54,688 nucleotides of DNA from Treponemataceae bacterium (GTDB taxonomy: Bacteria > Spirochaetota > Spirochaetia > Treponematales > Treponemataceae). Positions 1 to 54,688 of the stretch are shown piece by piece; the first letter of the stretch is position 1; every line of letters starts with the position of its first letter. A program made the position numbers and the translations under genes. Under the pieces are notes generated by a model, which made no database searches, had not been told where the DNA came from, and worked only from the letters and a program-made list of their open reading frames with translations. The stretch spans positions 1 through 54,688 of the forward strand of contig JAILBN010000075.1 of the NCBI GenBank assembly GCA_024680915.1. Direction: 5' to 3'.

Positions 1-48
1 TGTAACCATAGTCTTTCTTAAAAAGAAATATTGGAGTAAAATAGTTAT

Positions 49-1272
49 ATGAACATAGCATTATTTTCAGATTGCTACTTACCGTCAAAAAACGGAGTAG
101 TGACCGTTATAGAACAACTTAGGGAAAGCTTAACGAAACAAGGACACCACGTTGTCGTAGTGACTGTAAAAAACGAACAGGAAACTGAAGAAATGCCTAA
201 TATTTACAGAGCCGTAGCAGTTCCCGCAGGAATGGGAATGAAAGACCAGTTTTTTGGATTTCCCTGGCTCCCTAAAGTAATTAAATATCTAAAGCGCAAT
301 AACATAGAACTTATTCACTGTCATACTGAATTCACGATAGGTATAACGGGTATACAAGCGGCTCATAGGCTTCATATCCCACTTGTCGCGACGATGCACA
401 CGATGTGGGATGACTACTACAAATTTTATCTCCCGGCAGGTAAACACATTCCACTTGCTTTTATACAGAGACTTACTTTGTTGTTTTACAACAGGTTCAA
501 TGCTGCTGTGGGTGTGTCTACAAAAGCCTATAACCATCTAAAGAAGACACTTGAGGCGAGAGTTCCGGCCCTTATCATTCCTAATGCCATGGATGCGAAT
601 AAGTTTTCTTCATCATCTGTTAATGAGAATGATAAGAAAAATTTAAGAGAAAAACTGGGGATCAAGGATACAGACTTTGTATGCCTTTTTGTCGGTAGGA
701 TCGGTGAAGAAAAACGAATATACGAGCTGATAAGAGCATCCAGCAGAGCTGTCAAACAAAACAATAAAATAAAGCTTCTTTTTATAGGCGATGGGCCTGC
801 AATGGTCTTATGCCAGGAATCCGTGGAAGAAAAAGGGATAAAGGACAACGTGATATTCACGGGCTTTCTGGAATGGAAAGAGCTCCACTCATATTACAGC
901 ATAGCAGATTTATTTATGACCGCATCCCTTTCTGAAATGCATTCCATGACTATCCTGGAATCACTTATTACAGGACTGCCAATAGTAGCCAGGGATGACT
1001 CCAGCTTTTATGATACTATTCACCACGGAGAAAACGGCTTCCTTGCTTCTACTGATGATGAGATAACAGATTATATTCTTAAACTGGCCTCAGATAAAGA
1101 TTTGAAAGAACAATTCTCGAAAAAGAGTCTGGAGTTATCGAGAAGTTATACGCCCGACCTCTTTGTAAAAAAATATTTAGCCCTTTATAAATATGTATTA
1201 GAGCATAAAAAGAAAAATATCAATGAAGCAGAACTTCAAGTTATTATAGAGGAAGTTGGGAAAACTCAGTAA
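49..1272 (+). CDS. GT4-family glycosyltransferase
   Basis: A 407-residue GT-B-fold glycosyltransferase of family GT4 (group 1). The N-terminal acceptor domain opens with a Rossmann strand (residues 1-8) and a glycine-containing loop (KNGVVTV). The C-terminal donor domain starts near residue 215 at the FVGRIGEEKR segment and carries the nucleotide-sugar E-x7-E region around SEMHSMTILE (near residue 300). It resembles bacterial diacylglycerol alpha-glucosyltransferases and related lipid or mannosyl transferases, so transfer of a hexose to a membrane lipid is plausible; the acceptor cannot be read from sequence. A GGAG at about 33-36 precedes the ATG. It has no signal peptide, so it acts in the cytoplasm or at the inner face of the membrane. 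It stops one base before the uracil-DNA glycosylase start, so the two are probably co-transcribed. The family is sure, the substrate is not. Confidence 0.85.
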   Translation: MNIALFSDCYLPSKNGVVTVIEQLRESLTKQGHHVVVVTVKNEQETEEMPNIYRAVAVPAGMGMKDQFFGFPWLPKVIKYLKRNNIELIHCHTEFTIGITGIQAAHRLHIPLVATMHTMWDDYYKFYLPAGKHIPLAFIQRLTLLFYNRFNAAVGVSTKAYNHLKKTLEARVPALIIPNAMDANKFSSSSVNENDKKNLREKLGIKDTDFVCLFVGRIGEEKRIYELIRASSRAVKQNNKIKLLFIGDGPAMVLCQESVEEKGIKDNVIFTGFLEWKELHSYYSIADLFMTASLSEMHSMTILESLITGLPIVARDDSSFYDTIHHGENGFLASTDDEITDYILKLASDKDLKEQFSKKSLELSRSYTPDLFVKKYLALYKYVLEHKKKNINEAELQVIIEEVGKTQ

Positions 1273-1273
1273 G

Positions 1274-2065
1274 ATGGTATGTGAGAAAGATTTAGAAAGT
1301 ATTTCATCCCTAGTCTCTTTGGCTGACGCATTCTTCTCTTGTAGACCTGAAGTAAAGTGCGACATATCTGGAGCTTATGCTTTTTTACAAGCTCAATCAG
1401 TTCCTTCAGCTGAAAAAGAGATAAGCAGGGACGATACAAATAACGAAACAAAAGAAGATACGGCAGCCACACTTCAAAATATCGCAAGGAAAGTAGCATC
1501 ATGCAAAAGATGCCGTTTGTGCGGCGGCCGGAAAAACACAGTTCCAGGAACGGGTGTTCCCCAACCTCTTGTACTGGTTATAGGAGAAGGACCAGGAGCA
1601 GATGAGGATGCCTCCGGAGAGCCCTTTGTGGGGAGAGCAGGTCAGCTTCTTGATAAAATGCTTGCGGCTATCTGCCTTGATCGTAAGACAAACTGTTTCA
1701 TTGCCAACATAGTAAAATGCCGGCCGCCGAACAACAGGGATCCCATGGCGGATGAAGCAGATGCATGCAGGTCTTTTCTAGATGCTCAGATCAGTGTTTT
1801 GAAACCTAAACTTATACTTACTCTTGGAAGAATCGCCGTCCAGAATTTACTGAACACGACCACCGGAATAAATAAACTCAGGGGTCAATTCTTTGAATAC
1901 AAAGGTATCCCCCTGCTTCCCACCTATCATCCAAGCGCTCTTTTAAGAAACGAGGATTTAAAAAGACCTGCATGGGAGGACCTTAAGCTTTTCCGGTCAT
2001 GCTTAGAAGAGCTGACAGGTCTTTCTTTTGATCCTAAAAAACAGAATGGAAATGCTAAGAAATGA
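1274..2065 (+). CDS. Family 4 uracil-DNA glycosylase (iron-sulfur type)
   Basis: Removes uracil from DNA as the first step of base-excision repair. The family-4 signature GEGPGADEDASGEPFVGRAG lies at residues 104-123, the HPSALLR motif near the C terminus, and four cysteines sit where the [4Fe-4S] ligands are expected: C77 and C80 (CKRC), then C149 and C165, 16 residues apart. About 70 residues of poorly conserved sequence precede the catalytic domain, longer than in the minimal thermophile enzymes. An upstream in-frame TTG at 1256 would overlap the glycosyltransferase by 17 bases; I prefer the ATG at 1274, one base after that gene's stop. No Shine-Dalgarno lies at normal distance (GAGGAAG ends 18 bases upstream), so translation probably depends on coupling. 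The 3' end overlaps priA by 4 bases. Confidence 0.9.
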   Translation: MVCEKDLESISSLVSLADAFFSCRPEVKCDISGAYAFLQAQSVPSAEKEISRDDTNNETKEDTAATLQNIARKVASCKRCRLCGGRKNTVPGTGVPQPLVLVIGEGPGADEDASGEPFVGRAGQLLDKMLAAICLDRKTNCFIANIVKCRPPNNRDPMADEADACRSFLDAQISVLKPKLILTLGRIAVQNLLNTTTGINKLRGQFFEYKGIPLLPTYHPSALLRNEDLKRPAWEDLKLFRSCLEELTGLSFDPKKQNGNAKK

Positions 2066-4122
2066 AGTATGCGGAGCTTGTCCTGAATGTTCCTGTCCCT
2101 GGTACCTTTACCTATGTATCAGACAATGATGATTTAATTCCTGGCCTTAGAGCGTCTGTAACTTTCGGAAGAAGGAAGATGACAGGATTTGTTATAAAAG
2201 TTTCAGAAAAACTTCCAGAAAATTGTAATTTAAAGATAGATCAATTAAAAACAATAGAAAGAATCATTGATAAGGAGCCTGTTTTCACCCAGGAGCAGGT
2301 TCAACTTGCGAAATGGCTCTCTCATTACTATCTTTGCTCACTAGGAGAAGCTCTTTCTATCATGATTCCTTCGGGAAAAAGAGAGACCAATTCCATTCTT
2401 TCAGGATTTGATGAAGAAGCCCTTTCTTATACAAAAAGAGAATTATCGGAAGAACAAAAAGAGGCTATAAAAGGAATCCTTGAAGAACATAAGGATGAAA
2501 AAAGAATCGGCTCAGGTCAAAAAAAGATTTTTCATTATCTATACGGGAAAACAGGCTCGGGCAAGACAGAAGTATTTTTGGGAGCTGCTGAGAAAATCCT
2601 ATCGCAAAACAAGGGAATAATCTATTTAGTTCCTGAAATCGCCTTAACCTCACAAGTCGTGGCCGCAGTAGCTGCACGTTTCGGCAGGACTGCGGCCGTT
2701 ATTCATTCTGGTCTTACAGGCAGTCAGAAACTTGCAGAATGGAAAAGAATACTGAGACGAGAAGCAAAAGTTGTAATAGGAGCAAGAAGCGCAGTCTTTG
2801 CGCCTCTTCCTGACTTAGGGCTCATAATAATAGATGAAGAGCATGATAATTCCTACAAATCTGACAATACACCGAGATACCATGCCAGACAGGTAGCGAT
2901 GAAAAGAGCCTTGATGGGGGATTTTCCTTTAATAATGGGAAGTGCCACACCATCTTCAGAAGCGTGGAAGCTTATGGAAGAGGGAATTATAGAAAAACAT
3001 ACACTCTCCAAAAGGCTTGCAGGCGGGAAAGAACCGGATATAGAAATCATAGACCTTAATGACCCTTCCTCCTTCAACAGCAAAAAAAACGATACAAATT
3101 TTCTCTCTACCCTTACCGGCTGTATATCGCCCAGGATGGCAGAAGAGATAAGAGAGACGAAAAAACAAAAAAGGCAAACTATATTATTCCTTAACAGACG
3201 CGGCTTCACTCATTTTTTCAAATGCAACACGTGTGGTTATGAGATCAAATGCAAGAACTGCTCAGTCTCCCTTACCTACCATAAAAACAAAGGCCGTCTT
3301 ATCTGTCATTATTGCGGATGGTCTATACCTGTTCCTAATGCCTGTCCAGAATGTAACTCTCTTGATATAGGCTACCGGGGTTTCGGTACGGAATTCATAG
3401 AACAGGAAGTAAGTTCAAAATTCCCAGACTGTACCATTGACAGAATAGACACAGACACAATTTCTAAAAAAGGTCTGCTTCAAGAAAAACTCGATGCTTT
3501 CAGAGATGGGAAGACAGATATCCTCCTAGGAACACAAATGGTAGCAAAAGGCCTCAATTTTACAGGCCTGAAGCTGGTTGGTGTCATTCTTGCAGATTCC
3601 GGGCTTCATCTGCCGGATTTCAGATCCGCAGAAAGAACCTTTTCACTGATTGTTCAGGTGGCAGGAAGAGCAGGACGCTTTTTCCCGGACGGCAAGGTGC
3701 TGGTGCAGACTTATAGTCCTGAAAACCCTTCAATATCCTATGCCTGCAAAAATGATATAGAAGGTTTTTATAAAAATGAGCTTGAAATACGAAAGATGAC
3801 TGCATTTCCTCCATACAGCCGACTTTTAAGGCTTGTTTTCCGATCTGCGAAAGAAGAATATGCCATCAATGCATCGTTAAGCGCGACAGAGATACTGAAC
3901 AAGCTTTACGAAAAAAGCAAGAGCTCTCTTCCCCAGATCGAAATATTAGGTCCATCAGAATGCCCCTTGGGAATGGTAGCCGCCAATTACAGGCAGCAGC
4001 TGCTTCTTCGTTCCTCCTCAATGGAAGCATTACAAAGAATCGTAAGAGAATTCCTTAGTGGATATAAAACATCTTCAGGGGTTTACACAGAAGTAGACGT
4101 GGATCCGGTCTCTCTTCTTTAA
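2062..4122 (+). CDS. priA: Primosomal protein N' (replication restart helicase PriA)
   Basis: A 3'-5' superfamily 2 DNA helicase that recognises abandoned forks and reloads the replicative helicase. An N-terminal DNA-binding domain of about 110 residues is followed by Walker A GKTGSGKT (162-169), the DEEHD box (near 258), and the helicase insert with zinc-binding cysteine pairs (CNTCGYEIKCKNC, then CHYCG and CPEC) around residues 390-435. The C-terminal helicase motif QVAGRAGR lies near 532. At 686 residues it is slightly shorter than E. coli PriA. The ATG overlaps the glycosylase stop as ATGA, typical of translational coupling, which groups two DNA maintenance genes. It faces truA tail to tail across a 32-base gap with no clear terminator. 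Confidence 0.96.
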   Translation: MKYAELVLNVPVPGTFTYVSDNDDLIPGLRASVTFGRRKMTGFVIKVSEKLPENCNLKIDQLKTIERIIDKEPVFTQEQVQLAKWLSHYYLCSLGEALSIMIPSGKRETNSILSGFDEEALSYTKRELSEEQKEAIKGILEEHKDEKRIGSGQKKIFHYLYGKTGSGKTEVFLGAAEKILSQNKGIIYLVPEIALTSQVVAAVAARFGRTAAVIHSGLTGSQKLAEWKRILRREAKVVIGARSAVFAPLPDLGLIIIDEEHDNSYKSDNTPRYHARQVAMKRALMGDFPLIMGSATPSSEAWKLMEEGIIEKHTLSKRLAGGKEPDIEIIDLNDPSSFNSKKNDTNFLSTLTGCISPRMAEEIRETKKQKRQTILFLNRRGFTHFFKCNTCGYEIKCKNCSVSLTYHKNKGRLICHYCGWSIPVPNACPECNSLDIGYRGFGTEFIEQEVSSKFPDCTIDRIDTDTISKKGLLQEKLDAFRDGKTDILLGTQMVAKGLNFTGLKLVGVILADSGLHLPDFRSAERTFSLIVQVAGRAGRFFPDGKVLVQTYSPENPSISYACKNDIEGFYKNELEIRKMTAFPPYSRLLRLVFRSAKEEYAINASLSATEILNKLYEKSKSSLPQIEILGPSECPLGMVAANYRQQLLLRSSSMEALQRIVREFLSGYKTSSGVYTEVDVDPVSLL

Positions 4123-4154
4123 TCAAAAAAAGCTCTGCAATCTTGAAAAAGCAT

Positions 4155-4937
4155 CTAGACGGAGGAAGGCCCCCTCCTTACTCCGTCAAAGGACACATTC
4201 CACAGGAAAAGTCCTGTCGAGGGAGCTGTAGGACCTGCCAGCTTACGGTTTTTTGCCGCCAATATCTCAGAAAAGTATTCATCCGGCTTTTTTTTCTGTT
4301 CTGCCTGAATAAGAGTCCCGGTAATAGAGCGAACCATACGCCATAAGAAAGCATTTGCTGAAATCTCAAAAACTAATTTTTCCCCATCCATGAAAAACCT
4401 GGCATAATCAATATAACGGCATTTTGAAGGGCTCAGATCCCCTGCAGCGGAAAAAGTCGTACAATCTAATTCCCCGTGAAGACAAGAACACATTCTGTTT
4501 AGTTTATCCAAATCAGGGTAACGGAATATGGGCCAAACGAAACGCATTTCGTTTGCAGGAGGGGTTTTTCCACAATAAATAAAATAACGATATGAACGGC
4601 TGGTGGCACTGAACCTGGCGTGAAAATCAGGCTGGACAAATTTGGCGCTCATAATCCGAATATCATGGGGAAGAAGGCTGTTCAATGCAGGAATATACTT
4701 TTCCTCAGGGATAGAATCTATGGGAGATACAAAGGTAACAGCCTGCCCCATGGCATGAACACCAGAATCCGTACGTCCTGACCCACAGGCTGTAACCTTT
4801 TTCTTCAATACTATTTCCAGAACCTTCTCAAGCTCTTCCTGTACCGTACGGACATGACCGGTCTGACAATCCCCTTGTCTCTGCCAACCACAGAAATCAG
4901 TTCCATCATATGAAAGAGTAAGCAGCACAGTTTTCAT
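4155..4937 (-). CDS. truA: tRNA pseudouridine synthase A
   Basis: Isomerises uridines 38-40 of the tRNA anticodon arm. The catalytic aspartate lies in the family motif ACGSGRTDSGVHAMGQ (near residues 50-65), with the usual opening LSYDGTDFCGWQRQ at residues 7-20 and the C-terminal FLWRMVR segment. At 260 residues it has normal family length. It is the last gene of the minus-strand run that begins at dxs, 12 bases after the DUF2225 gene, so it is probably co-transcribed with it. Confidence 0.95.
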   Translation of the reverse strand: MKTVLLTLSYDGTDFCGWQRQGDCQTGHVRTVQEELEKVLEIVLKKKVTACGSGRTDSGVHAMGQAVTFVSPIDSIPEEKYIPALNSLLPHDIRIMSAKFVQPDFHARFSATSRSYRYFIYCGKTPPANEMRFVWPIFRYPDLDKLNRMCSCLHGELDCTTFSAAGDLSPSKCRYIDYARFFMDGEKLVFEISANAFLWRMVRSITGTLIQAEQKKKPDEYFSEILAAKNRKLAGPTAPSTGLFLWNVSFDGVRRGPSSV

Positions 4938-4949
4938 ATAACAAGTATC

Positions 4950-5864
4950 TCAATCAGTATCATCGTCATCAATAATATTCGCATCCTTGAGAACGGCGGT
5001 TATATTATCATATAATTGCCTAGAATGCTCCAGAAGAGGACCTGGCTTATTTTTCGATGATTTACCAAGGCCGAATATTCTTGCTATAGAACGCTTGTTT
5101 TCCTCAAGTCTCTTCAAGCGTTCAGGAATATTCTCAACCTGTCCGTATTTGAACTCCAACAGACTGTTAAGATAGATAACGCCGTCATATCCATAGTTTT
5201 TGTCGATATCTGGTCCAAAATTTGATATACCAGCTATACTTTCAACATGAGAAGTCTCAAACTCAAGGGCTTCTTGATAAAAGAAAAGAGCTTTTCTGTA
5301 AAACCTCTGCTGTATATAGTTGAAATTGTAGCCAGGGCATAAGCCCTCAAGATCCCCGCAAAGCCATGCAAGCCGAAGACATATCTGAGCTTTTTTTATC
5401 GTGGGAGAAAACTGTTTTGGCATATGCTCGTAACATAAAAGAGCCAGATAATATGAAGCCGCTCCGTCAAGCAAAGTTTTTTCTCTTTTCAAATTATAAT
5501 GGGGGAAAATAGTCTCAACAGATTTTTTCCTTTCGGTCTCGGTATCCAACAATTTTGATATGGTCCCTTCATCCTGAAGCAAGGGAAAATCATTCCATAA
5601 AAAAGCAACATGGCAGTTCGGACAGGCTCCAATAGAATATATCATAGGATATATGACACCATATTTTGCAGAGGGTTCGAATATACGGCGCAACTCATCA
5701 GTAAGCTGACCTGCTATCATTCTACCCGAACCAGTCAGGAGCTCTTCTTTTGCAAACTCTTTTTTACATACCGGGCAAAGAACTTTCTGCTTAGAATAGA
5801 AAGAAATAGAAAGTTTCTTACCAGGATTTTTATTCATATCCGAAGATTTCCGGTAATATGCCAT
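4950..5864 (-). CDS. DUF2225 protein with two CxxC pairs
   Basis: A 304-residue protein of the DUF2225 family; no biochemical role is established to my knowledge. Visible features are a zinc-ribbon-like arrangement, CPVCKKEF near residues 35-42 and CPNCHVAF near 87-94, followed by an alpha-helical part resembling TPR-like helices (residues 125-235) and an acidic tail ending in DDDD. There is no signal peptide, so it should be cytosolic. AAGGAGGTC lies at good distance from the ATG. It sits between acpS and truA on the same strand, with a 66-base gap before it that contains an AT-rich stretch which could hold a secondary promoter. Confidence 0.75.
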   Translation of the reverse strand: MAYYRKSSDMNKNPGKKLSISFYSKQKVLCPVCKKEFAKEELLTGSGRMIAGQLTDELRRIFEPSAKYGVIYPMIYSIGACPNCHVAFLWNDFPLLQDEGTISKLLDTETERKKSVETIFPHYNLKREKTLLDGAASYYLALLCYEHMPKQFSPTIKKAQICLRLAWLCGDLEGLCPGYNFNYIQQRFYRKALFFYQEALEFETSHVESIAGISNFGPDIDKNYGYDGVIYLNSLLEFKYGQVENIPERLKRLEENKRSIARIFGLGKSSKNKPGPLLEHSRQLYDNITAVLKDANIIDDDDTD

Positions 5865-5930
5865 ATAAAAAAAGACCTCCTTGGAATCGTCTAAGCATCT
5901 GCCAATTTTTCATTTATATATTTTATACGA

Positions 5931-6305
5931 CTAATTTTTCTCAAGAATAACCATCGCAACAGTATACTCCTTTTCATGGGAAATTGACAAATGCGTGATA
6001 GAAACACCTTTGTCCTGCATTTTTTTTAAGGCAGTATTCTCAACCACAAGGCAGGGCTTGCCAGATGATTCATTTCTAACACATATATCCCTGCATTCAA
6101 TTCCTATGAAACCTGTTCCCAAGGCTTTCACGAAGGCTTCTTTAGCCGCGAAACGTGCCGCAAGATGTTCTGCCCTGTTCGCCTTATACGTTTTTACATA
6201 TTCAATCTCAAAGGGATGAAAAAATCTTTCAAGCATTTTATCATTATCAAGCCATTTTTCGAAACGACTGTTATTTACGATATCAACCCCAATTCCCACA
6301 ATCAT
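5931..6305 (-). CDS. acpS: Holo-[acyl-carrier-protein] synthase
   Basis: Transfers 4'-phosphopantetheine from CoA to a serine of acyl carrier protein and so activates fatty acid synthesis. The 124-residue length is typical. Diagnostic motifs are GIGVDIVNNSRFE at residues 4-16 (Mg-binding Asp8) and the FAAKEAFVKALGTG block near 52-65 (metal-binding Glu). The start overlaps the cdaR stop by 4 bases, giving translational coupling with the c-di-AMP module. Confidence 0.96.
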   Translation of the reverse strand: MIVGIGVDIVNNSRFEKWLDNDKMLERFFHPFEIEYVKTYKANRAEHLAARFAAKEAFVKALGTGFIGIECRDICVRNESSGKPCLVVENTALKKMQDKGVSITHLSISHEKEYTVAMVILEKN

Positions 6306-7357
6306 TCTTCAACACTCTGATTATCAGTCTCCGAAAGCTCTTCTGGCACGATTTCATCACCGCTCTCCACCTCCTCGACAAAATCCTCCAAAAGAATTTC
6401 CTCTGGCACAATTTCTACTATCTTCCCTATTCTCACAGTAAGCTCAGAAGGAAATATATTTGTTATCACTCCACTGCGGATACGATAGTTCCTGACGGGC
6501 TCAAGATAGGAACCTTCTTCCGCTATAGAGGAACAGTCCAGATAGAAGGTATTACGAGGAATTACATAGTTATCAAGTTCAAGGACAGTGCCTCTTATCG
6601 TAACCTTAGTATAAAACTCTTCTTCCTCAACAAAATACGGTTCTGAAGGCTTTATAATATAGACAGGAACATTGTTAAAAGTTTTTTCTGTCATAGACTG
6701 CCGTAATTCAGCAGAAAGAGAAACATTACTGCCTTCAGGGAATTCTATCATAGTATTGTCATTCAATAGAGTGACATCTACCAAAAAAGACTCAGAACGT
6801 TCGTTAAGGGAAATCAGCTCTGTCTCAAGATGCTCGACAGACTCCACGATATTCTTCGGGCCGTATATTTTTATGGACGGTGGATCGACCCTTACTTCTC
6901 CCAGCTCGTATCCATAAGCGGGTGAACCGGAAATAGTCGGAATTACAGGAACATATGAGGTAGCATATTCTGCAAGGACTACATTCACCATCGTCGGGCT
7001 TACTTTTACCTCAAGGTTGTCAACTATAGATGCATTGGAAGAAAGCTGAACTTTGACAGGGACCTGGAATTCTCCTTCAGTGACAAAGGAATTGATATCA
7101 ATATATGTTTGGAAGTCAAGCGCCTCCAAAGAGACAATATCCTCTTTAAGCCCCTTTATGGTCACATGTATGTTCTTCTCTGACACAGAAACGACTCGGG
7201 TAATCCCATTATCATAAATCGAAAGAGGAACGGCTATATTTTTTGTCTCAAGAATACTTATATGATAAAAAACATATATCAGGACAGCAACGACAAGAGA
7301 AAAGAGTTTAGAGGGCCAGTTATCCAGCAGCTTGCTAAGCTTTTGAGGTAACATCAT
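6302..7357 (-). CDS. cdaR: YbbR-domain regulator of diadenylate cyclase
   Basis: A membrane-anchored, extracytoplasmic protein with YbbR repeats that regulates the diadenylate cyclase CdaA. One N-terminal membrane helix (about residues 16-34) is followed by roughly three YbbR-type beta modules, seen as repeated V-x-I-x-G and P-x-V-x-V segments over residues 40-320, and a Glu-rich tail (EEVESGDEIVPEE). The gene overlaps the 3' end of cdaA by 23 bases, the usual cdaA-cdaR order. glmM, which often follows in Firmicutes, is replaced here by acpS. Confidence 0.88.
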   Translation of the reverse strand: MMLPQKLSKLLDNWPSKLFSLVVAVLIYVFYHISILETKNIAVPLSIYDNGITRVVSVSEKNIHVTIKGLKEDIVSLEALDFQTYIDINSFVTEGEFQVPVKVQLSSNASIVDNLEVKVSPTMVNVVLAEYATSYVPVIPTISGSPAYGYELGEVRVDPPSIKIYGPKNIVESVEHLETELISLNERSESFLVDVTLLNDNTMIEFPEGSNVSLSAELRQSMTEKTFNNVPVYIIKPSEPYFVEEEEFYTKVTIRGTVLELDNYVIPRNTFYLDCSSIAEEGSYLEPVRNYRIRSGVITNIFPSELTVRIGKIVEIVPEEILLEDFVEEVESGDEIVPEELSETDNQSVEE

Positions 7358-8150
7358 TCGCAGGATCCTCCTCAGTATAAGAATCTGCCGTCAGCTCCAG
7401 CTGATCCTCCAAAGTCTTTGTAAGCTGATCCATAGTCAGGTCATAGTAAAGCTTTGAATCATAGGCCAAACTGATAGCCCCAGTCTCTTCCGATACGACA
7501 AGGACTATGGCATCTGTCTCCTCAGAGATTCCTAAGGCGGCTCTATGTCTTGTGCCGAAAGTCTTCTTTATATCGTACTGCTCGGAAAGAGGCAGAAAGC
7601 AACCGGCTGCCACCACTTTCCCGCTCTGAATGATACAGGCTCCGTCATGAAGGGGGGTGTCATGACCAAAAATGGTGACCAGTATACTCGATGTAAGATC
7701 AGCATTAAGACGGGTACCTGTATCGATTATATCTTTCAGCCCTGTTTTCCTGATAAACACGACCAGCATACCACGCCTTTGTTTAGAAAGCATATCCGCT
7801 GCGATAAGCACTGAATCTACATAAGTATGTTTTGTTCTGGTTCCCAGCTTGAACCAATCTCCCTGTCCTAGTTTCAGGAATATTTTTCGTAACTCAGGCT
7901 GGAAAACTATGGCTACACATATGATAATCCAGGGAGCAATGGTATTCAAAAGCCACAGCAGAGTCGTAAGATTAAGAATCAGGGCGACGGTATATGCCAG
8001 TCCTAAAGCCAGCAGACCTTTTATTATCTGCATTCCATGGGTTTTAACGATAAGATTGTAGGCTTTATAGATTACGAAGGCCAAAAGACATATATCAATG
8101 ATAGGCCGTATCTGATTATATATCATTTCAAGTCTTTCAAATGAGTTCAC
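7335..8150 (-). CDS. cdaA: Diadenylate cyclase CdaA (c-di-AMP synthase)
   Basis: Condenses two ATP into cyclic di-AMP, a second messenger controlling potassium, osmotic balance and wall homeostasis. Three membrane segments lie in the first 85 residues, then the DAC domain with the active-site motifs LHDGA (near 166-170) and TRHRAA (near 200-205); both are intact, so the enzyme should be active. The 271-residue length matches CdaA. It overlaps folP by 4 bases upstream and cdaR by 23 bases downstream. A CPA2-type antiporter with CBS domains at 51.8 kb is the kind of transporter c-di-AMP often controls, but a link is only inference. Confidence 0.95.
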   Translation of the reverse strand: MNSFERLEMIYNQIRPIIDICLLAFVIYKAYNLIVKTHGMQIIKGLLALGLAYTVALILNLTTLLWLLNTIAPWIIICVAIVFQPELRKIFLKLGQGDWFKLGTRTKHTYVDSVLIAADMLSKQRRGMLVVFIRKTGLKDIIDTGTRLNADLTSSILVTIFGHDTPLHDGACIIQSGKVVAAGCFLPLSEQYDIKKTFGTRHRAALGISEETDAIVLVVSEETGAISLAYDSKLYYDLTMDQLTKTLEDQLELTADSYTEEDPANDVTSKA

Positions 8151-9028
8151 GCGATACTCCTATAAACAGCAAGAGAATCTTTCGCCGCAGCCACATCATG
8201 GACCCTGAGAACCGAGGCGCCGTACTGTACGGCAAGAAGATCGGCGGCGATAGTACCATATAGCCTATCCTCCACGTCCCTGCCGGTAATACTCCCTATG
8301 AAGCTCTTTCTGGAAAGACCTGCAAGCACATGGAGGAACTTGCAATCAAAACCTTTATCCATAAGCTTCTTACAAACAACATCAGAAATGTTCTTTCCGT
8401 TTTTTATAAGGCTCAGATTACCGGCCACATCTTTTCCGAAGCCGACTCCATAATCAAGGATTATTTTGTCCGCTTCTATTCCAGCCTCACAAGCAAAAAG
8501 AGCTCTTTCTGAAAGATAATCAGAAACCTCATTAACTATATCGTCATATACTGTACATTTTTGCATATCTGATGGAAGGCCTCTTTTATGCATCAGCACC
8601 ACCGGAATGCGCCTCTCAGATACCAGCCGAGCCATGTAAGGATCGTCTTCCATAGCAGAGACATCATTAAGGATATCAGCTCCCTCGTCGAGAGCAGCCC
8701 TCATCACAGAGGATTTTCGAGTATCTATGGAAAGTGGGATTTTTGTTTTTTTTCTGATTTCTTTTACTAGAGGAATAACCCGGGAAAGCTCCTCTTTCTC
8801 ATCAATATATCCAGAACCAGGTTTTGTGGTCTCCCCTCCTATATCAATGATATCAGCTCCATCCTCTACCATTCTCAGCGCGACATCAACAGCTTCCTCA
8901 ACACTTTGTCCGCCATGGTCACTTCCTCTCCAAAAAGAATTTCCAGAGACATTAAGAATACCCATAATAAAAGCAGGGTATTCAGTCACGATATTCTTTT
9001 CTGCAAGTTTTATTGAGGGAAGCAACAT
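8147..9028 (-). CDS. folP: Dihydropteroate synthase
   Basis: Joins p-aminobenzoate to the pterin pyrophosphate in folate synthesis. This is a TIM-barrel protein of 293 residues with the pterin-binding motif IMGILNVSGNSFWRG (near 22-36), DIIDIGGETTKPGSG (near 58-72), SIDTRKSSV (near 100) and the C-terminal RVHDV. The first motif departs from the common NVTPDSFSDGG form but keeps the Asn. It is the sulfonamide target family. It lies 9 bases after dxs and overlaps cdaA by 4 bases, inside the same operon. Confidence 0.94.
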   Translation of the reverse strand: MLLPSIKLAEKNIVTEYPAFIMGILNVSGNSFWRGSDHGGQSVEEAVDVALRMVEDGADIIDIGGETTKPGSGYIDEKEELSRVIPLVKEIRKKTKIPLSIDTRKSSVMRAALDEGADILNDVSAMEDDPYMARLVSERRIPVVLMHKRGLPSDMQKCTVYDDIVNEVSDYLSERALFACEAGIEADKIILDYGVGFGKDVAGNLSLIKNGKNISDVVCKKLMDKGFDCKFLHVLAGLSRKSFIGSITGRDVEDRLYGTIAADLLAVQYGASVLRVHDVAAAKDSLAVYRSIA

Positions 9029-9037
9029 GGATATATT

Positions 9038-10912
9038 CTACAATGACAACATTTTTCGTGCAAGATGAGAGGGAGACAGATGGGCATCTTCTAAAATCTC
9101 AGATCGTTTGCCCTGGGCAATAAACCTGTCAGGGAAACCGCATACTGCCGTTTTTTTACCCTCAAGGCTTCGTTGAAGAAGTGATTCCAGATAAGTTCCT
9201 ATACCTCCGATTCGGATTCCATCCTCGACGAAAACTATATACTCATATCGGGATACGACTTCTAGAAAATACTGTTTATCGAGGGGCTTCATAAAACGAA
9301 GGTTATATATATCCACAGCTATCTCACGCTTTGAAAGCAATTCTGAAGCTTCTTTCACTTCTGGATAAATACCACCGGTACAGACGAAAAGGCGTTTTTT
9401 CTGCTCCGGGGCACTTCTATATATACAGCTTTCCACAAGAACCCCGCGCCCACAGACCACAGGCTCAGAGAAAGCTTTTTCCTCAGGTGGACAAGAAGCC
9501 TTTGGATAGCGGATGATCACAGGGAGCTGCTGAGTGGTTCCCCACCTTAAGAAAAGCTTGAGTTCCTCTGCCGACGCAGGAGCAAGGAGTGTAACGCCAG
9601 GAACAGGACGTAACAAGGATATATCAAATATTCCCTGATGGGTCTCACCATCATCAGGAACCGCTCCTGCCCTGTCCAAAACAAAAACAGAAGGAACTTT
9701 CTGCAAGGCAATATCATGGATGAGCTGATCGACTCCACGCTGCATGAAGGTGGAATAGATGGCGACGACAGGCATAAGTCCCGCCCGGGCAAGCCCTCCT
9801 GCAAAAGTTACGGCATGCTCTTCCGCAATACCAGTATCAAAAAAACGGTCAGGGAAACGATGGGCGAATTTAGTAAGTCCGGTTCCCTTTACCATAGCAG
9901 CCGTAATAGCTGCTATTTTCGGATTCTCTGTCCCCAGATCAAGTATTTCCTCTGAAAAAACTTCAGTGAAACTTAGTTTATAATAATTCTCCGCAGTTCC
10001 GTCTGAAACACAAAAGGGACCGATTCCATGGAAAGCCGTAGGATCATTCTCAGCAGGACTGTAGCCTTTACCTTTCTGTGTTATCACATGGACGACGACA
10101 GGTCTGTCTATCTCCTTTATTTTATGGAAGACCTTCTCCATCTCCTCTATATTATGACCATTCAGGGGTCCTACATATTCGAAACCGAAGTCAGCAAAAA
10201 GATTGTTGTGGAAAAATATACCCTTAAGTCCTCTTTTTAACCTGAATATCAGTTTCCGAAGGAACTTGGAAGGTATAGGCAGCTTGTTAAAGAAAGAATC
10301 TATCTGCATCCTCAGTTTCTGGTATTTAGGGGTGGTGGACAGGCGGCTCAGGTATTTAGAAATAGAACCTGTATTCGCGCTTATGGACATTTTGTTATCA
10401 TTAAGGACAACGACAAGGTTTTTAGCTATCTGACCGGCATGGGACAAAGCCTCAAATGCCATACCTCCAGTCAGTGCTCCATCCCCGATTATGGCTACAG
10501 CTTTTCCTGATGAATGAAGAAGCTGACGCCCCTGGATCAAGCCCAATGCAGATGATATGGATGTTGAGGCATGACCAGCATCAAACCAATCATGGACACT
10601 CTCATTACGCTTTGTAAAACCAGAAATACCATCTCTTTTTCGTATTGTATCAAGCTGTGAATTGCGGCCTGTGAGAATTTTATGTGTATAAGATTGATGA
10701 CTTACATCCCATATAAGAGCATCCTCGGGACTGTTAAACACACGATGAAGCGCAATCGTAAGCTCAACGACACCTAAATTGCTTGACAGGTGACCGCCGT
10801 TTTTACCCACCACATCAATGATTCTTTTCCGTATCTGAGCAGCTATGTCATCAAGTTCTTTGTAAGAGAGACTCTTTATATCTTCAGGAGAGGATATATC
10901 ATCTATAAGCAA
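9038..10912 (-). CDS. dxs: 1-deoxy-D-xylulose-5-phosphate synthase
   Basis: A thiamine-diphosphate enzyme that condenses pyruvate and glyceraldehyde 3-phosphate, the first step of the MEP isoprenoid pathway. The 624-residue protein has the transketolase-like order: N-terminal ThDP domain with GDGALTGGM...NDNKMSIS (near 142-178), central pyrimidine-binding domain with the GIAEEHAV motif (near 365), and a C-terminal domain. The start is a TTG chosen because GGAG lies 8 bases upstream; no in-frame ATG fits. A strong hairpin terminator lies only about 30 bases before the start, so expression needs read-through or a promoter within that short space. It heads the run dxs-folP-cdaA-cdaR-acpS. Confidence 0.96.
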   Translation of the reverse strand: MLIDDISSPEDIKSLSYKELDDIAAQIRKRIIDVVGKNGGHLSSNLGVVELTIALHRVFNSPEDALIWDVSHQSYTHKILTGRNSQLDTIRKRDGISGFTKRNESVHDWFDAGHASTSISSALGLIQGRQLLHSSGKAVAIIGDGALTGGMAFEALSHAGQIAKNLVVVLNDNKMSISANTGSISKYLSRLSTTPKYQKLRMQIDSFFNKLPIPSKFLRKLIFRLKRGLKGIFFHNNLFADFGFEYVGPLNGHNIEEMEKVFHKIKEIDRPVVVHVITQKGKGYSPAENDPTAFHGIGPFCVSDGTAENYYKLSFTEVFSEEILDLGTENPKIAAITAAMVKGTGLTKFAHRFPDRFFDTGIAEEHAVTFAGGLARAGLMPVVAIYSTFMQRGVDQLIHDIALQKVPSVFVLDRAGAVPDDGETHQGIFDISLLRPVPGVTLLAPASAEELKLFLRWGTTQQLPVIIRYPKASCPPEEKAFSEPVVCGRGVLVESCIYRSAPEQKKRLFVCTGGIYPEVKEASELLSKREIAVDIYNLRFMKPLDKQYFLEVVSRYEYIVFVEDGIRIGGIGTYLESLLQRSLEGKKTAVCGFPDRFIAQGKRSEILEDAHLSPSHLARKMLSL

Positions 10913-10943
10913 TCCACTATCTCCAAGACTGAATCATTTTCTC

Positions 10944-10990
10944 AAAAAAAAGACCGCAGTTTTAGTTGAACACAACAAAAATCTGCGGCC
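10944..10990 (-). terminator. Rho-independent terminator between the small basic gene and dxs
   Basis: Reading the minus strand, an 8-bp stem (GGCCGCAG at 10990-10983 with CTGCGGTC at 10959-10952, one G-U pair) encloses a longer partly paired loop and is followed by eight U residues. It ends the rpoZ-miaA-small protein transcript. Because dxs starts at 10912, it may also act as a partial terminator or attenuator for the dxs operon. Confidence 0.85.
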
Positions 10991-11019
10991 ATTACAAAGC
11001 ATAGAAAAAACTGTAAGTT

Positions 11020-11109
11020 TTACTTACTCTTATGCCGATTACGTCTGAGCATCTTCTTTCGCTTATGAGTAGCGATTTTCTGACGCTTTCTTTTCTTACC
11101 ACAGGGCAC
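11020..11109 (-). CDS. 29-residue Arg/Lys-rich protein, AURKAIP1/COX24-like (bS22-type ribosomal protein)
   Basis: A very short gene, easily missed by gene callers. Starting at GTG 11109 it encodes 29 residues beginning MPCGKKRKRQ and ending RRNRHKSK. It is extremely basic, with the KRKKMLRRNRHK core expected of the AURKAIP1/COX24 family, which includes the mycobacterial small-subunit protein bS22 and mitochondrial mS38. AAGGAG lies 7 bases before the GTG, an excellent ribosome site, and a strong terminator follows 30 bases after the stop, so it has the layout of a real gene. It lies 53 bases downstream of miaA and probably shares its transcript. Ribosome association is inferred from family resemblance; the coding call itself is strong. 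Confidence 0.8.
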   Translation of the reverse strand: MPCGKKRKRQKIATHKRKKMLRRNRHKSK

Positions 11110-11162
11110 AATAGCACTCCTTATTGAAACTTAATGCATTATCTAATAAAAAAAATGTTACG

Positions 11163-12167
11163 TCAAGTCTTTTCTAGATGAGAGCTGAAAAAACATAGTA
11201 TTTTTTGTCTTACCGCCTGCAGGTCTTCCATAGGAAAACTTTCTCCATCAGGCATATTCCTGAAAAAAGAAACTTGTTTTTTTGCATAATGGCGGGTATC
11301 TTTCTTTATTAAATCCTTCACTTCTTCAAGATATACTGATTTTTCTTTACCTTCCTCACTGACCATAAAGAATTCCCTGTACCCTATCGCCTGCATGGCA
11401 GGATCTGACTTTTTATAGCCGGCAGAGATAAGCCTGAAGAATTCATCAGGAAGACCTGAAGAAAACATCTCATCCACACGTTTATTTATTCTTTCATACA
11501 GGTCTTCTCTGGATCTTTCCAGTTTTATTATGCAGAATTTATATTCCTGCCTGAGTCTTACAGGAACGGAAAAATCACTTCTTTTTTTCCCGGTAGACAG
11601 ATATACTTCAAGAGCTCTTTTTATTCTGTATTCATCATTTACATGTATTTTAGCAGCACTTTCCGGATCAAGACCCGAAAGCTCTTTCCAGAGAACCTCC
11701 GAGCCTTCATTTTTTATCCGCCTTTCCAGTTCCTGTCGTATGGCCGCATTTGATTCAGGAACCGCAGGCAGACCATAAAGAAAATTTCTTACATAAAAGG
11801 TTGTCCCTCCGCAAATTACCGGTAATTTACCCCTCTTCCATATGTCCAGGCATAAAGAATCGGCAGAAGAAAGGAACTCTCCGGATCCATACTGATAATC
11901 AGGAGAACATATATCAATAAGATGATGAGGGAGACGGGAGCAAAAAGCCTTATCAGGCTTTGCGGTGCCAATATCAAGACCCTTGTATACCTGCATTGAG
12001 TCCGAGCTTATTATTTCTGCTCTGCCGGCCAGAGGAGAATCTGCATCACTGGCGAACATATCGGCAAGCAATTCAGTTTTGCCAGTTGCAGTAGGGGCCG
12101 TAATAACAAGAACGGGAATGCCTTCCGTTATTTCGGACTGCACTCCCGTCTTCTTAAAATCAATCAT
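11163..12167 (-). CDS. miaA: tRNA dimethylallyltransferase
   Basis: Adds a dimethylallyl group to N6 of A37 in tRNAs that read UNN codons. The P-loop TAPTATGKTE lies at residues 24-33, the family motif SSDSMQVYKGLDIGTAKP near 54-71, and the C-terminal QAIGYREF near 260. The length of 334 residues is normal. The N terminus has about 18 residues before the P-loop strand. No good Shine-Dalgarno precedes the ATG, which lies 25 bases after rpoZ. Its isoprenoid substrate derives from the pathway started by dxs, encoded just downstream. Confidence 0.94.
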   Translation of the reverse strand: MIDFKKTGVQSEITEGIPVLVITAPTATGKTELLADMFASDADSPLAGRAEIISSDSMQVYKGLDIGTAKPDKAFCSRLPHHLIDICSPDYQYGSGEFLSSADSLCLDIWKRGKLPVICGGTTFYVRNFLYGLPAVPESNAAIRQELERRIKNEGSEVLWKELSGLDPESAAKIHVNDEYRIKRALEVYLSTGKKRSDFSVPVRLRQEYKFCIIKLERSREDLYERINKRVDEMFSSGLPDEFFRLISAGYKKSDPAMQAIGYREFFMVSEEGKEKSVYLEEVKDLIKKDTRHYAKKQVSFFRNMPDGESFPMEDLQAVRQKILCFFSSHLEKT

Positions 12168-12192
12168 GGGATATGTTTACAAAAAAAGCATT

Positions 12193-12384
12193 TTACTGCT
12201 CTATTCTGTACTCAACTTCGTGGGTAAAAAGCTGTCTCGCAGCTGTAGAAACGACTTTTCCGTCATTTCTTTCAATTACAGGGTCTTTGACCATTGAAAG
12301 CTGAAAAGCTCTGCGGCTTGCAGCTGTCGTTATCTCATAAATGTTGTCCTTGAATTTAACAAGTTCCTCTAATGGAAATATCAT
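12193..12384 (-). CDS. rpoZ: RNA polymerase omega subunit
   Basis: A 63-residue protein beginning MIFPLEELVKFK with the omega core YEITTAASRRAFQL and the conserved GKVVSTAARQLF segment. It binds beta' and helps polymerase assembly. An open frame extends 11 codons further to 12417, but the ATG at 12384 has an AGGTG ribosome site and matches where spirochaetal omega proteins start. It is the first clear gene of the rpoZ-miaA-small protein unit. Assignment rests on family resemblance of a short protein. Confidence 0.82.
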   Translation of the reverse strand: MIFPLEELVKFKDNIYEITTAASRRAFQLSMVKDPVIERNDGKVVSTAARQLFTHEVEYRIEQ

Positions 12385-12519
12385 AGGCACCTCACTTTTG
12401 ATGGAAAACTCAAACATATCTTGAATAGCACTATTAATATAGCAATAAAATAAAAAAGTGTAAATGGTAATCTTCTTTTCCGCTTGTTAAAAAAAATCTC
12501 CTTTATTTCCCTTCTCAGC

Positions 12520-12549
12520 TTGATTAGAAATCTCAGCTCTGTGTATAGT
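12520..12549 (+). promoter_or_regulatory. Promoter of recO (near-leaderless)
   Basis: TTGATT at 12520-12525 and TATAGT at 12544-12549 with an 18-base spacer. The start codon follows 10 bases after the -10, so the mRNA leader would be only a few bases. No Shine-Dalgarno precedes the ATG. Confidence 0.6.
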
Positions 12550-12559
12550 ATATAGGCTG

Positions 12560-13366
12560 ATGGAACGGAATTTTTATACAGACGCATTGATATTATCATC
12601 CCGGATATATGGAGAGAACAACAGGATTCTTACGCTTGTAACTCCTGACAAGGGGATTATAGAAGCAGTGCTCTATGGAGGCAGGAAAAGCAAGCTTCGT
12701 TCCTTGGCATCTCCTTTTCATACAGGCACTATCTGGCTCTATAACGATGAGACAAGGCATTCCATAAAAATCACAGATTTCGATGTCATCAAATTCCGGC
12801 CCACACTACATGAGAACCTATATAAAACTATGGCTGCCTCTTTCTGTGCTGAATTACTTATTAAGACACAAGGTGGTAACGAAGACAGTCAATACACCCT
12901 TCTATGGGAGCTTATAAATGGTTTTCTTGACGGACTGGAGCTTACGGATGAGAAAGGAGCCCAGCTGGGGCTGCTCCGCTTTATATGGAGATATCTTTCC
13001 TTACAAGGGGTTCAGCCTGATATTGAGACTTGCTGTGTATGTGATTCGGATTTTTTAAGGACGGATACAATTGGCAACAAAGAAAAAAATGTGTTATCAT
13101 ATTCAGCATATTACGATGAATCAAAACAGGGCTTTTTGTGCAACGACTGTTCTTCTGGAATTGCGGCTTCATCATTCAGGTTTCCACTATCCGAGGAAGC
13201 CTGTTCGTATTTAAAATCCATCAACGAATTGTCCCCAAGAGAAGTCAGGCAGAGTCTTCTTCATTCAGAAAGTGTCCACCAGATGCACGACCTGCTTATT
13301 TTTCTTTCTGAAAAATGTGCCGGCTCCCGATTGCAGACCTTGGAGTCCGGCAAGGGTATCCTGTAG
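12560..13366 (+). CDS. recO: DNA repair protein RecO
   Basis: Loads RecA onto SSB-coated single-stranded DNA in the RecFOR gap-repair pathway. A 268-residue protein with an N-terminal OB-fold (residues 1-80, including YTDALILSSRIYGENNRIL) and an alpha-helical C-terminal domain with zinc-type cysteines CCVCDSDF (near 154-161) and CNDC (near 195). It starts a plus-strand unit with recJ 33 bases downstream, pairing two genes of the same recombination pathway. Overlap with a short opposite-strand open frame is discounted. Confidence 0.92.
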   Translation: MERNFYTDALILSSRIYGENNRILTLVTPDKGIIEAVLYGGRKSKLRSLASPFHTGTIWLYNDETRHSIKITDFDVIKFRPTLHENLYKTMAASFCAELLIKTQGGNEDSQYTLLWELINGFLDGLELTDEKGAQLGLLRFIWRYLSLQGVQPDIETCCVCDSDFLRTDTIGNKEKNVLSYSAYYDESKQGFLCNDCSSGIAASSFRFPLSEEACSYLKSINELSPREVRQSLLHSESVHQMHDLLIFLSEKCAGSRLQTLESGKGIL

Positions 13367-13399
13367 TTTTAATAAATAATAGTTAAGGAAAGTACAATA

Positions 13400-15550
13400 A
13401 TGCCAGAATGGAATAAAAAAGCTGTACCGAAAGAAATAATCTATGCCTTGAATGAGCATTACTTCTGCGATCCCCTGACTGCCTCTATTTTAGCAAGGCG
13501 CCAGGTCACAGAGGGAAAAGATATTCTTTTCTACCTGGAAGATGACAAACGTTTCCTCCACAACCCCTTTCTCTTCAATCAAATGGAGGATGCCGTTGAC
13601 AGAATTATAGATGCCGCCGAAGAAAAGGAAAAAGTCCTTATCTTCGGGGACAGGGATGTCGACGGGGTAACAAGCACCACTTTGCTCTATGAGTATTTAA
13701 AGGATATGGGCATAGATGCCTGCTGGAAGGTTCCTACAGGCGACGAACAATATGGGCTTTCACTAAAAGCAGTTGAAGATTTCGAGGCGGAATACGGAAC
13801 TCTTATAATAACAGTTGACTGTGGCATAAGAAACAATGCTGAGATTTCGAGGGCTGCCGAACTGGGAATAGATGTAATAGTACTTGATCACCATGAACCA
13901 CCGGAAGAGATTCCTGCTCCTGCAATTATAATAGATCCTAAAACAGATGATTCAGGCTACCCTTTCAGCGGAATTTCTGGATGCGCAGTAGTATATAAGC
14001 TTATTACAGCATTACGCTTTGCAAAAACCGAACTATACAAGCAAGAGATATGCCTCCTTAATGTCCGACCTGTTAATGATGCTTTTGTCGTGGAATGCGT
14101 AAAAACTCAGAATATGGCAGAAAAAGACAGGATTTCTGAGACTTTGATACCTGGTATAGTAAGAATATCACAGACACGACTCCCTGAGTTCCTGAAAGGA
14201 CAGCAGATTTTCACATGGGATGCCCCCTTGCAGAAGAAATTCCTTGCAAAGATATTCGGCAACAGTACTGAATTCAACTTTCTTGACCTACGTCCGGAAA
14301 TAAGCAGAATAATGCCTTCGGTTTCCTCTGCCAGTCTGCTGCGCCTCGCAGGGACCTCTAAGATAGCACGCTATAAGGAAGGCCCGTCATCTGAGATTGA
14401 CACCTTCTTCAATCTTTATGTGACCTTCGTCCAGCAGAAGACTAATGACAAGAAAAATGCACTGAGGATTGAACATGAGCTTCAGCTTGTTGCCCTTGCT
14501 GCTATAGCAGATATAATGCCTTTAAGGGATGAAAACAGGATTCTTGTGAAGCAGGGGCTTGCATCCATCAATAAGGGTCACATCCGTCCGGGGCTTATGG
14601 AATTGCTGTCAAAAATCAATATGCTCGGCAAAAAAATCAGTTCCTACGATCTTTCATGGAATGTAATACCCATATTGAACTCTGCGGGAAGAAAAGGAGA
14701 ACCGGAAACTGCAATAAACCTTTTTATAACAAAAAATGAAGAAGAAAGGAATCAAGCAGCTGACAGGCTTATTTTCCTGAACAAGGAAAGACGGACAAAA
14801 ACAGATGAGGCGACCGCGATCGCCAAAGCTATAGCACAAAATAATTTCGAAAGATTCTCAAAAAAGCTTGCTGTAGCTTATGATGAACGTCTTGACCGGG
14901 GAGTTACCGGACTTACTGCTGGAAAAATCGCGAGCATATTCAAGACACCTGCCCTTGTCATAGCAAAACTGGGTGAGGATAAAGTCATAGGCTCAATACG
15001 TTCCCTCAGCAGCAGCGATGGAGAAATTGGTTATGATATAACAGCTTTCTTTGATTTACTTTCAGATTTGACTGATTTATATGGTGGTCACAAATTTGCT
15101 GCCGGATTCACCCTTCAAAAAAAGGATATAGAGACTTTTCTTTCCCGGTTGGAGAATTTTTCACAAGTCATGGAACTTCCCGACCTTATGCATGAAACAA
15201 TCAACATCGACGCAGAACTACCCGAGAAATATATAACACCAGATCTTCTGAAACTTGTAGACCGGCTTGAACCTTATGGAGAAGCGAATCCTCAACTGGT
15301 TTTCATGTCTAAGGGCTTAAAAATCCTACAGGCTGATGTAATGGGCAGAACAGAACGTATGCATCTGAAATTGACATTAGGTGTAGGAAGAACAAAATGG
15401 CCCGCGATATATTGGGGAGCATCCGAAAGGCTGAAAAGAGATTTCGACATAGGTGACAAGATTGATATTCTATACCAGATAACAAGAAACACTTTCAATG
15501 GAATAGAATCACCTCAGATGATCATAGTTGATGCTAAAAAAACAGATTAA
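13400..15550 (+). CDS. recJ: Single-stranded-DNA 5'-3' exonuclease RecJ with a large insertion
   Basis: Degrades single-stranded DNA 5'-3' in RecFOR repair and mismatch repair. The 716-residue protein has DHH-family motifs: GDRDVDG (83-89, where GDYDVDG is usual), TVDCG (138-142), LDHHEPPEE (162-170), SGCAVVYKL (193-201), and the C-terminal DHHA1 block GGHKFAAGF (near 563) with an OB-fold after it. Residues of about 211-355 are an extra segment placed between SGCAVVYKLITALR and the usual LVALAAIADIMPLRDENR, where typical RecJ proteins run straight on. AAGGAAAG serves as ribosome site. The catalytic residues look intact. Confidence 0.93.
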   Translation: MPEWNKKAVPKEIIYALNEHYFCDPLTASILARRQVTEGKDILFYLEDDKRFLHNPFLFNQMEDAVDRIIDAAEEKEKVLIFGDRDVDGVTSTTLLYEYLKDMGIDACWKVPTGDEQYGLSLKAVEDFEAEYGTLIITVDCGIRNNAEISRAAELGIDVIVLDHHEPPEEIPAPAIIIDPKTDDSGYPFSGISGCAVVYKLITALRFAKTELYKQEICLLNVRPVNDAFVVECVKTQNMAEKDRISETLIPGIVRISQTRLPEFLKGQQIFTWDAPLQKKFLAKIFGNSTEFNFLDLRPEISRIMPSVSSASLLRLAGTSKIARYKEGPSSEIDTFFNLYVTFVQQKTNDKKNALRIEHELQLVALAAIADIMPLRDENRILVKQGLASINKGHIRPGLMELLSKINMLGKKISSYDLSWNVIPILNSAGRKGEPETAINLFITKNEEERNQAADRLIFLNKERRTKTDEATAIAKAIAQNNFERFSKKLAVAYDERLDRGVTGLTAGKIASIFKTPALVIAKLGEDKVIGSIRSLSSSDGEIGYDITAFFDLLSDLTDLYGGHKFAAGFTLQKKDIETFLSRLENFSQVMELPDLMHETINIDAELPEKYITPDLLKLVDRLEPYGEANPQLVFMSKGLKILQADVMGRTERMHLKLTLGVGRTKWPAIYWGASERLKRDFDIGDKIDILYQITRNTFNGIESPQMIIVDAKKTD

Positions 15551-15556
15551 TCAGTA

Positions 15557-15598
15557 GAAGACATAAATCGGTTAGATAACAAACCCAGCTATGTCTTC
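15557..15598. repeat. Inverted repeat between recJ and the M23 gene
   Basis: A perfect 9-bp inverted repeat, GAAGACATA at 15557-15565 and TATGTCTTC at 15590-15598, with a 24-base loop. There is no real T-run, so it is a weak terminator or an mRNA structure just before the next ribosome site (AGGAG at about 15606). Confidence 0.45.
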
Positions 15599-15615
15599 TT
15601 GTTCAGGAGTAAAAA

Positions 15616-16581
15616 ATGCTCACAGGATTCTCATTAAAAAAAGCCGTGGCACTTATAATAGCAACGGCTATAATATCTATATGCAGTGCAGGAATAAAAG
15701 TAACAAAAGGGCCTGAATTTTATTTCATGGCAGAATTCAATGAAATGACAGCTCCCGGAGACATTGTTTACTTCACATTGACAGTGGGAAAAACATCTGA
15801 AGGTCTTCTTATTCAACCAAGGATTCCCCACATAAAGCTTATAAGGAATACGACAGGAAAAACACCGGGAGAAACTGATCTTTTCCCAGTAAATGAAGAA
15901 GGCAGCTTATATTTCGGTGCGATAGCTCTTTCCACCTGGCTTGAACCAGGAGATTTCACCTTGATATACACTTATGCAGATACACTTGGAACGATATATG
16001 CGGAGAACTATGAAATAACTGTGAATGGTAAAAGTTTCGAGGAAGAAGAAATTCCCCTGTCAGCTTCAAATACGGCCATAAAGACAGATAACTCGACGAC
16101 AAGGACTGCCCAGATAGACAGGCTCAATGAAATACTGTTCACCGTCGATCCATCAGCACTTTATTATGATGGTCTATTCATACAGCCTGTTGATTCGGAA
16201 AGGAGAACAGCCTTTTTTGGAGATAGAAGAACCTACGTGTACAATACGGGAACAAGATCAGTTTCAGAACACTATGGTATTGACTTCGGAGTACCAACAG
16301 GAACTCCGGTGAAAGCCTGTGGAAAAGGAAAAATCCTGCTTGCCGAAAACAGGATTTCAACAGGCTGGTCACTTGTAATAGAACATCTTCCCGGACTTTA
16401 CAGTCTCTACTACCATCTTGATTCTCTCATAGCAAAGGAAGGCGATCTTGTAGAACAAGGAGAGCTTATAGGAAAATCTGGTTCCACAGGACTTTCGACC
16501 GGCCCCCACCTACACTGGGAAATCAGGCTGAACGGAACTGCTGTTAATCCAGACTATTTCAGGGAACATCTTTTCTTCTGA
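15616..16581 (+). CDS. Exported M23-family metallopeptidase
   Basis: A predicted periplasmic peptidoglycan endopeptidase, or LytM-type activator. An N-terminal signal (Lys-Lys then about 18 hydrophobic residues ending near CSAG at 25) has a Cys-Ser-Ala-Gly stretch but no convincing lipobox. A beta-rich domain follows (residues 30-140), then the LytM/M23 domain with both zinc motifs, HYGIDFG (near 220, H-x3-D) and HLHWEI (near 302). Both metal-binding motifs are present, so it can be catalytically active. AGGAG precedes the ATG. It converges on ligA with only 11 bases between stop codons. Confidence 0.88.
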   Translation: MLTGFSLKKAVALIIATAIISICSAGIKVTKGPEFYFMAEFNEMTAPGDIVYFTLTVGKTSEGLLIQPRIPHIKLIRNTTGKTPGETDLFPVNEEGSLYFGAIALSTWLEPGDFTLIYTYADTLGTIYAENYEITVNGKSFEEEEIPLSASNTAIKTDNSTTRTAQIDRLNEILFTVDPSALYYDGLFIQPVDSERRTAFFGDRRTYVYNTGTRSVSEHYGIDFGVPTGTPVKACGKGKILLAENRISTGWSLVIEHLPGLYSLYYHLDSLIAKEGDLVEQGELIGKSGSTGLSTGPHLHWEIRLNGTAVNPDYFREHLFF

Positions 16582-16592
16582 TCAGACTTTTT

Positions 16593-18593
16593 TCACTCCC
16601 CCAGAAGGCTGAGAAAGGTCTTTTCATCAATAACGGGAATACCCAGCTGGGCTGCCTTCTTGTTTTTCGAGGACCCGGAAGTAGTATCATTCGTAACGAG
16701 ATAACTTAGGTCTTTGACCACAGAAGATTTTACGGAAGCTCCAAGGGCCTTTACTTTTGCCTCTGCCTGGCTGCGCTTCATAGTATAGAGCTCTCCTGTA
16801 AAACAAAAGGACTTTCCCGCAAGCAAACCTGAAAGGCCGGCAGCTTTTGTCAACTCTATGATCTGACCATCGATCAGCTTATGGATTTCCGGCAGATTTT
16901 CTTTTAAGCCGGCGACCAACGTATGAGCGGTTATCTCAGCGAACATATAGACGGAGGCTATATCTTCTTCCTTAGCGGCAAGGATTTTATCAAGGCTATC
17001 AAAACCTGCATCAATAAGCTTGTCTATCATAGTCTCACCTATGCCTTCAATATCAAGTCCTGCTATAAACTTTGAAAGGGACATCGTCCGGCTTTTCTCT
17101 ATGGAAGCCAGCACTTTCCTTGCTCCCAGGGAAACTTTATCTTTCTCGATACTGTCATCATTAAGAAAATATGGAGTAAGTTTTTCTTCTGTAAGGCTGT
17201 ATATATCACTGATTGATTTAAGATCCCCTGAATCGAACATATTTTTTATCAAGGTGCTGCCAAAATCCCTTATATCTATAACTGAAATCCATTTTTCCAG
17301 CTGGTGATGTATTCTTTTCGGACAGGCAGGATTAGGACAATAAAGTCTGGAACCTTCATTCTTTAGTTTTTCACCACAAGTTCCGCAGGTATCAGGAATG
17401 GCCACCTCTGTCAGAAGAGAATCCTCTTTACCTGAAAAAAGAGGCATATCAGCATAGCTTTCCGGAAGCTCCCCTTCCTTCTCCTGTATTACATACTCTA
17501 TTTTAGGAATTATCTCCCCTCTTTTAGTGACAACGACATGGCTGCCTATTTTCAGCCCTAAGCTCTTTATTGTATCCGGGTTAGCGAGGCTCGCCCTTGA
17601 GACTTTTGTCCCTGCGAGCTCTACTCTGTCGAATTCTGCGATAGGTGTATAGGTGACACCATTCTCGTTCCAAATGACCCTTCTTACGGTTGATACCGCT
17701 TCCTCAAGACTGAATTTGAAGGCAATCTGCTTGTCCGGCCTGTTGCGTCTGGCGTCCTCAAGATCTATTTCCTTGTTTTTTATTACAAGCCCGTCTATAT
17801 CATAATCAAGGGAGGATCTTTTTTCCATGACTTTAGCCCGGTATTCAATGACATCTTGTGCTGTCTTGCAGTATTCGACAGGAACTGTATTGAAACCTGA
17901 GGATGAAAGCCATTCCATTTTAGCAGCCTCATCATGAAAAGGATAAGGATGCCCCCCTGTCTCTGTAAAATAAGCATCGTAGCAGATGACTTCAAGATAC
18001 TCACTTCCCTCTCCGTTTTTTCTTTTCATAAGTCCGTTGGCCGCATTGCGACAATTTGCCTTATCGCTGAATAAAGTATCGTGGACTTTATGAGACATGA
18101 TAACCTCTCCTCGGACTCCTCCTGTGAATGGAAATGGCAGTCTCTCCACGACACCTTTCATTTTTCGGACGTTACGAGTTATATCATCGCCTATATGACC
18201 GTCGCCTCTGGTAACAGCCCTAGAGAAAATCCCGGATTGATATTGAAGCTCCAGACTTGCTCCATCCAGCTTATACTCCACAAGGTATTCATCGTAATCA
18301 TGTTTCTCAGCCCAGGACAAGAACTGAGCAGGATTCGCAGCTTTCTCCTGGCTTCCCATAGGAATAAGGTGCTCGGCTTTGTCGAAGCCATCTACTTCTT
18401 CTGAATCATCGGAAAGATCTGAACCTATTTTTTGCAGGATAGGATTCTCAGGATCAAGTATTTTGAGCTCATCCCAGAGAGAATCGAATTCTGCGTCAGA
18501 GATTTCTCCTTCCCCCTGATAATAAGACTTTTGATATTTTTTTATTTTACCCACAAGCTCATTTATGCGGGTTGAATCGGTGGCGTCTTTCAT
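16593..18593 (-). CDS. ligA: NAD-dependent DNA ligase
   Basis: Seals nicks using NAD. The 666-residue protein has the adenylation motif [10 protein letters not shown] (lysine nucleophile near 121), the RGDG and RGEV motifs, an OB fold, a four-cysteine zinc finger (CGTCGEKL...CPNPACP near 397-420), helix-hairpin-helix repeats and a C-terminal BRCT domain (590-665). Several adenylation positions vary from the common KLDGLA form but the lysine is present. The ATG lies 6 bases after a TATAAT box without any Shine-Dalgarno, which suggests a leaderless mRNA. It diverges from secA. Confidence 0.95.
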
Positions 18594-18599
18594 ATCATG

Positions 18600-18608
18600 A
18601 TTATATCA
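18600..18608 (-). promoter_or_regulatory. Extended -10 promoter of ligA (leaderless)
   Basis: On the minus strand, TGA followed directly by the consensus TATAAT (18605-18600) forms an extended -10. A poor -35 (TTGTTT) lies 16 bases upstream. Only 6 bases separate the -10 from the ligA ATG at 18593, so transcription should start at or next to the A of ATG. Confidence 0.65.
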
Positions 18609-18641
18609 AAAACAAGAGGAAAAACAAAGCTGGTAATAAAC

Positions 18642-18670
18642 TTGAAAAAATAAATGATTATTATTACATT
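18642..18670 (+). promoter_or_regulatory. Putative promoter of secA
   Basis: TTGAAA at 18642-18647 and TACATT at 18665-18670 with a 17-base spacer. The secA ATG at 18677 follows after 6 bases and has no Shine-Dalgarno. The -10 is only a partial match (4 of 6), so this is tentative on its own, but it shares its geometry with other promoters in the window. Confidence 0.45.
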
Positions 18671-18676
18671 GTAGAT

Positions 18677-21454
18677 ATGTTAGATTCTATAATGACCTTG
18701 ATTTTCGGTTCAAAACATGACCGTGATTTAAAAAAACTGCTCCCCATACTAGAGCAAGTAAACGCAGAAGAAGCATGGGCTTCCTCACTTTCAAAAGAAG
18801 AGTTTCTAGAGCAGACGAACAAATTCAAAGCCGACATTTCTTCATGTGAAAAAGAACAAGTGCCCGCCTTACTTGATAAAATACTACCCAAAGCATATGC
18901 AATGGCCAGAGAAGCCGCAAAAAGGACAATAGGAGAACGACCTTTCGACTCGCAGATTCTTGGTTCAATCGTCCTCCATCAGGGGAAAATTGCCGAATTA
19001 AAAACAGGTGAAGGAAAAACCCTTATGACGGTTGCTCCGGCCTATCTGAATGCGCTTACAGGGGACGGAGTTCATGTCATAACAGTAAACGATTATCTTG
19101 CGGAAAGAAATGCTGTCTGGATGGGGCCGATATATGATTACCTTGGAGTATCCGTAGGAATAATAAAGGCGAACATGGACAATGCGGCAAGAAAGATCGC
19201 TTATGACCGTGATATAACATATGGTACAAACAATGAATTCGGTTTTGACTACCTGCGCGATAACATGCAGATTGCCCTTGCTCAGAAAGTGCAGAGAGGT
19301 TTCCCCTTCTGTATCATTGACGAGATAGACTCCATCCTTATTGATGAGGCAAGGACCCCGCTTATTATCTCCGGACAGGGTGAGGATGATACAGCCAAGT
19401 TCTATGAAGTTGACAAGCTTATCGGACAACTTGAGGAAGTCCAGAAAAAGCCCGGAACCGATGATTATCCTGATGAAGTACAGGGCGAAGAAGTTATCGG
19501 TGACTACAAGATAGACGAGAAAGGAAAACGTGTTTCTTTCACCGACGCTGGAATGCTTAAAATAGAATCGATTCTTCAAAAGAAGAATATGATTACAGGC
19601 AGTCTCTTCAACCCAGACAACTTTGAGTACGTTCACTATTTTACCCAGGCGGTACGAGCTCATTCCCTCTACAAAAATGATGTCGATTATGTCGTAAAGG
19701 ACAATCACGTTCAGATAGTTGACGAATTCACAGGACGTATTCTTGAAGGCCGCCGTTACGGAGATGGACTGCATCAGGCGATAGAAGCGAAAGAACATAT
19801 CAGAATCGCACAAAGAAACAGGACACTCGCCACTATAACATTCCAGAACTTCTTCCGTATGTACGCAAAACTCTCAGGAATGACCGGTACAGCGGAAACG
19901 GAAGCCATCGAGTTCAACAAGATCTATGAGCTTGATGTGGTGGTGATTCCCACCCACAAGCCTGTTGCCAGGATCGATGAGAATGATGAGGTTTATCTGA
20001 ATGAGAATGACAAGTGGGAAGCAATAGCAAAAGAAATTCAAGCAGCCCATTCTAAAGGTCAGCCCGTTCTTGTAGGAACCGTCTCAATTGAGAAATCAGA
20101 GCATCTTTCTGGCCTTCTTACAAAAAAAGGTCTCATCCATGAAGTTCTTAACGCAAAGAACCATGCCAGGGAAGCTCTTATCATTGCCGAAGCTGGTGCT
20201 AAGGGTGCTATTACCATAGCGACCAACATGGCTGGACGTGGTACTGATATAAAGCTGGGAGGTAACCCAGAATTTCGCGCCCAAAAACGAGCTGGCACCA
20301 ATGCCACTCCGGAACAATATGCAGAAGCTCTAAAATTAGAGAAAGAGAAATGGCAGAAGGAATATGAAGAGGTAAAGAACTGCGGAGGTCTTTATGTAAT
20401 AGGCTCAGAAAGACATGAGAGCCGTCGTATTGATAACCAGCTCAGAGGACGTTCTGGACGCCAGGGTGATCCTGGACGCAGCAAGTTCTTTATTTCCATG
20501 GATGATGACCTTATGCGCCTTTTTGGCGGTGACCGCATGAAAATGATGATGTCCAGAATCGGTATGACAGGTGGCGAACCTATTTACCATCCTTGGCTTA
20601 CGAAAGGCATAGAGAATGCCCAGACCAAGGTTGAGGAACGAAACTTCGAAATACGAAAGAGGCTTCTTGAGTACGACGATGTTCTTAATGATCATAGGAA
20701 CTCCATATATGAACAAAGGGATGAGATTCTTTCAGATGAGAATCTTTCTGAGCGCGTTCTTAAAAATGCGAAAGTTGAAGTAGAGAATCTTCTTTCTGAT
20801 TTCAACGAGAAAGGGCACAAGAACACTGCTCAGGCTGTACAGGCTCTATCTGATGAGCTGAAACGCATTTTCTCCATGCAGTTCGATATAAGCGACCTGA
20901 CAGAAAAGAACACAGACGCCATAAAAGAGCGTATTTATGCAGCCCTACAGAACGACATAACTGAAAAAGAAACCCTTGTCTCAAAAGAGCGCCTGAATAT
21001 GTTCATCCGTTTCCAGTATATTCAGGAAATCGACAAAAAATGGCTGGATCATCTTGAGACGCTTGAAAGCCTCAGGGAGGCAGTACATCTCAGATCATAC
21101 GGATCAAAAAATCCTCTCACAGAGTACAAAATCGATGGCTTTAATATTTTCTATGATATGCTCGACGAAATAAGGACTTCAATAGTATCCAGAGTATTCC
21201 GGGTGAAAGTACAAACCGCTGAGGATGCAAAGATAACAAGACAGCACGGGGTTATAAGGAGTATGAATGCCCAGCATAATGCCATGCATTCCTTTGACGC
21301 CAACGCATCCCGTGCCGCTGCAGACAAAGGTCCAATGGCATCTAGGAGACAGGGAGAAAGCGTCACAGTTGTACGCACCACACCGAAAATCGGAAGAAAT
21401 GATCCTTGCCCCTGCGGAAGCGGCAAGAAATACAAAAATTGCTGCGGAAGATAA
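18677..21454 (+). CDS. secA: Preprotein translocase ATPase SecA
   Basis: The motor that drives unfolded preproteins through SecYEG. Family starts align with [20 protein letters not shown], so I place the start at the ATG at 18677; the open frame runs upstream to 18572 but those 35 codons overlap ligA and look non-coding. Walker A KTGEGKT, DEID in motif II, the preprotein cross-linking domain, [10 protein letters not shown] and the [13 protein letters not shown] motif are all present, and the C terminus carries the zinc-binding SEC-C motif ([16 protein letters not shown]) used for SecB or ribosome contact. Length is 925 residues. Confidence 0.97.
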
Positions 21455-21460
21455 TAAAGT

Positions 21461-21482
21461 GCCGTCCAGTGCGACGGACGGC
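21461..21482 (+). terminator. GC-rich hairpin after secA
   Basis: GCCGTCC at 21461-21467 and GGACGGC at 21476-21482 form a perfect 7-bp stem with an 8-base loop, beginning 6 bases after the secA stop. It has no T-run on the plus strand and may protect the transcript end or assist the second hairpin. Confidence 0.5.
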
Positions 21483-21506
21483 AAAACATTACAATCCCCA
21501 AGTGAC

Positions 21507-21545
21507 AAAAAAAAGCTGTCCGAACGAATCGGACAGCTTTTTTTT
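21507..21545. terminator. Bidirectional terminator between secA and the sugar ABC operon
   Basis: A 10-bp perfect stem (AGCTGTCCGA at 21514-21523 with TCGGACAGCT at 21529-21538) is flanked by a run of A on the left and T on the right, giving a U-tract on both strands. It fits termination of secA from the left and of gguB from the right. Confidence 0.93.
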
Positions 21546-21570
21546 CGGCATAAGCCGGTTTCAAATCTGA

Positions 21571-22746
21571 CTATTTGGAGCTTTTCTTCTGTTTTGAAAG
21601 AACGTCGAAGATAACAGCTGCAAGAAGAACAAGTCCCTTTACAGCCCTCTGCCAGTTCATATCAACACCAAGAATGGACATACCATTGTTCAGAACACCC
21701 ATGAACAAAGCACCGATAACAGCACCTGTTACAGTACCGACTCCACCATAAGCGGAAGCACCACCGATAAAGCAGGAAGCGATAGCATCCATTTCGTAGT
21801 TCTGACCGGCTGTAGGCTGGGCTGAGTTAAGACGGGCAACAGAAACAAGAGCTGCGATTGCTGCGATAAAGCCCATGTTTGTGTAGGCGAAGAACATAAC
21901 GTTATCAGTATTGACACCAGAAAGCTTTGCAGCCTTTGCGTTACCACCTATTGCATAAAGGTAGCGTCCAGGAACAGTGTTCTGTGTGAAATATCCGTAT
22001 GCAGCAACGATAACTGCCAGCAGGATAAGTATTACAGGGAGACCACGGTCACGAGCCAGGAACTGACCGACCACAAGAATGACCACACAAAGTACGATGA
22101 TCTTGATAATGAAAGATACTGTCGGAGAAACTTTGTAGCCTTTTCTTGCTTTCTTGGCACGGCTTAATACTTCTGCAATAACAAAAACTATACAGCATAT
22201 GACAGCGATAATCATTGTTCCTATTGAGAAGCCATCAGCACTTCTGAAAAGATAACTCTCGAAAAGGTTGTTGTAAGCTGCCGGGAAAGGGGCTATAGGC
22301 TTACCATCAAGAATGATAGTAGCGACACCACGCCAGAGAAGCATACCGGCAAGAGTCGTGATAAAGGGAGGAATGTGCAGGTAAGCGATGAAAAAGCCAT
22401 GGAAGGCACCTATCAAAAGACCACAGATGATACAGAGAATAATCGCAGGAGCAATCGGCATAGACATGTTCTTGATAAGAACACCAGCCAAAGCACCAAC
22501 AAGAGCGACAACAGAACCTACTGAAAGGTCGATGTTACCACCAGTCAAAATACAGAGCAGCATACCTGTCGCAAGAATAACGACGTATGAGTTCTGACGG
22601 ATAATGTTCGTAATATTAGCCGGTAAGAAAAGTGACCCCTTTCCAAACGACTGTATCAATACTTCGAACAGAATCATTACACCTAACAAGATAAAAATCA
22701 TGGTATTATCTTTTAGTGTTTTTCTTATATTCAGTTTTTCGGCCAT
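21571..22746 (-). CDS. gguB: Multiple-monosaccharide ABC transporter permease (GguB/MmsB type)
   Basis: The membrane subunit of a CUT2-family sugar importer. The 391-residue protein has about ten hydrophobic segments and the signature ILTGGNIDLSVGSVVALVGA (near 65-84) of the ribose/xylose/ChvE permeases. An insertion of about 70 residues (near 165-230) with extra membrane segments marks the GguB subtype. It forms the channel with GguA at the inner membrane and receives sugar from ChvE. It lies 11 bases after gguA and ends just before the two-way terminator. The exact sugar is unknown; relatives take arabinose, galactose, glucose or xylose. Confidence 0.9.
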   Translation of the reverse strand: MAEKLNIRKTLKDNTMIFILLGVMILFEVLIQSFGKGSLFLPANITNIIRQNSYVVILATGMLLCILTGGNIDLSVGSVVALVGALAGVLIKNMSMPIAPAIILCIICGLLIGAFHGFFIAYLHIPPFITTLAGMLLWRGVATIILDGKPIAPFPAAYNNLFESYLFRSADGFSIGTMIIAVICCIVFVIAEVLSRAKKARKGYKVSPTVSFIIKIIVLCVVILVVGQFLARDRGLPVILILLAVIVAAYGYFTQNTVPGRYLYAIGGNAKAAKLSGVNTDNVMFFAYTNMGFIAAIAALVSVARLNSAQPTAGQNYEMDAIASCFIGGASAYGGVGTVTGAVIGALFMGVLNNGMSILGVDMNWQRAVKGLVLLAAVIFDVLSKQKKSSK

Positions 22747-22757
22747 CTGAATCTCCT

Positions 22758-24287
22758 TTATTTACTTGAATTAATAATACAGGTCATGATTTTTTCCTGA
22801 GTGGCTTCTTTTCCGTCCATCTCAGCAATCATCCGGCCTTCATTCATAACATAAATACGATCACACATTCCCAAAAGCTCAGGCATTTCAGAAGAAATCA
22901 TTATCACAGATTTTCCTTCTGCCACCATCTTGTTTATGATGCAGTAAATCTCGTATTTAGCACCGACATCGATTCCTCTCGTTGGTTCATCAAGGATAAG
23001 GATATCCGGTTCAGCATAAAGCCATTTACCAAGAAGAACCTTCTGCATGTTTCCACCAGAAAGGTTTCCCACATCCTCATCGACAGAATAGCACTTTGTA
23101 TGCATATCCTTTGCCATTGCCTGAGAATCTGCCCTTTCCTTGTCAAAGTCGATTATAAAATTCTTTGAAACCTTGTCGATTTTAGCAGCTGTAGTATTCT
23201 TGCTTATGGATTCAGACAGGATAAGTCCGTTACCTTTACGATCCTCCGTAACATAAGCAATCTTATTCTTGATAGCGGACTTAACATTAGGGAATGAGAC
23301 TTCCTTTCCGTTCAAGAACAACTTACCTTGTATGTTAGCACCATAGGAATGTCCGAATATACTCATAGACAACTCTGTTCGGCCCGCACCCATAAGACCG
23401 GAAATACCAAGAACCTCACCTTTTCTAAGGTTGAAGTTGATATTATCGCATACTTTTATACCATCGAAAACAGGATGATCGACGCACCAATCCTTTACCT
23501 CGAAGCATATCTCACCTACATGAGATTCTCTCTTTGGGAAACGATCAGTTATACTGCGTCCTACCATTGCAGAGATGATGGTATCTTCCGTAAAGCTGTC
23601 TTTCTTTTTGTCCAGTGTCGTGATAACGGAACCATCACGTATGACGGTGATTTTATCCGCTACATAAGAAAGCTCATTGAGCTTATGTGAAATGATAATG
23701 GAAGTCATGCCCTTTTTCTTGAATTCAAGAAGAAGATCAAGAAGATGCCTTGACTCTGTATCATTAAGAGAAGCTGTCGGTTCATCAAGAATAAGCAAGC
23801 GTACATTTTTTCCAAGAGCCTTTGCAATCTCAACAAGCTGCTGCTTTCCGACACCGATATCTTTTATAAGTGTCTTTGATGATTCTTTAAGACCGACCAT
23901 GTTCAAAAGAGCATCTGCTTTTGTATATGTCTCAGCCCAGTTTATCTTTGCCTTGGAACCGCGCTCATTACCCAGGAACATATTCTCGCCTATAGAAAGG
24001 AGAGGAACAAGTGCAAGCTCCTGATGAATAATTACAATACCTTTTTCTTCACTGTCTCTTATTTTTTGAAATTTACAAATATTACCGTCATAGATAATTT
24101 CACCGGAGTATGAACCATAGGGATAAATACCACTAAGGACATTCATCAGAGTTGATTTTCCGGCACCATTCTCACCACAAAGAGCGTGAATCTCACCTTC
24201 CTCAACCTGAAGGTTTACATTATCAAGAGCTTTTACACCAGGAAAAAGCTTGGTAATATTTTTCATTTCCAATAATGTTTTAGCCAT
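22758..24287 (-). CDS. gguA: Multiple-monosaccharide ABC transporter ATPase (GguA/MmsA type)
   Basis: A double ATPase powering sugar import. Two ABC domains: the first has Walker A GENGAGKST (near 38-46), signature and LLILDEPTAS; the second carries GLMGAGRTELSMS in place of a classic P-loop, a common CUT2 feature, plus LSGGNMQKVLLGKWL and LILDEPTRGIDVGAK. The start is the ATG at 24287, because the upstream ATG at 24299 is part of the GGAGG ribosome site. A hairpin terminator lies between chvE and this gene, so it should be transcribed at a lower level than the binding protein. Confidence 0.93.
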   Translation of the reverse strand: MAKTLLEMKNITKLFPGVKALDNVNLQVEEGEIHALCGENGAGKSTLMNVLSGIYPYGSYSGEIIYDGNICKFQKIRDSEEKGIVIIHQELALVPLLSIGENMFLGNERGSKAKINWAETYTKADALLNMVGLKESSKTLIKDIGVGKQQLVEIAKALGKNVRLLILDEPTASLNDTESRHLLDLLLEFKKKGMTSIIISHKLNELSYVADKITVIRDGSVITTLDKKKDSFTEDTIISAMVGRSITDRFPKRESHVGEICFEVKDWCVDHPVFDGIKVCDNINFNLRKGEVLGISGLMGAGRTELSMSIFGHSYGANIQGKLFLNGKEVSFPNVKSAIKNKIAYVTEDRKGNGLILSESISKNTTAAKIDKVSKNFIIDFDKERADSQAMAKDMHTKCYSVDEDVGNLSGGNMQKVLLGKWLYAEPDILILDEPTRGIDVGAKYEIYCIINKMVAEGKSVIMISSEMPELLGMCDRIYVMNEGRMIAEMDGKEATQEKIMTCIINSSK

Positions 24288-24301
24288 TGGAACCTCCATA
24301 T

Positions 24302-24334
24302 AAAAAAGGGCTGTCCCTTAGGAGAGACAACCCT
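24302..24334 (-). terminator. Partial terminator/attenuator between chvE and gguA
   Basis: On the minus strand, AGGGTTGTC (24334-24326) pairs with GACAGCCCT (24315-24307), one G-U pair, followed by a U run. Its place inside the operon suits excess production of the binding protein over the membrane complex. Confidence 0.8.
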
Positions 24335-24354
24335 TTCCGTTCAGTTAAATCGGA

Positions 24355-25434
24355 CTATTTAAGCTGAGCTTCTGTGTAGTAACCAGAATCGATAAGAAGT
24401 GATTTGTAGTTGTTTATATCACCATAAACTGGCTCACAGAGGTATGAAGGTACAACGAATACACCATTGTTGTATGTTGTCGTATCGTTTACAGGAGGAT
24501 TAGATCCCTTCATGATAGCGTCAACCATCTCAACAACCTTAGCAGCAAGTGTACGTGTATCTTTGAAGATAGACATAGCCTGTGTTCCAGCGATCATGTT
24601 CTTAACAGCTACGATATCACAGTCCTGACCTGTGATGAGTGGGAAGTTGCTTGCATCGTATCCTGCGCCGAGAAGAGCGTTTGTGATACCATTAGCACAT
24701 GAGTCGTTTGATGAGTAAACTGCATCAAGTTTCTTTCCGTTAGGACCATAACCATTAGATGTGATGAGGTTCTCCATACGCATCTGAGCATTCTCTGTTG
24801 ACCAGTTGAGTGTAGCACACTGAGCTTTCTCTGTCTGTCCTGATGGAACTACGATAACACCTTTCTCGATGTAAGGAGTAAGAACTTCCATAGCACCACC
24901 GAAGAAGAAGTTGATGTTGTTGTCACCTGGGTCACCTGTGAAGAGCTCCATGTAAACAGGATCTGAAGCTGTGCGGTTCTTAAGGTTGAGTTTGTCCTCA
25001 AGATATGTTCCCTGGAATGTACCTACTTTCCAGTTATCGAATGTTGCATAGTATGATACAGCGTCTGTATCCATGATAAGGCGGTCATAAGCGATAACTT
25101 TGATGTTCTTTGCTTTTGCATCAGCAAGAACGTTAGAAAGTGAAGAACCATCGATAGAAGCAATAACAAGAACCTTGCATCCACCAGTAATCATGTTCTC
25201 AACCTGATTGATCTGTGTAGCGATATCATTCTGTGCATACTGAAGATCTACTGTATAACCAGCTTTCTCAAGCTGTGCCTTCATGTTTGCGCCATCCTGA
25301 TTCCAGCGCTGAAGGTCCTGTGTAGGCATTGAAACACCAACTTTGTTAGATGATGCTGCTTCTTTTTTTCCGCCTGCGAAAATCATTGCTGTAGCAAGCA
25401 GAAGAACCAAAAGAATACTGACGATTTTTTTCAT
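24355..25434 (-). CDS. chvE: ChvE-type multiple-monosaccharide binding protein
   Basis: A periplasmic sugar-binding protein of the XylF/ChvE type that delivers monosaccharide to GguAB. The start is the ATG at 25434, with GAGGAGG as a strong ribosome site; an upstream frame to 25476 is not used. The signal peptide (MKKIVSILL...MIFAGGKKEA) lacks a lipobox cysteine, a form often seen in Treponema binding proteins, so the mature protein may be soluble. Hallmarks are MPTQDLQRWNQDG, IASIDGSS and AYDRLIMDTD, which hold the sugar-contacting residues of the family. It has its own promoter with an overlapping palindrome. Confidence 0.94.
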   Translation of the reverse strand: MKKIVSILLVLLLATAMIFAGGKKEAASSNKVGVSMPTQDLQRWNQDGANMKAQLEKAGYTVDLQYAQNDIATQINQVENMITGGCKVLVIASIDGSSLSNVLADAKAKNIKVIAYDRLIMDTDAVSYYATFDNWKVGTFQGTYLEDKLNLKNRTASDPVYMELFTGDPGDNNINFFFGGAMEVLTPYIEKGVIVVPSGQTEKAQCATLNWSTENAQMRMENLITSNGYGPNGKKLDAVYSSNDSCANGITNALLGAGYDASNFPLITGQDCDIVAVKNMIAGTQAMSIFKDTRTLAAKVVEMVDAIMKGSNPPVNDTTTYNNGVFVVPSYLCEPVYGDINNYKSLLIDSGYYTEAQLK

Positions 25435-25453
25435 AAAAATCCTCCTCTTAATA

Positions 25454-25482
25454 TATGTACTTTTTATTAAGTACATTGTCAG
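25454..25482 (-). promoter_or_regulatory. chvE promoter with palindromic operator in the spacer
   Basis: On the minus strand, CTGACA (25482-25477), a 17-base spacer and TACATA (25459-25454). A perfect 8-bp inverted repeat, ATGTACTT and AAGTACAT with a 6-base loop (25455-25476), fills the spacer and touches the -10, so a protein bound there would contact or block polymerase. The neighbouring AraC-type regulator is one candidate binder, although such proteins more often use direct repeats. Confidence 0.55.
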
Positions 25483-25581
25483 TCTACAGGAAAAATCTTA
25501 CGAAAAATTTCTGTTTTTCTGTAAATTCTTGTTTTTTTAAGTAAAAAATCCCTTCTTTTTTAATAAAAATCTGAAATGGTA

Positions 25582-25612
25582 CTAGAAAAAATTGATACCA
25601 ATTTTTTTCTAG
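25582..25612. repeat. AT-rich inverted repeat between the sensor lipoprotein and chvE
   Basis: CTAGAAAAAATTG and CAATTTTTTTCTAG form 13-bp arms with one bulged base around a 4-base loop, starting 4 bases after the stop of the sensor lipoprotein gene. It may end the regulatory transcript before the transport genes, or act as an operator. Confidence 0.5.
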
Positions 25613-25616
25613 CAGG

Positions 25617-26666
25617 TCAGTTTCTATAGACTTCACCGTAGGTATGGAATCCGGATTCTATGACGACGCTGTCCATGTTGTTTTTATCTACTGCCACTGG
25701 ATATAGCATTATAGAAGGAATAGAGGCAAAACCATTATCAATGTTGTTCGTTATTTCAGGAAGATCCTCCACAGATTTTCCTGCGGCAAGCTCACAAGCG
25801 ATCCTGGCAGAAAGATGAGCCAACTCCGTTATTGGTTTGTAAACAGTAAAGGTTTGTCTTCCTGAGACAATATGCTGGCAATTGAGGATATCCGCATCCT
25901 GGCCTACTATATTTATCTTCCTGTCAGGACAATTTTCTGACACAGCCTGTATGATGCTGTTCGCGACTGCATCATTACCGCATATGACGGACGTAGGAAT
26001 CTCCCCTTCCTTGAGGAGACGGGACATCTCGTTATATGACAAATCATAATTCCAGCCGTCCGTATAATAAATATAAGATATATTAACATCAGAACCGTCA
26101 ATTACCTTCTCCACTCCGGAACGAATCATCGCCATGTTATTGTCTTCCTGAGGTCCATAGATGCAGAACCAGCTCCCGTTCGGATCTATACTCAAAAGCC
26201 CGGAGGCCATAAGCTCCCCTACTTTCTCTGAATCCACAGTCACATAAAGGCTGATATCAGCATCCATTATAAGTCTGTCGTAAGAAATTACCGGTATGCC
26301 ACGACTACGGGCACTCTTTATCACATCAGTCAAGGAATCAGCTTTTTTTGCCACTATCACGATCACATCCACATTCTTATCTATCAAGTACTGAATCTGC
26401 CGGATCTGCTCCTCTATGCTGTTTCCGGCATTCTGTACAATAACATTCGTATTTTTTTCTTTTGCTGTATTCATGAAAACATCGCAGTCCCGGCGCCATC
26501 TTTCAATCGCAAGAGTGTCTATAGAAAAACCTATGGTATATTGAGATTTATCGTTCTCTTTTACACTGAATTCCTTTTTCGGCTCAGATTTCTTGTTTGT
26601 ACAAGAGAATAAAAGCAAAGAAAAAAAGATAAGTCCTAAAGCAATCCTTTTTACATAACTCCTCAT
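25617..26666 (-). CDS. Sugar-binding lipoprotein of the XylF/ChvE type, probable co-sensor
   Basis: A second periplasmic binding protein, anchored as a lipoprotein: a hydrophobic signal then LLLFSCTNKKSE with a cysteine at the expected lipobox place (near residue 22). The ligand domain keeps IGFSIDTLAIERWRRDC and SYDRLIMDAD, parallel to the same motifs of ChvE, so it likely binds a related sugar. The start is the ATG at 26666 with GGAGG just upstream; the ATG at 26678 is part of that site. It sits directly after the response regulator gene rather than with the permease, suggesting that it reports sugar to the kinase rather than feeding the importer. That role is inference. Confidence 0.82.
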   Translation of the reverse strand: MRSYVKRIALGLIFFSLLLFSCTNKKSEPKKEFSVKENDKSQYTIGFSIDTLAIERWRRDCDVFMNTAKEKNTNVIVQNAGNSIEEQIRQIQYLIDKNVDVIVIVAKKADSLTDVIKSARSRGIPVISYDRLIMDADISLYVTVDSEKVGELMASGLLSIDPNGSWFCIYGPQEDNNMAMIRSGVEKVIDGSDVNISYIYYTDGWNYDLSYNEMSRLLKEGEIPTSVICGNDAVANSIIQAVSENCPDRKINIVGQDADILNCQHIVSGRQTFTVYKPITELAHLSARIACELAAGKSVEDLPEITNNIDNGFASIPSIMLYPVAVDKNNMDSVVIESGFHTYGEVYRN

Positions 26667-26694
26667 ACTTTCCTCCATAAGTTTTCGTATCCTG

Positions 26695-28263
26695 CTATTT
26701 TAATTTCGATTCTCTATATTCTGTCGGAGTAAGACCGAATTCCTGCTTAAAAAGCTTACTGAAATAGTTCTGATCATTATAGCCGACATCGGATGCTATT
26801 TCCTTGATGATAAGCCTGTCATCAAGAAGAAGCTGCTTGGCTTTCTCCATTCTCAGCGCAGTTACATAAGCTATGAAATTCGAGCCTTTCTTTTCCTTGA
26901 AGAGCTTGCTAAGATAAAAGGGGCTGACATTCAAGTAGGAGCTGAGCTGCTCAAGGTTTATATCCTGGGAAATGTGGCTTTCGATATATGAGCAGGCTTT
27001 TTGTATTATGGGGTTCATGGAGTCTTCCTGTATTGCAGCAATGGCACCGGCACACTCCATACATCTGTCCAGAATAAAATGTTCTATATCAGCCTGCTTG
27101 TTAGCGGATATCAAAGTGGAGAAAACAGTATCAAAAGCCGAGTTTGTATATGAAGGTTCTAATTGCAGGACAAAACTCCGGGCATTCAAGACAAGCTCAA
27201 AGACGCTGTTCTTGATTCTGTCAGGTTCCTTTTCGTATAGCTTGAATAGATGAGAAGAATATTCGGAGACTAGTCTTTGTAGACTTAATTTATCAGCAGC
27301 TTTTACCCTGGCAAGGATACGCTGGGATAAATTCTTTACGGAATTCGAAAGCTTATCATCGGAAATCTTTATATCCTCAAAAAAGCCTATCCCCCCCTCC
27401 GTAGGTAAGTTCGAAAGAACAGTCATCGCATTATTATAAGCCTGGGAAGCTTTTGCTATTTCTGACTCAATCTCGCTTATTCCAATTCTTATGCCAGAGG
27501 AGATTTCCATAGAAAGCATAAGATGAATAGGATTCATAATCATTTTTCTGTAATCATCATCATTTTTTTTACTTGCATCAGGAACAGTGATATAGACACC
27601 TACTCTGTTATTCATAAAAGAGCCGATTATACAACTGCACTTTGAAGTGAATATATCCCGAAGCTTGACGTAGCTTTTATAGCGCACTTTATTCATACCC
27701 TCTGGTATCTCAATACAACACATAAAATAATCTTTATCCTCAATTTTGAAATATTTCAAATAGGTTGAAAGATCCGTGGTTGTATTGTTATTGAATATGC
27801 AGGAATAGATAAAATCGCTTTCCACAATGGATGAAACGAAATTAAGCTTTTCATACATTTCTATATTGGTAGAAAGCTGTCCCTTCTGTTCATCCACAAG
27901 GTTCATAGCATTACGGATAGTCTGAATTATAAGATTCCTGTTCACGGGTTTTGTAAGATACTTAAAAGCACCCAAATTTATCGCTTCCTGGGCATATTCG
28001 AACTGGTCATAGGCACTGAGGATTATGACTATTATATTCTGGTTTATCTGCTTTATAAGGTTTATAGCCTCAAGACCGTTTATTCCCGGCATATGTATAT
28101 CCATAAAGATTATGTCGATTTTTTCCTTATGCACTATGTTCAGGGCTTCTGGACCTGACAGGGCAGAGAAAATTCTGACATCCTCCCCAAAATTCCGCTT
28201 GATAATAAGGGTAAGGGAATCAATTACAATCTGTTCGTCATCAGTCAATAAAAAACTATACAT
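26695..28263 (-). CDS. AraC-type response regulator (YesN-like)
   Basis: A 522-residue two-component regulator. The receiver domain (residues 1-120) has the acidic pair DDE at 8-10, the phospho-acceptor Asp in IIFMDIHMPG (near 55) and a conserved Lys in YLTKPVN. A long middle region of helices with no clear domain (about 140-400) is followed by an AraC-type double helix-turn-helix at the C terminus (IASDVGYNDQNYFSKLFKQEFG near 485-506). It overlaps the histidine kinase gene by 8 bases, so the pair is translated together. Probable target: the chvE-gguAB promoter nearby. Confidence 0.92.
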   Translation of the reverse strand: MYSFLLTDDEQIVIDSLTLIIKRNFGEDVRIFSALSGPEALNIVHKEKIDIIFMDIHMPGINGLEAINLIKQINQNIIVIILSAYDQFEYAQEAINLGAFKYLTKPVNRNLIIQTIRNAMNLVDEQKGQLSTNIEMYEKLNFVSSIVESDFIYSCIFNNNTTTDLSTYLKYFKIEDKDYFMCCIEIPEGMNKVRYKSYVKLRDIFTSKCSCIIGSFMNNRVGVYITVPDASKKNDDDYRKMIMNPIHLMLSMEISSGIRIGISEIESEIAKASQAYNNAMTVLSNLPTEGGIGFFEDIKISDDKLSNSVKNLSQRILARVKAADKLSLQRLVSEYSSHLFKLYEKEPDRIKNSVFELVLNARSFVLQLEPSYTNSAFDTVFSTLISANKQADIEHFILDRCMECAGAIAAIQEDSMNPIIQKACSYIESHISQDINLEQLSSYLNVSPFYLSKLFKEKKGSNFIAYVTALRMEKAKQLLLDDRLIIKEIASDVGYNDQNYFSKLFKQEFGLTPTEYRESKLK

Positions 28264-29794
28264 CGGGTATCTTCATACAGAACATGGTTCCTTTTCCTTC
28301 CGGATTAGGAAGGATTGAGAACACGTCTTCCTTGTTAAAATAATTGTTCATTCTTGCGATAACATTCACAAGACCTGTTGAAATATGCTCTCCCCTGTTG
28401 ATTTCCTCTGGATTCACTATTACGTTTCCACCGTTTTTAACGGCTTCGAATATCTGCTTTTTTACATCGTCAGAAAAGCCACAGCCGTTATCAGAGATGG
28501 ATATTATGATAAAATCATTTTCCTTTCGGACCTGGATGACTATTCTTCCGTCCTGGGTGACATCCTTCAAGCCATGGCGGATACAGTTATCTATCAAAGG
28601 CTGCAGGATCATATTGGGCATTCTTCTGGTCAAGGTTCCGTCATCAATTTTCTTTACGAAATCGTATCTGTTGTTGAAGCGGACTTTCATTATATAAATG
28701 TAATTATCAACCATTTTCAATTCATCACCGATGGTGGCGTCCCTTCCAGGATGTTGTATTATATAACGGAGAAAATCGGAAACCTGCTCCAGGAAAAGAC
28801 AGGTTTTCTCAGCTCCCTCCACCATGGCAAGACCTGCACCGGTATTAAGGGTATTGAAAAGGAAATGGGGCTTTATCTGATCCTGAAGGGCTTTCAGGTG
28901 AGCATCGGTGTAAAGAGCACGAATCTCAAGCTCCTTCTCCCTGAGCTCATTTTCTTTCATAGCCTTGTCCCATATCGTATCGATATAAGCGCGTATACTG
29001 ATGATCATACTGTCAAAAGCGCGGCAGATATTTCCGATCTCATCTTTGTTGTTGGAGTTAAAAAGAGGGACGTCAAAATCCCTGTCAGCCACCCTTTGAG
29101 CAACGTCGGATATGTTTTTCAATGGTGAAGTAATCTGTTTTATGCTTACATAAAGGAAGAGAACAGCGGTAAAGAACAAAATTATCATAAGGACCAGGGA
29201 TATATTCATCAGGGCATTGGTCATCTCCTGATTCTTCTCATAGTTTTCCGCATTCATCTTGAAATAGAGCATGTTCAGGTTCATTATCTCTTCCGTCAAG
29301 AAAGAATAACATTGAAGGGTTATATTATAATAATTATCGAGGCTGGCCGAGTTATTTGCCCGTCTGGCGGAAACCGCAAGTCCGCTATAGTTGCAGAAGT
29401 TCAAGGAAAGCTGCCTTATATTGTATTCCCGTTGCAGAGCAGGTATCTCTGAAGGAGAGGAAGACAAAGTGTCCGTGGTGGTCTCCACAATGGCAAGATA
29501 ATGATAATACCTGTCGACGCTCTCGAAAGTACGGTATTTTATATACATCTCCATAGCAGCTTCCATACCGGAAAGCTGGGTAAGGAATCTGTCCAAGTCG
29601 GCATTTGACTGATAAGAGCCCCCTATGGTCTGCATTGTATTCGTAACGATATTAGCCATGAAGAAAACCGTTGAAGCAATTATGATACAAGAAAAAAGGA
29701 AGGTTATCATTATCTTTCGCCTTACAGGCTGATTTCTGAAAAGCGTAATAATACGAGAAAAGAAGTGTCTGGATTCAGAACCTTTATTTTTCAT
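28256..29794 (-). CDS. LytS/YesM-type sensor histidine kinase
   Basis: A membrane histidine kinase of 512 residues: a first membrane helix near 27-50, an extracytoplasmic helical sensor part (about 50-190), a second helix (near 194-214), a HAMP linker (near 215-270), then the His_kinase domain with phospho-acceptor in QIKPHFLFNTLN (near 311-322) and an ATPase domain with NCIRHGL and SDNGCGF. It overlaps both neighbours (11 and 8 bases), fixing a co-translated sensor module. The extracytoplasmic part is too small to bind sugar alone in the style of a binding protein, consistent with help from the adjacent binding proteins. Confidence 0.92.
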   Translation of the reverse strand: MKNKGSESRHFFSRIITLFRNQPVRRKIMITFLFSCIIIASTVFFMANIVTNTMQTIGGSYQSNADLDRFLTQLSGMEAAMEMYIKYRTFESVDRYYHYLAIVETTTDTLSSSPSEIPALQREYNIRQLSLNFCNYSGLAVSARRANNSASLDNYYNITLQCYSFLTEEIMNLNMLYFKMNAENYEKNQEMTNALMNISLVLMIILFFTAVLFLYVSIKQITSPLKNISDVAQRVADRDFDVPLFNSNNKDEIGNICRAFDSMIISIRAYIDTIWDKAMKENELREKELEIRALYTDAHLKALQDQIKPHFLFNTLNTGAGLAMVEGAEKTCLFLEQVSDFLRYIIQHPGRDATIGDELKMVDNYIYIMKVRFNNRYDFVKKIDDGTLTRRMPNMILQPLIDNCIRHGLKDVTQDGRIVIQVRKENDFIIISISDNGCGFSDDVKKQIFEAVKNGGNVIVNPEEINRGEHISTGLVNVIARMNNYFNKEDVFSILPNPEGKGTMFCMKIPDV

Positions 29795-30761
29795 TTCTTT
29801 GAACCTTCACGTCTGCCATTACATAACTGTTTGCAGAACCTTTTGTACTGAATTCATAGAATTCATCCAGGGCTTTCTTTCCTATATCTTTAGAATCTAT
29901 GGATATAAGTTCTGTTATGAGTCCCTTGTCGTAATATGATTGAGAACCTGTTCCCTCTCCAAATGCTATTATATTTATCTTACCGGCTTTGTTAAGGTCA
30001 GTGACTGTCTGAGTGGCAAGGATAGTGCTTTCTTCCGTCAGGGAGACAAGAACATCGATATTAGGCATGGAAACAATCTGCTGCCTTATTGAATCCTGCA
30101 GAGAAAAAGAAGAATCCTTAAGAACTGCTGATATCTCTACCCTTATATTGCTTTCCTGCTTCAAGGAACTTAAAAGACTGCTGACTAAAGTGCTGTAATT
30201 CAAATCATTCTTTGAAGATGTGTTAAGAATGAATACAGTCCCCTTGGAATTAAGGAAGGATATGATCTCAGATGCAAAAATTCGGCCCAGCTCTGAATAA
30301 TTGATTCCAATGAAAGAAATCTGAGGTAAATCGGGATCATAATTTCCAACGGTTATAAGAGGAACAGTGACCCCCGAACTGTTTTTCGGAGGAATCAGGT
30401 CGCTGGGACTGCTATCGATATAGGAAATGACACAGTCTGCATTTATGAAGCCCCCGTAATACAAAAGTGACTGAAGATTTACCTTCTCAGCTTTGGATGA
30501 AGGAACATATAATTGAACGGAACTGTCATACATCTCACAATTCTCCAATACGCCTTCATAGATCTGCTTCAGATAATCTTCATTTTCGGATGAACCTGTA
30601 ATCAATATGCTTTTGGATCGCGAAGAGAATAAACGCTCATTTTCATTTTCAGCGTCAGAATTAAGCTCATTGTATGACAGATAGATATAAGATCCACAAA
30701 TGCATATGGATACTATGAGGAAAAAGAAAACTATGAATTTTATGATTCTCTCTAATTTCAT
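29784..30761 (-). CDS. Membrane-anchored periplasmic-binding-protein-like sensor
   Basis: An N-terminal membrane helix (about residues 6-30 from the ATG at 30761) is followed by a type I periplasmic-binding fold of about 270 residues, seen in VPLITVGNYDPDLPQISFIGINYSELG-like segments split by variable loops and the C-terminal IIAFGEGTG motif. A Cys-Ile-Cys-Gly in the helix could be a lipobox but the charged anchor suggests a retained helix. The family role is binding small sugars or signalling molecules; placed first in the operon and overlapping the kinase by 11 bases, it is probably the co-sensor of that kinase. A GTG at 30800 is in frame, but it precedes the expected transcription start. 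Confidence 0.75.
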   Translation of the reverse strand: MKLERIIKFIVFFFLIVSICICGSYIYLSYNELNSDAENENERLFSSRSKSILITGSSENEDYLKQIYEGVLENCEMYDSSVQLYVPSSKAEKVNLQSLLYYGGFINADCVISYIDSSPSDLIPPKNSSGVTVPLITVGNYDPDLPQISFIGINYSELGRIFASEIISFLNSKGTVFILNTSSKNDLNYSTLVSSLLSSLKQESNIRVEISAVLKDSSFSLQDSIRQQIVSMPNIDVLVSLTEESTILATQTVTDLNKAGKINIIAFGEGTGSQSYYDKGLITELISIDSKDIGKKALDEFYEFSTKGSANSYVMADVKVQRNEK

Positions 30762-30801
30762 TTTTGAAAAAAACACACGGTAAATTTCCGTTATGAACAC
30801 A

Positions 30802-30810
30802 ATTATAGCA
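30802..30810 (-). promoter_or_regulatory. Extended -10 promoter of the sugar-sensing operon
   Basis: TGC followed by the consensus TATAAT on the minus strand (30810-30802). No good -35 is visible at 17 bases, which an extended -10 can tolerate. Start of transcription is expected near 30795, about 34 bases before the ATG at 30761. Confidence 0.6.
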
Positions 30811-30868
30811 TATAAGGGAGTATCTATGCAAAAAAAAGCGTTTCTTATCGTGAAAAAATCAGAAAAGC

Positions 30869-31660
30869 CTAAGGTAGAGGCAAAAATCTTTGTACGATAA
30901 CATAAAGCACGACAAACAAAAGTCCCGGAAGAAAGTTTGCTGTTTTAATTTTTTTTAAGGAAAGAAGATTAAAACCTATCATGATGATCATTGCACCACC
31001 GCATGCTGTAAGCTCGGTGAGCATCAGTTCACTTATATAAGGCGCGATGAAGGATGACAGAAGAGTCAGTGCTCCCTGATATACTAATATCGCTATGAAA
31101 GAGAAAAGTGTACCGATTCCCATAGAAGCAGCGAAAACTATTGCCATAAAGCCGTCGAGGATGGATTTCGTGAAGATGAGCGTGTAGTTGTGGTCAATAC
31201 CAGCCTGGAAGGATCCGAGGATCGCCATTGAGCCGACACAGAAAAGAACGGAGGCGTTGAGGAAAGCGTAGGCAAAGTTCTTTTGGCTGTTTGAATCACC
31301 ATTCCCGGCGGAGGTGTCAGAATCTGAGGAAGTTTCGCTTGCACCAGCTTTTACGGCCTGGCCATCAGCAGCCGTATCCTGTTTTTTACGTGATACAAGG
31401 CCTTCAAGCTTGCTTCCCAGCTTCAGAATCGCACCGTCTATGTTTATCAAAGTTCCCAAAAGTCCACCTAAAATGAGGCAGAGGGCCAGACAGATAACGC
31501 TCTTGTATTCAAGTGTCATCTGAATACCAAGAACAAGGGAGATTATTCCGGCTCCAGTAGAGACTACATCGGAAAAGGATTTTGTTATTTTTCTTGCGAA
31601 AAGGCAACCAAGAAGCGAACCGACGATTACGGTCGCGCAATTAACGAAAACAGCTATCAT
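30869..31660 (-). CDS. DUF554 integral membrane protein
   Basis: A 263-residue membrane protein of the DUF554 (YdfK-like) family with six to seven hydrophobic helices. It opens with NCATVIVGSLLGCLFARK and contains LILGGLLGTLINID (near 60-74), characteristic of the family. A poorly conserved cytoplasmic insertion rich in Ser, Asp and Asn (near 95-128) interrupts the helices. Function is unknown; transport has been suggested for related families. It is transcribed alone, from a promoter that leaves a leader of only a few bases. Confidence 0.82.
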   Translation of the reverse strand: MIAVFVNCATVIVGSLLGCLFARKITKSFSDVVSTGAGIISLVLGIQMTLEYKSVICLALCLILGGLLGTLINIDGAILKLGSKLEGLVSRKKQDTAADGQAVKAGASETSSDSDTSAGNGDSNSQKNFAYAFLNASVLFCVGSMAILGSFQAGIDHNYTLIFTKSILDGFMAIVFAASMGIGTLFSFIAILVYQGALTLLSSFIAPYISELMLTELTACGGAMIIMIGFNLLSLKKIKTANFLPGLLFVVLYVIVQRFLPLP

Positions 31661-31669
31661 ATTTTTCTG

Positions 31670-31698
31670 ATTCTACTTGTTTCTATGAGAAAACACAA
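31670..31698 (-). promoter_or_regulatory. Promoter of the DUF554 gene (near-leaderless)
   Basis: TTGTGT (31698-31693), a 17-base spacer and TAGAAT (31675-31670) on the minus strand, with the ATG at 31660 only 9 bases after the -10. No Shine-Dalgarno precedes the ATG. It lies over the last bases of the gene upstream, which ends at 31701. Confidence 0.55.
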
Positions 31699-31700
31699 TA

Positions 31701-33371
31701 CTACTCTGCTTTTCGCACTGCACGGAAACCGATGCTCGCATCAACGTAATCCGGTGCATGAAAGAGCCTTGCTGAAACACGGCAGTAATTTGCATCGCCA
31801 CACCAGAAAGCCCCTCGGTAGATTCTTGACTTACTGTACGAAGCAGAATCGGGTCCGTGTGGGTTTGTTGATTTTGAACCCTCGTAGTATTGTGGATAAT
31901 AATAATCGTACCAATCCCAGCACCACTCGCCGACATTACCGCTCAAATCGTAAATGCCAAGCTCGTTCGGCTGTTTCGCCTTTACATCATGCGTCTCTTC
32001 TTTGCTGTTGTCGTTGTACCATGAGACTGTGCCGACGTTATTACTTCCGCTGTACGTATACTTCTTGCTCTTGCTTCCACCACGGGCAGCATACTCCCAT
32101 TCTGCTTCTGTCGGGAGCCTGTAACCGTTTGCAGTCCAGTCACATTTAACAGTTCCATCATAGCTATAACAGGGAGTCAGCCCTTCTTTTTTACTAAGAA
32201 GGTTGCAGTATTCAAGAGCATCAAACCAGGAAACTTGCTCAACAGGCTTGTTGCTTCCTTCAAAACGGCTTGGGAAAGTTCCTATAATATCAGCAAATTC
32301 TGCCTGAGTAACTTCATGATCGCACATATAGAAGCTGCTTACTGTTATGTCATGAATCCGCTGTTCGTTGTACTCATCCGTGTTGCTTCCCATTGCGAAT
32401 GAACCGCCCTTAACGAACACCATTCCTTTTGTTTTCGTCGTTGTTTGTGTCTTAGAAGACGTTGTGTTTTTTCCGCTTGTGGCAGAACTGCCATTACGTA
32501 CTACGCGGAAACCAAGGTTTGAACCGCCTCCGCTTGGGTCTGCATAATACCTTGCAGAAACTGAGGCATCAGAAGAAATGTCGCAGTAGCTGCCGCCTCG
32601 AACGACTTTATCATGTGCGGTTGTTTTTCCCTTAGGATTTGTTTCGGCTGCGCTACCAAAACTGCCGTACCAATCCCAGCACCATTCAAGCATATTTCCG
32701 TTCATGTCGTAAAGCTTCAGTTCGTTAGGCTGTTTTGTCTTTACTTCGTGCGACTCATAGCCGCTGTTTTCGCCATACCAAGCGACTGTACCGATTTTGT
32801 TGCTTCCGCTGTATGTGTATCCTTTGCTTTTTGCTCCACCCCTTGCAGCGTATTCCCATTCAGCTTCTGTCGGAAGCCGGTAACCGTTCGCAGTCCAGTC
32901 GCAAGAATAAATGCCATGATTATTTTGGTAGCAAGGTGTAAGTCCTTTTATCCGGCTGAGCTTGTTGCAGTATTCAAGAGCATCGTAAAAATTTACAGAA
33001 TCTACAGGCAGGTTGTCTCCGATATTGTCGCTCGGATTCATCCACATAACAGACGCATATTCAGCTTGTGTAACTTCGTGGTCACAGATGTAGAAACTGC
33101 TTACAGTGACTTTATGCGCCGGTTTTTCATTCTTATTGCCGGAGTTATTTCCCATAGTGAACGTGCCGCCCTCAACAAAAATGAAGCCGTCATTGATTGA
33201 TGTTGATGACTGTGAGGCTGCCGTTCTTGAAGCTTGTGCTGTATTTTTAGAAGTTTGGGCGAAAATCAGGCTTGTTGCGAATAACACGAACAAAAGCATG
33301 CATAGCAACGAACGCAAACTAGGCGAAACAAAGTATTCTTGCCCTGCAAAGTGGTTTGATAAACGTTTCAT
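31701..33371 (-). CDS. Exported protein with two formylglycine-generating-enzyme-like (SUMF1) domains
   Basis: The signal peptide (from the ATG at 33371, with GGGAG as ribosome site) ends near LIFAQ at residue 49. A Thr/Ser-rich linker leads to two complete FGE-sulfatase domains of about 235 residues each, roughly residues 60-300 and 320-555. Each has F-x-M-G at the start, HEVTQAE, NGYRLPTEAEWEYAARGG, NELxxYDxxGNxxEWCWDW and a final GFRxVRN/K. The two domains are clearly a tandem duplication, joined by a linker of Thr/Lys. Most exported bacterial members of this family do not oxidise sulfatase cysteines but bind other ligands; no sulfatase lies in the window, so catalysis is doubtful. It probably shares a transcript with the pullulanase gene 37 bases upstream. 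Confidence 0.87.
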   Translation of the reverse strand: MKRLSNHFAGQEYFVSPSLRSLLCMLLFVLFATSLIFAQTSKNTAQASRTAASQSSTSINDGFIFVEGGTFTMGNNSGNKNEKPAHKVTVSSFYICDHEVTQAEYASVMWMNPSDNIGDNLPVDSVNFYDALEYCNKLSRIKGLTPCYQNNHGIYSCDWTANGYRLPTEAEWEYAARGGAKSKGYTYSGSNKIGTVAWYGENSGYESHEVKTKQPNELKLYDMNGNMLEWCWDWYGSFGSAAETNPKGKTTAHDKVVRGGSYCDISSDASVSARYYADPSGGGSNLGFRVVRNGSSATSGKNTTSSKTQTTTKTKGMVFVKGGSFAMGSNTDEYNEQRIHDITVSSFYMCDHEVTQAEFADIIGTFPSRFEGSNKPVEQVSWFDALEYCNLLSKKEGLTPCYSYDGTVKCDWTANGYRLPTEAEWEYAARGGSKSKKYTYSGSNNVGTVSWYNDNSKEETHDVKAKQPNELGIYDLSGNVGEWCWDWYDYYYPQYYEGSKSTNPHGPDSASYSKSRIYRGAFWCGDANYCRVSARLFHAPDYVDASIGFRAVRKAE

Positions 33372-33408
33372 ATTAGTCTCCCTCCGACTTTTAAAGTCTA
33401 TATTAATT

Positions 33409-35586
33409 CTAACACGAGCTGTGTATTCTGACAACTTTTGCAGAAAGAGCCGGGACAAAAAGCTTTCCGTCCGTAAGCGATTCGGTACGGAGAGGAACAT
33501 TTGAGGCTTTGTCCGCATCAACGAAAACTTCGGCTATTTGGCGAGATTTCGCGGCAAGTTCAGTCTGCACGGGCTGTTCGGTTTGCGTTGTTTTTCCAGT
33601 TTGTGCAGAGGGTTCTGCTTGCGCGTGTGGCAAAGTCAACGTGACATCATTTTTGCTCGCGTTGAAGGCTAAATACCAAATGAAATTGCCGTCATCAAGC
33701 GAATAGAACAATACCTGAGGATGTTCTGGTGTTGGTATAAACCGTGTAACATGCTCGATTTCGCGCATCGTCTTAAGGCGGAAAACAGGGAAAGCACGTC
33801 GAAGCGCGATAAGCCCCTGCGTATATGCTATAAGGCTCGAATACATTTTTTCCGCATCGTTTTCCGGCTGCCAGTGTATGCGGTTTATCGAATCCGATGA
33901 CTGGTAGCTGTTGCGGACAAAATATTCTTCTGTTTCTGGCAGTCCGGCTTCTTTTGATGAAATAACTTTCGTGCGGCCAAGCTCTTGGCCCGCATGAATA
34001 AAAGCAATTCCTTGGCTTGTAAGAAGAAGTGCGTTAGAAAGCTTGAGCCGCCGCAAAACTTCTTGCCGTCCTTCTTCTGTCGATTCATCAGCACCAGTGT
34101 TCAGAACGATTGAATCATGGAGAGTAAGCCCGTCATGGCATGCAATATAAAGAACGCTGTCTGCGGGATTATCAGCTTTGTAATTAGTCTGAGGGCGGCC
34201 AGTGCAGTTATAGAAAAGTTGTTCAATTTTTTTGCTGTCCATATCGCCGCCATTCAGAAAAGCCGGCATACGCTCGTTGAAACCTCCTCCTTTGCACAAA
34301 TCACGGAATTCATCATTAAAAACAGCGATATCATCAGTTTTCGTCATATAATTCTGATCCATGCCCACAGTTCCAGCCTCGCCTGTGTAAAGCTGCCAGC
34401 CCTCACCTATAAAAAGGATGTCGTCCTTCACTTTTTTGCACGCCTCGTAGCAGCATAGCATTGTCCCACTGTCGATAAGCCCCATTAAGTCGAAACGGAA
34501 GCCGTCTACGCCATACTCCTTTACCCAGAAGACAGCAGAATCTATGATCAGGCGGCGCATCATGGCATGTTCAGAAGCCGTGTCGTTGCCGCAGCATGAA
34601 CCGTTAAGGAAGTGTCCTTTTTTGTCTAAGCGGAAGTAGTAGCCTGGAACTATATCATCAAGCAAGCTTGTGCGCGAAACATGATTGTAAACTACATCGA
34701 AGATTATCCGCAGACCTTTTTTGTGTGCCGCAGAAATCAAGGAACGAAGCTCTTTTACACGCCTGTATGGGTTTTCCGGCTCGGCGGAATACCAGCCTTC
34801 GGGAGTGAACCAGCAGTGCGGGTCGTAACCCCAGTTGTAGTTGTTGTTTTTCGTTCTACCATCCGCTTCATAGCTTTTTTTAGTTTCATCAGTGTTGTAA
34901 AACTTCAGCACTGGCATAAGCTGGATATGGGTTACGCCGAGCCAGGCAAGATAATCAAGCCGCTTTTGAAAAGCATCGTAGGTACCGCCGCTCCCATCCG
35001 GATTGATTGTGGCATCGCGGACAGAAACCTCGTAAACGATTGCGTCAGCTCCTGTGCAAACACCCTTTTTCTTTGAACCCGCGTACAATGCAAAATTTTC
35101 GGTATTTTGTCCGCCTTCTGCGTGACTTGCCCCAGCTCTACAGCTTTCCACGCAACTTCCGCAATATTGATCCGGCATCGTTTTGTCGCTGTGAATATCA
35201 ACTACAGCGGCCCTTCCCGGCTTACCGTCATTACAGAAAGCCGCCATAGAAACCGCATAAGGGTCAAGGCATACTTTTTCTCCATTGCCAGTATCAATAA
35301 CATACTCGTAAAAGCAACCGTCAATCTGGGAGCCATATTCGTACTCGTAAGACCATACCCCGCTCTTTCTGTCGTATATACAAGTCTGCGTCATATCGGG
35401 CGAATTGCTTTTCCAGTCTTTATAAAACTGTATCTTCACTGAAAAGGCCGCCGGAGACCAGAGTTTGAATATGACTGTCCCTCGTTCTGTAAAATGAATT
35501 CCTAACTCCGTTTTATTGTCCGGAAGGATTTTTTCAGCTTCCTGCCAAGAGGAAACCGGCTTATCGTTACGAAATATTTTCTTCAT
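33409..35586 (-). CDS. Type I pullulanase-like GH13 debranching enzyme
   Basis: Hydrolyses alpha-1,6 branches of pullulan, glycogen or starch dextrins. No signal peptide is present, so it works in the cytoplasm on imported or stored glucan. An N-terminal CBM48-type domain (about 20-115) precedes the GH13 barrel with the pullulanase marker YNWGYDP (near 251), DVVYNHV, the nucleophile region DGFRFDLMG, acid/base FIGEGW and CHDGLTLHD; all three carboxylates are present. The C-terminal domain contains an unusual Gln/Thr-rich stretch (near 665-690) that looks like a loop expansion. A cysteine-rich segment (near 143-155) is also unusual. The ATG lies 8 bases after the -10 element. Confidence 0.9.
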   Translation of the reverse strand: MKKIFRNDKPVSSWQEAEKILPDNKTELGIHFTERGTVIFKLWSPAAFSVKIQFYKDWKSNSPDMTQTCIYDRKSGVWSYEYEYGSQIDGCFYEYVIDTGNGEKVCLDPYAVSMAAFCNDGKPGRAAVVDIHSDKTMPDQYCGSCVESCRAGASHAEGGQNTENFALYAGSKKKGVCTGADAIVYEVSVRDATINPDGSGGTYDAFQKRLDYLAWLGVTHIQLMPVLKFYNTDETKKSYEADGRTKNNNYNWGYDPHCWFTPEGWYSAEPENPYRRVKELRSLISAAHKKGLRIIFDVVYNHVSRTSLLDDIVPGYYFRLDKKGHFLNGSCCGNDTASEHAMMRRLIIDSAVFWVKEYGVDGFRFDLMGLIDSGTMLCCYEACKKVKDDILFIGEGWQLYTGEAGTVGMDQNYMTKTDDIAVFNDEFRDLCKGGGFNERMPAFLNGGDMDSKKIEQLFYNCTGRPQTNYKADNPADSVLYIACHDGLTLHDSIVLNTGADESTEEGRQEVLRRLKLSNALLLTSQGIAFIHAGQELGRTKVISSKEAGLPETEEYFVRNSYQSSDSINRIHWQPENDAEKMYSSLIAYTQGLIALRRAFPVFRLKTMREIEHVTRFIPTPEHPQVLFYSLDDGNFIWYLAFNASKNDVTLTLPHAQAEPSAQTGKTTQTEQPVQTELAAKSRQIAEVFVDADKASNVPLRTESLTDGKLFVPALSAKVVRIHSSC

Positions 35587-35594
35587 ACCCTTGG

Positions 35595-35623
35595 ACTTTA
35601 CAAAGTTTTGTACTTTTCTTCAA
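35595..35623 (-). promoter_or_regulatory. Promoter of the pullulanase gene (near-leaderless)
   Basis: TTGAAG (35623-35618), a 17-base spacer and TAAAGT (35600-35595), with the ATG at 35586 just 8 bases further. An AAGGG abuts the ATG too closely for a normal Shine-Dalgarno. Confidence 0.5.
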
Positions 35624-35689
35624 GAAATACAAATAAAACCCTTCTCCAAAGGCAGCAGGTAACTTTCAGGAATTTTCATTCATCCCCTA

Positions 35690-35718
35690 TTGACTAAAAA
35701 AATGCTTTGATATATATT
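35690..35718 (+). promoter_or_regulatory. Promoter of tRNA-Leu
   Basis: TTGACT at 35690-35695 and TATATT at 35713-35718 with an ideal 17-base spacer. Transcription should start near 35725, a few bases before the mature tRNA. Confidence 0.8.
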
Positions 35719-35730
35719 ACTTCCTGTCAC

Positions 35731-35812
35731 GCGGGGATGGTGGAATTGGTAGACACGCTAGCTTGAGGTGCTAGTGGCGAGAGCTGTGCCTGTTCAAGTC
35801 AGGTTCTCCGCA
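35731..35812 (+). tRNA. tRNA-Leu (anticodon GAG)
   Basis: The cloverleaf can be drawn by eye: acceptor arm GCGGGGA with TCTCCGC (one G-U), a D-loop with AATTGGTAGAC, anticodon stem CTAGC and GCTAG enclosing the loop TTGAGGT (anticodon GAG), a long variable arm as expected for a class II leucine tRNA, and a T-loop with GTTCAAGTC. The discriminator is A and the CCA end is not encoded. Flanked by its own promoter and terminator. Confidence 0.95.
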
Positions 35813-35815
35813 GCT

Positions 35816-35847
35816 TGAAGCGGTTGCTTAATGCAACCGCTTTTTTT
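35816..35847 (+). terminator. Rho-independent terminator after tRNA-Leu
   Basis: AGCGGTTGC at 35819-35827 and GCAACCGCT at 35833-35841 form a perfect 9-bp stem with a 5-base loop, followed by a run of seven or more T. Confidence 0.93.
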
Positions 35848-35882
35848 GTTTAAAGTCTTAATCAAAAGCCCTGACCTATTTA

Positions 35883-35891
35883 TGTTATAGT
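35883..35891 (+). promoter_or_regulatory. Extended -10 promoter of the YgjV gene (leaderless)
   Basis: TGT followed by TATAGT (35886-35891) is an extended -10 without a clear -35. The ATG at 35899 follows after 7 bases, so the mRNA should begin at or next to the start codon. Confidence 0.5.
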
Positions 35892-35898
35892 GTGGTTT

Positions 35899-36504
35899 AT
35901 GGATAAGAAACTGATTCTTGATATAATTGGCTACATGGGTTCCGTTTTCGTACTGGCATCCTTCCTTATGGCCACCGTAAAGAAGCTGCGGATTATAAAC
36001 TCAATCGGCTCTATTGTGACGATCATCTACGGCTTTCTTATACAGGCCTACCCCACAGTTTTTATGAACGCATGTCTTCTCATCATTAATCTCTACTATC
36101 TTGTTAAAATGTTCCGCTACAAAGAAGAATTCCACATTGTTGAAGCAAAAATTGACGACGGCAGCGTAAAGTTCTTTTTGAATAAGAATAAAGATGATAT
36201 ATCTGTCTTTTTCCCAGAATTCAGCGATGCAGCTAAAGACATAAACTACACGAGAATTATCTATTGCCAGAACAAAACAGCAGGCTTATGCGTCGGAAAA
36301 CTCGATGGCAAGAACCTTGCAATCTATTTGGATTACACAATTAAAGAATACAGGGATTATTCTGTGGGAAAGTATCTTTTCGCTGCACTCCCCAAGGAAG
36401 GAATAAGCACAATCGAGCTTAAGCAAAAGACGAAGCACCATTACCAATATCTGATAAAAATGGGCTTCGTCCGAGAGGGCGACCGCTTTATAAAGCAGCT
36501 TTAG
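35899..36504 (+). CDS. YgjV-family membrane protein with a C-terminal GNAT-like domain
   Basis: Residues 1-75 form three membrane helices of the YgjV (Imp-YgjV) family. The remaining 125 residues are soluble and end in a segment (KTKHHYQYLIKMGFVREGDRFI) that resembles the last strand-helix-strand of acetyltransferases; it lacks an obvious complete acetyl-CoA loop in my reading. Function is unknown. An in-frame GTG lies at 35890, within the -10 element, so the ATG at 35899 is preferred. It stands alone between the tRNA terminator and the convergent EF-G gene. Confidence 0.75.
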   Translation: MDKKLILDIIGYMGSVFVLASFLMATVKKLRIINSIGSIVTIIYGFLIQAYPTVFMNACLLIINLYYLVKMFRYKEEFHIVEAKIDDGSVKFFLNKNKDDISVFFPEFSDAAKDINYTRIIYCQNKTAGLCVGKLDGKNLAIYLDYTIKEYRDYSVGKYLFAALPKEGISTIELKQKTKHHYQYLIKMGFVREGDRFIKQL

Positions 36505-36545
36505 AAGCTTCGGGACTGGAAAGCTCAAAAGCCCGGTCCTGCTTC
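36504..36545. terminator. Hairpin between convergent YgjV and EF-G genes
   Basis: Two nested stems, GAAGC (36504-36508) with GCTTC (36541-36545) and GGACTGG (36513-36519) with CCGGTCC (36533-36539, one G-U pair). Neither strand has a clear U-tract, so it may be a weak two-way terminator or a transcript-end structure. Confidence 0.4.
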
Positions 36546-36575
36546 AATTCACAAATGCGCTTCTAAGTGCGACAA

Positions 36576-38618
36576 TCAGAAGGAGTCCAGGCCGCCCTCT
36601 TTTACTTGGAAATGGCTGAATTCCATACTGAAGGAAGCCCTGCCCTGGGTAACAGAACGAAGGACTGTAGAAAAGCCGAACATCTTTGCCATAGGAGACT
36701 GGGCATGAACCACCTCTTCCGTGGGCTTTGACTCAAGACTCTGAATGATACCGCCCCTCTGGGTCACCTGGCTCATGGCATCACCCACGAATTCTTTCGG
36801 AGTCATAATATCTACGTTCATGACAGGTTCAAGAAGACGGGGTTCAGCACTGCGGCAGGCATTATCAAAAGCCTGAACGGCACAAGCCTCGAAGGCGAAG
36901 GGGGTTGAGTTAAGCTCATCATAGGCAATATTGGTAACAGTAACGGCGATATCAGTACAAAGATAACCGTATTGAATACCAGAGCCGAAGGAATTTGTTA
37001 TACCACGCTGAATAGCATCGAATATCTCGCCTGGAATATTGTTCTTCTTCACATTGCAGGTATATGTGTTTCCTGCACCGGGATTTGGTGCCACATGGAT
37101 AGTTAGGCCGGCTACGTTCTCCTTGCCGCCTATGGCACGGCTATAGTTCTCGGTGTGGTCACATTCTGCAGTTATGGACTCGCGGTATGTAACCTGAGGA
37201 GCACCAACGCGGGCTGCAACCTTGAAATCCTCTTTCATACGGGTAACAAGCACATCCAGATGGAGCTCACCCATACCGGAGATTATGAGCTGACCAGTCT
37301 CAGCATCATCCTTCGATGTAAATGTCGGATCCTCTTTTGAAAGGATTTCTATTGTCTCTTTAAGCTTATCCCGGTCAGAAATGGTATCTGGCTCGATGGC
37401 AACAGAAATTACAGGCTCGGGGAAGGTCAGGTTCTCCAAAAGAACAGGAAGTCCCTCCGTACCGATGGTGTCACCTGTCTGGGCCAGCTTAAGACCTATG
37501 ATTACAGCGATATCACCAGCCTCAAGGCTGTCCATGGGCTCAGTTTTATTGGCATGCATCCTAAGAATACGATTGATGCGCTCTCTTTTCTTTTTTCCCA
37601 CGTTATAAATCTGTTCACCAGCCTTTATCTTACCAGAGTACATGCGGACATAGCAGAGGGAACCTGCTTCCCTGTCGTACTGGATCTTGAAGACCAGACC
37701 GCTCACCATACCGTTGGGATTGCAGGGAATCTCGATTTTTTCTTCTTTTTTTGTATGAAAGCCTATTGCAGCAGGAACCTCCTTGGGAGAAGGAAGATAG
37801 TCAACGACAGCATCAATCAGGGGCTGAATGGCACAGTTCTTACGGGCAGAGCCGCAGAGGAAGGGAACTATCTCCCTGGCAATAGTACGGCGGCGGATCT
37901 CTGCACGAAGCTTGTCCTCCGGTACCTCTTCTCCACCAAGATAAAGCTCAGCCAGCTCATCATTGCCGGAAGCGATTTCGTCCAGCAGCTTCTCCTTCCA
38001 TTTCTGAGCCTCAGGGAGCCTTTCTTGCGCAATTTCGCTTTCCAGGATGGTCTCGCCCTCATCAGCCGGGTCAAAGCGGTATTCTTTCATTTTGAGCAGG
38101 TCGATGACTCCCTCAAAATTACTTTCCGCCCCGATAGGAATCTGAAGAGCCACTGGATTCGCATGGAATTTAGCCTTTACGTCCTCCATGGCACCGAAAA
38201 AATCAGCACCTATACGGTCCATTTTGTTTACAAAGCAGATACGGGGAACATTGTACTCGTCAGCCTGTTTCCAAACAGTCTCTGTCTGGGGCTGAACTCC
38301 ACCAACAGCGCAAAGAACAGCGACAGCTCCGTCAAGAACACGGAGGGAACGCTCCACCTCGGCAGTGAAATCCACGTGGCCGGGAGTATCTATGATGTTT
38401 ATCTGATGATCCTTCCAATAGGTCGTTGTGGCCGCACTCTGGATAGTGATACCGCGCTCCTGCTCCTGGCTCATCCAGTCCATTGTCGCCGCACCGTCAT
38501 CAATCTCGCCTATACGATGAATCTTGCCTGTATAATAAAGAATACGTTCTGTAGTCGTAGTTTTACCGGCATCAATATGAGCCATGATTCCAATATTACG
38601 CATTGTATCTAAAGACAT
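36576..38618 (-). CDS. fusA: Translation elongation factor G
   Basis: The GTPase that drives translocation, or ribosome recycling. The start is the ATG at 38618 with GAGGGG 5 bases upstream; the frame runs on to 38636 but lacks a ribosome site there. At 680 residues it has P-loop [13 protein letters not shown] (near 13-25), switch [14 protein letters not shown] and the domain order of EF-G, ending in [14 protein letters not shown]. Spirochaetes usually carry two EF-G paralogues with divided duties in translocation and recycling; the window does not show which this is. The gene is alone on its strand with a leader of about 63 bases. Confidence 0.95.
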
Positions 38619-38688
38619 AAAAACCCCTCGCCACAAAGGCTGAATTCACAAAAGGTCGCCATACCCAGCGACACTCGCAGATTTTGTC

Positions 38689-38697
38689 AATATAGCA
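38689..38697 (-). promoter_or_regulatory. Extended -10 promoter of fusA
   Basis: TGC followed by TATATT on the minus strand (38697-38689), giving a leader of about 63 bases. The leader contains a small hairpin (GTCGC...GCGAC) followed by CCTTTTG. The same sequence block also contains a TTGACA, but no suitable -10 lies downstream of it. Confidence 0.45.
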
Positions 38698-38757
38698 GAA
38701 AAATTAAATTAAGGGAATCTCTGGAAAATGTCTCTTATAGATAAGTATAGTTTTTAT

Positions 38758-39141
38758 TCAGGAATTTTCTTCAAGCTCAATATCTTTTTTGATAATTGTG
38801 TCGTTATTAAAACTTACACTATCTGATTTGGTTTTAAAACTCCCGTTTTCACTTCCATCTACATCTTTGAATTCTATTGTATAAGCAGGATTGTCATAAT
38901 CAACCAGGAACTCCAGATAATAAGAGCCTTCAGCTCCGGTGTAGGTAACATTATGAGAATCGCCTTTGCTTATAGTTACTTTGATTCCCTGAAGGGCATT
39001 ATTCCCAGGGGCTGTTACTTTTCCATAAACACTTGAATAATAGCCATTTACAGGCATTCCATAACAGGATACTATCGTTCCCATTCCAAGAGCAGCCAAG
39101 ATAGAATAAGCGAGCTTCCCCAATTTTCTATGAATAACCAT
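38758..39141 (-). CDS. Small lipoprotein with a carboxypeptidase-regulatory-like beta domain, rSAM-associated type
   Basis: A 127-residue protein starting at the ATG at 39141. A lipoprotein signal ends in GTIVSCYGMP (lipobox cysteine near residue 26), followed by one beta-sandwich of the type VYGKVTAPGNNALQGIKV...GSYYLEF and a DVDGSENGSF motif. From memory it resembles the 'radical SAM-associated putative lipoprotein' family (TIGR04134-like), which is normally encoded beside a particular radical SAM/SPASM protein. That partner is not next to it here. It diverges from the alarmone synthetase gene and has its own TTGACA promoter with no Shine-Dalgarno. Confidence 0.6.
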   Translation of the reverse strand: MVIHRKLGKLAYSILAALGMGTIVSCYGMPVNGYYSSVYGKVTAPGNNALQGIKVTISKGDSHNVTYTGAEGSYYLEFLVDYDNPAYTIEFKDVDGSENGSFKTKSDSVSFNNDTIIKKDIELEENS

Positions 39142-39147
39142 ATCAAA

Positions 39148-39176
39148 CAATTACCATATCTCATATTGTATGTCAA
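39148..39176 (-). promoter_or_regulatory. Promoter of the small lipoprotein (leaderless)
   Basis: A consensus TTGACA (39176-39171), a 17-base spacer and TAATTG (39153-39148); the ATG at 39141 follows after 6 bases. It lies back to back with the promoter of the synthetase gene. Confidence 0.55.
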
Positions 39177-39183
39177 TTTTTCC

Positions 39184-39212
39184 TTGAATTATCTTGAAAT
39201 CATAATTATCTT
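39184..39212 (+). promoter_or_regulatory. Putative promoter of the alarmone synthetase gene (leaderless)
   Basis: TTGAAT at 39184-39189 and TATCTT at 39207-39212 with a 17-base spacer; the ATG at 39220 follows after 7 bases with no Shine-Dalgarno. The -10 matches at 4 of 6 positions. Confidence 0.42.
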
Positions 39213-39219
39213 TAATTTT

Positions 39220-39927
39220 ATGGAAAATCCAGATAATTCTTCTGAAAATGAGCAGATTATAGATAACAAAGCCCTTCCCTCCGTCCTGGAGCAGCAGCTA
39301 TCGAAAAACAGCGACTTCTACAAAATGGCCTTTGAGTTCCAGCAGATAATGATGGTATACGAAAGCGCCATAAAGCAGCTGGAGACCAAGCTGGACATAC
39401 TCAACAAAGAAAACAAGGTACTGGGCAGGCGGAATCCCATAGAAACAGTGAAATCAAGGATAAAGTCGCCGGAAAGCATAGCCAAGAAGCTTGAGAAGAA
39501 AAAGCTTCCCGTGACCTTCCATTCCATGATGACAAATCTGAACGATATTGCGGGGCTCAGGGTTATATGTCCTTATATTTCCGATATTTATGCTGTTAAG
39601 GATATGCTTCTTAAGCAGCCCGACATTAAGCTTATAAAAGAGAGCGATTATATTGCTAGTCCGAAAGCTTCTGGCTACAGAAGCCTGCATCTGGTAATAG
39701 AGATTCCAGTCTATCTTTCGGAGACAGTACACAAGGTGAAGGTAGAGATTCAGCTTAGGACTATAGCAATGGATTTCTGGGCCTGTCTTGAGCACGAGCT
39801 CAGGTATAAAACCACCACAAGGGTTCCTGACAGCGTAAGAAGGGAGCTTTTCAGGGTGGCAGAAACCATAGCCATGACAGACAGGGAAATGGAGGAGATA
39901 GCCTTCGAGCTTCAGGCTATTGAATAA
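39220..39927 (+). CDS. Small alarmone synthetase ((p)ppGpp synthetase, RelA/SpoT domain)
   Basis: A 235-residue single-domain RelA/SpoT synthetase, like RelP/RelQ, with no hydrolase, TGS or ACT domain. It should transfer pyrophosphate from ATP to GDP or GTP. Conserved elements are SRIKSPESIAKKLEKK (near 80), DIAGLRVICPY, GYRSLHLVI and the EIQLRTIAMDFWACLEHEL block (near 178-196), including the Glu-x-Gln catalytic area. The upstream frame to 39130 is hydrophobic by chance and overlaps the divergent promoter, so I use the ATG at 39220. It is followed 22 bases later by a Crp/Fnr gene. Confidence 0.9.
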   Translation: MENPDNSSENEQIIDNKALPSVLEQQLSKNSDFYKMAFEFQQIMMVYESAIKQLETKLDILNKENKVLGRRNPIETVKSRIKSPESIAKKLEKKKLPVTFHSMMTNLNDIAGLRVICPYISDIYAVKDMLLKQPDIKLIKESDYIASPKASGYRSLHLVIEIPVYLSETVHKVKVEIQLRTIAMDFWACLEHELRYKTTTRVPDSVRRELFRVAETIAMTDREMEEIAFELQAIE

Positions 39928-39949
39928 GGCAGGGAGAGCTTTTACCCCT

Positions 39950-40636
39950 ATGGCAGAAGAAAAAATAAAGGAAATAGCTTATAACTACGGTAATCTTCTG
40001 AAAAAAAGCATACTTTTCAAGGACTTTGACCATGAGCTGCTTTTGAAGGCCTTCAAAAGCTTTGACGCCCATGCCTCATCCTATAAAAAGGGTGAATTTC
40101 TTCACCCGGCGGGTGCCCCCCTTAGAAAATTCGGCTTTATCCTTTCCGGTATCATTCAAGTCTGTATGGACGACCTTAACGGTAACAGGATGATAATGGC
40201 CAATGTCTCTGTGGGAGATTCCTTCGGGGAGTCCCTTTCTTTTTTGCAAATTGAAGAAACCCTGGTTTACATACAGGCGGTAGAAAACTCTGAGATTCTT
40301 TGGCTTTCTCCCCCAGCCCTTTTCGAGAGCACCCCCGATGACTTCAACCGTCAGCTGATGAAAAAATTCACAGAGCTCCTTGCCTTCAGAACCCTCTCCA
40401 TGAACAGCAGGATCCAGATTCTTTCAAAGCTTACCATAAAGGAAAAGCTTCTTACCTATTTCAGCGAAATCTCCTCACAAACAAAAAGCTCCACCTTCAC
40501 AGTTCCCTTGAGCCGGGACGACATGGCCTCCTTCATAGGTACCAACAGAAGCGCCCTTTCCAGGGAGCTTTCCCTCATGAAAAAAGATGGCATTCTTGAT
40601 TACTATAAAAACACCTTCAAATTATTAAAAAAATAG
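39950..40636 (+). CDS. Crp/Fnr-family transcription regulator
   Basis: A 228-residue regulator: a cyclic-nucleotide-binding-like sensor domain (about 20-130, with GDSFGESLSFL near 90-100), a long dimer helix, and a C-terminal Crp-type helix-turn-helix (SRDDMASFIGTNRSALSRELSLM near 183-205). No N-terminal cysteine cluster of the Fnr type is seen, so the effector could be a nucleotide, haem or redox signal. An in-frame TTG at 39920 overlaps the synthetase gene; GGGAG favours the ATG at 39950. The perfect palindrome just downstream at 40665-40680 is its most likely binding site. Confidence 0.9.
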   Translation: MAEEKIKEIAYNYGNLLKKSILFKDFDHELLLKAFKSFDAHASSYKKGEFLHPAGAPLRKFGFILSGIIQVCMDDLNGNRMIMANVSVGDSFGESLSFLQIEETLVYIQAVENSEILWLSPPALFESTPDDFNRQLMKKFTELLAFRTLSMNSRIQILSKLTIKEKLLTYFSEISSQTKSSTFTVPLSRDDMASFIGTNRSALSRELSLMKKDGILDYYKNTFKLLKK

Positions 40637-40664
40637 TTTGAATTTTTCATAAAAACACATTTTT

Positions 40665-40707
40665 CGTTGCATTTGCAACGTATTTTCATTACTTTTTTAT
40701 ATATATT
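40665..40707 (+). promoter_or_regulatory. Activator-type promoter with 16-bp palindrome upstream of the ABC-hydEF operon
   Basis: A perfect inverted repeat CGTTGCA-TT-TGCAACG (40665-40680) and a -10 element TATATT (40702-40707). Transcription should start near 40714, which puts the palindrome centre at about -41 and leaves no -35 hexamer. This is the classic class II geometry of Crp/Fnr activators. The regulator gene ends 29 bases upstream of the palindrome. Confidence 0.7.
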
Positions 40708-40744
40708 GTAATCGAATCACAAAGTACCATTTAGGAGGTTTATT

Positions 40745-41752
40745 GTGAAAAAACTTTTTCTTGCAATACTTGCAGTAATGATGATGACCAGCCTTTTCGC
40801 TGCTGGCAGAAAAGAATCAAAGGTCGAGACAGAGACTGCTGTAAAAGAAGCAGCTCCTGTAACAATAAGACTTGGTGGACTTAAGGGTCCTACTTCAATG
40901 GGTATGGTAAAGCTTCTTGATGACGCTGAGAAAAACCTGACAGTAAACAAATATGATTTTACCATGGCAGGTTCCGCTGATGAGCTTACACCAAGATTCC
41001 TCAAGGGTGAGCTTGATATTCTTGCAGTACCAGCCAACCTGGGAGCTGTTCTTTACAACAACTCAAATGGTGCTGTAAGCATGATTGCCATCAACACCCT
41101 GGGTGTAATTTATATCGTGGAGAAGAACGGCGATACGATAAATAGTCTTGCTGACCTTAAGGGAAAGACAATCTACGCCACAGGTAAAGGTTCAACTCCA
41201 GAATTTGCCTTAAGGTATCTTTTGGACCAGAAGGGGCTTGACCTTGACACAGATGTAACTATGGAATGGAAAAGTGAGCCGACGGAAGTAGTAGCTACAA
41301 TGGCAACAAAAGACAATGCAGTGGCTATGCTGCCCCAGCCCTTCGTAACCGTAGCAGGAAATCAGCTTAAAGACCTTCGCATTGCTATCGACCTTACAAA
41401 GGAATGGGATTCCCTCAACAACGGAAGCAAGCTTATAACAGCAGGTCTTATAGCACGTAAGGACTTCCTGGAGAAAAACCCGGAAGCCGCCGCAGCTTTC
41501 CTGAAAGAGTATGCTGCTTCCACAGCCTTCGCCAACGAGAATATCCCAGAGGCAGCAGCCCTGGTTGAGAAGTACAACATCGTGAAAGCTCCTATCGCTC
41601 AGAAAGCCATTCCCTTCTGCAACATAGTTTGTATCACAGGAAAGGAAATGAAAGACTCTGTGTCAGGTTACTTCCAGGTTCTTTTCAACCAGAAAGCAGC
41701 CGCCACAGGAGGAAAACTCCCTGAAGCAGATTTCTACTGGATCAATGAATAA
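40745..41752 (+). CDS. NitT/TauT-type ABC transporter substrate-binding protein
   Basis: A 335-residue type II periplasmic binding protein of the NMT1/SsuA-like kind. The signal peptide ends in SLFAAGRKES without a lipobox cysteine, as in the ChvE protein of this window. Motifs are GGLKGPTSMGM (ligand loop near 45-55), the second-lobe segment LKGKTIYATGKGSTPEFALR and the conserved hinge. The ligand of this class is a small organic compound such as a sulfonate, pyrimidine precursor or amine; it cannot be told here. It starts with GTG behind an AGGAGG site and overlaps the permease gene by 8 bases. Confidence 0.88.
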   Translation: MKKLFLAILAVMMMTSLFAAGRKESKVETETAVKEAAPVTIRLGGLKGPTSMGMVKLLDDAEKNLTVNKYDFTMAGSADELTPRFLKGELDILAVPANLGAVLYNNSNGAVSMIAINTLGVIYIVEKNGDTINSLADLKGKTIYATGKGSTPEFALRYLLDQKGLDLDTDVTMEWKSEPTEVVATMATKDNAVAMLPQPFVTVAGNQLKDLRIAIDLTKEWDSLNNGSKLITAGLIARKDFLEKNPEAAAAFLKEYAASTAFANENIPEAAALVEKYNIVKAPIAQKAIPFCNIVCITGKEMKDSVSGYFQVLFNQKAAATGGKLPEADFYWINE

Positions 41753-42503
41753 AAAAGCAAAGCTGACTGTCCAAAAAGCAATCAGCGTTATCCTTGCCCT
41801 TGCCGTCTGGCAGATTGCCTCCATGGTAGTGGGCATGGATATACTCCTAGTTTCACCGCTTAAAGTAATAATGCGGCTAGGAACTATATGGCTTGAGGAC
41901 GGCTTCATCACAACTCTATTATTCTCCTTGGTAAGGATTACATCGGGCTGTCTTCTTGCCATTGCCGCCGGAATTATTCTGGCCCTTATAGCTGGCAGGT
42001 TCCACATAGCTGAGGTTCTCCTCTGGCCCTATGTAATAACGATTAAATCGGTACCTGTCGCCTCTTTCATAATTTTATGCCTTATATGGCTTTCCTTTAA
42101 CCAGCTGACGGTATTCATAGCCTTTCTTATTGTTTTTCCTGTGGTCTATTCCAATGTTTTGCAAGGAATAAAGAGCACTGATGAGAACATGCTGGAGATG
42201 GCTTTCCTCTACAGGATGCCCTGGCGTCGCAGATTCCTGTATATATATCTGCCATCGATAAAGCCCTATGTAATATCAGCCTCCAGCGTATCTATGGGAA
42301 TGGCATGGAAGGCCGGCGTCGCAGCTGAGGTCATAGGTGTGGTCAACGGCTCCATAGGTGAAAAGCTATACGAGTCCAAGATCTATTTTTTGAGTGCGGA
42401 TCTTTTCGCCTGGACTATAATCATAGTTTTATTAAGCGTAGGCTTGGAGAAAATCCTGATTTTTCTGATCAAAGTCTTTTTCAAAAGGATTGAAAGAATA
42501 TGA
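41745..42503 (+). CDS. NitT/TauT-type ABC transporter permease
   Basis: A 252-residue inner-membrane permease with about six helices and the EAA-type loop (here near KSTDENMLEMAFLYRMP, with the later GMAWKAGVAAEVIG segment) of the BPD_transp_1 family. It overlaps the binding protein by 8 bases and the ATPase by 4 (ATGA), so the three subunits are translationally coupled. Family certain, ligand unknown. Confidence 0.9.
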   Translation: MNKKAKLTVQKAISVILALAVWQIASMVVGMDILLVSPLKVIMRLGTIWLEDGFITTLLFSLVRITSGCLLAIAAGIILALIAGRFHIAEVLLWPYVITIKSVPVASFIILCLIWLSFNQLTVFIAFLIVFPVVYSNVLQGIKSTDENMLEMAFLYRMPWRRRFLYIYLPSIKPYVISASSVSMGMAWKAGVAAEVIGVVNGSIGEKLYESKIYFLSADLFAWTIIIVLLSVGLEKILIFLIKVFFKRIERI

Positions 42504-43087
42504 GCGATATAGTTCTTGAATCAGTCTCAAAAAGCTATGATGGAAAGAAGGTCCTGGACAATATCTCCCTTTCCTTTAAGGAAGGAAAGACCACCTGCAT
42601 AAAGGGAGCCTCTGGCTGTGGAAAAACTACCCTGCTTAGGATAATCGCAGGACTTATAGAAAAAGACAGCGGAAGTATAAGAGGCCTTCCCGAGAGAATC
42701 TCTTATGTCTTCCAGGAGGACAGACTCTGCGAGGATTTCTCTGCCGTGAGCAATATCATGGCTGTCACGGGAAGAAAGCTTCCCAGGGAAGCAGCCCTAC
42801 AGCATCTTGCAGAGCTTGGACTTGCTGAAAGTGCTTTGAAGCCTGTAAGAGAATTGAGCGGAGGCATGAAGCGCAGGGTGGCCATAGCAAGGGCTGTCTG
42901 CTATGAGTCTGGCTTGATTATTCTTGACGAACCCTTCAAGGGCCTGGACGTAAAGCTTCGTAGGAATGTTATGGATTATATAAAGCGACATGGGGACGGG
43001 CGGACAATTATTTGTGTTACCCACGATCCGGAAGAAGCTGATTATATGGGCGGAGAGCTGATAGATATGGAGGAGGAAAAAGTATGA
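42500..43087 (+). CDS. Short ABC transporter ATPase
   Basis: A 195-residue ATPase, shorter than the usual 240-260 of this class. Walker A GASGCGKTT (36-44), Q-loop YVFQEDRL, signature LSGGMKRR, Walker B LIILDEPFKGLD and the H-loop VTHDPEEA are all present, so it lacks only the C-terminal extension rather than core parts. It drives the permease above and overlaps hydE by 4 bases (ATGA). Confidence 0.9.
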   Translation: MSDIVLESVSKSYDGKKVLDNISLSFKEGKTTCIKGASGCGKTTLLRIIAGLIEKDSGSIRGLPERISYVFQEDRLCEDFSAVSNIMAVTGRKLPREAALQHLAELGLAESALKPVRELSGGMKRRVAIARAVCYESGLIILDEPFKGLDVKLRRNVMDYIKRHGDGRTIICVTHDPEEADYMGGELIDMEEEKV

Positions 43088-44082
43088 TAGAGACAAAGAA
43101 AGACATTCTGGATATTCTTAGGATGCCTGAGGAAGTATTTTTCAGAGATATTGCCTCTGAGGCAGAAAAAGTCTACAAGGAGTCATATGGAGAAACTCTC
43201 CGGGTAACTGCCATGATGGGCTTTACCAATATCTGCAAGAATATGTGCCTTTACTGTGGCATGAGGGCAGGAAATCCTACTATCAAACGCTTTAGGACTC
43301 CACCAGAGGAAGTCATATCCCTGGGACTTTCTGCCGCCGACAAGGGATACGGCAGGATTTTCTTAATTTCAGGAGAGGATCCCCATTACGGCTTCGAAAA
43401 CCTTGTCCATATCGTAAAGGCTTATAAGAAAAGAGGCATGTTCGTAAGCCTTGCCTGCGGAGAATATAACAAAGAGCAGTTTTTGGAGCTGGCGGATGCT
43501 GGCGTGGACGAGTACGTCATAAAATTCGAGATGTCCAACCCGGAAAGCTTTAACCGCCTCAACCCCTCCACCAACTTCGATCGTCGTATGGAAGCCATAG
43601 AAATCGTAAAGGGAAGCGGAATGCGTCTTGCATCCGGCAACATAGTGGACTGGCCAGGACAGACCGAAGATGAGCTGGCAGAGGATATACTTCTTATGAA
43701 GAAGCTTGATATCAGCTGGGCTCCTATTATCCCCTATCTTCCAGCTGCCAACACTCCCCTTGCAGCAGAAGGAAAAAGGGGTGACCTGCTTAAAATTTAC
43801 AAAGAGATAGCAATCCTGCGTCTTATGATGCCTAAGGTCCATATAACAGCACAACAACCCGGTGTGGACATGAAAAAGGGACTTTCAGATCCTGAGGCTA
43901 ATCTTGCCGCCATCAAGGTAGGTGCAGACGTCCTCTTTTTTGACCTTCTTTCAGATGCCCAAGCTCAGAATTTCAGGGTAATCGATGACAGGAACATAAC
44001 AGGTCCGGCCCACATTTTCAAAATTGCAGAACTTTCAGGCTACCAGCTTGATACTGGTCATGAGCTTGTCTCAGGCAAATGA
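43084..44082 (+). CDS. hydE: [FeFe]-hydrogenase maturase HydE (radical SAM)
   Basis: A 332-residue radical SAM enzyme. The [4Fe-4S]/SAM motif C51-KNM-C55-LY-C58 is in the BioB/HydE-type CX3CX2C form, followed by LISGEDPHYG (GGE-like SAM loop) and a BATS domain. HydE builds part of the H-cluster precursor of [FeFe] hydrogenase. The neighbour hydF supports HydE over its relatives BioB, PylB and ThiH. Unusually, it is translationally coupled to an ABC importer by a 4-base overlap. Extra cysteines of the second, non-essential cluster of some HydE proteins are not evident. Confidence 0.88.
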   Translation: MIETKKDILDILRMPEEVFFRDIASEAEKVYKESYGETLRVTAMMGFTNICKNMCLYCGMRAGNPTIKRFRTPPEEVISLGLSAADKGYGRIFLISGEDPHYGFENLVHIVKAYKKRGMFVSLACGEYNKEQFLELADAGVDEYVIKFEMSNPESFNRLNPSTNFDRRMEAIEIVKGSGMRLASGNIVDWPGQTEDELAEDILLMKKLDISWAPIIPYLPAANTPLAAEGKRGDLLKIYKEIAILRLMMPKVHITAQQPGVDMKKGLSDPEANLAAIKVGADVLFFDLLSDAQAQNFRVIDDRNITGPAHIFKIAELSGYQLDTGHELVSGK

Positions 44083-44142
44083 ACTCGTCGCCAGGAAAAG
44101 ATCGCATATAAACCCCAAATCCGCGCCAAATCGAGGTGAATA

Positions 44143-45387
44143 ATGAGTATTACAGAAACTCCACGAAGCGAAAGACTCCATATCGGGATATTCGGAAGCC
44201 GCAATGCGGGAAAATCATCACTTATAAACGCACTGACAGGGCAGAATGTGTCACTTGTCTCTGATGTTGCAGGAACTACCACAGACCCGGTATACAAAGC
44301 CATGGAGCTTCACGGCTTTGGCCCCGTTGTTTTTATTGACACTCCAGGCCTTGACGACACAGGGGAGCTGGGAGAGCTTCGGGTAAAAAAGACCTTGGAA
44401 GCCCTTGAAAAAACTGATGTCGCCCTTTTTGTCCTGGAGCCCTCAGCGATTTCTGCCAAAAAGGAAGGTTCCCCTTCAGCAGGGAAGCTAACCGATGAAT
44501 GGCTTTCTCGTATTAAGGCGAAAAAAATCCCGATAATTCTGGTGGTCAACAAAATTGACCAAGACAAAAAGTCCCTGGATTTTGCAGAGCCAGCCCCGGT
44601 AGATGCCAACGCTGCCGCTTTGAATGGTATGGATCTGCTTCCTGTCAGTGCTAAAACAGGCACTAACATCGATAAGCTCAGGGAGCTTATAATAAAGTCT
44701 GCCCCAGAGTCCTTCATGGAGACCACCATCACAGGAAATCTTGTTCAGGAAGGAGACCTGGTGCTTCTGGTCATGCCCCAGGATATACAGGCTCCAAAAG
44801 GCAGGCTTATTCTTCCTCAGGTTCAGACCATAAGGGAGCTGCTGGACAAAAAATGCCCTGTCATGAGCTGTACCGCTGACACCATGGACATAACCCTTAA
44901 GTGCCTATCCAAGCCTCCTGCCTTGATAATAACCGACTCCCAGGCCTTTAAGACCGTATACCCAAAGGTTCCTGAAGGCAGCCGACTCACATCTTTCTCA
45001 ATCCTTTTCGCGGCCTATAAGGGTGACATAAACGCTTTTATGGCAGGAGCAGAAGCCTTCGCGAAGCTGAAGGACGGAGACAGAATCCTTGTGGCAGAAG
45101 CCTGTACCCATCCACCTACGGAGGAGGATATCGGCCGGGAGAAGATTCCAAACCTGATAAGAAAAAAAATCGGGGAAAAGATCCTCTTCGATTTTGTTAG
45201 AGGTTCTGATTTCCCCGAAGATTTATCGCCCTATAAGCTTATAATCCACTGCGGAGCCTGCATGTTCAACAGACGCCATGTGATGAGCCGTATTGCAAAG
45301 GCCTCATCCCAGAATGTACCTATATGCAATTATGGTGTCACTCTTGCATACCTTACAGGCATCCTGGATAAGGTGGTCCATCCATAA
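44143..45387 (+). CDS. hydF: [FeFe]-hydrogenase maturation GTPase HydF
   Basis: The scaffold on which the H-cluster di-iron subunit is assembled and delivered to HydA. The 414-residue protein has an N-terminal GTPase domain with P-loop GSRNAGKSS (18-26), DTPGLDD, NKID and SAKT motifs, a dimerisation region, and a C-terminal iron-sulfur domain with C321-x-H323 and H369-C370-x-x-C373, matching the CxH...HCxxC pattern. GAGGTG precedes the ATG; a 60-base gap separates it from hydE. It ends the operon at a strong hairpin. Confidence 0.94.
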   Translation: MSITETPRSERLHIGIFGSRNAGKSSLINALTGQNVSLVSDVAGTTTDPVYKAMELHGFGPVVFIDTPGLDDTGELGELRVKKTLEALEKTDVALFVLEPSAISAKKEGSPSAGKLTDEWLSRIKAKKIPIILVVNKIDQDKKSLDFAEPAPVDANAAALNGMDLLPVSAKTGTNIDKLRELIIKSAPESFMETTITGNLVQEGDLVLLVMPQDIQAPKGRLILPQVQTIRELLDKKCPVMSCTADTMDITLKCLSKPPALIITDSQAFKTVYPKVPEGSRLTSFSILFAAYKGDINAFMAGAEAFAKLKDGDRILVAEACTHPPTEEDIGREKIPNLIRKKIGEKILFDFVRGSDFPEDLSPYKLIIHCGACMFNRRHVMSRIAKASSQNVPICNYGVTLAYLTGILDKVVHP

Positions 45388-45421
45388 GGTTAAAGGGGGG
45401 TGCTTGCCCCTCCCTTTAACC
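45388..45421. terminator. Long hairpin after hydF
   Basis: GGTTAAAGGG (45388-45397) pairs perfectly with CCCTTTAACC (45412-45421), and inner G and C runs extend the stem. It starts right after the stop codon. Neither side has a good U-tract; it may still stop or stabilise both convergent transcripts. Confidence 0.55.
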
Positions 45422-45470
45422 TGGCAAGAGTGCCGAAAAGCAGTTCCGACACAAGGGATGAGGGTATTTT

Positions 45471-47438
45471 TTACCGTCTACCCCAGTCACCACGGCCGCC
45501 CCTGTTGCCATCGGGCATTTGACCTTGTGGAATCTGTCCGTCAGGAGCCTGGCCTCCAAAGCTGCCGTTAGGCATCTGTCCGTCAGGAGCCTGACCGCCG
45601 AAGTTACCATTCTGGTTACCTTGCCAACCATTACCACCGAAGCCGCCTCGACCTCCGCCGAAATCACCACGTCCACCGCCTTGACCGAAGCCTGTCGCAG
45701 TTCCGCTGCTGGTCACATTTGACTCAAGCTTTATCTCTTCTGATGAAGAACCAATGGTGATTGTATAGCTCTCGCCAAGCTTGAGCTCTGGTGAAGTGAA
45801 GAGCAAGGCAGAGCAGGCCTGGGGTACTTCATAGGAGCCAAGAACATTTCCACTCTTGTCAGAGAAGGTTACTGTGGAACCTTTTGCCACTGACTTATAG
45901 TACATGATTACATTACTCTTGCTTTCTGAGGATGGGGCCGTGGTATTTGAGCCACCGCAGCCGAAGACTGTTCCACCGTTGAAAATAAGGGGATACATAT
46001 CGCAGTCAAAGGCTGTCTCAGGGTCTCCGCTTCCTATGGCATAGATCTCACCACCGTTCACTACGAAAGATCCGTTTGAATCCAAGGCATCATTTTCAGA
46101 GCTGATAACATCAATCACACCACCATTTATGGTCAATGAAATAGCGGCATTTATGGCATCATCAGGACAGCGGAGCTTTATATTACCTCCGTTTATGGTA
46201 AGGTCTGACTTTGACTCGATTCCCTCTGGACTGCAGTTCACCTTAGTACCGTCATCAAGATAATATTCATATGGCTTTCCTGTGGTGGTTATCTCAATGT
46301 TTCCACCGTTAATAGTAACATAAGGGTTCGGATCATCAGCATAGCTTTCAGTGGTGGCATCATCCTCTGCTTCGAAGCTGGCACTTATACCCTTGCTGAC
46401 GGTTTCTATAGTTATATTACCACCATTTATGACTATGAAACCTTCGCCAGGATTTTCCTCGCTTTCCTCGCCGTCAACCTTAATACCCTTGCTCTCTTCG
46501 TCAGTCTCAGAGCCAGTTCCACGAATATTAAGATCTCCGGCATCCATGATGAAACCATTTACACAGCGGACAGCATCCCGGGCTGTGATAGAAACGGAAA
46601 CATCCCCACCGGTGATACGGATATAATCATCGCTGTAGATTCCGTGCTTGTAGCCGCCGTTGACCACGATACTGCCATAATCTGAGTCCCCGTCATCATC
46701 GGCTATGACAAGGGCGCCCTTCACGTAGACCGCGCCTTTCTTTGTATTGGCACTTCTTTCTGCACTGTCTGTAAGGATATTTTTTGTTCCTTCAGCAGCT
46801 ACGATAAAAGCCCTTTTCTTTGATGCCAGGTATAAAGCAGGACCATCCTTCGCAGTAATAGAGGCACCATCAAGAATAATAGCATAGCCCTTTTCCGTAG
46901 AATCCACGGTAAAGGTTCCCTCAAGCTTTCCTGAAAGCTGGATGAAAAGCTGCTCTTCAAGAGTTGATTTCACTGTCATACCATTATCGGTCTTCTCTAA
47001 AGTCACGGACGAAGCATCGGCAGCGCCTGTATAGCTTACACTGCCGGAGTTCAGGTCGATTGTCACGCCGGACTTGAAGCTACCGCTGTCATAAATATCC
47101 TCAGGACTATTGATTATGTCACGGGAGGATTTATTCCCGGCGGCATTATTCACAGGAAGCTCCCGGCTCATACCGGGGAAGCCGCCCCCCATATTTCCAC
47201 CCTTTCCCCAGTTGCCATTTTCAGGTGAGAAGCCCTGCATATCTGCTGGCATTTCTCCCTCTGGAGGGGTAAAGCCATCTGGTGGCGTGAATCCATCTGG
47301 TGGTGTAAAATTATTCTGCTGGAAATTTCCTTCACTAGTCTGAGAAGATGATGTTACATCCTGTCTTCCGCCTGCGAATCCATTAAAGATCATAAAGACC
47401 ATCAAGATACAAGAAATTATAAAAGTTCTTCTCTTCAT
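45471..47438 (-). CDS. Exported beta-helix carbohydrate-binding protein (Cthe_2159-like)
   Basis: A 655-residue secreted protein. The signal peptide ends near FAGGRQD. A Pro-rich segment with FTPPDG repeats (near 44-60) leads to a long beta-helix (about 130-560) built of repeated INGGNI/VNGGEI turns, which resembles the carbohydrate-binding domain of the Cthe_2159 type, known to bind polygalacturonate and cellulose. The C-terminal 80 residues are Gly/Gln/Asn/Asp-rich with repeated FGGQAPDGQ units and end in basic GGRGDWGRR. No catalytic site is visible. GAGGT precedes the ATG. A role in attaching to plant cell-wall pectin fits a gut Treponema but is inference. Confidence 0.78.
   Translation of the reverse strand: MKRRTFIISCILMVFMIFNGFAGGRQDVTSSSQTSEGNFQQNNFTPPDGFTPPDGFTPPEGEMPADMQGFSPENGNWGKGGNMGGGFPGMSRELPVNNAAGNKSSRDIINSPEDIYDSGSFKSGVTIDLNSGSVSYTGAADASSVTLEKTDNGMTVKSTLEEQLFIQLSGKLEGTFTVDSTEKGYAIILDGASITAKDGPALYLASKKRAFIVAAEGTKNILTDSAERSANTKKGAVYVKGALVIADDDGDSDYGSIVVNGGYKHGIYSDDYIRITGGDVSVSITARDAVRCVNGFIMDAGDLNIRGTGSETDEESKGIKVDGEESEENPGEGFIVINGGNITIETVSKGISASFEAEDDATTESYADDPNPYVTINGGNIEITTTGKPYEYYLDDGTKVNCSPEGIESKSDLTINGGNIKLRCPDDAINAAISLTINGGVIDVISSENDALDSNGSFVVNGGEIYAIGSGDPETAFDCDMYPLIFNGGTVFGCGGSNTTAPSSESKSNVIMYYKSVAKGSTVTFSDKSGNVLGSYEVPQACSALLFTSPELKLGESYTITIGSSSEEIKLESNVTSSGTATGFGQGGGRGDFGGGRGGFGGNGWQGNQNGNFGGQAPDGQMPNGSFGGQAPDGQIPQGQMPDGNRGGRGDWGRR
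45532..45593 (-). repeat. Direct repeat coding the Gly-rich tail of the carbohydrate-binding protein
   Basis: Two identical 20-base copies (45532-45551 and 45574-45593) with a 42-base period, i.e. 14 residues, lie within the GGQAPDGQ tail. A similar short repeat near 47264-47310 codes the FTPPDG units. Such tracts can change copy number by slippage. Confidence 0.75.
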
Positions 47439-47534
47439 ACTAAAACCTCGTTATCATAAAGCCGGGATAAAAGCTCCTTCAAAGGCAATCCGGCTCAGTA
47501 TTCTTCCATGTAGCCTCTTTTTGGGAGGTTACCC

Positions 47535-47562
47535 ATATTATCCCTTTCCCAGGGATTTTCAA
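47535..47562 (-). promoter_or_regulatory. Promoter of the carbohydrate-binding protein with a palindrome in the spacer
   Basis: TTGAAA (47562-47557), a 16-base spacer and TAATAT (47540-47535). The spacer contains ATCCCT and AGGGAT as an inverted repeat with a 5-base loop (47540-47556), touching the -10, so a repressor or activator could bind there. The leader of about 90 bases has a further weak hairpin (AGCCGG...CCGGCT). Confidence 0.6.
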
Positions 47563-47702
47563 GCTTGATGGTTATAAAATAAAATAAAAAGCTTAAAAGT
47601 ACCTTAAAAAGTAAAAAAAAGACACATATAGAAGGGATGTATACACAGGAAATACTTACAGAACTACTAACCTTTTGGATTTGCAGAATTTTGAAGATAT
47701 TC

Positions 47703-48103
47703 TTACCATAGCAATTGCAGTCCGTTTTCTTCATATTGACGGAATTTTCCATCCTTGCTGATAAGCACAAGGTTGTTACGGATTGCCTGCTGAACAAGCA
47801 TTCTGTCAAAAGGGTCGCTATGATTGCTTTTTAAGGGAATTCGTGTGATGCTGACGTAATCATATATTTCAGGTGTTAAGATTGTAAAATCGAATTCTTC
47901 TGCAATATGAGGAAGGTGGAGAATATTTATTCCTTTTAAATCAAGTTTTTTTAACTGGTGTTTTATTGCAATCTCCCAGAAAGTAATTGAACTGATGTAA
48001 ATAGTATTATCTTCATCTTCAAGGATTGCTAGTGTTTTCCCGGTGATTTGCTTAGTGTTGAAAAGCGCCCATAAAAAACATGAGTATCAATTAGGTATTT
48101 CAA
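47703..48103 (-). pseudogene. PIN-domain (VapC-type) toxin gene broken by a one-base frameshift
   Basis: Read from the TTG at 48103, the frame gives LKYLIDTHVF and then shifts: a run of six T (minus strand, 48078-48073) would need seven to continue as LWALFNTKQ. After the shift the frame is open for 121 codons to a stop at 47703 with PIN-family landmarks: an acidic residue in DTH, SSITFWEIAIKHQLKK and HSDPFDRMLVQQA. Intact it would be about 133 residues. The start overlaps the antitoxin stop (TTGA), the usual toxin-antitoxin layout. It could be a true loss-of-toxin mutation, slippage-controlled expression or a sequencing error. Confidence 0.8.
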
Positions 48104-48369
48104 TTGAAAACTCCCATCAAATCATCCATATCCGAAAAAACAGTTTCTGGTGTAAGACGAAAGGATTCATCTTCCCAATAAGTTGCTATACCTTCATATA
48201 GACCAAGAGGTCTCTTCTTTCGTTTCGGTTTTTCTTTAATCTGAGTAAGACAAGCCACAGGCTTTTTTGCGCGTCCATAGAGAATATGAATTTCATCCCC
48301 TTTTAAGACCTGTTCTAAAACTGTAGAAAAATGTGCTTTAAAATCAGCAACTGTCATTATCCGTTTCAT
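48100..48369 (-). CDS. Phd/YefM-type antitoxin
   Basis: An 89-residue antitoxin: an N-terminal Phd-like DNA-binding fold (MTVADFKAHFSTVLEQVLKG, HILYGRAKKPVACL) followed by a basic linker KPKRKKRPLGLYEG and an acidic C-terminal toxin-binding tail. It should repress its own promoter and neutralise the PIN toxin. Start is uncertain between the ATG at 48369 and one at 48357; no clear Shine-Dalgarno exists, and a TTGACA at 48396-48391 is placed for transcription beginning at about the first ATG. Confidence 0.78.
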   Translation of the reverse strand: MKRIMTVADFKAHFSTVLEQVLKGDEIHILYGRAKKPVACLTQIKEKPKRKKRPLGLYEGIATYWEDESFRLTPETVFSDMDDLMGVFN

Positions 48370-48414
48370 AAATTAAGGGTAAATCCAAGTTGTCAAGTTC
48401 ACAGATAAATAGAC

Positions 48415-48458
48415 AAGGGGATATCCAAGCGGAAATAATTTCGGATGAATATCCCCTT
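48415..48458. terminator. Hairpin after clpB
   Basis: AAGGGGATAT (48415-48424) pairs perfectly with ATATCCCCTT (48449-48458). It begins 11 bases after the clpB stop on the minus strand. No strong U-tract, so terminator strength is uncertain. Confidence 0.45.
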
Positions 48459-48468
48459 TCTAATAAAA

Positions 48469-51138
48469 TCAGCTGAAGCTCAGAGAGTTACCGTCCGCGC
48501 CTTTATCAACACTTATAGTCGCTCCTTCGGAGAAATGACCGGCAAGAATCTCCTTGGCCAGAGGATTCTCCAGATACATCTGAACCGCACGCTTTATTGG
48601 TCTTGCTCCGAAAAGAGGGTCGTAACCCACTTCAGCCAAGAAGTCCACGGCCTCATCTGTGTAAGAAAGGGAAAGCTTTTTATCCTCCAATCTCTTGGCA
48701 ACCCTTTCCAGCTGGTTACGCACGATGGAAGCGATGCAGCTTCTATCCAGCCTGCTGAAGGTTATGATCTCATCTATACGGTTGAGGAATTCAGGACGGA
48801 ACTGGGCCTTGAGCATAGCATCAATCTGAGGTTTAGCCTGGGCCAGCTTCTCATTGGTATCTGCCTGCAAGATCAGATCAGATCCCAGGTTACTGGTCAT
48901 TATGATGATAGTGTTCTTGAAATCCACCACACGGCCCTGACCGTCAGTAAGCCTTCCGTCGTCAAGGACTTGCAGCAGGACATTGAAGACATCCGGATGG
49001 GCTTTCTCTATCTCATCGAAAAGAACTACGCTGTAAGGACGACGGCGAACAGCCTCCGTAAGCTGACCACCCTCATCATAGCCCACATATCCCGGAGGAG
49101 CACCAATAAGGCGGGAAACACTGTATTTCTCCATATACTCGCTCATATCGATACGGGTAAGGCTTTTCTCATCGTTGAAAAGGAAATCAGCAAGAGTTTT
49201 GGCAAGCTCAGTCTTACCTACTCCCGTAGGTCCGATAAAGAGGAAGCTACCCAAGGGCTTGTTCTCGTCGGAAAGACCTGCCCTGTTACGTCTGATTGCA
49301 TCAGAAACCACGGAGACAGCCTGATCCTGCCCTATAACCCGTTTATGAAGCACGCTCTCAAGCTCAAGATACTTCTGTTTCTCGCCGGCCATCATCTTAT
49401 TAAGAGGGATGCCAGTCCAGGAAGAAACGATACGGGCTATATCCTCCTCAGAAACCTCCTGACGGAGAAGATGCTCTGCCTCCTTTTGGCTTAAGGCCTT
49501 GTCTCCATTACTTGCGGCAAGCTGACCTCCCCCATTTTCGCCACTTTCTATTGCGGCTGTCACGGCATCAGAGCTGGCAACAGTCTCCGATTCAGTCTCC
49601 TTGAGCTGTCTCTCTATCTGGGGAATAAGGGAATAACGTATCTCGGACACCTTCTCGTAGTTGCCCTCACGCTGATACTTCTCCTCGTCATTATGAAGCT
49701 TCTCCAACTCCTCTTTAAGCTTACGGCTGCCGTCAATCCGTCTTTTCTCGTTCTGCCACTGAAGTCTCATGGCATCCCGCTTTTCTGTAAGCTCATTAAG
49801 TTCTGCCAAAAGCTTCCCAAGTCTTTCCTTGGATGCCTTGTCAGTCTCCTTTGACAGAGCCTGCTTCTCAATATTGAGCTGTAAGATACGGCGCTCCACC
49901 TGATCAAGCTCAGTGGGCTGGCTCTCAATCTCAATCTTAAGCCGGCTGGCCGCCTCATCCACCAGATCTATAGCCTTATCAGGCAGGAATCTGTTTGTGA
50001 TATAGCGGTTGGAAAGAACCGCAGCAGCCACCAGGGCATCATCACGGATACGGACCCCATGATGAACCTCATATTTTTCCTGGAGGCCACGGAGGATAGC
50101 GATGGTATCCTCCACAGAGGGCTCCGCACAGTAAACCTGCTGGAAACGACGCTCCAAAGCGGCGTCCTTTTCTATGTATTTTCTGTATTCGTCAAGAGTG
50201 GTTGCACCTATGGCACGAAGCTCACCACGGGCAAGAGCAGGCTTCAGAAGGTTTGATGCGTCCATTGAGCCCTCGGAGGCACCAGCCCCGACAAGGGTAT
50301 GAAGCTCATCTATAAAAAGGATTACATGACCTTCGCTTTTCTGAACTTCGTTTATCACAGCCTTAAGGCGTTCCTCGAACTCTCCCCGGAATTTCGCACC
50401 AGCCACCAGGGCTCCCAAATCAAGGGAAAGTAACCTTTTGTTTTTAAGGCTCTCCGGCACATCCCCGGCGACAATACGGCGGGCAAGGCCCTCGACTATA
50501 GCAGTCTTACCCACACCAGGCTCACCTATAAGGACAGGGTTGTTCTTGGTGCGGCGGGAAAGGACCTGCATCACACGGCGGATTTCCTCATCACGACCTA
50601 TAACCGGGTCTATTTTCTGCTGTCGGGCCAAGGCAGTAAGGTCACGGCAGTATTTGTCCAGTGAGCGCATGGTGCTCTCCGGATCCTGATTCGTAACCCT
50701 CTGGTTCCCGCGGACTTCCTTCAAGGCCTTCATTATGGCATTGCGGTTGATGCCAAACTTATTGAGCATGGCGGCAGTCCGGCCCTCGCTGTCAGCCATA
50801 GCAAGGAAAATATGCTCCACAGACAAATATTCGTCCTTGAAGGCATTCATTTCCTTCTCTGCCTTAGCCAGAATTTTCTGAAGCTCTCCGGAAAGAGTCA
50901 TCTGGGCGTTTCCGTGAACCACGGGGTATGTATCGAGTAACTTTTCTGTTTCTTCTTTCAGTTCGGAGACTTTGACTCCTATACGCTCCACAAGAGGAGA
51001 AACAATACCGTCTTCCTGCTGAAGAAAAGCCAGAAGAAGATGCTCTGTTCCAACTTCACTGTGATCTTTCTGCTGGGCTAAGGACGTTGAAGTTTGTAAG
51101 GCGTCCTGAACCTTAAGCGTCATTTGTTCGTAATTCAT
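48469..51138 (-). CDS. clpB: ATP-dependent disaggregase ClpB
   Basis: A hexameric AAA+ chaperone that, with DnaK, threads and rescues aggregated proteins. The 889-residue protein has an N-terminal Clp_N repeat domain (about 1-145), AAA-1 with GEPGVGKTA (near 202) and [10 protein letters not shown], the coiled-coil middle domain (about 400-560) that distinguishes ClpB from ClpA and ClpC, and AAA-2 with GPTGVGKTE and the sensor motifs. The linker near 535-555 holds a low-complexity Ser/Ala/Gly stretch not usual in ClpB. The ATG lies 6 bases after the -10. No CIRCE element is visible upstream. Confidence 0.96.
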
Positions 51139-51144
51139 ACTCTC

Positions 51145-51173
51145 AAAATAATAATAACAGGAGGAAAATTCAA
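51145..51173 (-). promoter_or_regulatory. Promoter of clpB (leaderless)
   Basis: TTGAAT (51173-51168), a 17-base spacer and TATTTT (51150-51145), then 6 bases to the ATG at 51138. A GAGAG directly abuts the ATG and is too close to serve as a normal ribosome site. The type of sigma factor cannot be told; it looks like the main one rather than a heat-shock sigma factor. Confidence 0.55.
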
Positions 51174-51302
51174 TTTTTTCTGATTTTTCTTGATATTCCG
51201 AGAAGTATTTGACTAGGAATCCAGAGGATTGGTAGGGAGCTTAATGGCCGAAGACCAGGCTGCAGCTAAGATTACCGTCCGGGAAGGGGGAGGTCACAAT
51301 AT

Positions 51303-51728
51303 TTATTCCCCGCCAGCCCCATTTGCTTCTAATTCCCGCTTTAAGTCTGCATAGAAACCAGGAAAACGCTTTTCCAATATCACAGGCCGTCCTGCTTCGT
51401 CCAAAAAGCAGTGGGAGCTTTTTCCCAGGAAAACCACATCGTCACCCACCTTGAACTCATAGTTGAAGATGAGCTTCAAAGCTGAAAGCTTTTCTATGGT
51501 GACATTAATCTTTATAAGATCCGGGAAAGTGGTGGATTTTTTGAAAACACCCTCCACAGACATAACAGGGCTGGCTATTCCGCTTTCCTCAAGCTTTATA
51601 AAGCTCCAGCCCAGCTGATCCAAGAAATCCACACGGGCCTCTTCCATAAAACGGATGTAATTTGAATGATGGGTTATTCCCATTTTATCTGTCTCATAAT
51701 AATTTACTTTGTGTTCGTAAGGTCTCAT
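51303..51728 (-). CDS. 4HBT-family acyl-CoA thioesterase (hot-dog fold)
   Basis: A 141-residue hot-dog thioesterase of the YbgC/FadM type. The family motif YYETDKMGITHHSNYIRFMEEAR lies near residues 9-31 and holds the catalytic aspartate and histidines. The frame extends to 51809, but family members begin like MRPYEHKVNYYETD, so I place the start at 51728. An extended -10 (TGC-TATATT, 51752-51744) lies 15 bases before that ATG. Substrate unknown. The 160 bases between it and clpB show no gene that I can recognise. Confidence 0.85.
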   Translation of the reverse strand: MRPYEHKVNYYETDKMGITHHSNYIRFMEEARVDFLDQLGWSFIKLEESGIASPVMSVEGVFKKSTTFPDLIKINVTIEKLSALKLIFNYEFKVGDDVVFLGKSSHCFLDEAGRPVILEKRFPGFYADLKRELEANGAGGE

Positions 51729-51792
51729 AAAAGCATTTTCGACAATATAGCAAATCATGTCAATCTGTTTCCCTATATTTTTCTTCATGTTC

Positions 51793-51821
51793 TTGCCCTT
51801 TGTTCCCAAGACTGTTAAAAT
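51793..51821 (+). promoter_or_regulatory. Promoter of the CPA2 antiporter gene
   Basis: TTGCCC at 51793-51798 and TAAAAT at 51816-51821 with a 17-base spacer. The expected start near 51828 leaves a leader of about 20 bases with an AGAGG ribosome site before the ATG at 51848. Confidence 0.65.
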
Positions 51822-51847
51822 GCTTGACGTAAAAGAGGCAAATAATA

Positions 51848-53572
51848 ATGAATATTTTCGCTGATTTCCTTCCTGAATTCATGCATTTCAACGCCATAGA
51901 CGGCGCTAACCTAATCCTTTTATTAAGTATAATTCTTCTTCTCGGTGCTATGGGCGGAAGACTTTTCCAAAAGCTTAAGATTCCCCAAGTTGTGGGATAC
52001 ATCGTTATAGGTATAATAATAGGTCAATCCGGCCTGCAACTCCTAAGGAAAGAAGTTATTACCGCCTTGGATCCTGTAAGCCAAGTAGCCCTTTCCCTTA
52101 TAGGCTTCCTAATTGGTGGAGAGCTTAAAATAGGCGTTTTGAAAAAATATGGTAAGCAGTTCATAGGTATACTGCTTTTCGAAGCTATAATTCCCTTCAT
52201 AGTGGTTTCAATCATAGTAACCCTTGTTTCCTATCTTTTCACAAAGGACCTGAACGTCTCTATAGCACTGGGAATTATCCTTGGTTCTATATCTTCAGCT
52301 ACAGCACCTGCCGCCACAACAGATGTTCTCCGGGAGAACAGGACCCGCGGCCCCTTAACGACGACAGTGCTTGGAATCGTCGCAATGGATGACGCCGTTG
52401 CCCTTATCCTTTATGCTTTTTCTTCATCTATAGCCTCCGCCCTCTTGGGTAATACAAACAGCTCCCTGGGCGCTCAGCTGCTCCATCTTTGCTATGACGT
52501 TTTTGGTTCCATTCTTCTTGGCTCTGTCATAGGCTTCCTTCTAAGCCGCTTCATAAAAAATGTGATGACAGACGAAGGGCGCATCCTGGCTTTCTCCCTG
52601 GGTTCCATTTTCCTTTCCACAGGAATATGCACCTTGATAGATATGGACAACATTCTTGCCGCCATGTCAATAGGCTTTTTCATGGTCAACTTTGCACCGG
52701 TAAAAACCCGACCGACCTTCTCCTTGGTAGAGAAATTCACTCCTCCCATCTATGTTCTTTTTTTCGTTCTTGTTGGAGCAAAGCTTAATATATGGAACGT
52801 TACAATCTTCGTGGGAGTAATCGCCCTTATTTACATTGCCTGCAGGACAATAGGAAAAACCATCGGTGCCAGGATGGGTTCTCGAATAACTAAGGCACCG
52901 GAGACTGTAAGGAAATACCTGCCCTGGTGTCTACTTAGCCAAGCTGGTGTTGCCATAGGTCTTTCCATAGCCGCCGGACAAACCTACAGCGACACAATAG
53001 GTTCCACCATAATCCTCATAATCACAGCCACGACCTTCGTTGTTCAGCTATTGGGCCCTGTCTGCGTAAAATACGCCGTCAACCACGCAGGCGAATGTAA
53101 TCTTGACATCTGCGAGGAAGATATTATGAAGACATGTAAAGTGAGCGAGGTAACTTCCGGTGGAATATCGATTTGCGATGAAGCTTCCCCTGCAATCGTC
53201 ACAGACACGACGAGCCTGCACGAAATCCTTGACTCTTTCAGTCATAACCACAATTTGAACTACGTGGTAAAAAACGGAGAAGGAAAGCTTTCCGGCATCA
53301 TAACCCTTGATCATCTTAAAGAATGTCTTCAAATGATGGACTTCTCAGAAGGTCTTATGGCTATGGACATTCTTGAACCTTGTCCTGTGACTTGCAATCC
53401 GGACATGCTTATTCCCGATGTACTCAAACAGTTTGACGAGAACGACACAGAAGCCCTGCCGATAACTGACGAAAACGGAATGCTGCTCGGTGTCATTGAA
53501 AAACCGGCTGTAGATCACTATCTTCACGCAAAGGTAATGGAGCTTCACAAAAAAATCGCAAGCCTGGGATAA
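51848..53572 (+). CDS. CPA2-family cation:proton antiporter with CBS pair
   Basis: A monovalent cation/proton exchanger. The first 400 residues hold about 12 membrane segments with LGAMGGRLFQKLKIPQVVGYIVIG (near 34-57) and the DDAVAL transport-site motif (near 180). A soluble C-terminal part carries two CBS modules (about 430-560; LHEILDSFS...GIITLDHLK and the LGVIEKP segment), which commonly bind adenosine ligands. The combination suggests regulation by ATP/AMP or c-di-AMP; the latter is tempting as cdaA is in the window, but no proof exists. Preceded by a promoter and AGAGG site. Confidence 0.9.
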   Translation: MNIFADFLPEFMHFNAIDGANLILLLSIILLLGAMGGRLFQKLKIPQVVGYIVIGIIIGQSGLQLLRKEVITALDPVSQVALSLIGFLIGGELKIGVLKKYGKQFIGILLFEAIIPFIVVSIIVTLVSYLFTKDLNVSIALGIILGSISSATAPAATTDVLRENRTRGPLTTTVLGIVAMDDAVALILYAFSSSIASALLGNTNSSLGAQLLHLCYDVFGSILLGSVIGFLLSRFIKNVMTDEGRILAFSLGSIFLSTGICTLIDMDNILAAMSIGFFMVNFAPVKTRPTFSLVEKFTPPIYVLFFVLVGAKLNIWNVTIFVGVIALIYIACRTIGKTIGARMGSRITKAPETVRKYLPWCLLSQAGVAIGLSIAAGQTYSDTIGSTIILIITATTFVVQLLGPVCVKYAVNHAGECNLDICEEDIMKTCKVSEVTSGGISICDEASPAIVTDTTSLHEILDSFSHNHNLNYVVKNGEGKLSGIITLDHLKECLQMMDFSEGLMAMDILEPCPVTCNPDMLIPDVLKQFDENDTEALPITDENGMLLGVIEKPAVDHYLHAKVMELHKKIASLG

Positions 53573-53576
53573 GGAA

Positions 53577-53599
53577 AGGGCGTTACCGACGCGCTTTTT
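53577..53599 (+). terminator. Terminator after the antiporter gene
   Basis: AGGGCGT (53577-53583) and ACGCGCT (53589-53595) form a 7-bp stem with one G-G mismatch and a 5-base loop, followed by TTTTT, a few bases after the stop codon. Confidence 0.6.
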
Positions 53600-53608
53600 G
53601 AGTGTCGC

Positions 53609-54270
53609 TCACTTTTCGCGGGGAAACACGTAAGTTTCGTAAAGCTTCATACAAATTCTGTACCCCGCGAAGCTTACGACCGCGCTTATCATTTTGTCTG
53701 TCAAGTTCGTAAGGAAACCTACGATGTATGTCGCGAACACTAGGTTTGGCACGGCCGTATAAACGCTAAGTATACCGGAGTCGATTTTTGGCGTGGTTAC
53801 AGAAGAAAACAGAACGTCAGAAATGATGTTTCCCAAAACGGCATTGCTAAGCGCGCTCCACAACCCCGCCCACAAAAACGTGTCTATTTCGTAAAGCGGC
53901 TTGCCCCCCCCGTACATCTGTATAGTACTTTTCGTCGGGATGAATAATGAAAAACACCCCAAGCCAAAAATGACGTAAGCATGTGGCACGACATAAACGG
54001 GAGCATCGTATAATCAAAAACAGTCAATATTCCGTTGGAAAGGACGGCGCACAAAAGCCCCGCCCACAATCCGCTTGTAGCTGTCACCATAATCGTAAGT
54101 ATTGAATCAAGATATAAAGGTACCATTAAATCACTTACAAGAATACAGCCAGCGCAATTCGCAAGCAGCGCCACTGCAAAAACGCAAAAGTGAAAAACAA
54201 GCTGCGACGGCTTTAATCGTTGTGAAGGTTCGCTTTTTTCGCGCAATGCTGAAAAATCATCAATATTCAT
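53609..54270 (-). pseudogene. Multi-pass membrane protein (ECF S-component-like) split at a G8 tract
   Basis: Two overlapping frames are halves of one membrane protein. The first (ATG 54270, about 119 residues to RRKVLYRCT) has helices and LDSILTIMVTATSGLWAGLL; the second continues as KPLYEIDTFLWAGLWSALSN with further helices and ends in PREK at 53609. They join exactly if the run of eight G (minus strand, 53911-53904) had nine, giving about 220 residues. The two halves contain similar WAGL-x-x-A-x-LSN modules, an internal repeat resembling ECF-transporter substrate proteins or related sensors. Its start overlaps the response regulator stop by 4 bases. It may be phase-variable, decayed or a base-calling error. 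Confidence 0.7.
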
Positions 54271-54688
54271 ACAATTACTCCGAGCGTTTTCGCAATATCA
54301 ATCAAATCAAGGCGGTCGCGAATTCCAAGCTTCTGATAAATCAGTGATTTTTGGTTTGCCACCGTTTTTTCTTTTTTGCCGAGTATTTCAGCAATCTCAT
54401 ACGTTTCTTTTTTCTGTGCTAAAAGCGCAAAAAGTTCCTGCTCGGTTTTTGTAAGCGTCCGCCAGTCTGCATATAGCTGCATCTGACGGCTGTCATCATT
54501 CTCACGAGAATTCCCAGACAGAAGGTTTCTTATAATTTTACTAATTGCAGAACCGTAATAGTTTCTTCCCCCTGCAACGGCAAGAAGCGCCTGCTCAAGT
54601 TCCGCAAGCTTCGTCTTTTTCGTGACGTATCCCGCGACTCCTGCTTTAAGAGCGTTTTCTACATGAATCGGATCAGCGTACATCGTAT
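54267..54688 (-). CDS. NarL/LuxR-type response regulator (5' part outside the window)
   Basis: Only the last 140 or so residues are in the window. The visible receiver end has SMYADPIHVENAL-like sequence and GYVTKK with the conserved Lys; then a linker and a LuxR-type helix-turn-helix (LTKTEQELFALLAQKKETYEIAEILGK, KTVANQKSLIYQKLGI). The frame remains open to the window edge, so the first part of the receiver with the phospho-acceptor lies outside. It is coupled by ATGA to the membrane protein downstream, which suggests a shared signalling role. Confidence 0.85.
   Translation of the reverse strand, partial: TMYADPIHVENALKAGVAGYVTKKTKLAELEQALLAVAGGRNYYGSAISKIIRNLLSGNSRENDDSRQMQLYADWRTLTKTEQELFALLAQKKETYEIAEILGKKEKTVANQKSLIYQKLGIRDRLDLIDIAKTLGVIV

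Follow-up and report, generated by a model that had tools for sequence, protein, structure and literature searches.

Is a gene that is split by a run of eight G residues switched on and off by that run, or has it been broken by accident, either in the cell or in the assembly? This question is raised by a membrane-protein gene near the end of the window, by which we mean the whole stretch of 54,688 nucleotides analysed here, i.e. the complete contig C118 of a 3.15-Mb genome in 134 contigs. An earlier note on this DNA had suggested phase variation, by analogy with the poly-G tracts of Treponema pallidum. Here, we weigh this suggestion against several other explanations, and the weights that we give to all of them are a matter of judgement.

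The frame change sits at the only G/C run of eight in the window

The gene is encoded on the minus strand. Its 5' piece (53884..54270), which resembles an S-component-like membrane protein, starts with an ATG at 54270 and runs over 128 codons into a premature stop at 53884-53886, just past a homopolymer that occupies exactly 53904-53911 in the window sequence and reads C8 on the plus strand, i.e. G8 on the coding minus strand. The 3' piece (53609..53903) continues this gene in another frame and stays open down to the expected stop at 53609. Searched separately, the front and back pieces match the respective halves of one 220-amino-acid homologue, L015, and the profile NF045596 is matched in its front by the 5' piece (E 4.7e-07, 29.6 bits) and in its back by the 3' piece (E 1.8e-04, 21.2 bits), both being weak matches against a cut-off of 180. 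Since a single profile and a single homologue thus cover both pieces, one after the other, the lesion sits at the G8 run. This run is the sole G/C run of eight in the window, and its coincidence with the frame change is unlikely to be fortuitous. Runs of seven G are not rare in the window, where GGGGGGG has 3 matches vs 4.14 expected from shuffles.

The start of the membrane-protein gene shares four bases (54267-54270) with the ORF of a LuxR/NarL-type response regulator (54267..54688, minus strand), the N-terminal part of which is lost at the contig end. The regulator is recognized by its GerE domain (E 9.4e-11), together with a partial, sub-threshold match to Response_reg. Indeed, the claim of the earlier note that a G8 tract splits a membrane-protein gene beside a LuxR-type regulator is confirmed by the position of the frame change and by the match of both halves to L015. 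On the other side of the gene, a CPA2-type cation/proton antiporter with CBS domains (51848..53572, plus strand) is the convergent neighbour; it is not part of the two-component system and is found in the same place at L015. A DNA search found no second copy of the split gene in the window's own genome.

Relatives keep the gene intact behind a histidine kinase and a regulator

What does the unbroken gene look like, and what may its product do? The closest relative, L015, a MAG from the rumen of a water buffalo, carries the label Spirochaetaceae and has 82% DNA identity to the window; the next four (L016-L019) are MAGs labelled Treponema, and the window's organism is probably a rumen-related treponeme as well. 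In all five of these closest homologues the gene is intact, with 202-220 codons, its start overlaps the end of the regulator by 4 bases, and a histidine kinase precedes the regulator, the kinase of L015 being incomplete as it is cut by the contig end. For L016, Pfam assigns the kinase to HisKA_3/HATPase and the regulator to Response_reg/GerE; we take the kinases tested, HisKA_3/HATPase in type, to resemble NarX/LiaS.

In a search at the level of the family, the gene was matched in 52 of the 195 sampled genomes. Among the 30 matches listed, 29 loci are not the window itself (including two repeats, at the places of L015 and L017), and 23 of these 29 have matches to both kinase and regulator. In the remaining loci, a lone regulator match occurs once, next to a contig edge, and elsewhere one or both partners are missing or the S-like domain forms part of a longer ORF. 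L096, L103, L105 and L106 have this domain joined to a kinase that follows it in the same protein; for L096 and L105 this was seen by Pfam, for L103 and L106 by blastp only.

The structural model of L015 has a mean pLDDT of 64.8 with seven helices listed, compared with the six or so membrane helices expected of an S component, and its four best fold matches in the PDB are RibU S components, with TM scores of 0.48-0.66 at weak E-values of 0.046-0.19; sequence relatives in the PDB were absent at E up to 1. Based on the order of kinase, regulator and S-like gene in relatives, on the fusions to kinases and on this low-confidence model, the membrane protein is probably the detached receptor half of a two-component system. 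It would thus be a receptor-like protein of the inner membrane and apparently not a surface antigen.

Two known systems invite comparison. The first is that of the S components of ECF transporters, with CD3073 (NF045596) as the closest named family, the profile of which is matched by both window pieces and by three intact homologues; unlike the CD3073 S components, these homologues score far under the curated cut-off of 180 (35.1-41.4 bits), and the gene has a kinase and a regulator as neighbours. As described in the part of PMC11109136 available to us, a group of sensor kinases has membrane domains with the fold of S components. As in the sensor kinases of the 5TMR/LytS type treated there, the S-like domain is joined to a kinase in some relatives; here, in contrast, it is encoded by a separate gene behind kinase and regulator, and the tested kinases are of the HisKA_3/HATPase type. 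PF07694 had no Pfam match in the window or among the kinases tested.

The kinase expected before the regulator would lie beyond the end of the window's contig. With the partial L015 kinase as query, we found only distant kinases in the own assembly, at 27% identity. The proposed coupling of the membrane protein to a LuxR-type regulator is backed by the adjoining regulator and by the kinase-regulator pairs of 23 of the 29 listed loci, and it stops short of the kinase in the own assembly, where we would still expect one to be encoded. The contigs of the window (at 54688) and of L015 (at its start) both end within the operon, in the regulator here and in the kinase there, which may reflect an assembly-breaking repeat upstream.

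The split gene shows no sign of decay

Has the gene already begun to degrade? Compared with L015, dN/dS amounts to 0.138 for the 5' piece and 0.139 for the 3' piece, and both values fall within those of three intact pairs (0.089, 0.157 and 0.178); the regulator has a value of 0.025. The agreement of the two halves is in itself no test of gene death, because both halves would drift after death, and for this reason we used the intact pairs and a relative-rate test. Among the columns in which three outgroups agree, this test counted 1 change in the window only, 2 in L015 only and 49 columns that differ in both, i.e. no excess of amino-acid change on the window's branch. Neither piece contains a second frame break. 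Thus, the gene is without sign of decay, which leaves a lesion that arose recently, that can revert or that does not exist. The suggestion that the run breaks a gene still under apparent selection agrees with a dN/dS inside the range of the intact pairs.

These observations bear directly on a settled loss, in which the gene would be inactivated and in early decay, the receptor being no longer needed. Such a loss would fit the patchy presence of the gene in the family and the copy in genome G177, which is broken too and has no homopolymer at its break; its kinase ORF is shortened, and the 5 kb examined contain no regulator match. However, the window's gene has acquired neither a second break nor an excess of changes, and we consider a settled loss to be quite improbable.

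Is the length of the run correct?

An artefact of sequencing or assembly would equally leave a gene without relaxed selection: the consensus length of the G run would be wrong and the true gene uninterrupted. Sequencing errors are indeed reported to be commoner in polyG/C tracts (PMC10013896, in the part available to us). In addition, by eye, copies of the same gene in two one-contig genomes break near homopolymers, namely near a T7 in G093 and near a T8 in G137. Against an artefact speak the other homopolymers of the window. The window holds 53 homopolymers of at least 7, and, the G8 excluded, 37 of them lie within ORFs of at least 120 codons, where ORFs were judged by length; 26 of these 37 sit at least 30 codons from both ORF ends, with five of length 8. 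The sole other G/C run of 7, at 27391, is a G7 in an open ORF. A general homopolymer error is unlikely as the cause, because these 37 other homopolymers sit in open ORFs; the consensus looks sound at A/T runs, and for G/C runs the check rests on one other case. Taken together, we regard a miscounted run as unlikely, with perhaps one chance in a handful.

The run is private to the window's species among the homologues examined

The G8 run lies in a variable, poorly conserved linker between the predicted fourth and fifth helices, with the helices placed according to the L015 model, which is of low confidence. Is the run shared by relatives? We compared 34 rows, consisting of L015-L019 and the 29 non-window loci among the matches listed, with one genome per species. 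The longest G run in the linker is 1-3 in 34 of 34 rows, and over the whole S-matching ORF it is 3-5 in the 29 non-window loci among the 30 matches listed. The linker of L015 contains no homopolymer above 3. The G8 is thus private to the window's species among the homologues examined. The linker as such tolerates homopolymers without breakage of the gene, because A7 or A8 runs occur in the same linker with the gene open in 7 of the 34 rows (L017, L018, L053, L074, L080, L081 and L082); A8 is found in L017 and L018, and L053 repeats L017. By eye, none of the other split-looking copies (G177, G093 and G137) is broken at a G run. A search for a closer species or a second strain in seven genomes of the genus matched only the own genome and G001.

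No homologue examined, then, carries the G run. The earlier note had named an intact gene at a site that is no homopolymer as evidence against a switch, and L015 presents exactly this; across the close homologues the same is true for G runs and fails for homopolymers of any kind, in view of the A8 of L017 and L018.

Can the two frames be joined during expression? If ribosomes or RNA polymerase slipped at the G run in a programmed manner, a short product and a full one would result, and indeed eight G's are a possible slip site and the second frame is conserved. However, the intact homologues need no slippage and lack the run, so that a conserved slip site, as expected of a programmed frameshift, is not found among them. 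Recoding sites evolve under purifying selection, according to the part of PMC3711429 available to us. We consider programmed slippage very improbable.

The explanation that we favour, and to which we would give nearly an even chance, is a slip that happened recently and incidentally at a newly arisen run and that can probably be reversed. The gene would be the third of a kinase/regulator/S-component-like operon and would encode its membrane receptor half. The eight-G run would have arisen in the window's species, in the linker that connects helices 4 and 5, and recent replication slippage there would have shifted the reading frame in the population that was sequenced. This would leave a 128-residue fragment without the last helices; the signal input would probably be lost, with kinase and regulator remaining. 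As the run would be mutable, this state could probably revert, and the cells may be a mixture of on and off. Such a mixture would be the by-product of an unlucky run and not an evolved switch.

Comparison with Treponema pallidum and with long G runs genome-wide

Could selection instead keep the run as a slipped-strand switch of the receptor and of the response of the system? Such an evolved phase-variable gene has a precedent in T. pallidum, where 24 of the 46 polyG/C tracts of at least 8 are reported to vary, one of them inside the chemoreceptor gene mcp1 (PMC10013896). The tracts described in the available parts of PMC10013896 and PMC7864442 are found in promoters (tp0126, the tpr genes and tprL) as well as in coding regions (mcp1, TP0127 and TP0969). 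Like these, the window's run is a G/C run of at least 8 in a treponemal ORF and affects the frame, and mcp1 is a sensor gene as well. Hence, the feature expected of a phase-variable gene, a homopolymer of about eight or more that decides the frame, is present. Unlike the situation in T. pallidum, the run is absent from the relatives examined, measures G8 only, belongs to what is apparently no surface protein, and resides in a genome in which runs of at least 9 are not significantly in excess.

To place the run in its genomic context, we counted G runs of exactly 6, 7 and 8 and of at least 9, runs of length 8 or above having been merged manually. The expectation was a geometric tail from the G7/G6 ratio (own or pooled), a simple calculation on small counts. 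Three sister species carry long runs in large excess: the counts of G6/G7/G8/G>=9 are 78/10/6/9 in G001, 60/4/5/11 in G002 and 29/2/4/11 in G003, so that 9, 11 and 11 runs of at least 9 were seen vs less than 0.2 expected in each (P 7e-13 to 3e-30). A nominal excess was also obtained for G004 (2 seen, 0.01 expected, P 3e-5) and G006 (1 seen, P 0.01), and none for G005 (P 0.2). For the own genome, with counts of 251/31/9/2, the runs of at least 9 are not in significant excess, with 2 seen vs 0.54 expected (P 0.1), or vs 0.38 with the pooled ratio (P 0.056). Its 9 runs of G8 compare with 3.8 expected from its own G7/G6 ratio and 3.05 from the pooled one (P 0.004), and this mild over-representation leaves room for retained tracts.

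The own genome contains 11 runs of at least eight G, the window's included. The runs at C8, C33 and C117 are in or opposite ORFs that stay open, the run at C83 is near the uncertain start of an open ORF, and four further runs are outside ORFs longer than 132 codons. Two runs coincide with frame changes or offset starts, those at C41:1944 and C100, and the G9 of C100 (L088) is found toward the 5' end of a lipoprotein ORF, in a switch-like manner. In the first case (L085, G000:C41, 1944-2250), the frame of a large surface-protein-like ORF changes at a C9 run and changes again some 250-300 bases further along, this time away from any G/C run of 8.

Promoter-spacer tracts in related genomes

Where do the long runs of the sister species lie? 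We defined a spacer tract as one preceded by a TTGACA-like box with at most one mismatch and followed by a TANNNT box. In G001-G003, sigma70-type promoter spacers harbour 17 of the 46 tracts of at least 8, and 16 of the 31 of at least 9; according to pattern matching, 11 of the 17 precede an ORF with a lipobox. Spacer tracts of G8-G11 were read at L112, L115, L120, L121, L124, L127, L133, L135, L139, L141, L142, L143, L149, L151 and L153. None of the 10 other tracts of the own genome and none of the 8 read from G004-G006 is of this type. Of 59 related genomes, 19 contain matches to a strict promoter pattern, 39 sites in all; the spacer lengths of 14-21 peak at 16-17 and 19, and a reversed-pattern control matched none. 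The own genome gave no match to the strict pattern and one G6 site with a looser pattern. The same promoter arrangement is reported for the G tract of T. pallidum tp0126, where promoter tracts vary in length (PMC7864442, in the part available to us). Thus, promoter-embedded G runs in 19 of 59 genomes suggest that the mechanism of the syphilis treponeme is widespread among its relatives, some of which may be easier to study.

The analogy with T. pallidum that the earlier note had drawn is hence borne out for the genus, by the excess in G001-G003 and by the tracts at lipoprotein promoters and 5' ends, and not for the own genome, where runs of at least 9 are not significantly enriched. An evolved switch of the window's gene draws its support from that excess, much of it at promoters or lipoprotein 5' ends, and from the variable tracts of T. 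pallidum. It is weakened by homologues without the run, by an own genome with neither a significant excess of long runs nor a promoter-type tract, by the mid-gene location in an apparently inner-membrane protein, and by a length of eight, which is the lower edge of what varies in T. pallidum. Retention of the tract in orthologues, as expected of a slipped-strand phase-variable gene, is not observed; in the scheme described in the available part of PMC3711429, a phase-variation cluster needs at least five homologous cases, and singletons are filed as pseudogene or error. We judge the evolved switch unlikely. A related scenario, which we find rather doubtful, is that this rumen-related genus carries poly-G contingency loci, many in lipoprotein promoter spacers, and that the window's species has extended this repertoire to a two-component receptor gene, its cells randomly switching signal sensing. 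Should the run vary, a commensal treponeme would switch a signal input, a less usual target of phase variation than a surface antigen. Our search of the literature on phase variation in rumen treponemes returned only T. pallidum, general or unrelated work.

Tracts of other kinds were seen alongside. By eye, a G9 lies between the ATG and the signal-peptide region of outer-membrane-protein- or lipoprotein-like ORFs at L144 and L145 (both G001) and at L088 (G000:C100); L144 and L145 have nearly identical leaders, one in frame and one out. Likewise by eye, a G9 in a Gly-rich linker splits a lipoprotein-like ORF at L146 (G001:C73), and a G10 splits a membrane acyltransferase-like gene at L117 (G003:C8). 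In the related two-component system of L096 (G009, another genus), the S-domain kinase fusion has a G9 at its 3' end, immediately ahead of the GTG with which the regulator begins. Finally, at L119 (G003:C9, about 2007-2015), a G9 was noted by eye just ahead of a CRISPR-like array and behind a cas2-like ORF.
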